Part shown: positions 1 to 64,000 of the stretch, piece after piece | Layout of the letters: every line of letters starts with the position of its first letter | Position numbering within the stretch: position 1 is the first letter of the stretch | From: Halobacteriales archaeon YIM A00013 | GTDB taxonomy: Archaea; Halobacteriota; Halobacteria; Halobacteriales; Haloarculaceae | NCBI GenBank assembly: GCA_025041195.1 | Contig: JAKCFM010000001.1 | Location: 248,001 to 312,000, forward strand | DNA: 64,000 nucleotides | Direction: 5' to 3' | Position numbers and translations under genes: made by a program | The notes under the pieces: model-generated | What the model was told of the DNA's origin: nothing | Database searches by the model: none | Seen by the model: the letters and a program-made list of their open reading frames with translations, nothing else

Positions 1-130
1 TACTGATATACTTTCTCCCCTTGGGACGGAACCCTCAGTAAAAAATCGCCAGCAAGCAGCTGTTATGACAGTAATTATATCTGAACGTGCGGATCACTGT
101 TCTTAATAAGGAACCGGCGAAGATCTATGC

Positions 131-646
131 ATGCGTGGATTCTTCATCGGACGGTTCCAGCCGTTTCACGCTGGCCATCAGTCGCTCGTCGAAACGATAG
201 CGACGGAGGTGGACGAACTGGTGCTGGGCATCGGGAGCGCTGACCAGTCACACACGCGTCACGATCCGTTCACCCCGGGTGAGCGGATCATGATGATCAC
301 CAAATCACTCGAACCACTCGATTTGACGACATATGCTGTGCCGATAGAGGATTTAAATCGGAATGCGGTGTGGGTGAGTCACGTCCAGAGCATGACGCCT
401 GAGTTTGACGTAGCCTACTCAAACAATCCACTGGTGGTGCGACTGTTCAAAGAGGCTGGCGTCGAGGTCCGCTCGACGCCGATGATTCGCCGTGAGAAGT
501 TCGAGGGATCGGCCGTTCGTGAGCGGATGAGTCGCGGTGAACGCTGGGAGCATCTCGTTCCGGATCCAGCGGTTGGTGTCATCGAAGAGATCGGTGGCGT
601 CGAACGGCTCCAGCAGGTGAGCGACTCCGATTCGAACGGCCGATGA
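131..646 (+). CDS. nadM: Nicotinamide-nucleotide adenylyltransferase
   Basis: Transfers AMP from ATP to NMN or nicotinate mononucleotide, the final step of NAD synthesis in the cytoplasm. The 171-residue protein has the archaeal NadM length and opens with the nucleotidyltransferase motif GRFQPFHAGH (residues 7-16), which carries the HxGH signature. Near the C-terminus EGSAVRERM corresponds to the family ISxTxxR-type phosphate-binding motif. The start is the ATG at 131; an ATG four bases upstream is out of frame. Its last four bases overlap the next gene (ATGA), so the two are probably translationally coupled. Nicotinate phosphoribosyltransferase and a nicotinamidase lie about 16-20 kb away, so the window holds much of NAD salvage, though not as one operon. 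Confidence 0.95.
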   Translation: MRGFFIGRFQPFHAGHQSLVETIATEVDELVLGIGSADQSHTRHDPFTPGERIMMITKSLEPLDLTTYAVPIEDLNRNAVWVSHVQSMTPEFDVAYSNNPLVVRLFKEAGVEVRSTPMIRREKFEGSAVRERMSRGERWEHLVPDPAVGVIEEIGGVERLQQVSDSDSNGR

Positions 647-1404
647 TCACGCTCGCCTCGGATTTTGGTGCCCGGTATCCGGCGGCAATGCGTGGGGTGA
701 TCGCACGGATGACAACGAGTCGAATCATCGATATAACGCACGATTTCCCCCGACAGGACGTTCGCACGGCGGCGTTCTGGCTCAAGCAGCTGCTCGTGAC
801 GTTTCCGCCGTCGGTTCATTGCGCGGTTGTCGATCCCGGTGTTGGAACGGATCGAGCGGCGCTGGTGATCCGGGCCGGTGAGCACGCGCTCGTCGGGCCG
901 GACAACGGACTGTTGCTTCCAGCGGCGCGAGCGCTCGGGGATACGATCGAGCCGTTCAAATGGGCGATTGAGGACCCAGACAGCGCAACCTTCCACGGAA
1001 GAGACGTGTTCGCGCCGGCTGCAGCACGCATCGATACCGTTGGTGTTTCCGCGATCGAGGAACTCGAACCGGTCAGCCCAGTCGATTCAGTCGTCGACTA
1101 TCAGTTTCCCGAACCGACGATCGATGACGGCCGAGCCAGCGGTGAGATCCTCATCGTGGACCGTTTTGGCAACGCCGTGACGAACGTTTCTGGGGAGACC
1201 GTTCCGATCGCTCCCGGGAGTTCGCTCCGGGTGAACGACCAGTCCGTGCCGTTCGAACGGTCATACGCACACTGTCCGCGAGAAACGTCGCTAGTGACGG
1301 TTGGAAGTCATGGCAACCTCGAACTCGCGGTGAATCAGGGGCGCGGAGACGAGGCGTTCGGCGTCGAACCGACGACGCCGGTCACAATAGAGTGGACCGC
1401 GTAA
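643..1404 (+). CDS. SAM hydrolase (SAM hydroxide adenosyltransferase, DUF62 family)
   Basis: A 253-residue member of the DUF62 family, whose characterised members hydrolyse S-adenosylmethionine to adenosine and methionine. The N-terminal ITLASDFG with its conserved aspartate, the DITHDFP segment, the VVDPGVG motif near residue 65 and GPDNGLL near residue 85 are the family hallmarks. The C-terminal half carries the beta-barrel segment VDRFGNAVTN. The ATG overlaps the stop of nadM by four bases, which fixes the start. A physiological link to nadM through adenosine or nucleotide recycling is only inference from coupling. Confidence 0.92.
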   Translation: MITLASDFGARYPAAMRGVIARMTTSRIIDITHDFPRQDVRTAAFWLKQLLVTFPPSVHCAVVDPGVGTDRAALVIRAGEHALVGPDNGLLLPAARALGDTIEPFKWAIEDPDSATFHGRDVFAPAAARIDTVGVSAIEELEPVSPVDSVVDYQFPEPTIDDGRASGEILIVDRFGNAVTNVSGETVPIAPGSSLRVNDQSVPFERSYAHCPRETSLVTVGSHGNLELAVNQGRGDEAFGVEPTTPVTIEWTA

Positions 1405-1413
1405 TCGGCGTCG

Positions 1414-2985
1414 TTAGCTTGCCGAGATCACGTCGTCAATACGCGTGATCATCGTTGCGGCTTCGGTGGCGCTCTCGATCGCTTCGCGTTTGACGGCTGC
1501 TGGATCGAGCACGCCGGCCTCAAGCGGGTCAGTCACACGGCCATTCTGGCCCTCGACGATGATGCCAGCAATGCCGTTGCTGTCGTGGGTCGAGCGGAGT
1601 TCGACGAGCGCGTCGATCGGATCCATTCCGGCGTTCGTCGCGAGCGTCCGTGGGAGCACATCCAGGGCGTCGGCGAACGCCTCGACGGCGAGCTGTTTCC
1701 GACCGGTAACTGAGGCTGCTTCCTGACGAATCGCGTCGGCGATGGCGATCTCGATCGCACCGGCACCGGCGACGACACCGCCATTCTCGATAGCGGCAGT
1801 GACGACATCGAGGCCGTCGTTGAGTGCGCGCTCAAGTTCGTCAGTGAAGTGGTCCGTACCACCACGGACGAAGACAGTCACTGCCTCGGCGTTGGAACCG
1901 CCCTCGATGAACGCGAGTTCGTCTTCGCCAAACTTCTCGACGCGGACACGGTCTGCGCTGCCGAAGTCGTCGGCTTCGAGATCGTCGATCGTCCCGACGA
2001 GTGAGGAGCCCGTCGCACGGGCAATCGACTCCGCTTCATCGTCCGAGACGCTCTCAAAGGCGAGCACGTCTTCGGTGGCGAGTGAGGAGCCAACTCGGTC
2101 GTCCACGTCGCCGGTGATGAAGGCCACGTCGACGCCGCTGTCGATCAGGGTGTCAGCGTACTCTCGAAGCTCGTTCGATTCGGCATCGAGTGCTGCGTTG
2201 AGCTGATCGACGCTGCTAACGTTGTACTCGGCGTCAATGTTCGACTCACGGACTTCGAGGTCAACGTCGAGCACGGCTATTGAAGCGTCCTCGACGGTGG
2301 TTGGCATGTTCTCGTGAACCGGCTCTTCCTCGGAGATGATTCCTTCGATCAGCTCAGTTGCTGAGGAGGATGCACCTTTCTGCGTGCGAACGTCCACGCT
2401 GTCACGGTCAACGCTGTCGGTTTCGACCATCCGAATCGCGTCGACAACCGTTTCGGCGAGCGGCTCGGCACCGATGTCGCCGGTGCCCTTGCCGGTCATG
2501 CTCGTCACGGCGACCTGGGTGAGCTGCTCGTCGTCAACCGTGCCGTCGACGACGTGCTCGTCGATCGTTTCCTGGGCGATCCGGGACGCTTCGTGGTAGC
2601 CCTCGACGATTGCCGTCGGGTGTACATCGTCGTCGAGCAAATCCTCAGCTCGCGAGAGGAGCTCGCCGGAGAGAACGGCTGCCGTCGTCGTCCCGTCACC
2701 GACTTCCTCTTCCTGCGTGCTCGACACTTCAACGATCATCTGCGCGGCCGGATGCTCGATGTCCATCTCCTCAAGAATTGTCGCACCGTCGTTGGTGATG
2801 ACAACGTCGCCGGAGTCAGACACAAGCATCTTGTCCATCCCGCGCGGACCAAGGGTCGAACGTACCGTGTTACTCACGGCCTTTCCAGCCTGAATATTGG
2901 ACGACTGCGCGTCGTCGCCCTGGGTTCGCTCGGTGTCCTCTGCCAGAATAAACATCGGTTGTCCTCGCTGAGCGGGTTGTGACAT
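1414..2985 (-). CDS. Thermosome (group II chaperonin) subunit lacking a GGM tail
   Basis: An ATP-dependent chaperonin subunit of 523 residues that would assemble into the archaeal double-ring thermosome. The ATP-binding segments [13 protein letters not shown] (about residues 43-55), NDGATIL (65-71) and GDGTTT (96-101) are intact. I start at 2985 ([11 protein letters not shown]); the same frame stays open to 3048, but the preceding residues are unlike the family and overlap the promoter. The protein stops at [11 protein letters not shown], without the Gly-Gly-Met-rich tail found on most haloarchaeal thermosome subunits, so it resembles the tailless paralogue class. A TATA-like box sits about 30 bases upstream, giving a very short leader. 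A genome with this gene probably has other subunits elsewhere. Confidence 0.95.
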
Positions 2986-3011
2986 AATCATAGAGAGATG
3001 GATTGCGATTC

Positions 3012-3020
3012 TATATAAAT
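3012..3020 (-). promoter_or_regulatory. TATA-like box of the thermosome gene
   Basis: On the minus strand the sequence reads TTTATATAG, about 27-35 bases before the ATG at 2985. That spacing fits an archaeal TATA box feeding a nearly leaderless transcript. I did not identify a specific heat-shock element. Confidence 0.5.
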
Positions 3021-3116
3021 CTTCCTGACTCTCATCGAATAACCGCACAACACAACGGCTTGCTGATTGGTATGCCGAGCTGTAACATCCCTTTTATCGA
3101 GACACGACAGTCCGCG

Positions 3117-4106
3117 TCACTCTCGTTCGTCGTAGACAGCAACCGCTCGATCGGCGCGATTCGATCGTCCGTTGTGGTTTCGCCGCGGCGATCGATCACG
3201 AAGGCGCGCAAGCATGCCATCTTTGAGCCCCGTGGCCGTGCCGTGAATCATCGATTTTGAGCTGTCGACCCAGTCGGATGGCCGGCGCGTGCCGCGTGCG
3301 ATAGCAAGCGTAGCCGTAACGCCATCACCCACTGCGTGGCGACCAACCCGCCAGAGCGAAGACGGCCCGTAGTTTTTCACGAGTCGGTAGGTGAGCGCTC
3401 GATACCGCCAGTTCCAATCGCGGCCGCCGCTGGTCGCTGCAGGATCCTGTGGACGAAAGCCGAGCGGTTCGGTCGTTTTCGAACTGTGCGGTGTCCGCCG
3501 TTGTTCTGTCGCACAGCACCGTTGATCGAACGCAACTTCGTAGCCGAGACGGGCGAGTCGATGCGCACAGTCGCGTGCTCCCCCGGTAACGAGATACTCG
3601 TCGAAGCCGTCGAGTGCAGTCAGCGCACTGCGACGGAACGCAACGTTTCCACCTTCAAAGTAGGTCACTGACTGCCCGGCGATCGTCCGTCGGTCGGCAT
3701 GCTGGCGCTGTTCGTGTTGGTGGGGATGATGAATCGGCCCCGTGATCGCGCCGGCAACCGGTCGACCGTGGCCGCTGTCTCGATGAGCTATGCCGGGACG
3801 AGCAAGCGTCTGTTCGATTGATGTAACCCACGACGGCTCTACACAGACCCAGTAGTCGACGAACGCAATCACCGATCCTGTGGCACGATCGAGTCCGGCG
3901 TTTCTGGCAACGTTGACGTTTCGGTCACCGATCTCGACTAACACGTCAACGTCATCGCGGCGTCTGACCATTCCGGTCGTTCCATCCACACTCGGCCCGT
4001 TCACGACAATGATCTCTGCGGCCGGTGCGTGCGTTGACAACGCGTCGAGACAGTGAACCAGGTGCTCGCGACCGTTTAGCGTCGGCACGACCACCGAAAG
4101 CTCCAT
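3117..4106 (-). CDS. Family 2 glycosyltransferase
   Basis: A 329-residue GT-A fold enzyme expected to move a sugar from a nucleotide-sugar to a glycan or lipid acceptor at the cytoplasmic membrane. The N-terminus MELSVVVPTLNGREHL is the typical GT2 opening. RNVNVARNAGLDRATG (about 62-77) matches the family RNxGxxxAxG segment, and a WxxR-rich region follows from residue about 225. The usual metal-binding DxD is replaced by VDYWVCVEPSW at 83-93. Acceptor and donor cannot be told from sequence. It lies 131 bases downstream of the thermosome start on the same strand, with no sign of an operon. Confidence 0.85.
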   Translation of the reverse strand: MELSVVVPTLNGREHLVHCLDALSTHAPAAEIIVVNGPSVDGTTGMVRRRDDVDVLVEIGDRNVNVARNAGLDRATGSVIAFVDYWVCVEPSWVTSIEQTLARPGIAHRDSGHGRPVAGAITGPIHHPHQHEQRQHADRRTIAGQSVTYFEGGNVAFRRSALTALDGFDEYLVTGGARDCAHRLARLGYEVAFDQRCCATEQRRTPHSSKTTEPLGFRPQDPAATSGGRDWNWRYRALTYRLVKNYGPSSLWRVGRHAVGDGVTATLAIARGTRRPSDWVDSSKSMIHGTATGLKDGMLARLRDRSPRRNHNGRSNRADRAVAVYDERE

Positions 4107-4159
4107 ACAGAGAGTCTATTGATCCCTGGGCGATAAAACGATTGGAAACGGGCCTGGGT

Positions 4160-4867
4160 TTACTCGACCGATGCGTTCCAGTACGAGACTGACGCCAACA
4201 GATTGCCCATCTTCGTTTCTCCCATAGTCGTATCTGCATCCCTGAATGTTGAGGCAATTTCGCCGGGGATCTGCCGGTAGAATCCGTATGGGAGGATGAA
4301 GTCGTGCGACTCGTCGGTCAGCGAGAGATCCGCGCGACCGAGCAAGGATTCGACCTCGGATTCGGAGTAGAGCCGCGAGCCCATCGGTAACAACCAGTTG
4401 TAGATGGTTCGCGTGCTGTAGCGGTTGAACGTGTCGAAAAACACCTGCGTGCGTGAGACACGGCTCATCTCGGCGAGAAACGCCGCTGGTGTTTCGGCGA
4501 GATGGAAAAACCGCATGGCAAAGACCGCATCGAAATGATTGTCGGGAAACGGCAGTCTGGCGGCATCACCTCGCATGAACTCGATATCCTTTGAGACGCC
4601 GTTTTGACGAACCTTCTGGCGACCTTGCTGGAGCATGGCCGACGAGATGTCGAGGCCGATGATGTCGGCGCCGTTGCTGGCGAGCATCGCCGTAAACCGC
4701 CCAGTCCCACAGGCTATCTCGAGGATTTTCTTGTCTTCGACCGGTGAGAGTGCCTCTAGGACGGCCTGTTTCTCCCGTTGGTCGATGAGCTGTCCTCCCC
4801 GGGAGAATCGCTTCGAATCGTATTCATCGGCGATCTCCTTCGCCTGATACCACTCCTGGCCCTTCAC
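4160..4867 (-). CDS. Class I SAM-dependent methyltransferase
   Basis: A 235-residue methyltransferase of the UbiE/Methyltransf_11 type. Motif I appears as LEIACGTGRFTAMLA (about residues 48-62), followed by the acidic loop IIGLDISSAML (68-78) and the motif IV segment FPDNHFDAVFAMRFFHL. The C-terminal half carries a substrate-selecting region with no recognisable signature, so the methyl acceptor is unknown. It reads toward the glycosyltransferase with a 53-base gap, and the pair could be co-transcribed. The start is the first ATG before the conserved body (MKGQEWYQ). Confidence 0.85.
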   Translation of the reverse strand: MKGQEWYQAKEIADEYDSKRFSRGGQLIDQREKQAVLEALSPVEDKKILEIACGTGRFTAMLASNGADIIGLDISSAMLQQGRQKVRQNGVSKDIEFMRGDAARLPFPDNHFDAVFAMRFFHLAETPAAFLAEMSRVSRTQVFFDTFNRYSTRTIYNWLLPMGSRLYSESEVESLLGRADLSLTDESHDFILPYGFYRQIPGEIASTFRDADTTMGETKMGNLLASVSYWNASVE

Positions 4868-4957
4868 ACTAGCTCACCAAATTCATTGTGGAAATAAAAC
4901 GATACTGGATCAGTATGCACATTGGTACCGTCTCTATTCGGCGCTGTTGACCCCCGC

Positions 4958-5359
4958 TCAGGCTTCGAGGGCCCTGACCTCATCGGGATGGATCCGCAGT
5001 ATCAGTCGCTCGTTCGAGGAATCGAGATTTGGATACTCCTCGACACCCATATAGCGACCGGCGAGCGCATTGATGTGCTCGACGGCACCGTCCGGAGTGA
5101 TCTCCGTCACGGTTCCTGTCACGGAGAGACTCCGGTACTGATTGTCCGGATCAACCATACTGATCCCGACGACCGGATCGGATTGAACGTTGCGGGTTTT
5201 TCTGCGCCCTCGGGCTGTGTTAATTAACAGCTCATTGGCGTCGCTGTCGTAGTCAACCCACACTGGAGTGACATGTGGTCGTCCATCGGGAAGCGTCGTT
5301 GCGAAGTGAGCGAACGTTTTCTTCTCGAACAGGTCTTCGTAGTCGGCTGGAACGTCCAT
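4958..5359 (-). CDS. PPOX-class (pyridoxamine-phosphate-oxidase-like) flavin or F420 protein
   Basis: A 133-residue split-barrel protein of the PPOX class. The body reads FATTLPDGRPHVTPVWVDYD, then LLINTARGRRKTRNV with basic residues that bind the cofactor phosphate, then DPVVGISMVDPDNQYRSLSVTGTV; this is the usual TIGR03618-like pattern. I start at MDVPADYEDLF (5359) because the upstream 16 residues (to 5407) are unlike the family. Relatives use F420 or FMN to reduce varied substrates; the substrate here is not predictable. It is monocistronic in appearance. Confidence 0.85.
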   Translation of the reverse strand: MDVPADYEDLFEKKTFAHFATTLPDGRPHVTPVWVDYDSDANELLINTARGRRKTRNVQSDPVVGISMVDPDNQYRSLSVTGTVTEITPDGAVEHINALAGRYMGVEEYPNLDSSNERLILRIHPDEVRALEA

Positions 5360-5563
5360 ACGAACGCCTCCATGCTGGCTGTTACCAAAAAACTCCCGGC
5401 GGATCACCTATCGAACTGACGCCATCTTTTTTTGTGTGTGTGGGTACGGGCAATACCTGTCGAGTATCTATGTATAAGGGTGACAATCATACATTGTAGT
5501 GTACGTATTGTTTTGTGGAGGTTATAGCGAAGATTTACAGTCTCGTTCGACTGACGGCCCGTT

Positions 5564-5836
5564 ATGAGTACGAATGCGGAAAATCAGCCCGCCGAGACAT
5601 TCCTCACTAATCCCGATTTCCGGGACCGGCTCCGTGAGCTTCCACCGAGTGCAAAGCTCGTGGCCAAGGTACTCGACGACGAATCACCCCTTTCACAGGG
5701 CCAGCTTGCACAGGAATCGTTGCTCCCGGACCGGACCGTTCGCTACGCGCTCAATCGCCTTGAGGAGGAGGATCTTGTCAATTCTCGATACAGTTTTCAC
5801 GACGCGAGAAAGCAGGTGTATTTCCTGATCGAGTAG
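5564..5836 (+). CDS. Small MarR-like winged-helix regulator
   Basis: A 90-residue DNA-binding protein. Residues about 28-90 form a winged helix: LPPSAKLVAKVLDD is helix 1, PLSQGQLAQESLLPDRTVRYALNRLEEEDLV is the helix-turn-helix, and NSRYSFHDARKQVYFLI is the wing. There is no ligand domain, so it is a minimal regulator of the type common in haloarchaea. The upstream 160 bases are relatively AT-rich and hold promoter-like TATA stretches (around 5470-5515). The MBL hydrolase begins 53 bases downstream and could be co-transcribed. Confidence 0.82.
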   Translation: MSTNAENQPAETFLTNPDFRDRLRELPPSAKLVAKVLDDESPLSQGQLAQESLLPDRTVRYALNRLEEEDLVNSRYSFHDARKQVYFLIE

Positions 5837-5889
5837 CCGTTGTCCTGCGTGCAGGTATGGATATGAACCCGTAGTGAGTAGCCCCCAGC

Positions 5890-6660
5890 ATGGATATCGT
5901 ACGCATCCCCGTTCCGGTAGCGTCTGCACCCACTGGATCGACGAACGCCTACGTTATTGGCGCTGAGGAGGCGCTGTTGGTTGATCCGCCGAGCGACTCC
6001 AGCGCCCTCGATGTGGCACTCGAACGCCGAACGATCAGCCACATAGCGGTGACCCATCACCATCCAGATCACACGGGTGGCGTCCGTGCGTACGCAGAGC
6101 GAACGGGCGCGACCGTCTGGGCACGGTATGGCCGGTCGTCATCGTTCGAGGCGGCTACTGACTGCACTCCCGATCGGACGTTCCGGTCTGGAACGACAAT
6201 ACCAACCTCTGCTGGTGCGGTTCGGGTGATCGAGACGCCTGGACACGCCCCAGAGCACTGTGGGTTCATCGCCGGGTCGACGATGCTCGTCGGTGATCTC
6301 GCGATTCAGCACGGGAGCGTTGCAGTGGCTACACCGGACGGTGATCTCCGAGCGTATCTGTGCTCGCTCCGTCGGCTCGGACTGCTCGCACCGGAACTGC
6401 TCTACCCTGGCCACGGACCGACGATCGACGCCCCCGTCGAGACCTGCCATCGGCTCTACACCCATCGGCGTGATCGAGACCAACAGATCCTGTCTGCGGT
6501 CGCTGCAGGCGCCACGACGGTCGAAGCGATCACCGACGCGGTGTACGACACGGAAGCGCTCGAACTGCGGGCGCTCGCTGAAGGGACTGTTCGCTCGCAC
6601 CTTCAGAAGCTCGCGGTTGAGGGCCAACTCAGCTGGGATGGAGCGGTTGCAACCGCATGA
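5890..6660 (+). CDS. MBL-fold metallo-hydrolase
   Basis: A 256-residue metallo-beta-lactamase-fold hydrolase. The metal motif THHHPDHTGG (residues 55-64) gives the HxHxDH ligands. Further ligands are the histidine in IETPGHAPEHCGF (about 117-129), the aspartate in LVGDLAIQ and the histidine in YPGHGP (about 172-177). The C-terminal 70 residues form a winged-helix-like segment (AVAAGATTVEAITDAVYD and a following helix), as in LACTB2-type members that act on RNA or thioesters. Substrate not assignable from sequence. Confidence 0.88.
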   Translation: MDIVRIPVPVASAPTGSTNAYVIGAEEALLVDPPSDSSALDVALERRTISHIAVTHHHPDHTGGVRAYAERTGATVWARYGRSSSFEAATDCTPDRTFRSGTTIPTSAGAVRVIETPGHAPEHCGFIAGSTMLVGDLAIQHGSVAVATPDGDLRAYLCSLRRLGLLAPELLYPGHGPTIDAPVETCHRLYTHRRDRDQQILSAVAAGATTVEAITDAVYDTEALELRALAEGTVRSHLQKLAVEGQLSWDGAVATA

Positions 6661-6696
6661 GCAGGGCTTATCGGTAGTGATCGTCTGGAACTCTGC

Positions 6697-7350
6697 ATGG
6701 ACGATCGCCAGGCACTTGCGGACGAACGGGATCGTGCCAGGGCGCTCTCAACGGCGGAACTGGCCGATGCAATCGAAGCCATCGGGTTTTCGTGCACTCG
6801 ATGTGGAGCCTGTTGTACAGCACACGACGATGGGGAGGACCACACCGCGACCGTCTTTCCCGAGGAGGTGCGGACGCTTCAGGAGACAACCGAGGACTCC
6901 TGGAACGACGTTGCACGGCCGATGCCGTACGGAGTCTCTGAAACAGGCGGTGAGACGTTCGAATGGGCGTTGCAGACGACCGGCTGTGGGGACTGTGCGT
7001 TTTACACGGAGGATGCAGACGGCACCGGTGGGTGTACCGTCCACGAGGATCGACCGCTGATCTGTCAGACCTATCCGTTCAGTCTCGCCCTGTCAGGAAC
7101 CAGCCAACCACTCGGTGAGCCGGTGGATAGCGATGGACTGCTACGCGCCCACGATTGTGAGGGGCTTGGTCGATCGATCGACCGGGATAAAGCGCTCGAT
7201 CTGGCAGCGACGCTCAAAGAACGAGCGATCACCGAGCTGACGGAGGCGATCGAGCTCCTGGAGCGGTATGAACGTGCAGACCCACCGGATGGGAGCGTTG
7301 TTGTCCACGATTCGGAGGGCGCAAAACGACCGGATGGCTCGAAGATATAA
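6697..7350 (+). CDS. YkgJ-type cysteine-cluster protein
   Basis: A 217-residue protein of the YkgJ (CxxCxxCC) family. The signature FSCTRCGACCTAH occupies about residues 27-39. Other cysteines lie in TTGCGDCAFYTEDADGTGGCTVHEDRPLICQTYPF (given here only to locate it, about 95-130, with key residues C98, C101 and the ICQTYPF end). The family probably binds zinc or an Fe-S cluster; its biochemical role is unknown. It starts 36 bases after the MBL gene on the same strand, suggesting a shared transcript. Confidence 0.82.
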   Translation: MDDRQALADERDRARALSTAELADAIEAIGFSCTRCGACCTAHDDGEDHTATVFPEEVRTLQETTEDSWNDVARPMPYGVSETGGETFEWALQTTGCGDCAFYTEDADGTGGCTVHEDRPLICQTYPFSLALSGTSQPLGEPVDSDGLLRAHDCEGLGRSIDRDKALDLAATLKERAITELTEAIELLERYERADPPDGSVVVHDSEGAKRPDGSKI

Positions 7351-7351
7351 C

Positions 7352-8053
7352 TCATTTTACGATCCCGCGGTCACGATACAGCACGGGCCCACCCAGCAGA
7401 TAGGCTACGGCCACGATGACCAGCAGGCCAGCTAGGGGACGACTGACCGGCGGCGGGAGAATAATAGCCAGCGTCTGGACGCTCCCAACGCCGATGGCGT
7501 CGATTCGCCGTAGCCCCGGATACGGCGTTTCGGTCACCATCAGATAGGCGAAGATCCCGGCCAGCACGGCAAGTGCCAGGGGGTCGGTGAGCCCTGCCAG
7601 AAATGCGCCAGCAAGAATAACTGCTCCCAGGGTGTTCGGGACGCCACGACGAAACGTCTGGGCGCTCTCCGTGGTGTAGATTGCCGTTCGGACGATCGCC
7701 CCCACGACGTACGCGCTGGCGAGGCCGATGACGAGGAGTCGACTACCAGTCGCTTCGACTGATCGAGTGGCCAGGGTGACAACGAACAGACCGGGTGCCA
7801 CCCCGAACGTGACGACATCGACGACCGAATCGAGCACCGGACCGATCTGTGAATCGGAGCCATAGCGTGCGAGCAGCCCGTCGACTCCATCGGCAATCGC
7901 CCCGAGCAGGATGGCTCGTGCCCCCAACGAGTGGCTGTCGAATCCGCCAACGACTGGCTCTGTGAGCAGACAGATTGCCCCAAACCCAATCAGTAAATTC
8001 GTGATCGACACGCCGTCGGCGAGGCTGATTCGACAGAGTGGATGGGGACGCAC
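7352..8053 (-). CDS. pssA: Archaetidylserine synthase (CDP-alcohol phosphatidyltransferase)
   Basis: An integral membrane enzyme of 233 residues that would condense CDP-archaeol with L-serine. The CDP-alcohol transferase motif is complete: D55, D58-G59, A62-R63, G71, D75 and D79. About six hydrophobic segments follow. This haloarchaeal subgroup is annotated as the protein-sorting-system archaetidylserine synthase because it co-occurs with archaeosortase substrates, whose C-termini are transferred to a lipid. PGF-CTERM-like proteins are present at 32.9-37.7 kb here. It is convergent with the YkgJ gene, one base apart. Confidence 0.88.
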   Translation of the reverse strand: MRPHPLCRISLADGVSITNLLIGFGAICLLTEPVVGGFDSHSLGARAILLGAIADGVDGLLARYGSDSQIGPVLDSVVDVVTFGVAPGLFVVTLATRSVEATGSRLLVIGLASAYVVGAIVRTAIYTTESAQTFRRGVPNTLGAVILAGAFLAGLTDPLALAVLAGIFAYLMVTETPYPGLRRIDAIGVGSVQTLAIILPPPVSRPLAGLLVIVAVAYLLGGPVLYRDRGIVK

Positions 8054-8195
8054 AGTTGCGATCGCTTCTTGCCAATATTATAGCTTCGCAACTCGGCGTT
8101 TGCCTGTTGCTGTGGTGAGCAATCGGGCGTGAAACTCGTTCTGAGCCGATACCTTCTTTACCTCGTGCCTGTGACAACGTTTTCAGAGGTCTACC

Positions 8196-8582
8196 ATGGA
8201 AATCTCAGAAAAGCTCCTGTGTCTGTTTAGCGCCGAGGTGTCCGACGAGGGTGACAGCTACACCGTCGAGATCCCTAGCCGTGAGATCGAAACCGGTTCG
8301 GTTGCTCCTGGAGACACGTATCGCGTCGCGTTGATCGCGGGGTCGGAGGGTGAGCAGTCCACACCGTCAAGCTCGCCAGCGTCCGACCAGCCACAACCAC
8401 CCGTCGAGACCGGCGAAATCCGATACGTTGAAATCGAAGATCTTGGCAAACAGGGTGACGGGATCGCCCGCGTCGAACGTGGCTATGTGATCATCGTTCC
8501 GGATTCTGAAGTCGGCGAGCGGGTGAAAGTCGAAATTACGGAAGTGAAACCCAACTTTGCCGTTGGAGAGATAATCGAGTGA
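8196..8582 (+). CDS. TRAM-domain protein
   Basis: A 128-residue protein with a TRAM RNA-binding domain at the C-terminus: EIRYVEIEDLGKQGDGIARVERG followed by IIVPDSEVGERVKVEITEVKPNFAVGEII (about residues 72-128; quoted in two parts). The N-terminal 50 residues are a small beta-rich domain and residues 51-70 are a Ser/Pro/Gln linker. Archaeal TRAM proteins of this size are thought to act as RNA chaperones in the cytoplasm. It is a single gene with its own upstream region. Confidence 0.88.
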   Translation: MEISEKLLCLFSAEVSDEGDSYTVEIPSREIETGSVAPGDTYRVALIAGSEGEQSTPSSSPASDQPQPPVETGEIRYVEIEDLGKQGDGIARVERGYVIIVPDSEVGERVKVEITEVKPNFAVGEIIE

Positions 8583-8765
8583 GTAGCCCCCTGTGGGCAT
8601 GTCGGCTCGATTTGCCGTGAGTAACTGGCCTGAGTTAGCTGGCCGTACCAGACCCACTCTCTATTCGACCACTTTACGTGGGTGCGATCGGGAAAACCGC
8701 AAGACGGCGTCGTGTTATCTCACTGTACCAAACTCACTATAAGGATTTCTCCCGTGTGACTGAGC

Positions 8766-9005
8766 ATGAGCGTTCGAACCCAGTCAACGGTTGATCTCAC
8801 GGAAAAACAGACGGCGATACTCCGATATCTCCGCGAGCATTCTGAGACGAAAACGTATTTCAAATCCCGCCTTATCGGTGACGAACTCGGCTTGAGCGCG
8901 AAGGAGGTTGGCGCGAACATGCGCTCGGTACAGAAGGCGGCGTTCGATCTGACGATCGAAAAGTGGGGCTACTCCTCGGGGACGACCTGGAAAGTCACCC
9001 AGTAA
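8766..9005 (+). CDS. Small haloarchaeal winged-helix-like protein
   Basis: A 79-residue protein conserved in haloarchaea (I associate it with DUF7123). KQTAILRYLREHSETKTYFKS and RLIGDELGLSAKEVGANMRSVQ form a helix-turn-helix-like body, and WGYSSGTTWKVTQ forms a short wing. No catalytic residues are evident. It may bind DNA, but that is inferred from the fold-like pattern. It converges with the regulator gene that ends at 9006. Confidence 0.8.
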   Translation: MSVRTQSTVDLTEKQTAILRYLREHSETKTYFKSRLIGDELGLSAKEVGANMRSVQKAAFDLTIEKWGYSSGTTWKVTQ

Positions 9006-9614
9006 TCAGGGATCGTAGGTGACGAGCGAATCGGCTTCAGCTGCGAGGGCGGTAGCAGCAGGGCCGAACGAATCGGCGTATCGGACGAGCAGCGTGAGCA
9101 CGGTTTCGGGCTGTTTCACCGTGTAGCCATTCTCTCTACTCAACAGCCCTGCCCCTTCGAGCTCTTTTGCGTACGTACTCACGGTTGGTCGAGAAACACC
9201 AACCGTCGTGGCGATCGTGCTGCCTGTTGCATCCGGTTCACGAAGTAGCGCGATCAACATCCCTCGGGGGGTTTCTCTGCGAAGATAGCCCAGCGCGACG
9301 AGTTCAAACTCGCTAAAGCGACCCCCCTCAACGTATCGCCGATACTCTCCATCCCGAAAGCTATCGATTGCACCTGACTCCACGAGCCGGCGGAGGTGAT
9401 GCTGGGTTTCTCCCGTTCCGAGCGATAGATCGTCACGAATCTTCGAAAAATGCGCACCTGGAGTCGTCGACAGGTAGCCGACGATCGCATCGCGAGTGCT
9501 GGATGATGGCCCATCAACCAACCGAGACAGCGGCCCGGCCGCTCCGAGCGCGGCGAATCGACGGAGCGTCGCCCGTTTTTCCGTGTCGACGCTCTCCCCC
9601 ACCTCATCACTCAT
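9006..9614 (-). CDS. Transcriptional regulator with two winged-helix domains
   Basis: A 202-residue regulator. The first HTH (about residues 45-95) reads TRDAIVGYLSTTPGAHFSKI then LSLGTGETQHHLRRLVESG. The second (about 115-165) reads GMLIALLREPDATGSTIATT then VGVSRPTVSTYAKELEGAG. The C-terminal tail may mediate dimerisation. This two-wHTH layout is common among haloarchaeal ArsR-like regulators. A TATA-like stretch (TTATTTTA on the minus strand, 9638-9645) lies 24-31 bases upstream of the ATG. Target unknown. Confidence 0.82.
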   Translation of the reverse strand: MSDEVGESVDTEKRATLRRFAALGAAGPLSRLVDGPSSSTRDAIVGYLSTTPGAHFSKIRDDLSLGTGETQHHLRRLVESGAIDSFRDGEYRRYVEGGRFSEFELVALGYLRRETPRGMLIALLREPDATGSTIATTVGVSRPTVSTYAKELEGAGLLSRENGYTVKQPETVLTLLVRYADSFGPAATALAAEADSLVTYDP

Positions 9615-9777
9615 TGCACCAGTCTTATACTGTCTATGTAAAATAAGTTGTCGTTTCGTGCAGGTGTTTGGAGATATCTGGATCGCTTCGAGGAAATTTT
9701 CAGGCGATTTTCTCCATTACTACACTGCCTGCGGGCGGTTTGAAAAATACGTCGGGCAACTGCGGTTTGTGTCAGTT

Positions 9778-10902
9778 CTATTCTTTTTCCAGTTCCATGT
9801 CGGCGCGCTCGTCCATCTCTTCGATCACTTCGTCGGTGTCTTTGATGTCTGGAGCGGTGTCGCCCTCACGGATGGCCTGGGCCTGCTCGTCCATATCATC
9901 GACATCGATCTCTGCGGTGTCATCGATCTGGCCGAGAATTTCTTCGATATTGTCGAGACCGAGCAGCTCTCGGGTCTCAGCATCGAATTCGAGGCTGTCG
10001 AGGTCGTCGGTGTCGAGCGCAACGTCGCTGTCAGTGAGGTGTTTGCCGTACCGTCCGACCAGCGAGGTGAGCTCCTGTGGGAGCAAGAAGGTCGTCGATT
10101 CGCCCTGGCCAATCTCTGCGAGCGTTTCCATTCCTTTATCGATGACAGCGCGTTCGCCCATCGATTCTGCGGATTTCGCCCGGAGCACGGTCGAGAGCGC
10201 ATCTCCCTGTGCTTCGAGAATCTGTGCCTGTTTTTCACCCTGTGCACGGATGATGTTCGATTCTTTTTCACCTTCTGCGGTTTCGACGGCACTGCGTCGT
10301 TCACCCTGTGCTTCGAGAATCATTGCACGGCGGCGGCGCTCTGCGGAGGTCTGTTGTTCCATTGCCTGCTGGACCTCAGGCGTTGGGTTAACTTCACGCA
10401 CTTCGACGCTCTCGACGCGGACACCCCACTCGTCGGTCGGCTCGTCGAGGTCTGCTCTGATGCGACTGTTGATCTCCTGGCGTTTGTTCAGCGTGTCGTC
10501 GAGGTCCATGTCGCCGATTACGGCCCGGAGCGTCGTCTGTGCGAGATTCGAAACGGCGCGTTTGTAGTCGTCAACTTCGAGAAACGCCTTTTTCGCGTCC
10601 ATCACTTTGATGTAGACGACGGCGTCGGCTGTTACCGGGGAGTTGTCCCGAGTGATCGCTTCCTGGCGAGGCACGTCCAGCGTTTGTGTTCGCATATCGA
10701 ACGAGTAGGTTGCCGACACGAACGGTGGAACGATGTTCAGCCCAGGCTTGAGCAGTTTCCGGTACTCACCAAGCACGGACAGCGCCCGCTTTTCGTACGC
10801 CCTGACAATCTCGACCGATTGCCAGAGCGCGAAAATCAGCAACAACAGGAATGCGATTACCACGAACCCCAGAATTTCTGATTGTAACAGGAGGGCCTGC
10901 AT
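9778..10902 (-). CDS. SPFH (stomatin-like) membrane protein
   Basis: A 374-residue stomatin/prohibitin-type scaffold protein. One membrane segment occupies about residues 5-25, followed by the SPFH core: QSVEIVRAYEKRALSVLGEY, LNIVPPFVSATYSFDMRTQT and LDVPRQEAITRDNSPVTADA (about 28-95). A long charged coiled coil runs from about 190 to 270, rich in QGE repeats (AQGERRSAVETAEGEKES). The C-terminus is acidic. SPFH proteins oligomerise on membranes and often pair with NfeD, and an NfeD gene lies 658 bases upstream on the same strand. The partner is probably membrane quality control; this is family knowledge. Confidence 0.92.
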   Translation of the reverse strand: MQALLLQSEILGFVVIAFLLLLIFALWQSVEIVRAYEKRALSVLGEYRKLLKPGLNIVPPFVSATYSFDMRTQTLDVPRQEAITRDNSPVTADAVVYIKVMDAKKAFLEVDDYKRAVSNLAQTTLRAVIGDMDLDDTLNKRQEINSRIRADLDEPTDEWGVRVESVEVREVNPTPEVQQAMEQQTSAERRRRAMILEAQGERRSAVETAEGEKESNIIRAQGEKQAQILEAQGDALSTVLRAKSAESMGERAVIDKGMETLAEIGQGESTTFLLPQELTSLVGRYGKHLTDSDVALDTDDLDSLEFDAETRELLGLDNIEEILGQIDDTAEIDVDDMDEQAQAIREGDTAPDIKDTDEVIEEMDERADMELEKE

Positions 10903-10991
10903 GAGATTGCCTTAGTACACTGGCATTAAAAGGATTCCCTATGTCAACTATCGGAAATGGCGTCAAATCCCTTGCTCTCTCTGTTTTTTCT

Positions 10992-11525
10992 TCACAACTC
11001 TGTATCTCCTCGTGGTGAGCTCATATCAGTAATCGTGACGCTCTCGATATCGATCCCCCACTCTCTGAGGGGTGCATCGAGCTCGCCTTTGCAGCGATGC
11101 GCGATCATTCGCTCGCCGGTCACCACGTCGTCGTACTCCATATCGCCGATTTGGGCCCGAACCGTCGTCATCGAGACGTTCCTGACGGCTCGTTTGTAGT
11201 CATCGACCTCACGAATCGCTCGTTCGGCATCGAACACAGAGATCGATACTTCGGCGACAGCGGTGACTGGTTGATAGTCCTTGGTGATCGCCTCCTGACG
11301 GGGAACGTCGATCGTCTGGGACTGCATGTCGATCGATTCGGTTATCGAAATGAACGGGGGGACGAGGTTCAAGCCCGGCCCGAGCACCGTTTTGTACTCT
11401 CCAAGCACCCACAGCGCTCGTTTTTCGTACGGTTTCACGATTTCGACGGTCTGGTGAACACAGACACCGAGCACCACCAGCACCAGGATGCCAGGCAAAT
11501 AGACCTGCAACGGGAGGGCGTGCAT
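10992..11525 (-). CDS. Truncated SPFH-domain protein (no coiled coil)
   Basis: A 177-residue paralogue of the neighbouring stomatin gene. It has the N-terminal membrane helix (about residues 5-25) and the SPFH core (QTVEIVKPYEKRALWVLGEY, then LNLVPPFISITESIDMQSQT). It stops at DIESVTITDMSSPRGDTEL, exactly where the full-length relative enters its coiled coil. I found no frameshifted remainder between its stop and the next gene, so this is a natural short form or an old truncation. The start at 11525 (MHALPLQV) is chosen over the upstream ATG at 11618, which would run into the NfeD gene. It could cap or poison SPFH oligomers. Confidence 0.85.
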   Translation of the reverse strand: MHALPLQVYLPGILVLVVLGVCVHQTVEIVKPYEKRALWVLGEYKTVLGPGLNLVPPFISITESIDMQSQTIDVPRQEAITKDYQPVTAVAEVSISVFDAERAIREVDDYKRAVRNVSMTTVRAQIGDMEYDDVVTGERMIAHRCKGELDAPLREWGIDIESVTITDMSSPRGDTEL

Positions 11526-11559
11526 AGCAACAGTTCCGACGAGTGGAGTAAAAATGTTC

Positions 11560-12132
11560 TTACGAAGATTCAGGTTCGCGTTCCTCGCGTGAGGAGCCAA
11601 GCCCGAGCTCGCCGTCAATGTCGTCTTCGATCACGGATAGTGCTTCGACCTGAATCACGTTTCCACCTCCGGGATCGGTGACGATCACTTCAGCGCCAAC
11701 CGGGATGTCTCCCGTGAGCGTCCGCGCCTGGTAGTTTGGATTGAATCCGCCGTTCTGGAGTTTGACCTCACCGCTGGATGGGGTGACACGTTCGGTGACG
11801 CGGCCGGTTTTTCCACGGAGTGCATCCGAGTCACTCGTCGATTCCGCCTGGCCACTGGCGTACAGATCGAACTCTCGGTAGGCATACAGCGTCAGTGCGC
11901 CGCCAACGAGCACGGTTGCCCCCATTCCGAGCGTCACTGCAATCGCACCGAGCCCGATCGCGTTGAGACCGACACCAACCAGCCCGGCGAGAAAAAGCGC
12001 GATCCCGACGACGATGAAGTGCGCACCGGGAGCGAGCGCTTCTGCGAGCAACAGACCGGTGCCGATCAGCACGAGCAAAATTGGGAGCGGATACGGCAGC
12101 CCCTCAAGGAGAAGGGGGATAATCGTAGTCAT
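11560..12132 (-). CDS. NfeD-family membrane protein
   Basis: A 190-residue NfeD-type protein with about four membrane segments in the first 95 residues (ILLVLIGTGLLLAEALAPGA and following), then a soluble OB-fold domain. The OB domain reads GKTGRVTERVTPSSGEVKLQ and IPVGAEVIVTDPGGGNVIQV (about 110-165). NfeD proteins work with SPFH proteins, two of which follow directly downstream, the first after a 34-base gap. The start at 12132 (MTTIIPLL) is preferred; the extension to 12192 is not membrane-like and overlaps the upstream small gene. Confidence 0.9.
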   Translation of the reverse strand: MTTIIPLLLEGLPYPLPILLVLIGTGLLLAEALAPGAHFIVVGIALFLAGLVGVGLNAIGLGAIAVTLGMGATVLVGGALTLYAYREFDLYASGQAESTSDSDALRGKTGRVTERVTPSSGEVKLQNGGFNPNYQARTLTGDIPVGAEVIVTDPGGGNVIQVEALSVIEDDIDGELGLGSSREEREPESS

Positions 12133-12178
12133 ACGTGGCGATTGGTGTGTCGGTGTGTTAACCCTTCGGGCGTGTGGC

Positions 12179-12394
12179 TCACACCACGCCAATCAGCAAC
12201 AGAAACACCCAGAGCGTCGCCGCTATGCCCAGCCCAAAGAAGATCGTCCCTTCGACCGTGGGCTGGCCGGGCTCTGGGTCTTTTTCTCGCAGTGCCTGGA
12301 GTTTGGACTGCTGTTTGTCCCGTTCGTGTAGCTCGTCGACCTCTTCGACAGTATACCGCCACTCCTCCTCGTCGTCCGTGGGCTCCTGATTCAT
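12179..12394 (-). CDS. Small haloarchaeal membrane protein
   Basis: A 71-residue protein with an acidic N-terminal half (residues 1-48, including DDEEEWRYTVEEVDELHERD) and one C-terminal membrane helix (TIFFGLGIAATLWVFLLLIG, about 50-69). I do not recognise a named function. It begins 12 bases after the metG stop and precedes nfeD by 46 bases, all on the minus strand, so it probably belongs to a metG-nfeD-SPFH transcript. The orientation (acidic side in the cytoplasm or outside) cannot be settled. Confidence 0.78.
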   Translation of the reverse strand: MNQEPTDDEEEWRYTVEEVDELHERDKQQSKLQALREKDPEPGQPTVEGTIFFGLGIAATLWVFLLLIGVV

Positions 12395-12406
12395 GTGCAG
12401 GTTTCC

Positions 12407-14449
12407 TTACCGGATTTTTGTCCCAGGGTCGCTTGCTTCGTGCGTGGTGAGCAGATCGGCCTCCTCACCCGCAGCGAGCACCATCCCGTTTGATTCGACG
12501 CCGAACAGCTCGGCCTGTTCGAGATTTGCGACAACGACGACGCGAGTGCCGGAAAGCTCGGACACGTCGTGAAGCTGGGCGAGTCCAGCGACGATCTGGC
12601 GCTCTTCAGTGCCGATATCGACTGTCAGCCGGAGGAGTTTATCCGCTCCCTCGATCGACTCTGCGTCGAGAATTTCGCCAACGCGTAGATCGAGCTCTTG
12701 AAACTCATCAAAACTGATGCGGTCGTCGTCAACGTCGTCGGTGGTGGTCTCTGTCTCCATGGATTCGTCGTCAGTTGTTGCTTCGAGTCGGTCGGTAAGC
12801 GTTTCGACGTGGTCGTCTTCGATCGGCTCGAACAGCTCCGTCGGTTCGTCGAACGACGCTGGCGGTGGCGAGTGTGCGTCCTCCAGGTTGCTCTCGGTGA
12901 CGGCTGTCGATTCTCCGAGCTGTTCGAACAGCCGTGTGGCGATCCCGGGCGTCGTCGGATGGCTGAACACCGCAATCGCTTTTGCGAGCTGTACACAGCC
13001 ACGAATCACCCGCTTTGCCTCCTCTGGGTCCTCATCTACGAGATTCCAGGGCTCGTTCGACTGGATATATTCGTTGCCAAAGCGTGCGAGTTCGACCGGC
13101 ACCTGGCTGACATCGCGGACCGAATAGTCGTTGACGCCATCGGCGAACGCGTCGATCGACTCGTCGATCCGTTCGGTGACACCGTCCGGACATGGTATCT
13201 CTGGCGTTCCGCCGTAGTTGCGCTGTGCGAACAGCAACGATCGGTAGACGAAGTTGCCGAGCGTCCCGATGAGTTCGCTGTTGATCCGTTCCTGGAACTG
13301 CTCCCAGGAGAAATCCAGATCCTGCTGGAAACTACTCTGTGTGGCGAGGTAGTACCGCAACAGATCAGGATCGAACCCTTCATCGAGATACTCTGTCGCC
13401 CAGACGGCTCGGTTCCGGCTGGTCGAAAAGCCTGCGCCGGCAAGCGTCACGAAGCCACACGCCATGACAGCCCGCGGCTCGGTGTATCCAGCGCCGTCCA
13501 ACATCGCCGGCCAGAAGACGGTGTGGTGCTGGATAATGTCCGGCCCGATCACGTGCACGATCTCTCCGTCTTCTTTCCAGACGGTCTCCCAGTCGTACTC
13601 GTCGGCTCCGACCTGGTCTGAAAACTCCTTGGTCGCTGCGATGTACTCGATCGGTGCATCCACCCACACGTACAGCACGAGATCGGTGTCGCCGCTCTCG
13701 TCGGGATAGTCGATCCCCCAGTCGAGATCGCGGGTGATACACCAGTCCTGTAGTTCACCCTCGATCCACTCGCGGGGCTGATTTCTGGCGTTATCAGTTC
13801 CATCAAGCCGGTTGATAAACGACTGGAGATACTCCTGGAACGCAGACAGCGTGAAGAACTTGTGCTCGCGGGTGCGGTACTCCGCCGGATTGCCGGTGAT
13901 CGTGCTCCGTGGAGATTCGATCTCGCCCGGCTCAAGATGACGGCCACAGCCCTCATCACACTCGTCTCCGCGAGCCGTTTCACCACAGTACGGACAGATC
14001 CCCTCGACGTACCGGTCGGGCAACGGCTGTCCTTCCTGTGGGTCCCACGCCACGTCGATCTCGCGTTCGGTGACGTAGCCCGCATCGTCCAGTGTGGAGA
14101 CGATCGACTGCGTCAACTCGACGTTCGATGGCTGATGCGTGTGTCCGTAGTAGCCAAAATCAACGTTGAATCGCTCGAACGTCTCCTCGAACTGCTCGTG
14201 GTAGGATAGGGCGAGTGCTTCGGGTGTGACACCCGCTTCGTCCGCATTCACCGCAATAGGGGTGCCGTGCATGTCGGAGCCACAGACGTAGGTGACTGGC
14301 TGACCGAGCGCATCGAGCGCCCGTGCGAATACATCTGCGGCGAGATTTCCACGGAGATGACCAATGTGGAGTGGACCGTTTGCGTATGGCAGCCCACAGG
14401 TCACCACTGCCGGTCGATCCGTGGGAAACGGCTCGTGGTGCTGGCTCAT
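12407..14449 (-). CDS. metG: Methionyl-tRNA synthetase
   Basis: Charges tRNA-Met. The 680-residue protein carries the HIGH-type motif in ANGPLHIGHLRGN (about residues 22-34), the zinc knuckle CPYCGETARGDECDEGCGR (about 143-161, four cysteines) and the KMSKS counterpart as FSTSRNRAVWA (about 330). The C-terminal 110 residues form the EMAPII/TRBP-like tRNA-binding domain (ISFDEFQELDLRVGEIL), joined by an acidic linker. I start at 14449 (MSQHHEPFPT); the frame stays open to 14593 but those residues are not family-like. Confidence 0.95.
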   Translation of the reverse strand: MSQHHEPFPTDRPAVVTCGLPYANGPLHIGHLRGNLAADVFARALDALGQPVTYVCGSDMHGTPIAVNADEAGVTPEALALSYHEQFEETFERFNVDFGYYGHTHQPSNVELTQSIVSTLDDAGYVTEREIDVAWDPQEGQPLPDRYVEGICPYCGETARGDECDEGCGRHLEPGEIESPRSTITGNPAEYRTREHKFFTLSAFQEYLQSFINRLDGTDNARNQPREWIEGELQDWCITRDLDWGIDYPDESGDTDLVLYVWVDAPIEYIAATKEFSDQVGADEYDWETVWKEDGEIVHVIGPDIIQHHTVFWPAMLDGAGYTEPRAVMACGFVTLAGAGFSTSRNRAVWATEYLDEGFDPDLLRYYLATQSSFQQDLDFSWEQFQERINSELIGTLGNFVYRSLLFAQRNYGGTPEIPCPDGVTERIDESIDAFADGVNDYSVRDVSQVPVELARFGNEYIQSNEPWNLVDEDPEEAKRVIRGCVQLAKAIAVFSHPTTPGIATRLFEQLGESTAVTESNLEDAHSPPPASFDEPTELFEPIEDDHVETLTDRLEATTDDESMETETTTDDVDDDRISFDEFQELDLRVGEILDAESIEGADKLLRLTVDIGTEERQIVAGLAQLHDVSELSGTRVVVVANLEQAELFGVESNGMVLAAGEEADLLTTHEASDPGTKIR

Positions 14450-14510
14450 ACCAGTCCTCTGCCGTCGATCGCTGTAAACCCGCCGATACGATTTGACAAT
14501 CGTGTGTGGA

Positions 14511-15071
14511 TCAGAACACGAGATAGACGATTTTGGCCCCTGCAATCCAGATGAACAGCCGACCAGCGCTCCCGACGAACGTCGCGATCGCAAATTTCAG
14601 ATTGTCCTTTTCGATCACCGTGAAGGCATAAATCGAGAGCGTGTCGGGAAAGCCAGGAATCGATAACACCACTGCGAGCCCAAGATAGCCGTATTTCTGG
14701 GCTATCTCGACGGCCGTGCGCTGTGAGATGCTCACTAGGTCGATTCCAAGCCGGTCGAGCGCGCGCAACACCGGCCCAGAGGTGGTGGCACGGTCGCCGA
14801 TCTGCAGGGCGACGACGCTACCAAGCGCCTTCCCCAGGCTGCTAATCCCAATGATGAAGGCAAACGTCAGCCAGTCTGGAAGCCCGAGATCGATCGGCGC
14901 GAGAAGAACGATCTCACCGGGAAACGGCAGGATAACGGCGATAAGAAAGGAGTAGACGAATATCACACCGAGTCCAACGGGTCCAGCGGCGTGCTTGACA
15001 GCATCGGTGAGGCCAAGGGCTCCAAGAGATATGAGTACAGCTGACAGTGAGCCAAGCTGATCCGCAATCAC
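14511..15071 (-). CDS. YqaA/VTT-type membrane protein
   Basis: A 186-residue integral membrane protein with about five hydrophobic segments. The segment SFLIAVILPFPGEIVLLAPI followed by ISSLGKALGSVVALQIGDRA is the VTT (SNARE-associated, DedA-like) core, with the conserved PFPGE and GxxxG pattern. GLAVVLSIPGFPDTLSIYAF is the second half of the re-entrant pair. VTT proteins are linked to lipid flipping; the substrate here is unknown. The gene lies 61 bases upstream of metG on the same strand. Confidence 0.83.
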   Translation of the reverse strand: MIADQLGSLSAVLISLGALGLTDAVKHAAGPVGLGVIFVYSFLIAVILPFPGEIVLLAPIDLGLPDWLTFAFIIGISSLGKALGSVVALQIGDRATTSGPVLRALDRLGIDLVSISQRTAVEIAQKYGYLGLAVVLSIPGFPDTLSIYAFTVIEKDNLKFAIATFVGSAGRLFIWIAGAKIVYLVF

Positions 15072-15164
15072 ATCAGATACTGCAGAGGCTGCACCCCTAA
15101 GTGTTGCGAACCTAATAACTGAACTGGCATTAATAAATGGACTATCTGGGCCGTATTGGCCCGT

Positions 15165-16316
15165 TCACTGCCACCAGCGTGACGTCCTGACGGATTCCGG
15201 TTGTGAAGAGCGCAGTGGTGTTGGGAACTCACCGATACTGGTGTAGCCCAGCGCTCCGATGCCGATCCGTCGGGCAACATACCAGCCAACGGCATCCGGA
15301 TTCGCATCGGAGACGGATATCTCAGTGAACGCGTAGTTTTCGAGGCGATTGTCGTGGTCAGGGTCGTAGCCGAACGGCTGTGCACAATCGCCAGATTGCG
15401 CACAGTTACTCGACGAATCGACCGTGATTTTGATGTCAGCATCCTCCATCGAATTAACCCGCGTGAACGAGGCCTGTCCGGGAATGTGATTGTCTCCCTT
15501 GCTGTTGTAGTAGTTGATTGCTTTGTCGACCTGGTTGGAGACCTTCTGCTTGTTCTGTGGCGCGACGCTACTCGTGTCCACGGCGACGGTGAGCGGCGAG
15601 TGATCCCATGCCCAATCCTTTTCGTGGGCATCAGTTTTCGGAATCGTGGTGAAATCTGATTTTGCGGCCATGATCTGTTTTGGCGCATCACCATGACGAA
15701 GTCCGAGCGTGTGTCCCAGTTCATGGATGACCAACAGTTTTGTCGAGGTCTCGTTGTACGTCCCCTGGATCTCCACGTTGGTCGGTCGCTTGATCTGGTC
15801 CTCTGAAACGTACAGCGGCGCACAACCCTGCACGTTCTCCTTGGTGTTACACGACTCAATATTCGGGACGAACGAGATGACGAGATCTGCATCATCCGCG
15901 TCCGATCCGACTTCATACTCGATCGGATAGCCCGCATATTTCTCGCTGTTTTCATTCCAATATGAGAGTGCGTTCTCGACGATCGACTCGTACGACCGAC
16001 CGTCATTCATCTGGTCGTCGATCGCAACGGTGAGTGTGCGTTCTCCCCAGGGATTCTCTTCTGAAACCGGCTTATCGCCCGTCGAGTCTGCTGGCGTGTC
16101 GATGGGCGTTTCCGCTCGTTCGGTTTCGTTTTCAATCGGTCCTTCTGTCACCACAGTGCCGGTGGGAGGGGTGTCGTCAAGCGTGTCGCTCCCATCATGT
16201 GGGCCAGCGGTTCCCGTATCGGACGGACTGTCGGTGAGTGGATTCGTTACGCCCCCCGAGCAGCCCGCGAGAACCATCATCACGATGATGGATAGAATGG
16301 TGAGACGGCGTCGCAT
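15165..16316 (-). CDS. Secreted metzincin-like lipoprotein with a duplicated domain
   Basis: A 383-residue exported lipoprotein: MRRRLTILSIIVMMVLAGCSG has a basic N-terminus, hydrophobic core and lipobox cysteine at residue 19. A Thr/Asp-rich spacer follows to about 88. The protease domain (90-235) carries the metzincin motif HELGHTLGLRH (H198, E199, H202, H208) and a Met-turn at IMAAKS (215-220). Residues 240-360 repeat the same framework (LTVAVDTSS, NYYNSKGD, ADIKITV, paired cysteines) without the zinc ligands. The start at 16316 is chosen because the lipobox then falls correctly. Acts outside the membrane; substrate unknown. Confidence 0.87.
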   Translation of the reverse strand: MRRRLTILSIIVMMVLAGCSGGVTNPLTDSPSDTGTAGPHDGSDTLDDTPPTGTVVTEGPIENETERAETPIDTPADSTGDKPVSEENPWGERTLTVAIDDQMNDGRSYESIVENALSYWNENSEKYAGYPIEYEVGSDADDADLVISFVPNIESCNTKENVQGCAPLYVSEDQIKRPTNVEIQGTYNETSTKLLVIHELGHTLGLRHGDAPKQIMAAKSDFTTIPKTDAHEKDWAWDHSPLTVAVDTSSVAPQNKQKVSNQVDKAINYYNSKGDNHIPGQASFTRVNSMEDADIKITVDSSSNCAQSGDCAQPFGYDPDHDNRLENYAFTEISVSDANPDAVGWYVARRIGIGALGYTSIGEFPTPLRSSQPESVRTSRWWQ

Positions 16317-16465
16317 TTGGTGGAAGATTGGACACCCCGTAGAAGACACTTTTGATTAGCAACGGCAAAATGGATAGTAACAGTGATTATCAGGTAGTCA
16401 TCGGCACAGTATTGCTCGGTATCTGATGCGGATTTCTCAGTGAGCCTCGTGAAAATTGAAGGAAC

Positions 16466-16778
16466 GTGGCTGTGGGCCGTAAGCCCCCTTCTGTTCTATC
16501 CAGCATTCGGCTGAGCACCCGTTTCGTGTCCGGGCTACCATAGTGAAACGGGCTTGCACCGGTGAGGATTCGCCGTTCCATCCGTTCTCCACCATCGGTC
16601 CTCGGTGGGTTAGCTGACCAGCGTTTTGGCTGGCGTCGCACACCTCATTGGTCCGGTGGAGTGGTCTCGTTTCTGTTCCAGAGCCGACGGTCTCCCGCCC
16701 CGGGCTTGCACCCGGTCACCTGCCCAGACGGTGGGGGGACTTTCCTCGCTTGCGCGGCAGCTGAACACCCACTGCCAC
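16466..16778 (-). ncRNA. rnpB: RNase P RNA
   Basis: The catalytic RNA that trims tRNA 5' ends. On the minus strand the 5' part contains GAGGAAAGTCCCCCCACC, the conserved CR-I core of RNase P RNA. The 3' end contains ACAGAAGGGGGCTTACGGCC, the conserved 3' core. The terminal P1 helix is visible: GTGGCAGTGGG at the 5' end pairs with CCCACAGCCAC at the 3' end with one A-A mismatch (plus-strand 16768-16778 and 16466-16476). The length of about 313 bases fits archaeal type A. The ends are set by P1 and may be a few bases off. Confidence 0.92.
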
Positions 16779-16815
16779 AGAGATAGTAGCAATTCACCGT
16801 GGGTAAGTCGTTCGA

Positions 16816-17958
16816 TCACGACTCATCCTGCAGTGGGTCGAATCCAACGAGGGATGCGTCGTCGCGCGCCCGCATCGCGGCCTCGTCAATATCGAACGTC
16901 TGGACGATCTCGCCGTCATCGACGAGCGGTTCGAGCAACGACTGCTCGCCGGGTGTGTCCTCGGTCGCCGGTTGGACGACGTGCTCGCCGTTGGACGTTC
17001 GAATGACGGTTTTTGGGCCCGGAAGCTTGCCGCGTTTCCCGATCGTCTCGCCATCAACGGCGACGATATCGAGCGAGAAATCGACCGGCGTGGCGTTGCT
17101 CACATAGCCACCAACGCCAAAGCCCTCGGCCAGCTCGCGGAGCTCTGTGAGATCCGCTGGGGTGAGCCCGCCAGACAGGAACACGCCAACGTCGTCGAAG
17201 CCAGCCGCATCGAGTCGCCACCTGATTTCAGAGACGATCGCTTGGAAATCACCACGCCGTGACCGTGGGGTATCGAGCCTGACGCCGTCGAGATCGACGG
17301 TTTCTGCGGCTCGAAGCACTTCGATGCCCTCGTCGTCGAAGGTGTCACAGAGCAGTATCCGTGGGACCGACTCGTCGACGTGGGTGTCGAACGCCTCCCA
17401 GGCTGGCTCTTGCTCGCCAAAACAGAGCATGAGCGCGTGTGGCATCGTTCCCGATGGCTCTCGATCGATGAGCGATCCGGCTGCCACGTGTGAGAAGCCA
17501 TCGAACCCGCCGATCAGTGCCGACCGCTCGACGACAGCCGCGATTGCTGGGTGGACGTGCCGAGCACCGAAACTCAGAAGGTTAGACTCGGGTGCGGCCA
17601 ACCGTGCCCGCAACGCGTTCGTGGCAATTCCACTTGCCTGCGAGAGAAATCCCAACAGCGCCGTCTCCAACCGGGCAAACTCGGTGTACTGGCCCTCAAT
17701 CCGCATCACGGGGCCGCCATCAAACAGCTGCCCCTCACGGAATGCATACACGGTCACGTCTCGTGTGGCGAGTAGTTCGGCCGCGTCGTGCAGCCCCGCG
17801 AGCACCTCGAACGTGCCGGTTGGAAACTGGTCGGCACTGACTTCTGCGACGACGTGTGGATCGCGATCCGCACCCGTGAGCGCATCGAGCGTCCGATCGA
17901 AGTACGCATCCGTCGCACGACCCTCACGGATCGCAGCAGGTGAAACGATATCGAACAT
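16816..17958 (-). CDS. pncB: Nicotinate phosphoribosyltransferase
   Basis: Converts nicotinate and PRPP to nicotinate mononucleotide in NAD salvage. The 380-residue protein matches archaeal PncB length. The N-terminus FDIVSPAAIREGRATDAYFD is followed by EVSADQFPTGTFEVLAGLHD, the conserved LLSFGARHVHPAI (about 166-178), and the phosphate-binding segments DGVRLDTPRSRRGDF and VFLSGGLTPADL. I start at 17958 (MFDIVSPA); the same frame is open to 18435, but that part is antisense to the next gene and has no family similarity. NadM and nicotinamidase elsewhere in the window complete the Preiss-Handler-type route. Confidence 0.93.
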   Translation of the reverse strand: MFDIVSPAAIREGRATDAYFDRTLDALTGADRDPHVVAEVSADQFPTGTFEVLAGLHDAAELLATRDVTVYAFREGQLFDGGPVMRIEGQYTEFARLETALLGFLSQASGIATNALRARLAAPESNLLSFGARHVHPAIAAVVERSALIGGFDGFSHVAAGSLIDREPSGTMPHALMLCFGEQEPAWEAFDTHVDESVPRILLCDTFDDEGIEVLRAAETVDLDGVRLDTPRSRRGDFQAIVSEIRWRLDAAGFDDVGVFLSGGLTPADLTELRELAEGFGVGGYVSNATPVDFSLDIVAVDGETIGKRGKLPGPKTVIRTSNGEHVVQPATEDTPGEQSLLEPLVDDGEIVQTFDIDEAAMRARDDASLVGFDPLQDES

Positions 17959-18013
17959 GGACTCTCTTACGCCGGTTGGGGGAAAAAGGATCCCCTCAGC
18001 GTCACGCGGTCGC

Positions 18014-19306
18014 TCACGAGACCGACGCCAGCTCCGAGACTGTCTCTGGCGTCGGACCGTTGATGATTCTGACGGTGGTTCCCTCCCGTTCGAGTACAAA
18101 TGCGTCGGCGTACGGCCCTTCAGCGACGGTAACAACGCCATCGTCAGCACGCTGGCCTCCATGGCGCTGTAGCAGGGCTCGGTACGCCGTTGCGAATTCT
18201 TCGGCATCGGCAGGCGACTCCCAGACCGTCTTCCAGACGTAGCCGTTCGCACCGGTGGGCTGTTCGAACGGCACCAGCCGATCACCCGCCCAGCCATCGG
18301 AGAACTGGCTACTGTAGTTTCGCGCTCCACTGTCGGTTGATTCGAGCATCCCGTTCGACCGACCCATCGTGTAGATCGCGGCTTCGCCGACGGTTTCACC
18401 CTGTGGGTTGGTGTCGAATCGACGCCACTCCCCATCAGGCGTGCCCGTCAGGCTGACCGACGCCGGCTGGTCTTCGGGGTAGTCGTCCGGATGAATGATC
18501 TGTTCTGTGCTGTTGGGGGCGCGATCGTACGCGCCGTTCACGGCCGTCCAGTCATCGCCTGATCGCAGCGCGTCGACGAACTGTGGGCCCTGCACGTACG
18601 GCATGATGACGGTATCGTAGATGCCGTCGTTCGGCTCGGTGGCGCCGACTGATCGCTCCGGCCGGCTGAGACAGTCCCACTCGTTTCCACACCGTTTTTG
18701 ATATTCACGTTCGACGACGTTCGCATCGCCCTCGATCAATCCGTTGGTGGCGAGCTGGCTGTCGAGTGTCGGTGTGGAATAAGAAAGCGAGAGCTGCTGA
18801 TCCTGGAGTGCGTGTGTCAGTTCGTGAGCCAGCGTGTACGGATCGATGCGTGGCGTCTCGCTGTCGGAGACGATAACGATCTTTCCGTCGCTGTAGTAGC
18901 CAAGAACCCCGCTGGCGTAGACGGCATCGATCTCCTCGCTTGCGTTGGTCCGCTCGTCCACAACCCAGAGCGCTTCCCACACCTGATTCGTCCAGCCAGC
19001 GGGCTGTCCACCAGCAAGCGGTGCCACGACGGATTCGTTGTGGTACGTTTCCCGTGAAATCACCCGTACTGGGACGTCTTCTGTGAATTCGAGGCCACGA
19101 ATCGTCTCAACGCGTGCCATCGTTCGGTGGACAACCTGTTTACGTTCCGACTCGTTCAGCCCATCCCCGTCGGTGATCGAGAGGGTGTCGGTCGCGCTTG
19201 TGCCGCCCTCTCGACCGATATCCTCCATCTGTGGCACGAGCGACGAACAGCCCGCACAGAGGAGAATACCGACGAGTACGACCGCTCGAACTGCGTCGTT
19301 AGCCAT
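18014..19306 (-). CDS. Hvo_1808-family surface lipoprotein (zincin-like), copy A
   Basis: A 430-residue exported lipoprotein. The signal LVGILLCAGCSS has the lipobox cysteine at residue 20. The body carries HELTHALQDQ (H161, E162, H165) and, 27 residues later, IEGDANVVER with E192, the layout of a gluzincin-type metal site (HExxH plus Glu). A C-terminal pair of segments (WAGDRLVPFEQPTGANGYVW, then a VRIINGP end) is shared with the neighbouring copy. The family is known as a haloarchaeal surface protein group; protease activity is not shown. Its start overlaps the end of copy B by eight bases. Confidence 0.85.
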   Translation of the reverse strand: MANDAVRAVVLVGILLCAGCSSLVPQMEDIGREGGTSATDTLSITDGDGLNESERKQVVHRTMARVETIRGLEFTEDVPVRVISRETYHNESVVAPLAGGQPAGWTNQVWEALWVVDERTNASEEIDAVYASGVLGYYSDGKIVIVSDSETPRIDPYTLAHELTHALQDQQLSLSYSTPTLDSQLATNGLIEGDANVVEREYQKRCGNEWDCLSRPERSVGATEPNDGIYDTVIMPYVQGPQFVDALRSGDDWTAVNGAYDRAPNSTEQIIHPDDYPEDQPASVSLTGTPDGEWRRFDTNPQGETVGEAAIYTMGRSNGMLESTDSGARNYSSQFSDGWAGDRLVPFEQPTGANGYVWKTVWESPADAEEFATAYRALLQRHGGQRADDGVVTVAEGPYADAFVLEREGTTVRIINGPTPETVSELASVS

Positions 19307-20738
19307 CTACTTCGGGACGGATTTCGGTGAGATCCGCCTGTGATGGCCCGTTTACGATGACGACGGTCGATCCGTCCGTTCGAATCGAAACGGCATCAGC
19401 AAACGGTCCATCGTCGATCACCCAGGTGTTTGGTGCAACCGAACTGCCGCCCCAGTGTGAGAGCAGCCGTTCGTAGCTCTCGACGAACTGGGTGGCGTTT
19501 TTCTGATCGTCCCAGACGAGCTTCCAGACGTAGCCCGTCTGGCCGTTCTTCTCATACACGTGGAGCCGGTCGCCATCCCAACCGTTTGTCATCGGGAGAT
19601 TGTAGTTGAGTCGCGTCTGGCCGTTTGCTCGGGTGATGATATCGTTACGCGTGGCCACAGCCGAGTTGTTGTACGAATCGAAGCCGGTCTGCGCGAACAT
19701 CGCGGTGAGGGCGGACTGACCCATGACCGCATAATCGGGCCGATCTCCGCCACGAGCATCGGGATCGAGCGTGACGCGCTGCCAGCCCGCAGTCGGTCGA
19801 TCCTCGATTGTAACCGCTGTTGGCGGATCAGTTTCGAGCGCACTGGGATTGATAACCTGCTCGGCACTCTGTGGTGGATTCTCATAGAGGCGATCGACGC
19901 CGTCCCAGCCCTCGCGCTCGTAGACGTCAGCGACGAGCGCTTGGCCCTCCCCATACGGGAAGTAGTTCAGCAGATGGACACCCCAGTTGGTGGGTCCGTC
20001 ACCGGCGTCCCCTCCGCTAGCTGATGGGAGACAGTCCCACTCCGTGCCACACCGATCCATATACTGGCGTTGGACGACGTTTGCCTCTCCCTCGATCAGT
20101 CCGTTGACCGCGTTATACTCGTCGCGAGTTCGCTTTTGATATGATGAAAGATTGAACCGCTTATCCTGAAGTGCGTGTGTCAGTTCGTGTGCCAACGTTG
20201 CCTCACCGTCCAGCGTTGGTGTCGAGCTGTCTGAGACGATAACGATTGATTGGTTCTCGTAGCTGTAGTAGCCAAGCACACTTGAGCCGCGGCTTTCCCG
20301 CTGGACTTCGAGCGAATCGTCGTCCTCGCCGATCAGAAACAGCGCTTCGAACTTCGCATTATCAAACCGTCTGAACGACTCCGTCGTGGTCGCGTTCTGA
20401 TGGGTGTCCTGGAACGACTCCCGTGATTGGATTCGTACCGGAACGTCGTCCGTGAGGTCCACACCGCGAACCGTTTCGACCCTGGCGATCGCCCGGGAAA
20501 CGGCCGCGTTCAGCTCCGATTCATTGTATCCGTCCTCTGGATTGATTGCAAGCGACGTGTCTGCCGTATAGCCATTGTGTCGACCGATAGGGCCGCTGGT
20601 AGTGGCGGAGGCGTCCGTCGACACGTTCGAACCCGGCCCACCGTTCGAATCGGTCGACGAGTTGGGCCCCCCGAATGGCATCGCAGTACACCCCGCCAGA
20701 ACGACCATACACAGCACCAGAACCGGACGGACTCGCAT
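19299..20738 (-). CDS. Hvo_1808-family surface lipoprotein (zincin-like), copy B
   Basis: A 479-residue paralogue of the downstream gene. The signal MRVRPVLVLCMVVLAGC places the lipobox cysteine at residue 17 and fixes the start at 20738; the frame stays open to 20855 with no signal-like sequence. It carries HELTHALQDKRF and, about 35 residues on, GLIEGEANVVQRQYMDRCG, the same presumed zinc site. The C-terminal part ends with a VVIVNGPSQADL-like block as in copy A. The two genes overlap by eight bases and were evidently produced by tandem duplication. Confidence 0.85.
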   Translation of the reverse strand: MRVRPVLVLCMVVLAGCTAMPFGGPNSSTDSNGGPGSNVSTDASATTSGPIGRHNGYTADTSLAINPEDGYNESELNAAVSRAIARVETVRGVDLTDDVPVRIQSRESFQDTHQNATTTESFRRFDNAKFEALFLIGEDDDSLEVQRESRGSSVLGYYSYENQSIVIVSDSSTPTLDGEATLAHELTHALQDKRFNLSSYQKRTRDEYNAVNGLIEGEANVVQRQYMDRCGTEWDCLPSASGGDAGDGPTNWGVHLLNYFPYGEGQALVADVYEREGWDGVDRLYENPPQSAEQVINPSALETDPPTAVTIEDRPTAGWQRVTLDPDARGGDRPDYAVMGQSALTAMFAQTGFDSYNNSAVATRNDIITRANGQTRLNYNLPMTNGWDGDRLHVYEKNGQTGYVWKLVWDDQKNATQFVESYERLLSHWGGSSVAPNTWVIDDGPFADAVSIRTDGSTVVIVNGPSQADLTEIRPEVDG

Positions 20739-20811
20739 ACGTATCCGTACGCGGCAACTGGGAAAAAACCACGGAAGAAGCGTTTTGAACGCTGCTACCA
20801 AACCATCTGGT

Positions 20812-21384
20812 ATGGAGTTCGATCCGTCGACCACTGCGTGCGTCGTTGTGGACATGCAAAACGGGTTCTGTCACCCCGATGGGAGCCTGTACGCACCGGC
20901 AAGCGAGGCGGCAATTGATCCAGTTCGAGATGTCATAGCCCGCGCCAGAGCCGCTGGCGTGCAGGTGGTGTTCACCCGCGATGTCCATCCACCCGAGCAG
21001 TTCGACGACACCCACTATTACGACGAGTTCGACCGGTGGGGCGAACACGTCCTCGAAGACAGCTGGGAGGCCGATTTCGTGGCTGAGTTGGCCGTCGAGG
21101 CCGACGATCACGTCGTCACGAAACACACGTACGACGCGTTCTACCAAACGGACCTCGAAGGCTTTCTCGAATCACACGGAATCGATGAGCTGCTCTTCTG
21201 TGGGACGCTCGCGAACGTCTGCGTGTTGCACACGGCTTCCAGCGCAGGGCTTCGGGATTATCGGCCGGTCGTGATCGAAAACGCCGTCGGCTGGATCGAA
21301 GACCACCACCGCGAGTACGCCCTTGAGCATATCGACTGGCTGTTCGGCGAACGAACGCAACTTGAGGATATCGAGTTCGTTTGA
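20812..21384 (+). CDS. pncA: Nicotinamidase-type isochorismatase-fold hydrolase
   Basis: A 190-residue cysteine hydrolase of the isochorismatase superfamily. The catalytic triad is visible: D14 in VVVDMQNGF, K104 in VVTKHTYDAF and C137 in CGTLANVCVLHTA. The metal ligands expected of nicotinamidases are present as D57-x-H59, H68 and H79. This supports hydrolysis of nicotinamide to nicotinate, feeding the pncB product 3 kb away. The start at 20812 (MEFDPSTT) gives a normal N-terminus; the longer frame from 20575 overlaps the divergent lipoprotein gene. Other isochorismatase-family activities remain possible. Confidence 0.85.
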   Translation: MEFDPSTTACVVVDMQNGFCHPDGSLYAPASEAAIDPVRDVIARARAAGVQVVFTRDVHPPEQFDDTHYYDEFDRWGEHVLEDSWEADFVAELAVEADDHVVTKHTYDAFYQTDLEGFLESHGIDELLFCGTLANVCVLHTASSAGLRDYRPVVIENAVGWIEDHHREYALEHIDWLFGERTQLEDIEFV

Positions 21385-21426
21385 GAACGGATCGACGCAT
21401 CGCTTCCGGTCGCCGTTTTGTTCTGC

Positions 21427-21873
21427 CTAGTCCTGAAAGAGCCGATAGGCACCCTGTCCGACGGCAACTGGCTGGACGCCATCATCGGGCGTATCACTCT
21501 CGACAATGACGCGGCTCACGCCCACGGACCCGCCAACGCGAACGACCTCTGCGGTTGCGGTGAGCTCACCCGCTGCCCGACGGAGATAGTTAACGTTGAG
21601 ATTGATCGTTGCAACGCCATCACTCACGGGATTCGAGAGATGCGGTCGGAGCGCGATTCCGCCGGCAGTGTCGATGAGCGTAGCGGCAATCCCGCCGTGC
21701 ATCGTTGGGGGCTGTGTCGGATTGGTTAGCTTCTCATCGTAGGGAATCGTCATCGTCATTCCATCGAGCGTAAACGACTCGACGGTGACTCCAAGCCAGG
21801 AGAGATAGCCGTGGTGTTGTTCGATGAATGATTCGACCATCTCCGTGACGTCATCCGGAAATTCCTCTGCCAT
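21427..21873 (-). CDS. PaaI-type hotdog thioesterase
   Basis: A 148-residue hotdog-fold acyl-CoA thioesterase of the PaaI/YigI group. PTMHGGIAATLIDTAGGIAL (about 74-93) is the family motif with the HGG turn and the acidic residue of the long helix. VATINLNVNYLRRAAGELTA follows as the central strand pair. The enzyme probably hydrolyses acyl- or aryl-CoA esters in the cytoplasm. Convergent with pncA, 42 bases apart. Confidence 0.9.
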   Translation of the reverse strand: MAEEFPDDVTEMVESFIEQHHGYLSWLGVTVESFTLDGMTMTIPYDEKLTNPTQPPTMHGGIAATLIDTAGGIALRPHLSNPVSDGVATINLNVNYLRRAAGELTATAEVVRVGGSVGVSRVIVESDTPDDGVQPVAVGQGAYRLFQD

Positions 21874-21917
21874 GGGTAATTCTCACAGACGAGCGGGTTT
21901 GTACTCACCGATCACCG

Positions 21918-22769
21918 TCACGGCGGCTGAATACGCACGCTCACCGTCTCTCCGACGGTAAACGTCTGTTCGGGACAGACGAGCTTCACCTGTGGGTTCG
22001 ACCGCGTAAGAAAACACGAGAGGCCAGTGATCGGCTGTCCGTTTGCCACCACGGTGAGTGGATCCCACTGAAGCGTTCGATCGTCGCAGGTTCCGATTTG
22101 TCGTCCGAGAAACGAGACGGAGGCGTCTCGGGTCGGCGGTTCGCCAGCGAGACGACACCAGCCACCGTTCGGATAGTGAGCAAGCCCGCCATCGATCACC
22201 ATTCGCTGTCCAGTGGTCGATCGCATCGTGAGCCCAACGAATGAATCGGTAGCCGGAGTCTCGCCCGCAATAGCCAGTCGTGCGGCCGTCTCTGTGGTTT
22301 CGATAACCGTTCCGGTTCCATCCCAGTCGAGTGCCCGCACAGCAACATCGAGATCGATCGGCTCTGACCCGCCGGCTCGATACGGATTGGCGTTGTGCGA
22401 CCGGAACCCCAGATGGATATGCTGGGCCACCCAGGGATCGAAGAATCCAGAGCGCACGTACTGGCCGAGCGGATCGCCAACGGCGACGGTTATTCCTGGT
22501 TCGACGGACGGCTCAACGTGGAGTATTCTGGCGAGCCACGCGCCAGTGTCGATCACCACCAGAAATTCCGGTGTCGGTTCGGTGCTCGAAGCCGGCCCAG
22601 CAACCGCACGAACGTCGGTGACCGTGCCAGCCACTGGACTGTGGGCTATCCCCTCACCAGCCGGTGGGTACAGATCGATCGCACAGCCCCGATCGTGGGC
22701 GGGATATGGCGAGTTGTATCTGGAAAACCGCTCGAACGGCTCCAGGGCCCTCGCTCCGAGCGTTACCAT
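21918..22769 (-). CDS. M23/LytM-like fold protein
   Basis: A 283-residue protein without a signal peptide. Residues 23-55 (PAHDRGCAIDLYPPAGEG then SPVAGTVTDV) and HIHLGF at 117-122 look like the two halves of an M23 peptidase site (first His/Asp pair, then HxH). The spacing between the first His and Asp (H25, D32) is three residues longer than in LytM, so the site may be altered. H84 may add a ligand. The C-terminal half (about 150-283) is beta-rich and unassigned. Haloarchaea lack peptidoglycan, so a role in wall digestion is unlikely. Confidence 0.65.
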   Translation of the reverse strand: MVTLGARALEPFERFSRYNSPYPAHDRGCAIDLYPPAGEGIAHSPVAGTVTDVRAVAGPASSTEPTPEFLVVIDTGAWLARILHVEPSVEPGITVAVGDPLGQYVRSGFFDPWVAQHIHLGFRSHNANPYRAGGSEPIDLDVAVRALDWDGTGTVIETTETAARLAIAGETPATDSFVGLTMRSTTGQRMVIDGGLAHYPNGGWCRLAGEPPTRDASVSFLGRQIGTCDDRTLQWDPLTVVANGQPITGLSCFLTRSNPQVKLVCPEQTFTVGETVSVRIQPP

Positions 22770-22819
22770 ACGGAGCGTTCGAGCGCGAGCTTTTACCGTC
22801 GTCGGTCGGTAGCTGACCT

Positions 22820-23494
22820 ATGCTCGTGCTCAGGGTGCGAGGTGAATCGATTGGGGCGGACCGAGCAATCACGCAGCGGCTCCGTGAGCACACCGCTACG
22901 ACCGACGAGCCAGGTCTTCGCGTCTGGCAACCACCACGGCAGCTCACGTTTGGCCGACGAGATCGACGCCGCTCCGGCTACGACGATGCCCGGGCGATCG
23001 CCACGCAGATGGATTTTCCACCGGCTGAACGCCCGGTTGGTGGTCGTGCCGTCGCCTACACCGGGACCACGATTGCCTTCGCTCGAACCGAACCCGTCGT
23101 GGAGGATCGTACTGGCATTCAGGATCGGTATCAAGCGATCACCACCGATCTCCAGGTGGGACTCGGTGAGCTCGGCGTGCATGCTTTGCCGGGCGAACCA
23201 CCGGAGTCGTTCTGTCCAGGAAGCCACTCGCTCCAGGCCGAGGGGAAGATCGTGGGGATCGCCCAACGGATCAGCAACGGTGTCGCACTGACCGCTGGCT
23301 GTCTGCTCGTCGCCGACCACGATGCGATCGCATCCGTGCTTACCGACGTCTATGCGGCGCTTTCGGTGCCGTTCGACCCAGAGAGTGTTGGCAGCGTCTC
23401 GAAGGCGGGCGGGCCAACCAATCCAGCGGACGTTCGATCGACGATCGAACGCGCACTCATGACGACGCCAGCACCGTCGATCGAGTCCGTCTGA
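22820..23494 (+). CDS. Lipoate-protein ligase A family protein
   Basis: A 224-residue member of the biotin/lipoate A/B ligase family. RPVGGRAVAYTGTTIAF (71-87) is the conserved RRxxGGxxVxH-like motif and EGKIVGIAQR (141-150) contains the lysine expected to contact the lipoyl adenylate (K143). The gene is shorter than full bacterial LplA, having no C-terminal accessory domain, as in archaeal two-part ligases and octanoyl transferases. The exact reaction (ligase, amidotransferase or regulator) is open. It is divergent from the M23-like gene and 44 bases from pyrC. Confidence 0.85.
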   Translation: MLVLRVRGESIGADRAITQRLREHTATTDEPGLRVWQPPRQLTFGRRDRRRSGYDDARAIATQMDFPPAERPVGGRAVAYTGTTIAFARTEPVVEDRTGIQDRYQAITTDLQVGLGELGVHALPGEPPESFCPGSHSLQAEGKIVGIAQRISNGVALTAGCLLVADHDAIASVLTDVYAALSVPFDPESVGSVSKAGGPTNPADVRSTIERALMTTPAPSIESV

Positions 23495-23538
23495 ACTGGA
23501 TCGTCGCAGTCAAGGTTCTCATCGGAGTACTGTCGACC

Positions 23539-24807
23539 ATGCTCATCACCAACGCGACGCTCGCGGATGGCCGGCGCCGTGACGTTCGTGTGGACGAGGC
23601 GGGCCGAATCAGTGCCGTCGAACCACGCATCGACCCAGCCGGCGGCGAACCCGTTCGCAATGTCGCTGGAAAGCTGCTGCTGCCGGGAATGATCGACGCA
23701 CACGTCCATTTTCGCCAACCGGGTGCTGCGCACAAAGAGAGCTGGAAAACCGGCTCACGAAGTGCCCTGGCCGGTGGTGTCACGACGGTTGTTGATCAGC
23801 CCAACACCGATCCGCCGACGATCTCCGGACCGGCGTTCGAGCAGAAGGTTGCCTGCACGACGGACTCCCACGTCGATTTCGGACTCAACGGTGGCGTAAC
23901 TGACGACTGGGACCCAGAGTCGCTGTTTGAAAAACCGCTGTTCGCGCTTGGTGAGGTATTTCTCGCCGATTCAACTGGCAACATGGGTATCGATACCGAT
24001 CTGTTCGAGGTCGCACTCAAGCGTGCGAGTGCGAACGACGTTCCCGTGACCGTCCATGCCGAGGATGGATCACTGTTCGACGACTCAGTGACCGATCGAA
24101 CGGATGCCGACGCCTGGAGTGCGTATCGGACGCCGGCAGCTGAGGTAGCGGCGATCGAACGCGCCTGTTCACTCGCAACTGACCACGACAAATCGATCCA
24201 CATCGCGCACACCAGCACGCCTGACGGCATCGATATCGCCACCACGGCCGGAATGACGTGTGAAGTAACACCTCACCACATGCTCCTCAGCCGGGACGAT
24301 TATCCACGACTGGGTACCCACGGACGAATGAACCCGCCGCTCCGGTCGAAAGAACACCAACAGGCCGTCTTCGATCGAGTGTGCGACGGGACGGTCGACA
24401 TCGTAGCCACCGATCACGCTCCCCACACCCGGGCGGAAAAGGATGGCTCCATCTGGGAGGCACCCAGTGGCGTTCCAGGCGTTGAAACCGCCCTCCCACT
24501 GTTGCTTGCGGTTGCAAAGGACGGCCCGCTTTCGATACCGGCCGTCCGTGATCTCACGGCTCGCACGCCCGCAGAACTGTTTTCTCTCGAAAAAGGCCGC
24601 ATCGAACCCGGTTACGAGGCCGATCTCGCCTGCTTCGATCTCGATGCCGTCGAACCGATCCGAGCGGAGTCGCTCCACACGAACTGCGAATGGACGCCGT
24701 TCGAAGGAATGGATGCGATCTTCCCCGAGTGGACCATGCTCGGTGGCACAATCGCCTTCCAGGACGACGAATTCGAAACACCTGGTGGCACAAATGTTCG
24801 CCTATAA
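23539..24807 (+). CDS. pyrC: Dihydroorotase
   Basis: Closes N-carbamoyl-aspartate to dihydroorotate in pyrimidine synthesis. The 422-residue protein has the metal ligands DAHVHFRQPG (about 51-60), the histidines in VTVHAEDG (about 170) and HIAHTST (about 215-221), and the aspartate in ATDHAPH (about 293-299). The N-terminal LITNATLADGRRRDVRVDE and C-terminal EPGYEADLACFDLD strands form the amidohydrolase composite barrel. Length and motifs match class I enzymes. Confidence 0.94.
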   Translation: MLITNATLADGRRRDVRVDEAGRISAVEPRIDPAGGEPVRNVAGKLLLPGMIDAHVHFRQPGAAHKESWKTGSRSALAGGVTTVVDQPNTDPPTISGPAFEQKVACTTDSHVDFGLNGGVTDDWDPESLFEKPLFALGEVFLADSTGNMGIDTDLFEVALKRASANDVPVTVHAEDGSLFDDSVTDRTDADAWSAYRTPAAEVAAIERACSLATDHDKSIHIAHTSTPDGIDIATTAGMTCEVTPHHMLLSRDDYPRLGTHGRMNPPLRSKEHQQAVFDRVCDGTVDIVATDHAPHTRAEKDGSIWEAPSGVPGVETALPLLLAVAKDGPLSIPAVRDLTARTPAELFSLEKGRIEPGYEADLACFDLDAVEPIRAESLHTNCEWTPFEGMDAIFPEWTMLGGTIAFQDDEFETPGGTNVRL

Positions 24808-24943
24808 CCACAATAACTGGTAAAACCTTCTTCCAATTCCTGCTATCTATTGAAGTATTCGAGATATCTCGTATTCAGATTCACAAAACACATTTTATCT
24901 TAACTAGCTTTATTACGACTGCCGCAATATTTTCTACCCGACT

Positions 24944-25816
24944 ATGGCGGAAAGTAACTTCACACGTCGGAGTGCACTGCGGACGATCGGGGCAGGAATT
25001 GCAGGAACTGTCGCTCTTTCCGGAACAGGGTCGGCTCACTGTCTCGACATCTCGGACGATCGCACGTCGTATCGACGGGCAGCAAGTACGCCGCTGTTCA
25101 CGCCACGCTGGGAGTTCGATACGTTCACAATTAACGACGCGATCGACGGATGGTCGTCGAGTCGGACGCAGTCATTGCCGGAGTGGTCACAGCAGTCCGG
25201 AATCGAGTTCGACCAGTCTGGCGATTCGGTCTCTGATCGGGCAACCCTGCAGCTAGATAAACGGTATTCGAACGTCTGGGGGTCGGTATCACAGCTTTCG
25301 GTCGTCGCTGCGCCGGTACACATCGATCTCGACGAGCTTTTGGAGGGCGAGGCCACCCTGTCAATCGATATCGACGCCAGCTATGCGGGTGCAGTCGAAC
25401 TGTCGGGCAGTTCGAGCGACACCACCCAGGTTGATATCCGCGGTGCGATCGGGTTTGGCCCGTATACGGACGTTCGCCAGCAGACGAAAGCGCCGGCGCT
25501 GTCAAGTTCGTTTATCGCCGCAACGGGCGTTGAGCGGCCGTTGTTCGATAAGCGCATCAGTGGGTCCAATCAGCGGCGGTTGATCGAGGAGTCGCCCTCG
25601 ATGTCGACGCTCACGACTGAGGTGACACAGTCGGACACGTACGTCGTCTACGGCCTGCTTGAGTCGGTCGCCGACATCGAGTATGAAAACGACGCTGCAA
25701 AAGTTGATTTCAGTCCGAATGGGCCCGACGTTCGCGGAGCAGGCTTTGTGGACCAGGAGATCCCATTCGGACTCTCGCTTGAGCAGATTCGCATTCAGGC
25801 AAACGAACTCCGCTGA
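24944..25816 (+). CDS. Tat-exported haloarchaeal protein
   Basis: A 290-residue secreted protein of unknown function. The N-terminus MAESNFTRRSALRTIGAGIAG has a twin-arginine motif, followed by a hydrophobic stretch and an AHC-like region near residue 29. The mature part has no motif I recognise; it is beta-rich with many Ser and Asp residues, and has several short repeats of the VDL/DID kind. There is no C-terminal anchor. Its 5' flank (24808-24943) is AT-rich and contains the palindrome CGAGATATCTCG near 24859-24870, possibly regulatory. Confidence 0.75.
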   Translation: MAESNFTRRSALRTIGAGIAGTVALSGTGSAHCLDISDDRTSYRRAASTPLFTPRWEFDTFTINDAIDGWSSSRTQSLPEWSQQSGIEFDQSGDSVSDRATLQLDKRYSNVWGSVSQLSVVAAPVHIDLDELLEGEATLSIDIDASYAGAVELSGSSSDTTQVDIRGAIGFGPYTDVRQQTKAPALSSSFIAATGVERPLFDKRISGSNQRRLIEESPSMSTLTTEVTQSDTYVVYGLLESVADIEYENDAAKVDFSPNGPDVRGAGFVDQEIPFGLSLEQIRIQANELR

Positions 25817-25874
25817 CATTCTGACTCGAACCCGATTGCACCCCGATTGCCCACCACAGTGGCTGGTTTTTCCG

Positions 25875-26228
25875 TCAAATCAACGATTCAATCGCCTGCC
25901 CGACGACAGTCACCGCGCCCATGATCCCGCCACCGAAGCCGGCAACCCTGGCCATGGCGCGCCGGGAGCTGGCTTCTGTCCAGTCACTCTCTCGGTCGAG
26001 ATGGCGGTGGACCGTTTCGATTGATCGGCCCAGTAACACCGAACCGGACCAGCCGAGCAGCCCAAAGCCAAAGACGAGCGCCCCGACGGCGAACAGCTTT
26101 GTCGTGACGGTCTGGAGCTCATAGTGGAGCAGTCCACCGAGCAACCCAACTACACCGATGGCGACTCCGGCGAGGAGGCTGCCTCCAACAATTCTGACCC
26201 GTGATTTGAGCCAGGTGGATTCAGCCAT
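25875..26228 (-). CDS. Small haloarchaeal membrane protein at the end of the ABC cluster
   Basis: A 117-residue protein with three hydrophobic segments: residues 10-33 (IVGGSLLAGVAIGVVGLLGG), about 42-65 (LFAVGALVFGFGLLGWSGSV) and about 95-112 (VAGFGGGIMGAVTVVGQAIE). No functional motif is recognisable. Its ATG shares one base with the stop of the dppC-like permease (TGATG), so translational coupling with the transporter is likely. It might be an accessory membrane subunit; nothing in the sequence proves it. Confidence 0.72.
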   Translation of the reverse strand: MAESTWLKSRVRIVGGSLLAGVAIGVVGLLGGLLHYELQTVTTKLFAVGALVFGFGLLGWSGSVLLGRSIETVHRHLDRESDWTEASSRRAMARVAGFGGGIMGAVTVVGQAIESLI

Positions 26229-27175
26229 CAGTCGATCGCATCGCGCATACGTGGGTCGAGTGCATCACGCATGCCGTCGCCGAGAAGGTTGAATCCGAGG
26301 ACGGTCAGTGCGAGTGCCAGGCCGGGGAAAAACGGCCACCACCAGGCTGAGTGCAGTCCGTTTTCCACGCCAGCCGAGAGCATCATTCCCCAGGACGGTG
26401 CCCCTTCTTTGGCACCGAATCCAAGGAACGAGAGTGCCGCCAGATCGATGATGGCAAGCCCGAAGTTCAGCGTGCTCTGGACGGTCACTGGTGCGAGACA
26501 GTTCGGAACGACATGGCGTGCGAGCACCCTGAAGTCTTTCGCGCCAATCGCGATCGTCGCGTCAATGTACTCATCTTCGAGCACGGCAAGCGCAGCCCCC
26601 CGAACAACGCGGGCGAATCGTGGCGTATACACCAGTATCAGTGCAACAACGGCGTTCTGTAGTCCAGTGCCGAGGATTGAGACCAGCGCAAGCGCGAGCA
26701 ACAACGACGGGAACGCGAGCAACACGTCCATTGTTCGCATCACGACGTTGTCGACGAGATCACTGTAATATGCGGCAATAACGCCGAAACTGACGCCGAG
26801 GACGGTCGAGACCGCAACCGTCACGGTGCCCCATTTCAGCGCGAGCCACGAGCCAAACAGCACCCGTGGGAAGATCGAACGCGCCTGGCCATCGAGACCA
26901 AACGGATATTTCATGCTCGGTTGCGCTTTTGCCATCTCAGCGTTCCCAGAGAGGTTCGAGCCCATGATTTCGCCGTAGTATCCTTCGATCGGCCCGACAC
27001 CCCCAATGAAGATACGGGCGTAGAGGGCAATGACAACCATCAACGTGATGATCAACAGTCCGATCATTGCCAGCCGGTTTGCCGCCAGATTCGAGAGGAA
27101 CCGCGAGTGTCGCAACCGATGGATAAAGCCGCGAATCCCCCGCCGCCGCCGTCGTTGTTGTGTTTGTGTGCTCAT
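26228..27175 (-). CDS. Dipeptide/oligopeptide-type ABC permease (DppC-like)
   Basis: A 315-residue inner permease subunit. The N-terminus is basic (RRRRRGIRGFIHRLRHSRFL), with an N-terminal OppC-type leader helix at about residues 33-55. The EAA-type cytoplasmic loop appears as ATIAIGAKDFRVLARHVVPN (about 205-224). Six membrane segments follow the DppC pattern. It pairs with the DppB-like gene two bases upstream and would import peptides or similar solutes with the fused ATPase encoded further upstream. Confidence 0.92.
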   Translation of the reverse strand: MSTQTQQRRRRRGIRGFIHRLRHSRFLSNLAANRLAMIGLLIITLMVVIALYARIFIGGVGPIEGYYGEIMGSNLSGNAEMAKAQPSMKYPFGLDGQARSIFPRVLFGSWLALKWGTVTVAVSTVLGVSFGVIAAYYSDLVDNVVMRTMDVLLAFPSLLLALALVSILGTGLQNAVVALILVYTPRFARVVRGAALAVLEDEYIDATIAIGAKDFRVLARHVVPNCLAPVTVQSTLNFGLAIIDLAALSFLGFGAKEGAPSWGMMLSAGVENGLHSAWWWPFFPGLALALTVLGFNLLGDGMRDALDPRMRDAID

Positions 27176-27177
27176 TG

Positions 27178-28224
27178 TTACTGCTGAATTCGTGGATCGA
27201 GATACGAGTACGTGATATCGACGGTGAGGTTAACCAGCGTGAACAGCATGGCAAACACGAGCACCGCCGCCTGTACAACCGGATAGTCGCCAGCCTGGAT
27301 TGCATTCACCAGAATGACTCCAAGTCCGCTGAAGCCAAACACCGTCTCGGTCAGCACGGCACCGCCGAGCATCGTGCCGAACTGAATCCCAATCACTGTG
27401 ATCACCGGGATGAACGCGTTTTTCAGCCCGTGTTTTAGCATGGTGATCTTTTGTCCCTGCCCCTTTGCGCGAGCGGTCCGGATGTAGTCCTGCCGGACGA
27501 CCTCAAGCATCGACGAGCGCATCATCCGCGAGATCAGCGCCATCGAGTAGATCCCCATCACTGCTGCCGGTAACAGGAGATGTTCAACCGCTGAGAAAAA
27601 CGCGTCAATGTTGCCGAGCAACAGCGTATCTATCGTCATTAACCCCGTTAACGGCAACTCATTGCCCATGAACACCCACGGCCCTTCGATGAAATACTGC
27701 GTATCGATTCGACTACTGGCAGGTAACATGCCCAGAATGTTCGCAAACAGAATGATGAGCAGTGGGCCGCTCCAGAAGATTGGCACGCTGATTCCCGCAA
27801 GCGCACCGATACGCGTGATGTGGTCGGTCAACGAGTTCTGTTTGATCGCACTCAGTACGCCCAGTGGCACGCCGAGCAACACGCCAAACAGCTGCCCGTA
27901 GATCGCGAGCTCGATCGTCACTGGAAGCTTATCCACAAGTATCGAATCCCACACCGGTTGCCCGGGCTTTAACACGTAGGATTCGCCAAAGTCGAACTGC
28001 GATACATCGCTTAGAAATCGAGTGTACTGGACCCAGATCGGATCATCGAATCCGAGCTCAGTTCGGATCGTTTCAATCTGTTCCTGTGATGCCCCCTGTC
28101 CGGCCATCACGGCAGCCGGATCGTTCCCCCCAAGATGCAAAATTGCGAAAACGACCGTTGATATACCGATCAGTACCGGTATCAACAACAAGAGCCGTTT
28201 GACAACGAACCATTTTGACGCCAT
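27178..28224 (-). CDS. Dipeptide/oligopeptide-type ABC permease (DppB-like)
   Basis: A 348-residue permease. The DppB N-terminal signature is present: KRLLLLIPVLIGISTVVFAI and LHLGGNDPAAVMAGQGAS (about 9-45). The EAA loop reads YIRTARAKGQGQKITMLKHGLKN (about 240-262; key residues A-R-A-K-G and H-G-L-K-N). Six membrane spans are evident. It lies 57 bases downstream of the solute-binding protein gene and two bases before the DppC-like gene. Confidence 0.93.
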   Translation of the reverse strand: MASKWFVVKRLLLLIPVLIGISTVVFAILHLGGNDPAAVMAGQGASQEQIETIRTELGFDDPIWVQYTRFLSDVSQFDFGESYVLKPGQPVWDSILVDKLPVTIELAIYGQLFGVLLGVPLGVLSAIKQNSLTDHITRIGALAGISVPIFWSGPLLIILFANILGMLPASSRIDTQYFIEGPWVFMGNELPLTGLMTIDTLLLGNIDAFFSAVEHLLLPAAVMGIYSMALISRMMRSSMLEVVRQDYIRTARAKGQGQKITMLKHGLKNAFIPVITVIGIQFGTMLGGAVLTETVFGFSGLGVILVNAIQAGDYPVVQAAVLVFAMLFTLVNLTVDITYSYLDPRIQQ

Positions 28225-28281
28225 CTACCCGATGGCAGAGTCGAGTGTTGAAAAAACCAACTATTCGCGACCCCTGTCAGC

Positions 28282-29955
28282 TCACTCCACGGAAACGAGG
28301 TGCAGGAACGGTCCGCCGACCGGTGCGACCTTATAGCCCGAAACGGCGTCTTTCACGCCACGGAGCTCGTCTGCGTGATCGAGGAACACCCACGGCGCTT
28401 CGTCGTGGGAGATCTGATTCGCTTCGTTGTAGAGCTTCAGTCGAGTCTCATCGTCGTCGATGATCGTCTGTGCCTCCTCGACTTTCTCCATGAACTCCTG
28501 GTTAGCCCATCCAGAGGCGTTGTAGACGTTGTAGCCTTCAGCAGAGAACGAAGCCCAGTCCTGGCCGTCCGGGCTTTCGATACCTGGGTGCAACAGCGGT
28601 CGCAGGAAGTTGTCCGGATCACCGTTATCGGCGTTCCAGCCAAGGAAACACGCGTCGTGTTTGCCAGCGATCGTGTAGTTCAGGAAGTCGTTCCACGACT
28701 TCTTCTCGATCGTGACGTTGATGCCGACTTCTTTCAGGTCCGTCCGGACTTTCTGGGCTGCCTGTGACGGTGACGGGATGTACGGGCGCGGGTTCGTAAA
28801 CGTCGTCAGCGTAAAGTCGAAGCCGTCACCGAAGCCGGCCTCCTCAAGCAGGGAGGTCGCCTTCTCCTGATCGTACGGATACGGATCGAGATCTTCGTTG
28901 TGTCCCGGCACGGCCGGTGGAACTGCCTGACTCGACTGCGAGGCAAAGCCCCTGAAGATCGAATCGACGATCGCTTTCGTGTCAACCGCGTAGTTCAGGG
29001 CCTGGCGCACCTTCGTGTTCCGGAACTCTTCGCGCTTTTCCAGGTTCATCGCGAGATAGCCCGTAACGAGTCCCGTCATCTGAACCAGCTCGACGCCGTC
29101 TGCGTTGTCGATCCGGTCTGCTCCCTCCGCATCGATGCCGTCGATGATGTGGATGTCTTCGCTCGTGAGCTTTGAGACTCGCGTTGAGTTCTCACCCACG
29201 GCAAGGAAGATCACGTACTCTGACTTGGGGGCGTCCCCCCAGTAGTCGGGGTTGGCCTTCAGCCGGATCTTCTCGCCCTCATTCTGCCACGCATCAAGCG
29301 TGAACGGCCCCGTGCCAACGGCCGAGCTGTCGAACTGCTCGCCGGTTTTGATCTCCTTTTCGGACATCACACCGGCGGCGAAGACGGCAAGGTTTCGCAA
29401 CATTGGGGCGAACTTCTTTTTCGTCGTGATGGTGACGGTCGTTTCGTCCGTCGCCTCGACGCTTTCGACCTGTCCGAAGGTGTTGCCCGCGTACGATGTG
29501 GCGTCTTCCTCACCGATGTAATATTCGTACTCCGGATCGGTGAACCGCTTGTACGTCGCGACGAAATCTGCTGCCGTCAGATCCTCACCGTTGTGGAACG
29601 TGACGTCGTCGCGAAGCGTCAGCTCGATCGTTTTCCCATCGGTTTCCCACTCCGTCGCCAACGCCGCTTCGATCTCGTTTTTACCCGGAACGAACTGCAC
29701 CAGCTTATCGTAAATCTGGTTCGTGACCTTCACTGACTCGCCGTCATCAATCTTGTGAAGATCGAGCGATTTCGTTGCGGCCCCGCGCGCATAGTTGATC
29801 GTCCCCGACGCTTCACTATCGCCGCCATCACCGTCAGTTCCACCGCTCTCGTCTGTCGACCCCGAACAACCCGCTATAGATACTGCCGCGATCGTTCCCC
29901 CAGTGGCTTTCAGGAATGACCTACGACTGTGATTACCATCCACGTCCATACCCAC
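28282..29955 (-). CDS. ABC solute-binding lipoprotein, peptide/nickel family
   Basis: A 557-residue class-C (family 5) substrate-binding protein. The N-terminus has a Tat motif (RRSFLKATGG) and a lipobox VSIAGCSGS with the cysteine near residue 29. A Gly/Asp/Ser spacer follows. The core has the family signature around TWETDGKTIELTLRDDVTFHNGE (about 105-127; key WETDGKT and FHNGE). Ligand could be oligopeptides or other solutes. The start is 29955, or two codons later at MDVDG; both leave the signal intact. Located between the ATPase and permease genes. Confidence 0.92.
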   Translation of the reverse strand: MGMDVDGNHSRRSFLKATGGTIAAVSIAGCSGSTDESGGTDGDGGDSEASGTINYARGAATKSLDLHKIDDGESVKVTNQIYDKLVQFVPGKNEIEAALATEWETDGKTIELTLRDDVTFHNGEDLTAADFVATYKRFTDPEYEYYIGEEDATSYAGNTFGQVESVEATDETTVTITTKKKFAPMLRNLAVFAAGVMSEKEIKTGEQFDSSAVGTGPFTLDAWQNEGEKIRLKANPDYWGDAPKSEYVIFLAVGENSTRVSKLTSEDIHIIDGIDAEGADRIDNADGVELVQMTGLVTGYLAMNLEKREEFRNTKVRQALNYAVDTKAIVDSIFRGFASQSSQAVPPAVPGHNEDLDPYPYDQEKATSLLEEAGFGDGFDFTLTTFTNPRPYIPSPSQAAQKVRTDLKEVGINVTIEKKSWNDFLNYTIAGKHDACFLGWNADNGDPDNFLRPLLHPGIESPDGQDWASFSAEGYNVYNASGWANQEFMEKVEEAQTIIDDDETRLKLYNEANQISHDEAPWVFLDHADELRGVKDAVSGYKVAPVGGPFLHLVSVE

Positions 29956-30002
29956 ACAGCATGAATGGTTTCTTATAAGGTTGACGAATTGGAAAACTGA
30001 CG

Positions 30003-32846
30003 CTAATTATTGCCGTGGTCTGGCTGGTTGTAAAGATGGCAGGCTGCCGGGTGGGGTTCTTTTTGTAACACTGGTTCAGACCCCTCACAGATGCTGGCAA
30101 ACCGGTTATCAAGCGTCGCTTCGGCTTCGCCCCATTTGTCGTTGCTGATGAGTTCGATCACGTAAGCGATCGTCATTCTGTTTTCTCCGCCCAGGGTCGT
30201 CTCAAACAGCTGGTCGACTAGCTCCTGGGGTGAGGCCTCGCCACCCTGGCCAGTCGACTGCGGTGTCGCCACCCTCGTCCCACCATCGGTTGCGTACGCA
30301 GCATCTTGCATCGCCTCGATATCGATGGCTCGATCTTTCACCTGCTGGCGGAAATGCATCACCTCGCGGTAGGCCTCCTGGTTGATGTCGATATCATCTG
30401 GCGGAATAATCGACGGACAGCGGGTTCTAAACGAACAGCCAGATGGCGGATCGACAGGGCTCGGGACGGTTCCCTCAAGGATGATTCGGTCGGTATCACG
30501 CGTTGGATCCGGAACCGGAATTGCAGACAGTAACGACCGAGTGTACGGATGCTTCGGCTCGGCGAACAGCTCATCCGTTGACGCGATCTCAACGATCTTG
30601 CCAAGATACATCACCGCGATACGGTCGCTGATGTGGCGCACGACGGACAGATCGTGTGCGATAAAGAGGAACGTGAGTCCGAACTGTTGCTGGAGATCCT
30701 CAAGCAGGTTGATGATCTGGGCCTGCACGCTCACATCGAGGGCGCTCACAGGCTCATCGCAAACGATGAAGTCCGGGTCGACGGCAAGCGCGCGCGCAAT
30801 GCCGACGCGCTGGCGCTGCCCACCAGAGAGCTCATGCGGGTAGCGATCCCGCTGGGTGGGATCAAGACCGACAGCACTCAACAGCTCCGTGATACGCTGA
30901 TCACGAACGTCCCATTTCTCTCGATCGATCTCGACTGACAACGTGAGTCCCCGGTGACTAGAGGTCAGATCTATGTCGAGATCTGCCTCCGAAAGGATCG
31001 GCGTTCGGATCTCAAGCGACCCGATTTCGTCGTTTCGAATTGTCACTGCGATGTCGCTGTCGTCCCGATCGACGAGCTCTCCAATCAACGATTCCGTGCC
31101 AGTGAGTTCGATCTGCTTTCCACCGACAACGGTCGCTGAAATGTCAAACCGCGGCCGATCGTGAATCTGTAATGGCTCTTCGATCGTCTTGCCGACCGTC
31201 TGTCGCGGATCGAGACTCGACAGTGGGTCCTGGAAAATCATCTGCATGTCTCGGCGTGTTTTGCGCAGTTCTGTCCGGCCCAGATCGTCCAGTGGATCGC
31301 CTGCGAACAGTACAGAGCCGTCAGTCGGCTCGATCAATCGCATGATCGACCGCCCAGTTGTGGATTTTCCACAGCCCGACTCACCAACGAGCCCCAGGGT
31401 TTCGCCCTCGTACACGTTGAGGTCGATCCCATCAACCGCTTTGACCGTTCCATCACCGAAGAGCCGACCCAGAATGCCACTCTCCTGTGAGAAATGCTTG
31501 GTTAGCTGACGGGTGGAAATCAACGGCTGTTCGGTCGTGTCCACGTCTTTCGTCGAACTGGCGCGAACTCCCTCCGGTTGATAGCGCGAGATGTCGTACT
31601 CGGGGAGGATGCATTTTGCGCGATGATTGATCTCGTCGCTACCATGCTGGAGGAATGGGATCTCCCCGTGTTCACACTCGGGTTTCGACCACGGACATCG
31701 GGGTGCAAAATGACACCCTTCAGGCATATTTATCAGGTCGGGAACGTTCCCCTCGATCGGTGTGAGTCGATCGGTTCCTTCGTGTGGGATCGATTCGAGC
31801 AGCGTGTAGGTGTATGGATGCGATGGATTCGTGAAGATCTCCTCGACGGGGCCTTCTTCGACGATTTCCCCGGCGTACATCACTGCCACGCGGTCACAGG
31901 TTTCGGCCACGACACCGAGGTCGTGGGTAATAAACAGCACCGACATTCCGATCTCCTGCTGGAGATCTTTGATCAGATCCAGGATCTGCGCCTGGATTGT
32001 GACATCGAGCGCGGTGGTTGGCTCATCGGCGATCAACAGCTTTGGTCGACACGCTAGCGCGATGGCCACGAGGACGCGCTGGCGCATTCCCCCGGAGAAT
32101 TCGTGTGGATACTCGTCGATTCGCTGTGTGGGTTCTGGAATACCGACCTCATCGAGCAGCTCGATCGTTTCCTCTCGAATCTCTTCGCTCATCCGCCCTG
32201 GGACGAGCGATTCGAGGATTGCGTTTGGCCAGCTGTCCTTTCGTTTGCCCCCATAACGGTGGAGACGAAGGCTTTCGGCGATCTGCTCGCCAATCGTGAG
32301 TGCAGGGTTCAGCGACGTCATCGGATCCTGGAACACCATTCCGATGTCGCCGCCCCGGATGTCACGGAGAAGGTTTTCTGGCGCTTCGCTCAGATCGAGC
32401 CAGCCGTCATCGATGGAGAGACAGCCCCCTTCCGAATCCGGGGTGATGATCTCTTCGGACTGGCGTCGCGCCATCGAGGCGAGTCCATCAGCCCGATCCG
32501 GTGGGGTCTGTCCCGACGGTATGGCGTTCGGATCGATCGATGCGTCGTTAATATGGATGAATCCTTCGTGACGAGCGGTGACGATCGCTTCTGGATAGTC
32601 CCTCGCAATTCGACTGACAGTCGCGGAGTCGTGAAATGCAACTTGACCAGCAGTCACTTCCCCCGGTGCGTCAACGAGGTCCATCGCCGAGAGTGCCGTT
32701 ACCGACTTCCCGGAACCACTCTCTCCCACGAGTCCGACGGTCTCACCCGCTTGTATGGTGAGGTCGATATCGTTCACCGCCTCGACGACACCGCGATCGG
32801 TGTCGAACTCTGTTCGCAGACCTGACAGCGAGAGTAAATCGGGCAC
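30003..32846 (-). CDS. Fused dipeptide-type ABC ATPase (DppD-DppF) with inserted segments
   Basis: A 947-residue protein joining two nucleotide-binding domains. The first has Walker [12 protein letters not shown] (about 37-47) and signature [12 protein letters not shown]; the second has [12 protein letters not shown] (about 483-494) and [12 protein letters not shown]. Both have the C-terminal oligopeptide-transporter extension with the cysteine-rich [17 protein letters not shown]-type motif, which may bind an Fe-S cluster or metal. About 120 extra residues separate Walker A and Q-loop in the first domain (after [12 protein letters not shown]), and about 100 extra residues precede the second signature. 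A further C-terminal tail is present. It would energise the two permeases downstream. Confidence 0.9.
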
Positions 32847-32881
32847 GGTTGAGAGTCGTTAGAATAGGACAGTTAAATCAT

Positions 32882-34366
32882 TTAGGAACTTCGCCGTCGC
32901 CATCCGGCGAGTACGAGTGCGACAGCGCCGCCGAGCAGGCCGAATCCACCGCCCTCAGTCGATGTGGTCGGAGTCGTTCCCGTTCGCTCGGGTGGCGATC
33001 GATTATCGGTCGTGGCAGAATTTGGCTTCGTATTATCCGACCCTGAATCCGGAGTAGTTTCGTTGCGAGTGACTGTCGGGTCGTCGGTGTGCGCAGGGGC
33101 ATCGACAGATTCGAGAACGTGAATCGACCCCCCGTGGAAGTAACACCGCTTGTCAACGACGGCGGCCAGTTCAAGCTCACCGATTTCGGGTCGGGAGATC
33201 GCAGTCACAGAGGCAACCGTTCCATCCGTGGGATCGAGCATGCTGCCCCCAGCGTACAGCCGAGATCCCACCCGTGCGAGGCCGGCAGTTGGCACCTGTC
33301 CAGCTGGTGCGCGAGTATCGGTAGCCGGTGTTTCAGGGAGCGGTTCTCGCCAGAGTTCGGAGCCATCCAATCGATCGAGTGCGATGATCGTGGTCGCGTT
33401 ATTCATCGAGAGATAGACACGCTCGTCGTCGATCGCCTCGACGGCGACGATGGTTTCTCCGCCGTAGGCTGTTTTCCACAGCTCCGTTCCCGTTATGACA
33501 TCGAGGGCGATCAGCGTCGACCCGGGATAGGCGGCCTCCCAGACGATCAGCGTATCGTTCCAGACGGCTGCGACGTCGCGGGCATTAACGTCAGGCAGTG
33601 CATCCCACAGCACCTTCCCACTCGGTGCATCGATTGCCCGCACGCCTTCGGTTTCGGCGACGAACACACGACCATCGGCAACCAGTATCGTGTTCTGCCC
33701 AGGGGTGTCGAGATCGATCGGTGCTTGCCAGAGGATAGCGCTGCCCTGTGCGTCGATTCGGTAGACGTAGGACTGATTCGATCCGGAGCGGGCTGGCCCA
33801 CAGCAGAACACCGAATCTCCGTGCGCTGTCAGCGACGAAAACGTCTTTTGGCTATCGACGCCGAGCTGCCATCGCTTTGCGCCACTGTCGGCTTCCACGG
33901 CGACAATTGTCGTGTGTACCGTCTCATTTTCGTTGCCGATACGAACCGGAGCCAACACGATGTCGTTTACAACAGTCGGGACGGCGATGTCAGCACGCAT
34001 TGAATCGCCGTACGCAGATTGTGGGACCGTCGCCTTCACCGACCATCGTTCGGCTCCATCGGCTGCGTCGTATGCCCGGAGCGCTGAATCGGCGGCGTAC
34101 ACCGTTCCGTTCACGACCGCGCCAATCTCCGTTTTGCTCCCATCGCGAGTCTCCCCCACGTTCCACGAAGTTGTCAGCTCACCGGTGGGTCCAGCTCCAC
34201 CTTGCAGCCACGACGTTTTTCCCGCTGTTGCTCCGGGTTGTGGCCAGCTACCGTCGGTGTTTGCCCCCGCCGACACCCCACTGCCTGCTGTCACCACACC
34301 CAGCCCCGTGGCGGTGACAGCAGAAAGAAACCCCCGCCGAGAGATCGCGTCGATCGAACTGGTCAT
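32882..34366 (-). CDS. Tat-exported PQQ-type beta-propeller, copy 1 (PGF-CTERM-like anchor)
   Basis: A 494-residue secreted protein. Signal SRRGFLSAVTATGLGVVTAG is Tat-like. The mature part has repeated PQQ-type blades such as LRAYDAADGAERWSVKATVP, VEADSGAKRWQLGVDSQKTF, ALDVITGTELWKTAYGGE and ALDRLDGSELWREPLPET. A Thr/Ser/Pro-rich spacer (about 425-468) leads to GGGFGLLGGAVALVLAGWRRR, a PGF-CTERM-like tripartite end with hydrophobic helix and basic tail. No PQQ-dehydrogenase catalytic residues are recognised, so it is probably a binding or scaffold propeller. It lies 35 bases upstream of the ATPase start. Confidence 0.88.
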   Translation of the reverse strand: MTSSIDAISRRGFLSAVTATGLGVVTAGSGVSAGANTDGSWPQPGATAGKTSWLQGGAGPTGELTTSWNVGETRDGSKTEIGAVVNGTVYAADSALRAYDAADGAERWSVKATVPQSAYGDSMRADIAVPTVVNDIVLAPVRIGNENETVHTTIVAVEADSGAKRWQLGVDSQKTFSSLTAHGDSVFCCGPARSGSNQSYVYRIDAQGSAILWQAPIDLDTPGQNTILVADGRVFVAETEGVRAIDAPSGKVLWDALPDVNARDVAAVWNDTLIVWEAAYPGSTLIALDVITGTELWKTAYGGETIVAVEAIDDERVYLSMNNATTIIALDRLDGSELWREPLPETPATDTRAPAGQVPTAGLARVGSRLYAGGSMLDPTDGTVASVTAISRPEIGELELAAVVDKRCYFHGGSIHVLESVDAPAHTDDPTVTRNETTPDSGSDNTKPNSATTDNRSPPERTGTTPTTSTEGGGFGLLGGAVALVLAGWRRRSS

Positions 34367-34395
34367 CGATGATGGGTTTTAGAATTGCGCGTAAT

Positions 34396-34405
34396 GTGTC
34401 TTCTG
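34396..34405 (-). promoter_or_regulatory. Shared propeller-promoter element, copy 1
   Basis: GTGTCTTCTG on the plus strand (CAGAAGACAC on the coding strand), whose near edge is 30 bases upstream of the ATG at 34366. The same ten bases occur at the equivalent place before the other two propeller genes. Flanking bases agree less well here than between copies 2 and 3. Confidence 0.5.
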
Positions 34406-34419
34406 TCCTGGCAATGCAG

Positions 34420-35979
34420 TTACCGCCGTCGTCGCCAGCCGGCAACACCGAGGGCAGCAATCGCCGCTGGAATGGTGAAACCAGGGCCATTCGTGGCGGT
34501 GGTTTCATCCGTGGCAGATGAGGCGTGTCCTCTGGAGTCGGTAGCTGACGGTACAGAACTGTCGTCAGTCCCAGTTGTTGCAGTCGGTGCAGAGGAACCC
34601 TGCTGCGGATTGGTCGTTCCCGTCGCTCCGTCACTGTCGGGGTTTTCAGACCCTTCTGTTGCTGGTGGCGTACTGGTCTGCTGTTCTGCTCCGTTCACAG
34701 CGAGCAGCCGCTGGCCGCCGAAAAACAGTTTTCCTTCCGCTACAGCATTGAGCCGATACGGTGCGGTCCACGGCCCATCGACGGCAATGGTGGAGTGCAC
34801 CGACCCATCCGCTGGATCGAGTACGAACCCTCCCGCATATAAATACGATCCTACACGAGCCATCCAGGTTGGATTTGGCTTTCCCTTCAATGGTTCATTC
34901 TCTGCTGTATCTGGCCACTGTGTGAGCTGTCGCGTCCAAAGTTCCGATCCGTCGGTTCGGTCAAGTCCAACAACGGTTGGGGCTTCTTTGCCCACACCGA
35001 CCCCGACATACACCTGTTCTGTATCCATGGTTGCAACACGGATGCGAATGTGCTCACCAGCGTAGGCCTGCTTCCACCGCTCTTCGCCCGTTTTCGGATC
35101 AAGCGCAATCACTGTTGCTCCTGGAGATGTGTCTTCGCTTACCAGCAGTAGCTCACTGTCGACCATATCAACGTGCGGTTGTTTCACGTTGGGCAATTGT
35201 TTCCAGATCCGCTCGCCAGTATTCGTGTCCAGGGCAACAACGCCGCTTTGTTCGGCGATGAAAAGCCGGTTGCCAGTGATGGCAGGTGTGTGATACTCAG
35301 TACGGTTACCGAGCGATATCGATTGTTTCCATCCAATTTCTCCATCGCTGGGAGCGAACTGATAGACGTATTCGGCGTCGCCGCCGGCCAGATCTGGCCC
35401 ACACATGTAGCAAGTGCCGTCCTCTGCTCTTATGTTTGAGAACTCGGATGCGGCTTTGGTCCCTTTTTCCCAACGCTTCTCACCGCTTTTTGCGTCCACA
35501 CCCATCAATTTCGCATACTCGGCACCGTCGCCATCAAAGACGCCGATGCGAACTGGTGCAATTACCACTCCATTGACGTATGTAGGGCGCTCCACGTCGA
35601 GTACTGCTCCATCGGGATTCTCGATATCCGGGATTTTTGTTTCGGCACTCCACTTTGTTGTGCCAGTCTCGACGTTCTTTGCCACGAGGACACTTCCTGA
35701 CGCGTACACAGTTCCATCAACAACTGCGCCCACCTGTGGATCGCCAGAATATCCTCCTATATTACCTTTCCAGTCGACAGAGAGCGCTCCGGCAGGCCCC
35801 GTCCCCTGGAGCTGTGCATTTGTCCCGCCGGCGTTAGAGCCCGGCTGTGCCCACCGGTCAGCTGCGGGGGCTCCAGTAGCTGGGGCTGGGATCGTTCCAG
35901 TTAGCAAACCAGCAGAAAGACCACCGGCAATGCCGGTTAGAACTGTCCGCCGAGAATATGTAGATTGTAGCATTCCCAT
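34420..35979 (-). CDS. Tat-exported PQQ-type beta-propeller, copy 2 (PGF-CTERM)
   Basis: A 519-residue paralogue. Signal SRRTVLTGIAGGLSAGLLTG is Tat-like. Blades include VAKNVETGTTKWSAETKIPD, GVDAKSGEKRWEKGTKAASE, ALDPKTGEERWKQAYAGE and GLDRTDGSELWTRQLTQW. After a Ser/Thr/Asp-rich spacer the C-terminus reads GPGFTIPAAIAALGVAGWRR, a clear PGF-CTERM signal with PGF, hydrophobic helix and Arg tail. The sequence LLAVNG at the end of the last blade matches the other copies. Start may be 35979 or 35973 (MLQSTYSRR). Confidence 0.9.
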   Translation of the reverse strand: MGMLQSTYSRRTVLTGIAGGLSAGLLTGTIPAPATGAPAADRWAQPGSNAGGTNAQLQGTGPAGALSVDWKGNIGGYSGDPQVGAVVDGTVYASGSVLVAKNVETGTTKWSAETKIPDIENPDGAVLDVERPTYVNGVVIAPVRIGVFDGDGAEYAKLMGVDAKSGEKRWEKGTKAASEFSNIRAEDGTCYMCGPDLAGGDAEYVYQFAPSDGEIGWKQSISLGNRTEYHTPAITGNRLFIAEQSGVVALDTNTGERIWKQLPNVKQPHVDMVDSELLLVSEDTSPGATVIALDPKTGEERWKQAYAGEHIRIRVATMDTEQVYVGVGVGKEAPTVVGLDRTDGSELWTRQLTQWPDTAENEPLKGKPNPTWMARVGSYLYAGGFVLDPADGSVHSTIAVDGPWTAPYRLNAVAEGKLFFGGQRLLAVNGAEQQTSTPPATEGSENPDSDGATGTTNPQQGSSAPTATTGTDDSSVPSATDSRGHASSATDETTATNGPGFTIPAAIAALGVAGWRRRR

Positions 35980-36008
35980 TCAGATTTGAATTACTAGCTA
36001 CGAGTAAA

Positions 36009-36018
36009 GTGTCTTCTG
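36009..36018 (-). promoter_or_regulatory. Shared propeller-promoter element, copy 2
   Basis: GTGTCTTCTG on the plus strand, 30 bases upstream of the ATG at 35979. The surrounding 14 bases (AAGTGTCTTCTGGC, 36007-36020) are identical to those before copy 3. At this distance it would overlap the TATA/BRE region of a leaderless haloarchaeal promoter, so it may be a promoter element or an overlapping operator. Confidence 0.55.
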
Positions 36019-36028
36019 GCAATCGCAC

Positions 36029-37651
36029 CTACTGATTGATGAATCGTCGCCAGCCGGCAACCCCCAGCGCGGCGATGGTGGCTGGAATGGTGAAACCAGG
36101 GCCGTTCGTGGCGGTGGTTTCATCTTCGGCGGGTGTGGTTTCGGTTTGGTCTTCGGGTGGATCTGTTGTCACTTGGCCGGCATCCGTGCTTTTGGCCGTC
36201 GAACTTCCTTCCGTAGAATTTGGTGTGGTTGCTGTTTCTGTGGCCGTCGGTTTCGGGGTCCCTTGTTCCGTCGTCTCGCCGTCGACGACGATGAGATCTC
36301 CACCGCCGATGAACAGCTTCCCGGCTGCGATCGCTTCGACTTGGTACGTTGTCATCACGTCAGCATCGTGTGTAAACGTCTGTTTGATTGCGCCCGTTGC
36401 CGGATCGAGAATGGCCCCACCGGCGTACAACAGCGACCCAATCCGGGATAAAACTCCGCGAGGGACCCGTTCAGTGGACGCCTCCTCGTGCACTCGATCG
36501 ATTTCGCTGGTCCGCCACTGGACGCTGCCGTCGGTGCGGTCGAGGGCGATGATGGCCCCATTTTCCGCTCTTTGATACACGTCCACATAGAGATGGTCTG
36601 CATCGGTTGCCATCTCAGTGACGTAGCCGTTCTGGGAGAACGCCTGCTTCCATCGTTGGTCACCAGTCTCTGCGTCAAGCGCGATAATGGTGATACCCGG
36701 ATCAGTGCTTTCGTGCACGTACACGGTATCGTCTGCGATGGCTTCTATCGAGAGCTCTCGCACCCGTGGCAGTGCCGACCAGAGCGCATCGCCAGTACTG
36801 CGATCGTAGGCAGCAATCCCGCGTGCCCGCGAGACAAACAGTCTCCCGAATATACTCTCGTAACTGTTGATTGGTGTCTGCTCTGGGTTGACCGACCAGA
36901 CGGTTTCGCCAGATCGTGAATCGTATGCTGTGACCGTTTCGGGCGCTATGGCGATCACGAGACCGTCTTCAACGAGTGGTGCCTTTCGTATCGCGTGTTC
37001 CTTTCGCTGTATTGGCTGTCGCCAGCGAACGGAGCCATCCTCGGCCTGGAGACAGTACAGATAGAACGCTTCTCCGCCGTCGATATCACCTCCCGTGACA
37101 TAGCACAGCTCATCGACAACTGTCACGGGCGACAGCTCCGCTTTGACCGGGAAGTCGACCCGCCAGTGTTTTGCTCCAGTTTCGGCATCCAGTGCAACGA
37201 GCGCGGCCTGGACGTGATCGAACGCATCAAACACGCCGTAATGGATCGGTGCGTACACCGTTCCGTCGGCAACCGTCGGGCGGTCAACATCAGGATGATC
37301 AGCTTCAGGATTTGGTTCGGGCGGTGGGCCGCCGGTGAAGATCCACTGTTCGCTCCCGTCCTCGATATCGAACGCCCCGAGTCGCTCACCCGTTGCGTAC
37401 ATCGTTTCATCGACGATCGGTCCCACCTCGACCCCGTTTCGCCACGCGCTCACACCGCCACTCCAGGCCGCAGAAAGTGATCCTGCGGGGCCAACCGCCC
37501 CGCTGGCACTGCTTTGCAGCTGGCGGTGATCCACTGTTCCCCTCGGTGAATCCGCCGTCATGGCTGATCCGGTCCCACCAGAACACACCACCCCAGCCGC
37601 CGCCGCTCCGAGAAATGTCCGCCGAGATAATTCTTCAGAAGTATAGTTCAT
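36029..37651 (-). CDS. Tat-exported PQQ-type beta-propeller, copy 3 (PGF-CTERM)
   Basis: A 540-residue paralogue and the first gene of the run. Signal SRRTFLGAAAAGVVCSGGTG is Tat-like with a cysteine, possibly a lipobox. Blades include GAFDIEDGSEQWIFTGGPPP, ALDAETGAKHWRVDFPVKAE, AYDSRSGETVWSVNPEQTPI, ALDAETGDQRWKQAFSQNG and ALDRTDGSVQWRTSEIDRVH. A Thr/Glu/Ser/Pro spacer leads to GPGFTIPATIAALGVAGWRR. The C-terminus is nearly identical to copy 2 there, so the duplication is recent or the segment is under gene conversion. Expected to sit on the outer face of the membrane after archaeosortase processing. Confidence 0.9.
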   Translation of the reverse strand: MNYTSEELSRRTFLGAAAAGVVCSGGTGSAMTADSPRGTVDHRQLQSSASGAVGPAGSLSAAWSGGVSAWRNGVEVGPIVDETMYATGERLGAFDIEDGSEQWIFTGGPPPEPNPEADHPDVDRPTVADGTVYAPIHYGVFDAFDHVQAALVALDAETGAKHWRVDFPVKAELSPVTVVDELCYVTGGDIDGGEAFYLYCLQAEDGSVRWRQPIQRKEHAIRKAPLVEDGLVIAIAPETVTAYDSRSGETVWSVNPEQTPINSYESIFGRLFVSRARGIAAYDRSTGDALWSALPRVRELSIEAIADDTVYVHESTDPGITIIALDAETGDQRWKQAFSQNGYVTEMATDADHLYVDVYQRAENGAIIALDRTDGSVQWRTSEIDRVHEEASTERVPRGVLSRIGSLLYAGGAILDPATGAIKQTFTHDADVMTTYQVEAIAAGKLFIGGGDLIVVDGETTEQGTPKPTATETATTPNSTEGSSTAKSTDAGQVTTDPPEDQTETTPAEDETTATNGPGFTIPATIAALGVAGWRRFINQ

Positions 37652-37678
37652 TGTCGGGTTGAGACCCAGTTCTGGTAA

Positions 37679-37688
37679 GTGTCTTCTG
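37679..37688 (-). promoter_or_regulatory. Shared propeller-promoter element, copy 3
   Basis: GTGTCTTCTG on the plus strand, 28 bases upstream of the ATG at 37651, within the 14-base match AAGTGTCTTCTGGC (37677-37690) to copy 2. It is the first element of the cluster. Confidence 0.55.
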
Positions 37689-37690
37689 GC

Positions 37691-38195
37691 CTGCGCCCCA
37701 GGATTCGATTTCTGCGGCTGAGGTTCCGTCTGCCATACAATGACAGAAAACAGGCTGTTTCATGGGTGGGTAGACAGTATGAACTGTGGTGTGTGTACAG
37801 TTGACAGCTTTCTGCTCCCGGCATTTGCAACGAATTGCTTCTCGATTTCTCTCTGTACGCACGTGTGTATCTTTTGTTCCGTTCGGTGATAGGATGCGAT
37901 ACACCCGAGGTTTCAATCCACTGTGCGGGCTGCTGGACGGAGTCTCCTACCCGTGCGGGGTATTGTTTCCCCTGCGATTTGCACTCGGCATTCATCAGTT
38001 AGGGATCTTGTATCTCTGCCCCGTGGAGCGCCGCTATCGAGCTGGTAGTCTCGCTTTCTCATCGCGTTCGGTTTGCTTGTGGAATCGTGACTGCTATAGG
38101 GCTCGTACTCTCCGATTTGAACCGCGTCAGACGGTCGCTCACTTCGTTCGCGCTGGGCAAGACTCGCTGATCCCCCGCTCGCATCGCTCGCGGGG
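37691..38195. other. Non-coding stretch upstream of the propeller cluster
   Basis: About 500 bases with no convincing gene; open frames here lack typical composition. The right half (about 38040-38195) holds low-complexity repeats of the GCTCGCATCGCTCGCGG and GCTCACTTCGTTCGCGC type, and at 38106-38121 a fragment matching the T-loop and acceptor end of tRNA-Tyr. Confidence 0.6.
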
Positions 38196-38225
38196 ACGGG
38201 GGACAAGTCGATCTACAGCCAACTG
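38106..38225 (-). repeat. Degenerate, split copy of the tRNA-Tyr 3' half
   Basis: On the minus strand, 38225-38196 repeats the anticodon-loop to T-stem part of the adjacent tRNA-Tyr: 23 bases identical, 30 with two mismatches. About 75 bases of repeat-like spacer (38122-38195) follow, then 38121-38106 resumes with TTCAAATCGGAGAGT, close to the T-loop and acceptor end. The two pieces join at the place where the real tRNA runs on from T-stem to T-loop. This looks like a tandem 3'-half duplication later interrupted. Confidence 0.55.
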
Positions 38226-38245
38226 TGAATCGTCCGAAAAACGAA

Positions 38246-38319
38246 TCCACTCTCCCCGATTTGAACGGGGGACAAGTCGATCTACAGTCGACTGCTCTGC
38301 CAGACTGAGCTAAGAGCGG
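38246..38319 (-). tRNA. tRNA-Tyr (GTA)
   Basis: A 74-base tRNA on the minus strand. Acceptor CCGCTCT pairs with AGAGTGG (one G-T wobble), with discriminator A at 38246. The D arm reads TAGCTCAGTCTGGCAGAGCA, the anticodon loop is CTGTAGA (anticodon GTA) in the stem TCGA/TCGA, and the T arm is CCCCGTTCAAATCGGGG. No CCA is encoded and no intron is present. Confidence 0.95.
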
Positions 38320-38836
38320 TATCATCTCGTATGGCAATCCACAATTTAACCCTTTCCCTTCATCAGCGTTGAGTCACTCGGTTTCACACACCATTCAACC
38401 CAATTCCACATTCATACACTCTACCAACAGATCTCGGCTCAGTACGCGTTAACACCAGCACTCCCACCAATCGGTCCTACATACCGGAATCCCGTCGACG
38501 ATCATGGGTGGGACAGACAGTGTAAGACGCGTAGTACGGATACACCATCTCCTAAAAAAGAGCCGATTACACCATACATCTCATCGTATCCCCGTAAACC
38601 ACCGTATAAGACGTTTTTACGGCAAATCTGGCGAGGATGCCCATCATTAGATTCGACAAAATAATCGAACTAATTTGGAATTTTTGGCCACAATAGAGGC
38701 TCTACACACAGAATTCGAGAAATACGAAACAAATCCGTCTACACTAAATCTCTGTAAACGCAAATTTGCCGGGATAGATGGCCTCAATTCTGTGTTCCGT
38801 GCTGAGTTTTCACTCGTGTCATACACAGGGCAAAGA

Positions 38837-38845
38837 TTTATTATA
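38837..38845 (+). promoter_or_regulatory. TATA-like box of the cdrS-ftsZ2 transcript
   Basis: TTTATTATA, 24 bases before the GTAAGACG palindrome and 150 bases before the cdrS ATG. Its position would put the transcription start at or just inside the palindrome. Confidence 0.45.
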
Positions 38846-38868
38846 CCGGCGATAATGCACTCACCTGC

Positions 38869-38886
38869 GTAAGACGAACGTCTTAC
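38869..38886. promoter_or_regulatory. GTAAGACG-AA-CGTCTTAC palindrome, likely operator
   Basis: Two perfect 8-base arms separated by AA, the kind of site bound by a ribbon-helix-helix dimer pair. Further arms lie at 38522-38529, 38606-38613 (one mismatch), 38936-38943 and, inverted, 38970-38977, the last ending 17 bases before the cdrS ATG. The adjacent gene encodes an RHH protein, so autoregulation is the natural reading; no binding data were consulted. Confidence 0.55.
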
Positions 38887-38994
38887 ACGGCAGTGCGTGC
38901 GTAGAAAACCGGTCGGATGCTGGCGATTTCGTCGTGTAAGACGCCCGGCGGAACGCTGTCCGCCCACTACGTCTTACCGGAAAAGGGGAAAATC

Positions 38995-39174
38995 ATGGAG
39001 CGTGTGACACTACGGATTCCAAAACAACAGATCGAAGCAGTTGAACAACTGGTCGAGACGGGTGAGTTTCCCAACCGGAGCGAAGCGATTCGGTCGGCGG
39101 TCAGGGAAATGATCAACGAGGAAGACCCAGAGCGCAACCGACGAGAGTCCAAGCGTCAGTGGGCGCGTGTGTGA
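38995..39174 (+). CDS. cdrS: CdrS, short ribbon-helix-helix cell-division regulator
   Basis: A 59-residue CopG-type protein. [20 protein letters not shown] is the DNA-binding strand and first helix, and [16 protein letters not shown] is the second helix; the tail is charged. In haloarchaea the RHH protein CdrS is encoded directly before ftsZ2 and controls its expression, and that arrangement is present here: the ftsZ2 ATG begins two bases after the CdrS stop. I start at 38995 because the RHH strand then begins at residue 2; the frame is open from 38917. Confidence 0.92.
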
Positions 39175-39176
39175 CG

Positions 39177-40340
39177 ATGCAAGACCTCGTCAACGATGCG
39201 CTCGAACACGCCGAAGCTGAAGAACGCAAGGCGGCCAACGTCGAAAATATCGACGAATTCGGCGATCCTCGGATCGTCGTGGTCGGCTGTGGCGGTGCCG
39301 GTAACAATACGGTAAACCGGCTCTACAACATCGGCGTTGAAGGCGCAGACACGGTTGCGATCAACACCGACAAACAGCACCTGCAGATGATAGAAGCCGA
39401 TACCAAGGTGCTCGTCGGAAAGTCGCTCACACAGGGTCTCGGTGCCGGCGGTGACCCTGCGATGGGCGAACGTGCAACGGAGATGGCTCGTGGAACGATC
39501 AAAGAAGTGCTTAGCGGTGCAGATCTGGTTTTCGTTACTGCCGGCATGGGCGGCGGAACGGGAACCGGTGCTGCACCCGTGATCTCAAAACTGGCCAAAG
39601 AACTCGGTGCGATCGTAGTGGGCATGGTGTCGACGCCGTTTAACGTCGAACGCGCCCGCACGGTCAAAGCCGAGGAAGGCCTCGAACAACTCCGAAATGA
39701 GGCCGACTCGATCATCGTTCTCGACAACAACCGCCTGCTGGATTACGTCCCGAATCTCCCAATCGGCAAGGCGTTCTCGGTGATGGATCAGATCATCGCC
39801 GAAACAGTCAAAGGGATTTCTGAGACGATCACCCAGCCATCGCTGATCAACCTTGATTATGCGGATATGACCGCCATCATGGGTCAAGGCGGTGTGGCTG
39901 TCATGCTGGTTGGAGAGACACAAGACAAAAACAAAACCGAAGAAGTGGTTCGCGATGCGATGAGCCATCCGCTGTTAGATGTGGATTATCGAGGCGCAAC
40001 GGGCGGACTCGTCCACATCACTGGCGGTCCGGATCTGACGCTCAAAGAAGCCGAGGGCATCGCACAGCGAATCACCGAACGCCTCGAAGCCGATGCGAAC
40101 GTTATCTGGGGCGCTCGAATCCAACAGGAGTACAAGGGCAAGGTCCGCGTGATGGCGATCATGACCGGCGTCCAGAGCGCACAGATTCTCGGCCCAACCA
40201 CCCAGAAACAGGCCGACGCATCTCGCCGTGCAGCACTCGACCGGGTCGATACGGACGCCGAATCGGCATATGGGAGCGCCCAGTCCGACGGAGGGCAGGA
40301 CTCGATCGAGAAAAACAACGGTCTCGACGTTATTCGGTGA
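39177..40340 (+). CDS. ftsZ2: Cell-division tubulin FtsZ2
   Basis: A 387-residue GTP-dependent cytoskeletal protein of the division ring. The tubulin signature GGGTGTG is at 125-131, preceded by [20 protein letters not shown] near residues 34-53 and followed by the T7-loop region (about 215-235). The N-terminus [20 protein letters not shown] and the body [10 protein letters not shown]-type segments match the FtsZ2 rather than FtsZ1 pattern. The C-terminal tail ends GLDVIR. The start at 39177 follows the CdrS stop; an upstream in-frame ATG at 39159 lies inside cdrS. Translational coupling with cdrS is likely. Confidence 0.95.
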
Positions 40341-40463
40341 GATCAATGCATAACATGCCCAGAACAGTTCGTATTCGCGTATAATTTTCATCCGACATCG
40401 TTGATATTCTATAGGATGAACGTATCTATCCGATTGTAACTGCACAGTACCAGGAGCACGGGC

Positions 40464-41438
40464 TCACGCAGCGTGTATCGATTCGACAAGTTGACATTTT
40501 CTGCAGATATCACCGGTTGTTGGCGATCCACATCGTTCACAGTCCTGCAGGGCCGGTTGTTCGTCAGTGTCGTACTGGTCGGCAACCACGTGAGCGATCT
40601 CCTCATATCCAGCCATTATCGAGTGTCGCGTTCCAGGATGGTTGGATTCGAGACCGAGCAACAGCTCCTGAATCTCGCCGCGGTACGCTTCGCTGGCGTG
40701 GGGGCACTCAGCCATGTGAACGGGGAGCTCTTTCAGATGGGCGTACAGTGCGACCTCCTTTTCGGGGATGTCGCGGAGTGGTTTCGCGCGTGGGACGAAC
40801 GGCTCATCGGTGCTGCCTGTAGGGCGATCAGGAAATGGCCCGAGACTGGCATCGAAATGTTTCGCGATCTGTTTGATATCCCCTTCGAGAACGTTCATCA
40901 GGGCGGTTTGTGCCTCATCGTCCAGGTTGTGACCGGTGAGGAGCTTATCCGCCCCGAACTGCTCGGCATACCGGGAGAGGATATCGCGCCGGAAGACGCC
41001 ACAGTACGCACACGGCGCCATGTTTTCGGGGTCAGATTCGGCGACTGAGTCCATCTCAAGGTCGAATTCGTCGGCATAACTCACTACCTCGTGGGGGAGT
41101 TCCATTCCGTCGGTGAGTTCGACACACGCATCGACAGAGGCGTCACGATAGCCCTCGATCCCTTCGTGAATCGTCAGCGCAACCAGTTCGATCCGTGGGT
41201 CTTCAGCGAACGTATCATACAGTAACTCCGTGAGAACGACGCTGTCTTTGCCCCCAGAGAGGCCAATCACCCACGTTTCTGGATCATCGGGTGTGGTTCG
41301 GTTGTCGATGAGTGCGTCCTCACGAATCCGACGCTTGACGCGCTTTTCAACCGACCGGAGGAAATGGCGCTCACAGAGATGCAGCCCGGAGTACGCAGCG
41401 TGCATGACTGCAGACGCTCCGCACTTGTCGCAGTCCAT
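40464..41438 (-). CDS. ncsA: tRNA 2-thiolation protein NcsA (TtuA/Ncs6 family)
   Basis: A 324-residue PP-loop ATPase that activates U34 of tRNAs for 2-thiolation using a SAMP-type sulfur carrier. The N-terminal zinc finger CDKCGASAV (3-11), the PP-loop SGGKDSVV (60-67), the catalytic cysteine in CAYCGVFRRD (about 143-152) and the C-terminal zinc ribbon CERCGSPTTGDICRKC (about 300-315) are visible. It converges with ftsZ2, and the two genes are also neighbours in Haloferax. Confidence 0.93.
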   Translation of the reverse strand: MDCDKCGASAVMHAAYSGLHLCERHFLRSVEKRVKRRIREDALIDNRTTPDDPETWVIGLSGGKDSVVLTELLYDTFAEDPRIELVALTIHEGIEGYRDASVDACVELTDGMELPHEVVSYADEFDLEMDSVAESDPENMAPCAYCGVFRRDILSRYAEQFGADKLLTGHNLDDEAQTALMNVLEGDIKQIAKHFDASLGPFPDRPTGSTDEPFVPRAKPLRDIPEKEVALYAHLKELPVHMAECPHASEAYRGEIQELLLGLESNHPGTRHSIMAGYEEIAHVVADQYDTDEQPALQDCERCGSPTTGDICRKCQLVESIHAA

Positions 41439-41525
41439 GACTGTCGTTATGGGGAGAGCCGAATAACGGTTCCGTCACTCACCGCCGAGCGTGGCAGTTT
41501 TCGCCGTCGAATCAAAACCATCCCT

Positions 41526-42176
41526 ATGGCGCAGTATTCCCGCTCGGCGGCCGTCGATCGACTCGAACGACTGATCGATCAGGTCGAGAGCGAGCCAATG
41601 GCAGTGCCCGTACGCGAGCTGTGGGTCTACGGGGATCTCGTCCTCGGCGTCGATCCGGTCGATCGGCTGTCGGTGTACTGCACGAAAGATCTCCTGTTCG
41701 ACAACGACGACACGGCGGCGGCTACGTTCCGGGACTCTCACGGCATCGATGGCGTCGGAAAAACGGTGAGTGCTGAGTGGGCCCGCGAGTTTCCCGAAGC
41801 GCTTCGTGCGAACGCAAACGGCCACGCGGCCCCCGAAAAATGTCTCGCGGCACAGTTGGTCGACGACGAACCCATTCATCTCGAGGTGTGTAACACCGGC
41901 TTCGAGCGCAACGTAACCCAGCGGTTGAAGGGGGCAATGGCCCGGTCGAACTACGAACAGATTCTCGATCCACGGGGGGTCTGTCTCTGGGTTGATGGTA
42001 CTCGCTCGACCGAGGCGTTCGAGAAGCTCAGGGCTGGCGAGCTCGTTTTTCCAACGCTCTCTGAGTCGCTTACGATGCTTGGAATGGATCAGGAACAGGC
42101 AACAGAGGCCGCCACTACTGTAATGGAGTATCGAGAGCGCCAGGACGGCGCGACTGTCCGCGGCGACATCGTTTAG
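41526..42176 (+). CDS. Conserved haloarchaeal protein (DUF7095-like)
   Basis: A 216-residue protein of unknown function conserved next to ncsA in haloarchaea. MAQYSRSAAVDRLERLIDQVES is helical, ELWVYGDLVLGVDPVDRLSVY is a beta strand pair, and the C-terminal EAATTVMEYRERQDGATV is helical. No metal or nucleotide motif is visible. The start at 41526 gives a normal N-terminus; the frame is open from 41364 but that part overlaps the ncsA start region. Confidence 0.78.
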   Translation: MAQYSRSAAVDRLERLIDQVESEPMAVPVRELWVYGDLVLGVDPVDRLSVYCTKDLLFDNDDTAAATFRDSHGIDGVGKTVSAEWAREFPEALRANANGHAAPEKCLAAQLVDDEPIHLEVCNTGFERNVTQRLKGAMARSNYEQILDPRGVCLWVDGTRSTEAFEKLRAGELVFPTLSESLTMLGMDQEQATEAATTVMEYRERQDGATVRGDIV

Positions 42177-42217
42177 AACCGTCTCTGTCAGCGAACGCGA
42201 AACGCTCCGTTGAGCGT

Positions 42218-43072
42218 TTAGTTTCCGGTTTCGATCGGTGCGTCCACGAGGTTGCCCCACTCGGTCCAGGACCCATCGTAGTTGACGGCGTCCTCGTAAC
42301 CGAGCAGTTCGTGGAGCGCAAACCAGGCGATCGAGGACCGCTCACCGATGCGGCAGTAAGCAATGACGTCGCCATCGCCGTTGATGTCCTCGGCACCGTA
42401 GAGCGCCGCAAGGTCGTCTCGACTCTTGAATCGACCGTCGTCCTGAACGACTGCGGCCCAGGAGACGTTGCTTGCGCCGGGGATGTGGCCGCCGCGCTGG
42501 GCGGTCTCCTGCAGCCCGGGTGGCGCAAGGAGCTCGCCACTGAACTCTTCGGGCGAGCGAACGTCCACGAGCGGAACGCCGTCACCGAGGGCGGCCGAAA
42601 CGTCGCTCCGGTAGGCACGAATCGACTCGTCGGGCTCACCAGCGGTGTAGTCGACGGCCGCGAACGATGGCTCCTCGTCGGTCAGCGGGTAGTCGTTGTC
42701 GAGCCAGTAGTCACGCCCACCATCGAGGAGTCGAACGTCGTCGTGACCGTAGTATTTGAACTGCCAGTAGGTGTAGGCAGCGAACCAGTTGGAGTTGTCA
42801 CCGTAGAGAACGACGGTGGAGTCGTTGGCGATCCCGTGCTCGCCGAGCAGCGACTCGAAGTCGGACTGGTCGAGCAGGTCGCGTCGCGTTTGATCCTGTA
42901 GCTGCGTCTCCCAGTTGAAGCCAATCGCTCCGGGTGCGTGTCCATCGCCGTAGGCCTCCGTGTCTACGTCGACTTCGACAAGTCGATACGAGGAATCGTC
43001 GGACTGAAACTCATCGAGGTGGTCTTCGACCCACTCCGCTGAGACGAGAACATCATTCGCGTACTCACTCAT
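42218..43072 (-). CDS. Two-domain rhodanese-type sulfurtransferase
   Basis: A 284-residue thiosulfate/mercaptopyruvate-type sulfurtransferase. The N-terminal rhodanese domain (about 1-135) has no active cysteine (VVLYGDNSNW at the loop). The C-terminal domain (150-284) carries the catalytic loop YCRIGERSS with C240. HAPGAIGF (45-52) and HIPGASNV (196-203) are the two domain landmarks. It acts in cytoplasmic sulfur transfer or thiosulfate detoxification; the ncsA thiolation gene is about 0.8 kb away. Divergent from a second rhodanese gene. Confidence 0.92.
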   Translation of the reverse strand: MSEYANDVLVSAEWVEDHLDEFQSDDSSYRLVEVDVDTEAYGDGHAPGAIGFNWETQLQDQTRRDLLDQSDFESLLGEHGIANDSTVVLYGDNSNWFAAYTYWQFKYYGHDDVRLLDGGRDYWLDNDYPLTDEEPSFAAVDYTAGEPDESIRAYRSDVSAALGDGVPLVDVRSPEEFSGELLAPPGLQETAQRGGHIPGASNVSWAAVVQDDGRFKSRDDLAALYGAEDINGDGDVIAYCRIGERSSIAWFALHELLGYEDAVNYDGSWTEWGNLVDAPIETGN

Positions 43073-43313
43073 GATACAGTTGAACTCACAGGTCCAGCGA
43101 TATATCCGTGTTACTGTCGGCTCCTTTCGCCGCTCGTTTGCTTTATCGGAAACAATTGCCCCTACGACTGGTGACGTAAACGACTCACAACGGTGGGCTG
43201 GTGGAAGCAGGTCCCATGGACCGCTGGCACCCCACAGTTCCGGGTGTATTTGCCGCGAACTCAGAGAATGTTGAGAGTAAACAATTCAAGGTCGATCACA
43301 CGTAGACAATGAC

Positions 43314-44123
43314 ATGGACACAGTGGTTGGGCTCTCAACGGTCGCGGAGTGGCTTGGAGTCGACGGTGGGTCGGCCTCGACTGACGATGTACGCGTTGTC
43401 GACGTACGAGACGCCTGGGAGTACGACGGGATCGGTCATCTCCCTGGCGCGGTGAACGTCCCGTTCGACTCGTTCCGTTCGGCTACAGGCGGTGACGATG
43501 GGATGTTGCCGGGAGCGGACGCCTTCGCTGAACTGGTCGAATCGGTTGGGATCTCTTCGGACGACCGGCTCGTCGCGTACGACGACATGCACGGGGTGTT
43601 CGCCGCTCGGTTTCTGGTTACGTGTGAGCTCTATGGTCATGATCCTGACCGCCTTCATCTCCTGAACGGCGATTACAGCGCCTGGAATCGGTCGTATTCG
43701 GTCAGTCAGGACACACCATCCGAGTCGAACGGGTCCTACGACGCCACGGCGCTTGCGGAGGGTCCGCTGGTGGGTGTCGAAACTGTCGAGCAAGCGATGG
43801 ACGATTCGTCGACCGTGCTGGTTGACACGAGAGAGAAAGACGAGTACGCTGCTGGACACATCCCAGGGGCAGTACGATTGAACTGGATGGAGCTGGTCGA
43901 TGAGACGGATCGCGGGATAAAATCGGATGCCACACTCCGTTCGATACTTGAGGATGCCGGCATCAGATCGGATCAATCGATCGTCCTCTACTGTAACACT
44001 GCGCGGCGGCTGAGCCACACGTACACGGTGTTGCGCCATCTTGGCTATCCAGCGCTCTCATTCTACGAAGGCAGCTTGACCGAGTGGCGAGATCGTGATC
44101 TTCCGCTTGCAGCGGACGATTAA
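43314..44123 (+). CDS. Two-domain rhodanese-type sulfurtransferase, second copy
   Basis: A 269-residue paralogue with the same two-domain plan. HLPGAVNVP (42-50) and HIPGAVRLN (182-190) mark the domains, and the C-terminal active loop is YCNTARRLSH with C227. The loop NTARR is less basic than a typical thiosulfate loop, so the substrate may differ from the first copy. The two genes are divergent, separated by 241 bases, and so share a control region but not a transcript. Confidence 0.9.
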   Translation: MDTVVGLSTVAEWLGVDGGSASTDDVRVVDVRDAWEYDGIGHLPGAVNVPFDSFRSATGGDDGMLPGADAFAELVESVGISSDDRLVAYDDMHGVFAARFLVTCELYGHDPDRLHLLNGDYSAWNRSYSVSQDTPSESNGSYDATALAEGPLVGVETVEQAMDDSSTVLVDTREKDEYAAGHIPGAVRLNWMELVDETDRGIKSDATLRSILEDAGIRSDQSIVLYCNTARRLSHTYTVLRHLGYPALSFYEGSLTEWRDRDLPLAADD

Positions 44124-44479
44124 GCGTGCTCGCCGGACGTGGCGGGCGTCGTTCGTGATCGGTTCGTCGCGTGCGCCACGAGGACAATAAACAGCACACA
44201 CCCGACTGCGCCGGCGGTCCGAACAAAACTGCTCCCCGTGGGTGCGACGTACGTCGCATATCCCAGAGCGGCCATTCCATAAGTGAACGCGTCGAGTGCG
44301 TTATCGTAGCGGGCTGCGAGCGCACCGAGAGCGAGCAAGCCAACCACGAGACCCCCATCGAGCAGTTGTGGCGTCGGAACGCCGACTACTGTGGTCGAAC
44401 CACTGGCCGCGAGCGCGCCCGTCAGTGTGAGAAATGTTACGAGCGCCAGCAGACTCGTTTGCTGGTACGATCCGTTCAT
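44120..44479 (-). CDS. Small haloarchaeal membrane protein
   Basis: A 119-residue protein with four hydrophobic segments (LLALVTFLTLTGALAASGST; LLDGGLVVGLLALGALAARY; ALGYATYVAPTGSSF; GAVGCVLFIVLVAHATN). No function is recognisable. Its stop overlaps the stop of the second rhodanese by four bases, tail to tail. Confidence 0.7.
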   Translation of the reverse strand: MNGSYQQTSLLALVTFLTLTGALAASGSTTVVGVPTPQLLDGGLVVGLLALGALAARYDNALDAFTYGMAALGYATYVAPTGSSFVRTAGAVGCVLFIVLVAHATNRSRTTPATSGEHA

Positions 44480-44523
44480 ATCTGTGTGTGCAACGGCGGT
44501 TCCCTTACGGGTTCCGACGATCC

Positions 44524-47109
44524 CTATTCGATGACGATCACGGCGTCTTCGAGCTCTCGCACGTCTCCCGTCGTGTCGAACGTTCGGTCGATGACGGGTT
44601 CGTACAGCTCTGAATCGAGCTCCAGGCTGGCAACCGAAAGTGTGCCGTCGTTGATCGAGAACGCACCCTCTGCGATTGCCTGCTCGATATCTGCGAGCTG
44701 TTCGCCGTACATCGGACCGACCGTCGAATATTCGAGCTCGATGTCGACGATCCGTTCGCTAGCGGTCGGCTGTTGTTCGAGTCGTTCGAAGGTGTCAATT
44801 GTCATCGTCTGTGCGATCGCTTCCTCGAAACCATCGATCGGTCCGTACACCCCAACGCGGTCGAGCGGCGCATTCAGTGCCATCCCAGCGTCGGATTTGT
44901 AGCCACGAAGTGCACTGAGCACGGCGGTGGCCGTCGCACCGGCTTTTCTGTCGGAACTCCAGCCATGCGGTGTCGGCCAGGACTGCACGAACACCGACTG
45001 ATCGTAACAGCGGTGATACAGCTCATCCGACAGATGTGGAACGAGTGGCGCAAACAGCTCCAGCAGTCGTCGATGGACGGTTCTGAGGGTGAACGCCGTC
45101 GAGTCAGTATGATGGTGTTTCGATATTTCGAGATAATCATCACAGACGGTTCCCCAGAAGAACGTTCGGAGCTCTGTTCGTGCACGCCCAAATTCGAAGC
45201 GCTCGAATGCTGATGTGACCCGTTCGATCACATCGTCGAGTTCACACAGGAGCCAGCGATCCAGTTCGGTCAGTTGTTCGGGTTCGGTAGGCGCTCTCGG
45301 TGTGCGTTCATCGATCAGTTTCGTTGCGTTCCAGAGTTTCCGACAAAGTCGTTCGCCGGCCGCCAGCTCGGCCGTCTCGTAGGCGAAATCTTCGCCAACG
45401 CTTGTTCCGGCCGCCCAGTATCGGATTGCATCCATCGGAAAATCTGCCTGAATCCGCTCTGGGGCGATCGTGTTACCCTTCGATTTCGACATCGCCTCGC
45501 GATTTTCGTCGAGGACCATTCCATGGATGAGCACTGCATCGAACGGCGGTTCACCGGTGTGTTCGACACATTTCACGATCGTGTAAAACAGCCACGTTGA
45601 GATGATGTCGTGGCCCTGCGGGCGGAGGTCGGCCGGATACCGATCTGGACGGTCCATTGTGAACGTGTCTGTCGGTTCGTCGTAGCTCCAGTCGGCGTGA
45701 TGTAGCGGCGTCATTGCCGACGTCGCCCAGGTGTCGAACACGTCGGTTTCGGGGCTGAACACGTCGTGGCCACAGCTGGCACATTGCTCTGTTGGCGGCG
45801 CGTCGGAACGGGGATCCACCGGCAATGTGTCAGGATCAGCGAGCAGTGGGTCGTTGCAGCGCTCGCAGTACCAGACCGGGATCGGAACGCCGGCGTCTCG
45901 TTGCCGTGAGAGACACCAGTCCCACTCAAGTCCCTCGACCCAGTGTTCGAAGCGTGCGAACAGTGATTTTGGGTACCATGCCATTGAGCGGGCGGCCTCG
46001 AGATACTCGTCCGTTCGATCAAGCAGCCGGCAGTACCACTGCGCAGTGAGCTGAAATTCGATCGGCGTGTCACACCGCTCGTGAACGCCCACGGACTGTG
46101 AAATCGTTTCGCTGCATTCGATGACGCCAAGGTCCGTTCCGGTAGCGACGATTGCCTCTCTGGCGTCGTCGACTGACTGACCCGCATACTCGCCTGCCAG
46201 CTCGGTCATCACGCCGCGTTCATCGATCGCCCGTCGGAGTTCAAGGTCGTGCGCTCGATACCACTCCACGTCGGTCTGATCGCCAAACGTACAGCACATC
46301 ACGATTCCCGTGCCGGTGTCGCGGTCGACCCGTTCGTCGCTGTGGATCGATACCGTGTGTCCGAACAGTGGCACTGTTGCCCGTTTGTTCTCGAGTTCGT
46401 CGGCGCGTGGATCCTCGGGATGGACGAACAGCGCAACACACGCGGGCAGCAGTTCTGGGCGCGTGGTTGCGACGGTCACCGACGGTTCGGTCTCGAGCTC
46501 GAAAGTCACCTCGTGAAACTCTGCACTCCGGCGTTGCTCTTCGGTTTCGGCCTGGGCGATCGCCGTTTCGCACGCAGGACACCATAGGGTTGGAGCCCGC
46601 TCGCGATAGACGCGGTCGTTCGCTAACAGCCCCAGAAACGACGCCTGTGAGAGTTGCTTCAATGCTGGCTCGATCGTCTGATACGGTTCCTCCGTGTCGA
46701 TCGACAGCCCAAATGCCTCTAGCTGCTCGACGAACTCCCGTTCGTACTCGCTACACACCTCACGGGTGATCGACTCGAACGTTTCGCGGTCATACGCCGT
46801 GCGGTCGATTTCGCGCTTGCGTTCTGCGAGCCGTTCTGAGGCGATCCCATTGTCGTCGAAGCCGAGTGGGAAGTAGACCCCGCCGTCGGTCATCGAACGA
46901 AATCGGGCGACGATGTCCTGGAGGAGCGCCATATACAGGTGGCCGATGTGGAGCTCGCCCGAGATCGTCGGCGGTGGGGAATCGATCGTGTAGGCGTCGG
47001 TGGTGGGTGTCGATCTGTCGGTTCGCCAGCGGGTTCGTGCTCGCTGTTCGATCGCTGTCTGGTTGTAGCGACCGGCGAGCGATTCTGTCGTGTCTGTAAG
47101 TTCGTCCAT
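44524..47109 (-). CDS. valS: Valyl-tRNA synthetase
   Basis: An 861-residue class I synthetase. DSPPPTISGELHIGHLYMAL (about 43-62) holds the HIGH motif and the valine-type PPP lead; the entry FPLGFDDNGIASERLAE (about 79-95) is the archaeal ValRS form. CP1 editing segments (TTRPELLPACVALFV) and the motif AMSKSKGNTIAPERI (KMSKS region, about 546-560) follow. Zinc knuckles appear as CPACETA and CERCNDPLL...CASCGHD. The C-terminal anticodon domain is normal in length, with no missing motifs. Confidence 0.92.
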   Translation of the reverse strand: MDELTDTTESLAGRYNQTAIEQRARTRWRTDRSTPTTDAYTIDSPPPTISGELHIGHLYMALLQDIVARFRSMTDGGVYFPLGFDDNGIASERLAERKREIDRTAYDRETFESITREVCSEYEREFVEQLEAFGLSIDTEEPYQTIEPALKQLSQASFLGLLANDRVYRERAPTLWCPACETAIAQAETEEQRRSAEFHEVTFELETEPSVTVATTRPELLPACVALFVHPEDPRADELENKRATVPLFGHTVSIHSDERVDRDTGTGIVMCCTFGDQTDVEWYRAHDLELRRAIDERGVMTELAGEYAGQSVDDAREAIVATGTDLGVIECSETISQSVGVHERCDTPIEFQLTAQWYCRLLDRTDEYLEAARSMAWYPKSLFARFEHWVEGLEWDWCLSRQRDAGVPIPVWYCERCNDPLLADPDTLPVDPRSDAPPTEQCASCGHDVFSPETDVFDTWATSAMTPLHHADWSYDEPTDTFTMDRPDRYPADLRPQGHDIISTWLFYTIVKCVEHTGEPPFDAVLIHGMVLDENREAMSKSKGNTIAPERIQADFPMDAIRYWAAGTSVGEDFAYETAELAAGERLCRKLWNATKLIDERTPRAPTEPEQLTELDRWLLCELDDVIERVTSAFERFEFGRARTELRTFFWGTVCDDYLEISKHHHTDSTAFTLRTVHRRLLELFAPLVPHLSDELYHRCYDQSVFVQSWPTPHGWSSDRKAGATATAVLSALRGYKSDAGMALNAPLDRVGVYGPIDGFEEAIAQTMTIDTFERLEQQPTASERIVDIELEYSTVGPMYGEQLADIEQAIAEGAFSINDGTLSVASLELDSELYEPVIDRTFDTTGDVRELEDAVIVIE

Positions 47110-47698
47110 AATGGAATCGAAGACGCAATATTAGTCGGCAACAGTTCAGGCAATCTCGAAAAGAAAGATGGAGTGGCCCCTATTGGGGGCCTACGAAGAC
47201 ACCACTACCCGTTACAGGACAAGCGAGCGTTCCTGGAATCGATCGGGTTGACACTATCTCCTGATTTTCGACGATATTGTAAAACTCCTTCGCTAGGTGG
47301 ATGGTATCGAAAACTGATCAGCAGCTTCAGGTTGCTTCCGTGGATTTATTGTAAATACATAACACCATCTATCATGCCCAGAGACAAGTTTCTTCCATGG
47401 GATACGCATATCTTATTAGTTACGTCTCCATTTCTGTTTCTTCTGGCGATCGTCCTGTTTCCGGTGATGTTGTTGTTGCTGTCGTGGCTCTTCATGCGAG
47501 GAAACGACTGGCACTCGAAGAATCCACCCCTGGGTCGGAGATCTAGCCAATTGGATGCATTGAGGTGAGGTCGGCGTCTCCCGCATGTTCGCCCAGTGTT
47601 GATGGCAGCAGCAAACCCTCTGAACGGCACGTGAACTCGCTGACGGCTACGAATCTATCAGTTCTCTCCACGGCATCGGCGATTGGTTCCGACACCGA
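47110..47698. other. Mostly non-coding gap with one possible small membrane ORF
   Basis: About 590 bases between the valS start and the acidic exported protein. An ATG at 47374 opens a 64-codon plus-strand frame to 47568 encoding MPRDKFLPWDTHILLV and a long hydrophobic stretch (TSPFLFLLAIVLFPVMLLLL). It has no RBS I would trust and no recognised family; it may be a remnant or a small membrane protein. The area about 47230-47470 is less GC-rich than its neighbours. Confidence 0.35.
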
Positions 47699-48418
47699 TC
47701 AACTGTCATCGCTTTCAGTTTCATCAGGATCGTCGTCGTCCGAGTCATCACTGTCATCTGGTCCGTCTTCATTCTCTGCATCGTCGTCTTGGTCAGCTGC
47801 ATCGTCGTCATCACTCCCGTCAGCTCTGGCATCGTCCTCGTTCTCGTTGAGCTCGTCACCCACATCGGAGCCGGCGACGTTTGTCGCAAGTTCGACCATC
47901 TCAGGTGTCGTCAGTGACTCAATCCGTTCGCGGAGGGCATCGAAACGCTCCTCCGAGAGGTTGTTCGACGAGCGAACGGCTGCTGAGAGTGATTCGACAG
48001 ACCGATTGACACGCTCGAATCGTCGTTCGAGCACGTGGCTCTGGGCGACAAACGACGTAATCTCCGTGCGGTTTGCGTCGTCAATTGCAGTACTGCCAGC
48101 CCGTTGCGTTTCAAGCGCGTCCAACGTCGCTTCGATACGATCCGTTTCGGCTGCAACGATCGCTGCCCGAGATTCGTTGCTCGTTGCCGTCGACAGTCGG
48201 CTCTCGAACGAGCGTGACTGATACGCCCCGCGGAGTTCGGCCTCCTGTGCACCGACAATGCTACCATAATCGTTGCCAGCCCCGTCAGGGGTGTCAGATC
48301 CGGGCTGATCGAACGGCTTGGTGTCGATATCGAACGCCAGTACGCCGGCTAGTGCTCCACAAACGACCCCGAGAGTGATCAACATCGTTGCCATCGTTCT
48401 CATGGAAACTGCTCTCAT
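47699..48418 (-). CDS. Exported haloarchaeal protein with acidic tail
   Basis: A 239-residue secreted or membrane-attached protein. One N-terminal hydrophobic helix (TMATMLITLGVVCGALAGVL, about 8-27) is followed by a helical body (about 50-180) likely to form a coiled coil, and then a very acidic tail (about 185-239: EDDARADGSDDDDAADQDDD and more). I associate this layout with the haloarchaeal DUF7096 group, whose role is unknown. Its ATG overlaps the stop of the membrane HTH gene upstream by four bases (ATGA), so the two are a coupled pair. Confidence 0.78.
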   Translation of the reverse strand: MRAVSMRTMATMLITLGVVCGALAGVLAFDIDTKPFDQPGSDTPDGAGNDYGSIVGAQEAELRGAYQSRSFESRLSTATSNESRAAIVAAETDRIEATLDALETQRAGSTAIDDANRTEITSFVAQSHVLERRFERVNRSVESLSAAVRSSNNLSEERFDALRERIESLTTPEMVELATNVAGSDVGDELNENEDDARADGSDDDDAADQDDDAENEDGPDDSDDSDDDDPDETESDDS

Positions 48419-49464
48419 GACGACTCACTTCCATCCGCGCCGTCTACTGTGAGGACGTTCTCGTTTCCAAGCCGGAACCGTTCAATTTCTCCGCTATCGC
48501 GCAATGTGCTGACGCTGCGACTGACTTTCGAATCGCTCCATCCGAGTGTGGCCACAAGCTCCTGCTGTTTGACACGACCACCGCGCTGTTCGATCTCCCA
48601 GAGAATCCGCTCTTCGTTACTCATCAGGGCTGGATCCATCTCCTGGGTGGTTGGGGCAATTGACTCGGCTTTGTCTGTGTCTGACGTGTGATCGTCAGTT
48701 GGTTCGTTCATCGGAAGCCACTTCAGAGGTCGACCGGCGCTGTGCCACCAAAAGACCGCACCGCTCATGAGACAGACCAGCCCAGCGACGAACAATGCCA
48801 CCGGAGCGGTGCCGTTCCAAATACCGTCTCTGGCGAGCACGACCCGAGGCCCCTCGCGGTCGAACCATGTTGGTCCAGTCCAGATTACCGATTGGTCTCG
48901 TGCTTCGCTGGCGCTCTCGTGGACAGTTTTGGTGTGATAGCCGTCCGGCCAGGAGATTTGCAATCGGCTCCCGTCATCGAGATGGAGCCCCCCGAGTGTA
49001 TTGCCAATGCTGATCCGCCCGTTATCGATGGCTGCAAATCCATGCCAGGTGTACGAATACGTCACGACGCCATAGGGGCGTGGGAGCTGGCGCGTTTGTG
49101 CACGGACGGTCACATTCTGGACACGCATCACGCGTGGTGTTGCGTTGTTTGCCGACCGGACCGTTTGACCGATGCGCCGCTCGAAGCGGTCGAGATACGC
49201 CGACCGGTTCGTTTCGATGTCGCGCTGGAGGGTTTCGAACGCGCCTGTGCGATTCGACCGATTGAGCATGAACCGATATTCTACTGAAGCGGTTGCACTG
49301 CCATCATCGCGGACGTCGAACCGGAGCAACACACGATCGGCATCGAGTTCGGAGTCCTGCAGCTGTGGTGTCTCGGCGTGAGTGAGTGCAGAGTTTGGAA
49401 CTGCCCCCCCGACGGGGGCGGTGAGGACGGCGAGTACAATCGAGACGTGAATAGCCAGTTGCAT
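48415..49464 (-). CDS. Membrane-anchored helix-turn-helix regulator
   Basis: A 349-residue protein with an N-terminal signal-like helix (AIHVSIVLAVLTAPVGGA), an extracytoplasmic beta-rich domain (about 30-215), one membrane helix (ALFVAGLVCLMSGAVFWWHS, about 219-240) and a C-terminal winged helix in the cytoplasm: RILWEIEQRGGRVKQQELVA then LGWSDSKVSRSVSTLRDSGE (about 286-325). This is the haloarchaeal one-protein sensor-regulator plan (I associate it with DUF7343/DUF7345). Target genes are unknown. Coupled with the acidic exported protein downstream, which could be its ligand, regulator or target. Confidence 0.85.
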   Translation of the reverse strand: MQLAIHVSIVLAVLTAPVGGAVPNSALTHAETPQLQDSELDADRVLLRFDVRDDGSATASVEYRFMLNRSNRTGAFETLQRDIETNRSAYLDRFERRIGQTVRSANNATPRVMRVQNVTVRAQTRQLPRPYGVVTYSYTWHGFAAIDNGRISIGNTLGGLHLDDGSRLQISWPDGYHTKTVHESASEARDQSVIWTGPTWFDREGPRVVLARDGIWNGTAPVALFVAGLVCLMSGAVFWWHSAGRPLKWLPMNEPTDDHTSDTDKAESIAPTTQEMDPALMSNEERILWEIEQRGGRVKQQELVATLGWSDSKVSRSVSTLRDSGEIERFRLGNENVLTVDGADGSESS

Positions 49465-49660
49465 GCGCTCTTGATGTCAAATTACGGTATCGATGGGGAG
49501 AATAAATGGCTATCGATCGTTTCGAAGGCCAGTCGCTTTCAGTGGATTCCAGCGGTTGCAACTCGATGAAAACCCGTGCAAATGGCCCACAAACTGCCGA
49601 ATTTGGCCGTAACGACGTTGCGGGTATATGGGGATGTGTGGCGTCCAGATGATTGCAACG

Positions 49661-49987
49661 ATGCGACAAAAAATAATAGCACTCCTGATTGTTGCAGTGC
49701 TGTTGATTGGCGGCGGTACCGCAGCTGCGCTTGATGGAACCCAGACGCAGATCGTTGGTGAGGCTCCCTCACCATCCGAAGATGATGCGGATGGTAGAGA
49801 CGACCAGGATGACGTAGACGACCGTGCTGAGCAAGATGAGACGGATGATAGAGACGACCAGGATGACGTAGACGATCGTGCTGAGCAAGATGAGACGGAT
49901 GATAGAGACGACCAGGATGACGTAGACGATCGTGCTGAGCAAGATGAGACGGATGACAGAGATGACCGTGATGACGTGAATGCCTGA
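49661..49987 (+). CDS. Acidic tandem-repeat exported protein
   Basis: A 108-residue protein with an N-terminal hydrophobic helix (MRQKIIALLIVAVLLIGGGT) and a mature part made of an 18-residue repeat, DDRDDQDDVDDRAEQDET, in three copies plus a partial fourth. The DNA repeats have a 54-base period starting at 49796, 49850, 49904 and 49958; copies 2 and 3 are identical and copy 1 differs at one base. It is extremely acidic. No catalytic motif is present. A long minus-strand Ser-rich frame over the same bases is a shadow of the repeats. Function unknown. Confidence 0.65.
   Translation: MRQKIIALLIVAVLLIGGGTAAALDGTQTQIVGEAPSPSEDDADGRDDQDDVDDRAEQDETDDRDDQDDVDDRAEQDETDDRDDQDDVDDRAEQDETDDRDDRDDVNA
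49790..49980 (+). repeat. 54-base tandem repeat (three copies and a partial fourth)
   Basis: Copies of AGAGACGACCAGGATGACGT... start at 49796, 49850 and 49904; a shorter diverged copy starts at 49958. Each codes for the same 18 acidic residues. The near-identity at DNA level suggests recent expansion by slippage or unequal crossover. Confidence 0.85.
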
Positions 49988-50086
49988 GCCCAAGCCGAAT
50001 CGGCCAATCTAACGCGGCCGGCCGTTCACGGCCGTTTACGAGTTACTGATCAACTGAAAAATAACGCATCCGCTGATTAGAACTGG

Positions 50087-52219
50087 CTATTCTGCTGCTG
50101 TGGTCGATGCTCCGGACCGTCCTGCAGTCGACGTATTTCCAACGGCTTCTGCAAGCAGTTCGGAGAGCCCGACGATCTCGATGTCGTCTTCGAAGCCGCC
50201 GGTTTTGCGCCCGTCTTCGTACATCGTCATGCACATCGGACAGGCGACGACGAACGTTTCGATCTCTGCGCCGGCGTCGGTGTCTTCGAGCGCCTCACGG
50301 AGCCGCTCTTCGCTCGGTTTGGTCTCCTCTTCGAGATCCATCCAGAGGCCACCACCGCCACCACCACAGCAGTATGAGTTGGCGCGGTTGCGCGGCATTT
50401 CATGGAGCTCACAGCCGGTCTGGCGGACCAGCTCGCGCGGTGCCTCGTACTCGTCATTGAACCGCCCGAGATGGCACGGATCGTGGTACGTGACGGTGTA
50501 ATCCAGCTCGCTTCCGGTGAGACCGAGTTGCGGAACGAGCTCTTGCACCAACTGGGTGTAATGATAGACGTCGATCTCGCCGTCTTCATTCCAGCCGAAC
50601 TCTGGATACTCGTTCGTGAACGTGTTGAACGAGTGGGGATCCGTACAGACGATCGATTCGAACTCGCAGTCTTCGAACTGCGCGACGTTGTCCTCAACGA
50701 GCATCTCGTAGAGTCCTTCTTCACCAACACGACGGATATCGTTGCCGTCGTTTTGCTCATCATCGTAGAGAATGCCGTAGCTCACGTCGGCTGCCTCCAA
50801 GATGGTCGCCAGCGATCTGGCCACCGCCTGATTGCGCTCGTCGTAGCTCGGATAGTCTCCAACGTACCAAAGATACTCGACAGGCTCATCGCGGGCGTCT
50901 GGCACCTCGAAATCCAGTTCGTCCACCCAGTCCGGACGCTTTCGCTCGGGATCGCCGAACGTGTTTCCGTTCTGGAAGACGTTCATCATCGCCTCCTGGA
51001 CGGTTTCAGTCATCTGGCCGGATTCGGTGAGCCGGCGGTTCATCTCCGTGAACTGCGTGACGTGCTCGATTTCGACGGGACATGCGTCCATGCAGGCCAT
51101 ACACGCCATACACGAGTCCATCGTCGAGCTGTCGATGACGCTCGTGCCACCATCGGCGATGATCGGCTTTGATTCCGTCCGACCAGCGTCGAGATCTTTG
51201 CGATACTCTCTGAGATCGAGGATCACGTCGCGTGGATCGAGCGGCCGACCGGACGCTTTCGCCGGACAGACCGACGAACAGCGACCACACTTCGTACAAG
51301 CGTCGTGATCGAGCAACTGCTTCCAGGAGAAATCCTCGATGTCGCTCGCACCGATCTCGTCGGGCGAGGCGTCTTCTGGGACGCCAGGGAGTCGAACGCC
51401 CGCCTTCTCATCGCGGGTGACGACGTTGGCGAAACTCGAAATCATGTGGAACGGCTTGGCAAGCGGGATCGAGGCGATGAAGACGAACGCCAGCAAAGCG
51501 TGTGCCCACCAGGCGATGGGATAGATCGACGTGGCCATCGACGTAGTGACACCTGCGAGCCCGAGCACGTCGGCGGTGAACCAGCCGACGAAGCTCACCG
51601 TCTCAAACTCCGGAAAGCCGCTGGCGAGGATGCGAACGCCCTCGACGAGATAGCCACCAACGCCGAGCAAAAACAGCATCCAGACGAGATAGCCGTCTTC
51701 AGCACTGGTGTGACGTCCCCAGAGCCGCTCGTTGCGGGTGACATAGCGCCGATACAGCGCAACGCCGAGTCCCACGACGAACAACAGCCCCATCGCGTCC
51801 ATCACGAACGAGTAGGAGAGGTAGAACGCTCCCGTGAAAAAGGACTGCTCGGACCCCATTGCGGCCGTAACCTTCCGGTAGAAGTCCATATCGATCATCA
51901 GGATCGTCGTCCCGATGAGCAGGGTCAGAAAGCCCCAGAGGATGAATGAGTGCATGAGGCCGCCGACGAAATCTCGGTTGAACTGCTTTTCATTGGAGCC
52001 GACGATCTTCGCGGCGCTGACGATTCGTTGTGGAAGGTCGTCGAGTCGCTCGAACGGGTCATCAGTACCATCCGCGTAGCGTGCGAACCGCCGGTAGGCA
52101 AGCGCTCCGAACACCAGAATCGTCACGACAGCGAGGTAGTAAAACACTGCCTCGCCTATCGGTCCAATGAGCCAGAACGTCTCACGTGTCGGCGTTTGTG
52201 CCTGCAAGAGGCTCGTCAT
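50087..52219 (-). CDS. Membrane-bound HdrD-like Fe-S oxidoreductase
   Basis: A 710-residue fusion. Residues 1-265 are a NarI-like membrane part with about six helices and histidines suited to haem b (H90, H240, H258). Two ferredoxin-type clusters follow, C308/C311/C314/C318 and C370/C373/C376/C380, each a CxxCxxCxxxC motif. The C-terminal part is the heterodisulfide-reductase-like region with YHDPCHLGR (about 593-601) and the glycine-rich CCGGGGGGLWM (about 620-630), giving one complete CCG domain, while the first CCG half is degenerate. Such proteins pass electrons between quinones and a thiol or unknown acceptor. It appears as a single gene. Confidence 0.9.
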   Translation of the reverse strand: MTSLLQAQTPTRETFWLIGPIGEAVFYYLAVVTILVFGALAYRRFARYADGTDDPFERLDDLPQRIVSAAKIVGSNEKQFNRDFVGGLMHSFILWGFLTLLIGTTILMIDMDFYRKVTAAMGSEQSFFTGAFYLSYSFVMDAMGLLFVVGLGVALYRRYVTRNERLWGRHTSAEDGYLVWMLFLLGVGGYLVEGVRILASGFPEFETVSFVGWFTADVLGLAGVTTSMATSIYPIAWWAHALLAFVFIASIPLAKPFHMISSFANVVTRDEKAGVRLPGVPEDASPDEIGASDIEDFSWKQLLDHDACTKCGRCSSVCPAKASGRPLDPRDVILDLREYRKDLDAGRTESKPIIADGGTSVIDSSTMDSCMACMACMDACPVEIEHVTQFTEMNRRLTESGQMTETVQEAMMNVFQNGNTFGDPERKRPDWVDELDFEVPDARDEPVEYLWYVGDYPSYDERNQAVARSLATILEAADVSYGILYDDEQNDGNDIRRVGEEGLYEMLVEDNVAQFEDCEFESIVCTDPHSFNTFTNEYPEFGWNEDGEIDVYHYTQLVQELVPQLGLTGSELDYTVTYHDPCHLGRFNDEYEAPRELVRQTGCELHEMPRNRANSYCCGGGGGGLWMDLEEETKPSEERLREALEDTDAGAEIETFVVACPMCMTMYEDGRKTGGFEDDIEIVGLSELLAEAVGNTSTAGRSGASTTAAE

Positions 52220-52312
52220 GGATTATCAGGATAGAAGGAGAAGGTTAAGTCTTACCAACAACCTTTCCACAGAAAGGAGTTGTTTTGGGGGTGAAACTCC
52301 CGATATTCGCAA

Positions 52313-52987
52313 TTATCGCCAGGACGTGTTCACGAGCCACTCGGTGAGCTCGCGCTGGGCTTTGCGCAGATGTTCGGATGCTGTTCCAGTCGCACAATCG
52401 AGCCGCTTTGCAACGTCGTCGATCGAGGCTGTTCTGGGGACATCGAAGTAGCCACAGTCGTTTGCGACAGTGAGCGCGTCGTACTGTCGGTCGGTCAGTG
52501 CTGGACCAAAGCCACCGCGCAGGCGCTCGTAGTTTCCGACCCGTGCGATCGTCACGCCCATCTCCTCTGGAAGGTGGTCGATCGTCGTTTGCAGTCGTTC
52601 GGCCCGTCCGACCACCGTCATCCTGGCAGTTCCGTCGCTCCGGAAATCAACGGGTGGTACGACGATCACTCCCGTTCGTTCGAACACCGCAAACAGCTGC
52701 TCGTCAGGAGTGATCGGTTCCTGCTCGATATACGCATAAAATGTCCCCGGCGAGCTGGTTGTGTCCGGGTTGCTCAACTCGTAAAACGAGATCTCGGGCA
52801 CGTCTTCGAGTGCTTGCTCGTAGAGCTGCCGGTCTCCCTCCACCGCAAACAAAAACGTGTCCGGCCCGGTCGTTCGGGTGCCATAGAGCAACCGATCTCG
52901 TGCGAGCCCATCGTGTTCGACGATGCGTTGGTGGACAGGATGGATAAATTGGTCTGAAAAATCAATGGCCAGACGAACGTATTTCAT
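52313..52987 (-). CDS. HTH_10 (bacterio-opsin-activator-type) regulator
   Basis: A 224-residue regulator. The C-terminal HTH_10 domain reads DRQYDALTVANDCGYFDVPR then SIDDVAKRLDCATGTASEHL (about 168-210). The N-terminal 160 residues are the usual haloarchaeal input domain of the Bat class with no metal motif. The start at 52987 (MKYVRLAIDF) is chosen because MKYVRL is the usual opening; the upstream frame to 53086 is not similar. It stands divergent from the orphan nuoCD gene, 143 bases away, so it may control it. Confidence 0.87.
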   Translation of the reverse strand: MKYVRLAIDFSDQFIHPVHQRIVEHDGLARDRLLYGTRTTGPDTFLFAVEGDRQLYEQALEDVPEISFYELSNPDTTSSPGTFYAYIEQEPITPDEQLFAVFERTGVIVVPPVDFRSDGTARMTVVGRAERLQTTIDHLPEEMGVTIARVGNYERLRGGFGPALTDRQYDALTVANDCGYFDVPRTASIDDVAKRLDCATGTASEHLRKAQRELTEWLVNTSWR

Positions 52988-53130
52988 TGGCTGTGGCCAC
53001 TCATTACGGCGTATAAACGATATCGCATCTCTGTGACACTCTCCGTCATTACTCCGGCCGGTCGATTTCAGTATAAACTGCCGCACAGCTTCGCCAGCAG
53101 CTGTTCAGTCTGCGGGTTTCTATCGGAGGT

Positions 53131-54750
53131 ATGGCCGTTCAACAGCGTTTGTCTGAAGCGATTGTTTCTCTCGACGGTGTGATTGGTCGCGAGGAGCATC
53201 TAAATGCTCCAGCGATCGTCGTTCGACCGGATTCCCTTCAGTCGGTGCTTGAACAGCTGCGTTCGCAGTACGATCACTGTGCTTGCGTGACGGCACAGGA
53301 GTATGTCGACCGCTTTGAGACGATCTATCACCTCCGGCGCTACGATGAACCGACGACGGAGCTTTCGGTCGTTGTCCCAACGACGGTCGATGGTCCGCAC
53401 AGCCAGAGCGCGTCAGCCGTGTATCCAACTGCAGCGTGGCACGAACGCGAGGCCTACGACCTCCTCGGGATCGAATACGACGGCCATCCTGATCTGCGCC
53501 GAATCCTCCTCCCAGAAACGTGGGTTGGCCATCCGTTGCGATCGAGCTACGATCAGGAACAGCCACAGATCGTCTCACTCTCAGAACACGAGAACCCCCT
53601 GGAGGACGATCGTGCGCTGGAATCGGACACGATGGTGATCAACGTCGGCCCGCATCATCCAGCAACCCACGGCGTTCTCCACTTGCTCGTAACGCTTGAT
53701 GGTGAACAGGTCATGCGTGTCGACCCACAGCTCGGCTACATCCATCGCTGTGAAGAGCAAATGTGTCAGTCCGGGACGTATCGCCACCAGATCATGCCGT
53801 ATCCGGACCGCTGGGACTGGGGTGGTGGCGGACTCCTGAACGAATGGGCGTACGCGCGTGTGGCTGAGGAGCTTGCGGACCTCTCCGTTCCAGAGTACGC
53901 CCAGGTGATCCGGACGATGAGCGCGGAATGCTCACGGATGTTGTCGCATTTTCTTGCCATCGGGACGTACGCGCTCGACGTGGTCGGTGAGTTCACCGCA
54001 GTGTTCATGTATGCAATCCGGGATCGAGAGCAGATCCAGACGCTTCTCGAAGCGCTCACCGGACAGCGATTGATGTTCAATTACTTTCGGCTTGGCGGCG
54101 TAGCGTGGGATCTCCCCGAGCCGAGAGACGAATTTTTTGAGCAAGTTCGAACGTTTCTTGGGACGCTCCCGGAAAAAATCGAGGAGTATGACGATTTGCT
54201 GGCGCACAATGAGATCTACCAGCGTCGCTGTGTCGACACCGGCGTACTCGACGAATCGACGGCGACGGCGTTTGGCTGTACGGGACCGGTCGCCAGGGGT
54301 TCTGGAATCGACTACGATCTCCGGCGTGATGATCCGTACGGCTACTACGAGAATCTCGACTGGGACGTGGTGACGGCGAGTACCGGGGACAACTTCGCGC
54401 GCGTGCTCGTCCGGCTTCGAGAGATCGAACAGAGCGCACGGATCGTTGAGCAGTGTGTCGAGCTGCTCGAATCGTGGCCTGCAGCCGATCGAACGATCCA
54501 GTCGAACGTTCCCCGAACGATCAAACCCCCCACCGATGCCGAGTGTTACCGCGCTGTGGAGGCTGCCAAAGGAGAGCTCGGCATTTACATCCGCAGCGAC
54601 GGGACTGACACGCCGGCGCGGTTCAAAATTCGGGGGCCGTCGTTCAGTCACCTCCAGGCGCTCGATTCGATGGCCACTGGCGAGTATGTCGCCGATTTGA
54701 TCGCCACGCTCGGAAGTCTCGATACGATCATGGGCGAAGTCGATCGCTGA
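53131..54750 (+). CDS. Orphan NADH-quinone-oxidoreductase-type NuoCD fusion
   Basis: A 539-residue fusion of the 30-kDa (C) and 49-kDa (D) subunits of complex I. The C part (1-150) has AAWHEREAYDLLGI (101-114); the D part starts with VINVGPHHPATHG (169-181), then IHRCEEQMCQSGTYRHQIMP. The position of the quinone-contacting tyrosine (RxDY in relatives) reads RWDW at 227-230 with one extra residue in the next loop. No other nuo genes are near, unlike the usual nuoABCDHIJKLMN cluster. It may be a paralogue for another hydrogenase- or Mrp-like complex. Start ATG at 53131. Confidence 0.88.
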   Translation: MAVQQRLSEAIVSLDGVIGREEHLNAPAIVVRPDSLQSVLEQLRSQYDHCACVTAQEYVDRFETIYHLRRYDEPTTELSVVVPTTVDGPHSQSASAVYPTAAWHEREAYDLLGIEYDGHPDLRRILLPETWVGHPLRSSYDQEQPQIVSLSEHENPLEDDRALESDTMVINVGPHHPATHGVLHLLVTLDGEQVMRVDPQLGYIHRCEEQMCQSGTYRHQIMPYPDRWDWGGGGLLNEWAYARVAEELADLSVPEYAQVIRTMSAECSRMLSHFLAIGTYALDVVGEFTAVFMYAIRDREQIQTLLEALTGQRLMFNYFRLGGVAWDLPEPRDEFFEQVRTFLGTLPEKIEEYDDLLAHNEIYQRRCVDTGVLDESTATAFGCTGPVARGSGIDYDLRRDDPYGYYENLDWDVVTASTGDNFARVLVRLREIEQSARIVEQCVELLESWPAADRTIQSNVPRTIKPPTDAECYRAVEAAKGELGIYIRSDGTDTPARFKIRGPSFSHLQALDSMATGEYVADLIATLGSLDTIMGEVDR

Positions 54751-55166
54751 ACGATTAGCGTTCGGAGTCTGGGATGAGTGGCTCCTGGTACATCGATACG
54801 ATTGACGAACTGACACATGCCTCCCTCGCTCTGGCAGATACAATTGTGCTCCGGAGTTAGTGATCAGACTATAATAGTCTCAACTATAATCGTCCGAACT
54901 ATAATACTCTGATTCCTCCTACGGTGAGTCACTCCTCTATTGGGTTTCCAATAGACAGAGCTGAATATCCCGTCAGTCGTCGTGAGAGTGGGTTTCGCTC
55001 ACCAGCTGTTCAAGCCAGCAGAGGATCTGTATACGCCGTTGCCGCGCGTTCTATAGACGCCTGCAGCGTCTCACATCGTGAATCCTTACGGAGCCAGCAT
55101 CGGTGAGTCGAGTATGTTCCCGTAACCCGGGCCAGAACTGCGTTCACCGTCTCTGAAAGGATACAA
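54751..55166. other. Convergent intergenic region with regularly spaced repeats
   Basis: About 415 bases with no credible gene. It holds ACTATAAT three times at 54868, 54883 and 54898 (15-base spacing), and the palindrome GACTATAATAGTC at 54867-54879. A GACGC-CTGCA-GCGTC hairpin lies near 55057-55071. Short plus-strand frames here lack protein character. Confidence 0.6.
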
Positions 55167-55721
55167 TCAATCACTGAGAAATTCGAGTTCGGAGACGGGC
55201 ACGAACGGTTCTGGATCGTCAGTCTGGGTGCGTATCGTCCGTTGCCAGTGCCCAACGTCGTGCCACGTCCCGTGTTTGTAGCCCACATTTTCGAACGCGG
55301 CCACGCGTTCGAACTCCATTCGTTCGTGAAACGCGACGCTCTCTGGATTGGGGAGTGCGATGATCGCAATGGTCGAGCAAATACCTTGGCGTTCGAGGAC
55401 GGAAAACAGCGCCTCGTAGAGCTGCTGGGCGATCCCCTGGCGCTGTGCTGATGGGCTCACGTAGACCGACACCGTCGCGGTCCACTGGTACGCTGTCCGT
55501 TCGTGGAACGAACTGGCGTAGGCGTATCCGAGGACCTCTCCGTCGAGCTCACAGACGAGCCAGGGATAGCGCTCAGTCGTTCGCTTGATTCGCCCTTCCA
55601 TCTCGGTTACGTCGGGTGGCGTCGTCTCGAAGGTGACGTGTGAGGATTCGACGAACGGTGCGTAGATGGCTGCGATTGCGGGTGCGTCCGCGGCAGTAGC
55701 CTGCCGAACGAGCCGGGTCAT
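55167..55721 (-). CDS. GNAT N-acetyltransferase
   Basis: A 184-residue acetyltransferase of the phosphinothricin/YncA type. MTRLVRQATAADAPAIAAIY starts the fold, TVSVYVSPSAQRQGIAQQLY (about 88-107) is the CoA-binding motif A with QxxGxA, and VGYKHGTWHDVGHWQR (about 150-165) is the family end that faces the acceptor amine. The start at 55721 is chosen because upstream frame (to 55853) is not family-like. Acceptor unknown. Confidence 0.9.
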   Translation of the reverse strand: MTRLVRQATAADAPAIAAIYAPFVESSHVTFETTPPDVTEMEGRIKRTTERYPWLVCELDGEVLGYAYASSFHERTAYQWTATVSVYVSPSAQRQGIAQQLYEALFSVLERQGICSTIAIIALPNPESVAFHERMEFERVAAFENVGYKHGTWHDVGHWQRTIRTQTDDPEPFVPVSELEFLSD

Positions 55722-56031
55722 AGGAGAGTTCACGAGCGGAACCCTTTGGCGACTCCGATCCGAGCAGTCCCGTCGATATAGCGTGTCACCTGCTTTCGTC
55801 CCACGTGCCAACGAGACCTCACCGAAAATATTCCTCACACAGGAATGACCCATTGGCGCTGAAGATGCACGAACGACGATCTATTCGCGTATGGATAGAT
55901 TACTGTTATGGGTGGAGGTCTGAATACAACCCATTCTATTCGAGTTCGTTGGATGGTTGTTTCGAGTAGATTGCCGGCGTTGTGCATGCCGGGAACAGAT
56001 TCAAATACTCGTGCGCTCTGTGCATAGTCCA
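55722..56031. other. Divergent promoter region between the GNAT and Cmi4 genes
   Basis: 310 bases with no gene that I can support. I saw AT-rich, TATA-like patches around 55890-55930 but no strong palindrome or repeat. Confidence 0.5.
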
Positions 56032-56628
56032 ATGAATGAAAAAACCGCTGAGCTCCGCGATATCTTCATGGAGGTCACCGATGATGACACCATCACCGAA
56101 ACCCAGGAGGAAACGCGGGGATCGCTCGCCGAGGACGAACAAGAGATCGCAGAAAAACTTCGTGGAGCGATCGAGCGCATGCGCGATGATCTCCCATTCG
56201 ATACAGACCTGTCTATCGATGAGTACGAATCGGTTGTTCGAGGGTTCTACGACGACACTGGCGACACGGCAATCGCCGATCGGCTGGCGATCGACCAGGA
56301 GACCGTTCTCGAAGCCCGCCATGATCTGCACCTCGTTCGCGACGCAGAACTTGCGGTGGAGTTTGATGACGAACAGTTCCGTGACCTGTACACCGCCGAT
56401 GAATCCATTGCGGAGATAGCGTCTGCAGTTGAAATCGACGACGAGACGGCACGTGAGTTCCGTGCGGTGCTCGAAACGCAGATGTCGAGCCGGCGGGTGA
56501 ACGGCCGGTACACCGACGAGTTCGAAGAACTGCTCACCGATGCTGACCTCGAAGAACGGACCGATGATGTCACCGAAACTGGCCTCGATGAAGCCACCGA
56601 GGGGATGGAGACGAACGTTTCGATGTGA
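56032..56628 (+). CDS. Conditioned-medium-induced protein 4 (Cmi4) family
   Basis: A 198-residue acidic soluble protein. Residues 1-60 are helical; 62-125 has a DFDTDLSIDEYESVVRGFY-like start and then TGDTAIADRLAIDQETVLEA, resembling an HTH; ADESIAEIASAVEIDDETAR (about 125-145) repeats the same plan. It may therefore have two degenerate helix-turn-helix units. The Cmi4 family is named for induction in conditioned medium, pointing to growth-phase control. Start at 56032 (MNEKTAEL); the earlier frame is not similar. The acidic C-terminus is usual in halophiles. Confidence 0.75.
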   Translation: MNEKTAELRDIFMEVTDDDTITETQEETRGSLAEDEQEIAEKLRGAIERMRDDLPFDTDLSIDEYESVVRGFYDDTGDTAIADRLAIDQETVLEARHDLHLVRDAELAVEFDDEQFRDLYTADESIAEIASAVEIDDETAREFRAVLETQMSSRRVNGRYTDEFEELLTDADLEERTDDVTETGLDEATEGMETNVSM

Positions 56629-56637
56629 GAACTCCCG

Positions 56638-57924
56638 TTACTCGTTTTCGAAGGCCTCCTCCAGGCCAAACGTTGTGGCGGTCATCCCATCCACTGATGG
56701 GAGCCGACGGAGTGGCGTTCTGAGTGCGTAGTAGCACCCACTGAATCCGTAGCCACAGCCGGCGAGCGCCATCGTGAGCTCTGGACCGAGCGTTGCCCCA
56801 ATGATGCCACCCAGAAGCGAGCCGAGTGGAAGCGTTGCGCCGGTTGCCGCGCCTTTCGTTGCGCTGATTCGTCCGAGCAAACGCGTGGGAAACACCGACT
56901 GATTCATCGTCGCAACCAGCACGCCGGTGAGTCCCGCCGGAATCCAGGCGAGCCCAAACAGGGTGACGGCGAGTTCGGGCGTCCCGGCGAACACTGAACC
57001 GACCCACAGACAGGCAGCGACGAGATTCGTGCTAGAAAGCAGTCGGCCAAAGCCGACGCCGGTGAACCAGGATCCAGCCAGCGAGCCAACCATTCGACCA
57101 ATGCCGAGCGCTCCGAGCAACAGGCCATACACCGCTGGCCCGTACTTGCTGGCTGCGAATGCCGGCAACACGGCAAGCGCCACGCCTGTCGCAAAGTTGA
57201 AGACTGCCGTGCAACCGATCATCTCCACGAACAGCGTCCCGCGGAGGATCGACACTCCATCCCGAAGCCCTTCGACGTAGCCAGAAATTCCCTCGTCAGC
57301 AGTCGATGAACCGGCAGATGGGATGACCATGCCGGCGAACAACGCCGACGCTACGGCAAACGAGAGCGAATCGACCACGAACAGTGTTGTGGTTCCGACG
57401 AGCGCAATGAACAGCCCGCCGGCCGCCTCGAACGCCATATCCAGTCCCAACGTCACGGTAGCAAGGGCAGAATTCCCCGCTGAGAGCTGCTCTTTGCGAA
57501 CGATTCGGGGAAGCATCGAATCCACGACCGGCTCACAGACAGTCGTCAACAGCGCGAGCACCGGAATCACACAGAACAACAGCTCGATCGACCGACTGTT
57601 GAACAGTGCTGCGATCGGTATAATGAGCACGACGAGCCCCTGAAGCAACTGTGCGCCCACCAGCAATCGCTTCGTTCGCCAGCGATCAACCAGTGGCCCA
57701 GCAAACAACTGCAACAACCACGGTGAGAGCAACATCGCGTTGGCGATCCCCGTCAAGACGGTCGAATTTGCCTCGGTCTGAATCACCCAGAGAATCGCGA
57801 CCGTGTAGAGACTATCCCCTGCGTTGGTGACGAGCTGTCCGGAGAGAAACCGGACGAACGTCCGGTTGTGCCACAGCGACCTCTCACTGGGTGTTGTGGG
57901 GGTGGAGGAGTCGGTTTCGGTCAT
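56638..57924 (-). CDS. MFS transporter (EntS/bacilysin-exporter-like)
   Basis: A 428-residue major facilitator with about 12 membrane segments, starting after a Ser/Thr-rich N-terminus (MTETDSSTPTTP). The loop 2-3 motif is GPLVDRWRTKRLLV (about 62-75) and the loop 8-9 motif is visible as LGRISATKGAATG. Family members export siderophores, macrolides or peptides; the substrate here is unknown. The start at 57924 is one of two possible; a GTG/ATG five codons upstream (57936) is alternative. Divergent from the Cas4-like gene. Confidence 0.88.
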   Translation of the reverse strand: MTETDSSTPTTPSERSLWHNRTFVRFLSGQLVTNAGDSLYTVAILWVIQTEANSTVLTGIANAMLLSPWLLQLFAGPLVDRWRTKRLLVGAQLLQGLVVLIIPIAALFNSRSIELLFCVIPVLALLTTVCEPVVDSMLPRIVRKEQLSAGNSALATVTLGLDMAFEAAGGLFIALVGTTTLFVVDSLSFAVASALFAGMVIPSAGSSTADEGISGYVEGLRDGVSILRGTLFVEMIGCTAVFNFATGVALAVLPAFAASKYGPAVYGLLLGALGIGRMVGSLAGSWFTGVGFGRLLSSTNLVAACLWVGSVFAGTPELAVTLFGLAWIPAGLTGVLVATMNQSVFPTRLLGRISATKGAATGATLPLGSLLGGIIGATLGPELTMALAGCGYGFSGCYYALRTPLRRLPSVDGMTATTFGLEEAFENE

Positions 57925-58274
57925 CGACACCACCACCGTGCAGATGTCGGGTGAAGCGGTCGATCAACTGGTCGGTACGATGAACGGCAACTCTGGTGGC
58001 CTGTATGGCCATACCACTGTGTTTTCATTTGCGTGATTGGCGACAAAAATGCGAACTACGGCCAGCCGTAGCGAATCGATCCGATAGCTGTGGCTATCGG
58101 ACCGCAATTTTCGCCGTGATCACCAGCGGAATGAATAGCTGGCGACCGACACGCAGTGGAGACACGACTCGGTCTGTCGGGGCTTATGGCTGATCCGGCA
58201 AATATCTGCTGCCCGTGTGATACATCTTGGCATGAGGAGGGAATTCAAATACCAGGAGGTGAGCACCGTGTCAC
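57925..58274. other. Divergent intergenic region with a perfect hairpin
   Basis: 350 bases with no gene. It contains TCCGATAGC-TGTG-GCTATCGGA at 58080-58101, a perfect 9-base inverted repeat with a 4-base loop, near the middle between the MFS and Cas4-like genes. It could be an operator or an RNA hairpin. Confidence 0.55.
58080..58101. repeat. Perfect 9-base inverted repeat (possible operator)
   Basis: Arms 58080-58088 and 58093-58101 with loop TGTG. It is followed by CCGCAATTTTCGCC with only a short T-run, so it is not a convincing terminator. Confidence 0.5.
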
Positions 58275-58922
58275 GTGATCGCGTTCACGGAACTCGCACT
58301 GGCGACGTACTGTCCGCGAAAACTCTACTACCGCCGTAAAAACGACGACTTCGAGGCGCCAGACCAGCCGGGATTCGAGCTCGCGTTTCGGTATCCGTCG
58401 CTGCTGGACGCAGCAACCGATCTCACCGACGAACCGATCGCCATTTCGCCCGCCTCATTTCGTAAGAACCTTCGGCGAACACGCCGGCGTGTCGATCGAT
58501 TTGACGAGCTGTGTTCACCCGCTCGCCGGTCGGTCTATCTCGCCGGTCGGGACGCTCACGGCGTGGCTCACAAGCTACTGGCCGATCCTCCAGCGCCGTC
58601 GATCGTTTCGGTCGGGACGCCACCGTCGACGGGTGTCTGGGAACCACACGCCGTCAGGGCCGTTGCAGCGACGAAGGCACTCGCTTACGAGCGAGAAACG
58701 AAGATCGAAACGGCGTACGTCGAGTATGCGACCCACGGACTGATCCGAGAGCTGGAGATCACCGGCAGGCGACGAGCGCAGTACCGACGGGCAGTCCGGA
58801 CAGTCGAAACGCTGGGTGATCCACCGCCACGGCTCCAACAGCGGACGAAATGCCGCTCGTGTGCGTATCGCGAGTCCTGTGGCGTTAGAACGGAGTCACT
58901 GTTCACCCGACTGTTCGGTTAG
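58275..58922 (+). CDS. Cas4-like protein with apparently lost nuclease residues
   Basis: A 215-residue protein of the Cas4/Dna2 (PD-(D/E)xK, Fe-S) type. ELALATYCPRKLYYRRK places the N-terminal cysteine at C13; KCRSCAYRESCG gives C193, C196 and C202, the C-x2-C-x5-C of the Fe-S cluster. By eye the GxxD of the nuclease core aligns with GVAHK and the ExK with IVSVGT, so Asp, Glu and Lys seem replaced. The start is a GTG at 58275. No cas genes or CRISPR repeats are nearby. If inactive, it would bind DNA without cutting. Confidence 0.75.
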   Translation: MIAFTELALATYCPRKLYYRRKNDDFEAPDQPGFELAFRYPSLLDAATDLTDEPIAISPASFRKNLRRTRRRVDRFDELCSPARRSVYLAGRDAHGVAHKLLADPPAPSIVSVGTPPSTGVWEPHAVRAVAATKALAYERETKIETAYVEYATHGLIRELEITGRRRAQYRRAVRTVETLGDPPPRLQQRTKCRSCAYRESCGVRTESLFTRLFG

Positions 58923-59492
58923 CCAGGCGTCGATCGAATCGGCGAGCGCACCACGTCGATGGATCGTTCCGGTTGCGGGATCGACGACCGTGCTTTCAGT
59001 TCCCGGTAGCTGACCGTTATCGACCACACAGTCGACGGCCTCACGAAACGTTGGATCAATCTCCGCGACCGTTCGAGCGCTTCCCGCGCCGCTCAGATTC
59101 GCACTCGTCGCGGTAAGCGGTCCCACTTCGTCGAGGAGTTCGAGCGCGAGCGGGTGATCGGGGATCCGTATCCCAACCCGATCCGCACCGGCAACGAGCG
59201 TATCGGGAACGATCGAGCGCCGTCTGAGGAGAACGGTCACCGGTCCCGGGAGAAACCGCTCCATGAACGCCCGTTCGCGGTCGCTCACAACCGTATACTC
59301 CGTGGCAGCCGCCACTGATGGGACCGCCATCGAAATTGGCTTTGCACGCTCGCGTTGTTTCAAGGAGAACACCCGTTCGACCGCATCGGGGTTCAGTGCA
59401 TCCGCACCAACGCCGTAGACGGTTTCTGTCGGATAAACCACACAGGCGCGCGCGTTGGAAATGAGCGCATCAATTGCAGCCGCCAGAGTCAT
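58896..59492 (-). CDS. Threonylcarbamoyl-AMP synthase (Sua5/YrdC)
   Basis: Makes threonylcarbamoyl-AMP for the t6A modification of tRNA. The 198-residue protein has YPTETVYGVGADAL (about 21-34), the substrate-binding KQRERAKPISMAV (about 47-59), and the C-terminal PLTATSANLSGAGSARTV (about 125-142). The length fits a YrdC-only form with no extra Sua5 C-terminal domain. It overlaps the gene upstream by four bases and the Cas4-like gene (convergent) by 27 bases. Confidence 0.92.
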   Translation of the reverse strand: MTLAAAIDALISNARACVVYPTETVYGVGADALNPDAVERVFSLKQRERAKPISMAVPSVAAATEYTVVSDRERAFMERFLPGPVTVLLRRRSIVPDTLVAGADRVGIRIPDHPLALELLDEVGPLTATSANLSGAGSARTVAEIDPTFREAVDCVVDNGQLPGTESTVVDPATGTIHRRGALADSIDAWLTEQSGEQ

Positions 59493-60001
59493 AGTGCAGC
59501 GATGGCGTCCGCAATGGCGTCGTACTCAGGGAACTCTGGCCATTCCGAGGCGACCCAGTCGTACAGAACCGACCCGTCAGTGTCGATCAGAAAGACCGCC
59601 GGCCGTGGCTCGCTGATCCCCGCCATCCCGTCGAGATCATTGACGATGTCGAACTGCTCAGCAACGCCGTTGGCTGGATCAGAGAAGAGAGCTGCGTCGA
59701 TTTCGGTGGATCGAAGGAGCTCCGCGTGCGCATACGGCGTCGAGATCGAACAGCCGACGAGCTTGATCCCAGCATGGGAGTCAATCCCCCGAGACGCGAG
59801 CGTATCATACATGTACGTCGACGGAAAGGCACCGTCCATCGGATGGAAAACGAGCAAGACGGGCGAATCCGCATAGATCTCAGCCAGCGAGCGATCCTCC
59901 CAGAACTCCTCCGTGACGAGCGGTCGCGTGAACGATGGCACCGTCTCGCCAACGGTCGGATGATCTGTGTCACCGAGTGTCACGACGTCAAACTCCGTCA
60001 T
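59489..60001 (-). CDS. Peroxiredoxin-like redoxin without the peroxidatic cysteine
   Basis: A 170-residue thioredoxin-fold protein of the AhpC/TSA type: LVFHPMDGAFPSTYMYDT (50-67) is the active-loop region, and NDLDGMAGISEPRPAVFLID is the later strand. The peroxidatic cysteine expected after FTxx is a serine at S61 (S-T instead of C-T); the only other candidate, C84, is at a different place. It is probably not a standard peroxidase. It overlaps both neighbours by four bases, forming a coupled three-gene set. Confidence 0.82.
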   Translation of the reverse strand: MTEFDVVTLGDTDHPTVGETVPSFTRPLVTEEFWEDRSLAEIYADSPVLLVFHPMDGAFPSTYMYDTLASRGIDSHAGIKLVGCSISTPYAHAELLRSTEIDAALFSDPANGVAEQFDIVNDLDGMAGISEPRPAVFLIDTDGSVLYDWVASEWPEFPEYDAIADAIAAL

Positions 60002-60258
60002 TGCGACTCACCGTACGTTGCTTCGAGATACTCGACGATGTTCGCACTTTCAGCCATTGTCACACCCGTTCGGTCGTCGACGATCGCTGGTACCGTCCGC
60101 ACGCCACACAAGCGCTTGACGGCCGTTCGCCTGGAGTGTAACGGCTCGACAAACCGCGACTGGTAGGAAAGGCCGAGCCCATCCAGCGTCCTGATGACAC
60201 GCTCACAGAACGGACAGGCCTGCAGCCGATACACAGTGATCGGAGGCTCACTCGACAT
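59998..60258 (-). CDS. Glutaredoxin/GST-N-type thioredoxin-fold protein
   Basis: An 86-residue single-domain protein. YRLQACPFCERVIRTLDGLG (10-29) carries the CPFC redox motif and VRTVPAIVDDRTGVTMAESA (54-73) carries the cis-proline TVP and the GST-N ESxxI end. It is likely a dithiol glutaredoxin; haloarchaea use gamma-glutamylcysteine in place of glutathione. It is the first gene of the Grx-like/redoxin/sua5 set and could reduce the downstream redoxin. Confidence 0.87.
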   Translation of the reverse strand: MSSEPPITVYRLQACPFCERVIRTLDGLGLSYQSRFVEPLHSRRTAVKRLCGVRTVPAIVDDRTGVTMAESANIVEYLEATYGESQ

Positions 60259-60470
60259 TATACCGAACAGTACGGTCGTGATCGCCTAAACAGTGGCGTC
60301 CGACACGGGTGGGATCGCCGCGCTGACTGTGTTGCTGCTGGATTGAACGGTTTGATCAACAGAGTCGGCGACAATCACACAGGAGTCGGGATAAACAGTG
60401 GGGTATCGTCCAGTATTACTACGAGTTGATGGCAACGTTTAATCTCCCAGACCTGTAATGAGGAACGCGA

Positions 60471-61862
60471 ATGGGTTTATCAGCCGCGTATACACTGGTT
60501 TCCGTGACGACGGACGCAACGATCGTCTCGCAACTGGCCCTTGGCGATGGTGTTTCTATTGGTACGGATCTCATCGCAGCTCTCGGAGCGGCCAGTCTTA
60601 TCCTCCTCATCGGTCTTTCGGCATTCTTTTCTTCCTCTGAGATTGCGATGTTCTCAATCGCCTCCCACCGGGTCGAAGCGCTCGCACAAGAGCGCGCGAC
60701 AGGGAAAACGCTCAAAGCACTAAAAGACGACCCACACCGGCTGCTTGTGACGATCCTGGTGGGGAACAATCTCGCCAACATCGCCATGTCGTCGATCGCC
60801 ACCGGCGTACTGGCGATGTACACCGACCAGGGAACGGCCGTTGCAGTGGCCACGTTTGGAATCACCGGGCTCGTCCTGTTGTTTGGCGAGAGCTGGCCGA
60901 AATCCTACGCGATTGAAAATTCGGAGTCGTGGTCGCTCCGGGTGTCACGCCCGCTCAAAGTCGCCGAATATCTGCTGCTGCCGCTCGTGGTGTTGTTCGA
61001 TTTTCTCACCCGACAGATCAACCGGATCACTGGCGGCCAGACGGCGATCGAATCGTCGTACGTCACTCGCCAGGAGATCGTTGACATCATCGAAACCGGC
61101 GAGCGTGAAGGTGTCCTCGATGCCGAAGAGCGGGATATCCTCCAACGAACGCTTCGATTCAACGACACGATCGCGAAAGAGGTGATGACGCCCCGGCTCG
61201 ACATCACGGCGCTCGAATCGAGCGCGAGCATCGATGAGGGAATCGAACGCTGTATCCAGAGCGGCCACGCGAGGCTCCCGGTGTACGATGGCAGCCTCGA
61301 CAACATCGTCGGCGTCGTTCACGTTCGAGATCTCGTTCGTGATCGCACGTACGGCGAGGGGACGGACGTCGACCTCGAAGATCTCACGCAGCCAGTCTTA
61401 CACGTCCCAGAGTCGAAAAACGTCGACGAACTCCTGCGTGAGATGCGCGAAAATCGCATGCACATGGTCGTCGTTATTGACGAGTTCGGCACCACTGAAG
61501 GGCTAATCACCATGGAAGACGCCGTTGAAGAGATCGTCGGCGAAATCCTTGAAGGTGGTGAGGACGAGCCGGTCGAATTCGTCGATGATGAGACAGCCAT
61601 CGTCCGCGGAGAGGTCAACATCGAGATCGTCAACGACGCACTCGATATCGAACTCCCCGAGGGCGAAGAGTTCGAAACGATCGCTGGATTCGTCTTCAAT
61701 CGCGTCGGTAGGCTCGTCGAACCCGGCGAAGCTGTCGAGTATGAGGATGTTACCATCACGATCGAACAGGTTGACAACACGCGCATCATGAAAGCCCGCA
61801 TCGTCAAAACACCCACAGACCCAGCTGTGGAGGCTGACACTCCAAAAACGATAGAATCGTAG
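60471..61862 (+). CDS. CNNM/CorC (hemolysin C)-family membrane protein
   Basis: A 463-residue protein: DUF21 membrane domain (about 30-200, with AALGAASLILLIGLSAFFSS and four helices), then two CBS domains (about 225-345: EVMTPRLDITALESSASIDE and VIDEFGTTEGLITMEDAVEE), and a CorC/HlyC C-terminal domain (about 370-440). Family members transport or regulate Mg2+ and other divalent ions. It begins 212 bases after the redox set and is divergent from it; the start ATG at 60471 gives the membrane domain in full. Confidence 0.92.
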   Translation: MGLSAAYTLVSVTTDATIVSQLALGDGVSIGTDLIAALGAASLILLIGLSAFFSSSEIAMFSIASHRVEALAQERATGKTLKALKDDPHRLLVTILVGNNLANIAMSSIATGVLAMYTDQGTAVAVATFGITGLVLLFGESWPKSYAIENSESWSLRVSRPLKVAEYLLLPLVVLFDFLTRQINRITGGQTAIESSYVTRQEIVDIIETGEREGVLDAEERDILQRTLRFNDTIAKEVMTPRLDITALESSASIDEGIERCIQSGHARLPVYDGSLDNIVGVVHVRDLVRDRTYGEGTDVDLEDLTQPVLHVPESKNVDELLREMRENRMHMVVVIDEFGTTEGLITMEDAVEEIVGEILEGGEDEPVEFVDDETAIVRGEVNIEIVNDALDIELPEGEEFETIAGFVFNRVGRLVEPGEAVEYEDVTITIEQVDNTRIMKARIVKTPTDPAVEADTPKTIES

Positions 61863-62027
61863 CATTAGTTACAGTTTTTCGACGATGGGGATGGCCCGGT
61901 ATCAGCGCCCGGCGACTGTTCAGACTGTCATTCTGTGCCGTTTCTGACGGTGTGGAAGATCGCAGCACCATCGGCGACTAATATGGTCTCGAAATCTTGA
62001 TGGGTCCGGAACTGGTAGCGATGCCCA

Positions 62028-63506
62028 ATGAATGAGCGGGCCACGAAACGTGGGTCTGTGAACGTCGTTGGGACGGCACACGTCTCAGCAGAGAGTGCAG
62101 AGCGTGTTGAGCAGGTTATTGACGAAGAACAGCCCGATGTCGTCGCCGTTGAACTCGATGAGGGCCGCTACCGACAGCTGAAAGGCCACGAACCGGAGGA
62201 TCTCGACGCCGGTGATCTCCTCCATGGCAACACTGTCTTCCAGTTTTTGGCCTACTGGATGCTTTCGTACGTACAAACCCGGCTCGGTGAGCAGTTCGAC
62301 ATCGATCCCGGTGCGGATATGCTGTCGGCAGTGGAGACGGCAGAAGCCAACGACATCGACGTCGCGCTCGTCGATCGAGATATCCAGATGACGATTCAGC
62401 GGTTCTGGGCGCGGCTCACCGTTCGAGAGAAGATCCGACTCGTCTGTGAGCTTGGATACGGTCTGGTTGGCGGTCCGATGGTTGGATTGTACGTCGGACT
62501 GTTCATCGGGATCACCGGTGCCGTCGTGATCTCTGGATTCGGCGGCCCGTTTCTGCTGGGCTCGTTGGGAACTGGCATCCTGATCTCGATACTGGATACA
62601 GTGGCGTTGGCGCTGTTGATCGGTGGGACGCTCGGTCTGCTCATCACCACCGTCGTCACCGTCGCCGTCGAACCGGAAGAGGAAGACATAGACGAGTTCG
62701 ACATTGAGCAGCTCACCGAAGGTGATGTCGTCACTGCCATGATGGAGGAGTTCCGGCGATTTTCACCCGGTGGTGCCGAGGCACTGATCGATGAACGCGA
62801 CGCGTTTATCGCCCACAAACTGGTTGCGCTTCGTGAGAGCGGTCGGGATGTCGTCGCCGTCGTGGGTGCCGGACACCGCGCGGGAATTGAGTCGTATCTC
62901 AGACAGCCCGAGTCACTCCCACCGATGGAGTCGCTGGTTGGCGAACAACAGAGCAGTCGGTTTTCTGCCTACTCCCTCGTCGGCTATCTGCTCACGATCG
63001 GATTTCTCGCCTTTTTCGCACTGATCGCGATGGCCGGCGTCGGCAACGCCTTTTTTCTGAAGGTTGTTGGCGCGTGGTTTCTGTTCAACGGGCTAATCAC
63101 ACTGGGACTCTCTCGACTCGGTGGTGCACACTGGCCAAGCGCGTTCGTCGGCGGGGCGCTCGCCTGGCTCACCTCGTTGAATCCGATGCTCGCGCCCGGT
63201 TGGTTCGCCGGCTACGTCGAGCTGCGCTACGTGTCGGTCAACGTGACGGATATCGCCACGCTGAATGAGATCCTTAGCGACGAAGAGAGCCCGCTGTTCG
63301 ATCTCTTCGCCCGCATGCGTGAGGTCCCACTGTTCAATCTCATCCTCGTCGTTGCGATGACCAATGTCGGCAGCATGATCGGGACGTTTCTCTTTCTCGG
63401 TGCGATCCCGCATCTTTTCGGAGATGTGTCAGTCGTGCAACTAATGGTGACGGGCGCCCAAGAGAGCTTTAGCATGGTACTGGATGCACTCCAGGGGATC
63501 GTATGA
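62028..63506 (+). CDS. TraB/PrgY-type membrane protein
   Basis: A 492-residue protein of the TraB family. The N-terminal domain has VNVVGTAHVSAESAERVE (10-27), VVAVELDEGRYRQLKG (38-53), and VVAVVGAGHRAGIESYL (about 280-296), the GxxH and ExD-type residues shared with TIKI/erythromycin-esterase-like proteins. A pair of hydrophobic helices lies at about 160-215, and five more fill 325-490. Some TraB relatives are metalloproteases; activity is unproven here. The stop codon overlaps the next ATG by four bases (ATGA). Confidence 0.88.
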   Translation: MNERATKRGSVNVVGTAHVSAESAERVEQVIDEEQPDVVAVELDEGRYRQLKGHEPEDLDAGDLLHGNTVFQFLAYWMLSYVQTRLGEQFDIDPGADMLSAVETAEANDIDVALVDRDIQMTIQRFWARLTVREKIRLVCELGYGLVGGPMVGLYVGLFIGITGAVVISGFGGPFLLGSLGTGILISILDTVALALLIGGTLGLLITTVVTVAVEPEEEDIDEFDIEQLTEGDVVTAMMEEFRRFSPGGAEALIDERDAFIAHKLVALRESGRDVVAVVGAGHRAGIESYLRQPESLPPMESLVGEQQSSRFSAYSLVGYLLTIGFLAFFALIAMAGVGNAFFLKVVGAWFLFNGLITLGLSRLGGAHWPSAFVGGALAWLTSLNPMLAPGWFAGYVELRYVSVNVTDIATLNEILSDEESPLFDLFARMREVPLFNLILVVAMTNVGSMIGTFLFLGAIPHLFGDVSVVQLMVTGAQESFSMVLDALQGIV

Positions 63507-64000
63507 GCCACGAGCGGCGATCGATTCGGTTCAGCGGTCGCGAGATTCAGGATCTGTTGATCGCGTGGATCGCACTGGGCGTTGCGTTCGCGTTTTTGCT
63601 CAACCGGCAGTTGGTGAGCGCGCTGTTTGGCGCGACCGGCATCGTTGCCGTTGACGACGCCATCCTCTCCGTTGGGGTTAGCATGGCGACGGTTGGCGTT
63701 GGTTTTCTGCTGCACGAACTCGCCCACAAGGTCGTCGCGATCAAGTTCGGCCGAGTAGCGGAGTTTCGGGCGGACTACTCGATGTTGTTGCTTGCGGTCG
63801 GTGCTGGGATCGCTGGCTTTCTGTTCGCCGCTCCTGGTGCGGTGTATCACGCCGGCCGGGAGATTACGGCCAGGGAGAATGGCCTGATCGCAATCGCTGG
63901 CCCGGTGACGAATCTGTTGCTCGCGGGGCTGTTTTTCCCGCTTGTGGTGCTCGCACCGTCACCGATCGTCTATCAGGCCGGACAGCTCGGCGTGACCGTC
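63503..64000 (+). CDS. Membrane zinc protease (M50/site-2-type), partial
   Basis: The first 166 codons of a gene that runs off the window. MSHERRSIRFSGREIQDLLI is cytoplasmic, the first helix follows, and GVGFLLHELAHKVVAIKFGR has the HELAH zinc motif in a membrane helix. LIAIAGPVTNLLLAGLFFPL is the next family segment. It is coupled to the TraB gene by a four-base overlap. Intramembrane cleavage of an anti-sigma-like or other membrane substrate is the family activity. Confidence 0.9.
   Translation, partial: MSHERRSIRFSGREIQDLLIAWIALGVAFAFLLNRQLVSALFGATGIVAVDDAILSVGVSMATVGVGFLLHELAHKVVAIKFGRVAEFRADYSMLLLAVGAGIAGFLFAAPGAVYHAGREITARENGLIAIAGPVTNLLLAGLFFPLVVLAPSPIVYQAGQLGVTV

Follow-up and report, generated by a model that had tools for sequence, protein, structure and literature searches.

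What is the repeated element in front of the cell division genes cdrS and ftsZ2 of the Halobacteriales archaeon YIM A00013, and which protein reads it? Few transcription regulators have been linked to archaeal cell division, and CdrS and CdrL are two of them. In the window (the whole stretch of 64,000 nucleotides that was analysed), cdrS is an open reading frame for a 59-aa ribbon-helix-helix (RHH) protein with an RHH_1 match above the cut-off (38995–39174, + strand), and it is followed by the open reading frame of ftsZ2 (39177–40340, + strand). A cdrS ortholog is present in 114 of 116 genomes of the family, in a few of them by weak matches only, and CdrS has relatives among the structures of NikR and CopG/Arc/MetJ. 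Upstream of the two genes is tRNA-Tyr (38246–38319, − strand); a 30-base partial copy of its 3′ part at 38196–38225, ~20 bp from the gene, is perhaps an old attachment site.

An initial annotation of this DNA had noted an array of GTAAGACG before cdrS-ftsZ2, and this array is not a product of chance. When the whole window is searched on either strand, exact copies are found at 38522, 38869, 38879 (− strand), 38936 and 38970 (− strand) and nowhere else, and the half-site at 38606–38613 (+ strand), ATAAGACG, has one mismatch and is kept in the sister species (L041). Shuffled sequences lead one to expect a mean of 1.46 copies per window, and the probability of five exact copies in 456 bp is ~1e-12 (Poisson); among 150 Markov-simulated windows, no stretch of 456 bp held more than two copies. 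The AA-spaced palindrome that had been described about 24 bases past a TATA-like box was also recovered. It occupies 38869–38886 as a perfect palindrome, GTAAGACG-AA-CGTCTTAC, 24 nt past the box TTTATTAT (38837–38844), and can be written as two inverted 7-bp half-sites with a 4-bp spacer, GTAAGAC-GAAC-GTCTTAC. This core, termed O2, is the sole match of its quality in the 3.73-Mb genome, the runner-up having two mismatches.

The GTAAGAC palindrome is not specific to the species of the window. Each of seven genomes of the same genus has exactly one copy, and the 18-bp form, with at most one mismatch, is found in 222 of 293 genomes of the order, mostly as a single copy, while a control search with the reversed pattern is nearly empty. 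The 71 genomes that lack the 18-bp form could be mistaken for cases of loss, but most of the loci fetched from them are spacer variants: the cdrS loci read from 29 such genomes mostly show these half-sites 2 or 5 bp apart or are other variants. GTAAGAC-N(2,4,5)-GTCTTAC precedes cdrS-ftsZ2 in 105 of 110 haloarchaeal loci, with a spacer of 4 bp in 75, 5 bp in 25 and 2 bp in 5. In 80 named ftsZ2 loci of other haloarchaea, the palindrome is mostly found some 110–150 bp ahead of the cdrS start, and the Halobacterium genomes sampled carry it. Its absence from orthologous cdrS promoters had been set beforehand as the finding that would speak against an operator; its presence in 105 of the 110 promoters lends good support to the putative operator cluster of the initial annotation.

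The position of O2 relative to the promoter is conserved as well. In the window, a BRE/TATA-like promoter, GCAAAGA-TTTATTAT, lies at 38830–38844 (+ strand). The TATA–O2 distance is fixed in 70 loci, in which TTTA occurs at −32 to −29 of O2 with 79–97% conservation per column. Archaeal transcription starts ~25 bp after the TATA box. Because of this spacing, the start is predicted to coincide with the first bases of O2 and would then be covered by whatever binds the palindrome. Upstream, a half-site is found 40–80 bp before O2 in 91 of the 110 loci, most commonly at −51 to −53. This half-site (U1; GTCATAC at 38818–38824 in the window) is conserved in position and lies just upstream of BRE/TATA, as an activator would. 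It is the only element of the array that shares this feature with the CdrS-type operator of ftsZ1, O2 being located downstream of the TATA box, and its distance to TATA is 12–14 nt, as compared with 10–12 nt for the ftsZ1 site.

Two further half-sites lie downstream of O2. D1 (GTAAGACG, 38936–38943, + strand), in the predicted 5′ UTR, is weakly conserved (53/110 loci) and carries a mutation in L041, where it reads GTAGGACG, whereas D2 (CGTCTTAC, 38970–38977, − strand) is strongly conserved, GTCTTAC being found some 22–28 nt before the cdrS start in 104/110 loci, 54 of which have no D1. The spacing of D2 is nearly fixed relative to the start codon of cdrS (22–28 nt) and not to O2; a role in the promoter alone would not explain this. 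Cooperative switching, as initially envisaged, is speculation, considering that the core spacer may be 2, 4 or 5 bp and that several of the half-sites are single and lack fixed spacing.

If transcription starts at the predicted position, O2 itself is transcribed, and the repeats could act in RNA, with O2 and D1–D2 hairpins in the 5′ UTR of cdrS-ftsZ2 controlling stability or translation. A predicted fold does pair both arms of O2, and D1 with D2, and ftsZ2 of Hbt. salinarum may, according to published data, be controlled after transcription (PMC8303175), which would suit such a mechanism. However, the fold is no stronger than those of shuffled sequences (z = −0.67), and compensatory changes are absent, all seven pairs between the arms being the same in 105 of 110 loci. 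In L186 and L201, an arm is swapped for GTATGAC or GTCATAC, so that the pairing is broken and the half-site code of ftsZ1 is kept. The 54 loci that keep D2 without D1, the location of U1 upstream of TATA and the occurrence of half-sites within cdrL and at ftsZ1 also argue against RNA. Given the fold score, the lack of compensatory changes and the pairing-breaking exceptions, hairpins are rejected as the main explanation, and control through RNA structure is regarded as very improbable.

A DNA-level role is also suggested by the half-sites farther upstream. In most relatives, cdrL, which encodes an RHH protein with a double zinc ribbon, is situated directly upstream of the locus, and half-sites 280–330 bp upstream of O2 fall within its coding sequence, in a poorly conserved linker. 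In this linker, 74 of 81 KT dipeptides are encoded by NGT-AAG-ACR, and CGT encodes the Arg preceding KT in 66 of 67 instances, as compared with 94 of the 554 remaining Arg residues of the linker; all KT dipeptides were counted, since counting at matched half-sites only would be circular. This codon bias indicates that the embedded half-site is under selection at the DNA level. The half-site is a clear case in which the choice of amino acids, here in the CdrL linker, seems to be set by DNA binding and not by the function of the protein.

The window genome and L041 lack cdrL at the locus, and profile and protein searches found it nowhere else in either genome. In other Halocatena, cdrL sits between tRNA-Tyr and cdrS; in the window genome, tRNA-Tyr is much closer to cdrS. 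The sequence CAGTGTAAGACGCGT at 38518–38532 equals the codons for the QCKTR linker residues of the cdrL gene at L043, at an equivalent distance, and is part of a block that is also conserved in L041. Because of this identity, the upstream copy of GTAAGACG (38522–38529, + strand) is probably a remnant of the half-site embedded in the lost cdrL. A non-coding block of ~40 bp (38507–38546) is identical in L041 despite diverged neighbours, and a nearby run, CTAAAAAAGAGCCG, is kept too. U1, the cdrL counterpart of the 38522 copy, the missing cdrL and the class-wide conservation all extend the initial annotation.

The loss of cdrL bears directly on the identity of the binding protein. ChIP in Hbt. 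salinarum located CdrL-FLAG exclusively upstream of cdrS-ftsZ2 (PMC7439475); O2 lies in this upstream region, a match of regions and not of peak to palindrome. In Hfx. volcanii, ChIP of CdrS identified 18 sites, one of them 50 nt before the ftsZ1 TSS, and CdrS depletion lowers ftsZ1 expression; its own cdrS-ftsZ2 promoter is not among the 18 sites (PMC8406309), the O2 status of this species lying outside the loci compared here. The name of the construct in that experiment, HVO_0582NFlag, suggests that the FLAG tag was N-terminal, where it would be adjacent to the strand that contacts DNA. The ChIP data would be accounted for if the palindrome were a dedicated CdrL operator to which CdrS does not bind, and which in genomes without cdrL survives as a relic or serves some other RHH protein. 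A palindrome that is nearly unique in each genome is what a single-target regulator would have, and two lineages, L089/L207 and L202, pair a degenerate O2 with no detected CdrL.

On the other hand, strict co-occurrence of O2 with cdrL fails. O2 is retained in about six lineages or genera in which cdrL was not detected, with ten genomes confirmed at cdrS: the window genome, L041, L048 and L085, in all of which O2 is exact, and G011, G065, G084, G131, G157 and G213. Profile or protein searches did not find cdrL in L048 and L085, and in the six latter genomes the best E-values were 5e-6 or worse, as compared with 1e-24 or below for clear matches. The assemblies are 93–99% complete where completeness was counted, L041, L048 and L085 being without a stated value, and the independence of the losses was judged by genus, so that L048 and L085 may share genera already counted. 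Three more genomes without a clear cdrL match (G144, G156 and G211) have one palindrome each somewhere in the genome. A relic should decay, yet the half-sites of U1, O2 and D2 are unchanged between the window and L041, with many differing bases around O2. As for another RHH protein in this role, the window genome has several, but none of its readable RHH matches resembles CdrL in having a KITFRA strand. The genomes without detected cdrL weaken CdrL as the sole reason for the site, and an operator dedicated to CdrL is considered rather unlikely.

Since O2 is kept without cdrL, CdrS is taken here as the binder common to all genomes, with CdrL as an additional one where it is present, an assignment that is plausible on comparative grounds and unproven. 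The residues of the DNA-facing strand are nearly alike, K-T-R in CdrL, a second RHH protein, versus R-T-R in CdrS. The autoregulation by CdrS that had been proposed initially is plausible in view of the retention of the array without cdrL and of a sister palindrome at ftsZ1, where CdrS binds in Haloferax; it is unproven, as ChIP of CdrS misses its own promoter (PMC8406309) and CdrL binds there (PMC7439475).

The ftsZ1 promoters of 28 genomes of the family contain GTCWGAC-N4-GTCWGAC, in 26 cases within one mismatch, 10–12 nt upstream of TATA and ~62–66 bp upstream of the ftsZ1 start (loci L149–L178). In the window genome, the site is GTCTGACACACGTCATAC (G000:C1:217109–217126), and GTAAGACG does not occur near ftsZ1. 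By its position, this palindrome is likely to be the site at which ChIP located CdrS in Haloferax. Its half-sites include GTATGAC/GTCATAC; in the ftsZ1 palindrome of Halocatena the second half is GTCATAC, the same as U1 of the window. O2, with AA at positions 3–4, fits GTMWGAC and not the majority form GTCWGAC. The occurrence of GTATGAC/GTCATAC at ftsZ1 and as the form of U1 therefore suggests that one code, GTMWGAC, spans both promoters. A search of the window genome for a wider regulon with GTCWGAC-N4-GTCWGAC returned five places, against three in the control, and only the ftsZ1 site stands out, by its conservation. The genome's next-best palindrome after O2, GTAACACGCCCGTATTAC, is found ~55 bp upstream of a further match to an RHH gene (G000:C1:1495955–1496137; L002, L217), a hint of a related locus at which an RHH protein regulates its own gene; sequences resembling this palindrome (GTAATACGTGCGTCTTAC) are present in G130 and G266.

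The ftsZ1 site also bears on whether the array is bound by some other conserved regulator that is unrelated to CdrS and CdrL. Such a protein would explain why CdrS ChIP in Haloferax misses the promoter and why cdrL is dispensable for retention, so that neither known regulator alone accounts for all the data. The same 7-4-7 geometry with related half-sites at a promoter known for CdrS binding, together with CdrL ChIP that maps to the same cdrS-ftsZ2 region, makes an unrelated regulator improbable.

Taken together, the array probably acts as double-stranded DNA, as a conserved operator that serves the RHH proteins regulating the division locus: CdrS, plus CdrL where present. The half-site would suit an RHH protein, CdrS matching NikR in sequence. 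The basic unit would be the 7-bp half-site GTAAGAC within the broader code GTMWGAC, each half-site probably being read by one RHH dimer. Archaeal factors that bind upstream of a promoter tend to activate, and those that bind on it or downstream tend to repress (PMC8406309). Occupied U1, just upstream of BRE/TATA, may recruit the basal machinery as at ftsZ1, and occupied O2, over the predicted start, may block initiation; an activating and a repressing position on one promoter could then hold CdrS-FtsZ2 output at a set level, in the manner of a homeostat. CdrL would bind the same array and tune this output under some conditions. Most likely, the conserved core lets the small regulators encoded at the locus balance the dose of FtsZ2.

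Several observations speak against this operator model. The ftsZ1 half-sites, mostly GTCTGAC/GTCAGAC, differ from GTAAGAC at positions 3–4. The near-uniqueness of the GTAAGAC palindrome in each genome would fit a protein with one target, such as CdrL, and contrasts with the many targets of CdrS. A spacer of 2, 4 or 5 bp is unusual for a rigid cooperative dimer–dimer contact, and O2 is degenerate in the two lineages without detected CdrL mentioned above. The full circuit, in which CdrS and CdrL, both RHH proteins, read a single code at activating and repressing positions so as to keep the dose, and in which a half-site in the cdrL frame shapes the CdrL linker, is put forward only tentatively. 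The near-invariant array, with usually one 18-bp copy per genome, makes it possible to aim point mutations precisely in Halobacterium and Haloferax, and could settle which protein binds where and whether feedback holds FtsZ2 dosage. Genomes without cdrL, a Salinarchaeum species being one example, amount to natural mutants in which what CdrS does can be told apart from what CdrL does.

The closest known counterpart is the CdrS site at ftsZ1 of Haloferax (PMC8406309), which is likewise an 18-bp palindrome of 7-4-7 geometry with a GTNNGAC half-site, ~10–14 nt upstream of TATA, where U1 is its counterpart. It differs in that its half-sites are GTCTGAC/GTCAGAC and those of cdrS-ftsZ2 are GTAAGAC, and in that the ftsZ1 sequences examined have neither a second operator on the start nor downstream half-sites. 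The CdrL target of Halobacterium (PMC7439475) is in the same promoter region, and its being the one genomic target resembles the near-single genomic palindrome; in contrast, the array described here persists where cdrL is not found. No operator sequence for the cdrS-ftsZ2 promoter was found in the text of either paper, and no published description of the GTAAGAC array was found, including by a text search for GTAAGAC and archaea, the figures and supplements of PMC8406309 and PMC7439475 lying outside its scope. Among better-characterized RHH proteins, the operators of NikR, CopG, Arc and MetJ are inverted half-sites of similar sequence, that of E. coli NikR being GTATGA-N16-TCATAC (PMC7055735). 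The spacer of 16 bp in the NikR operator contrasts with 2–5 bp in the haloarchaeal array, which, unlike the NikR-type operators, flanks an archaeal TATA/BRE promoter on both sides, and CdrS has no metal-binding domain. RHH regulators with palindromic operators are thus already known as a kind of system; what is new here is the two-sided promoter layout, the near-invariance across the class and the half-site embedded in coding sequence.
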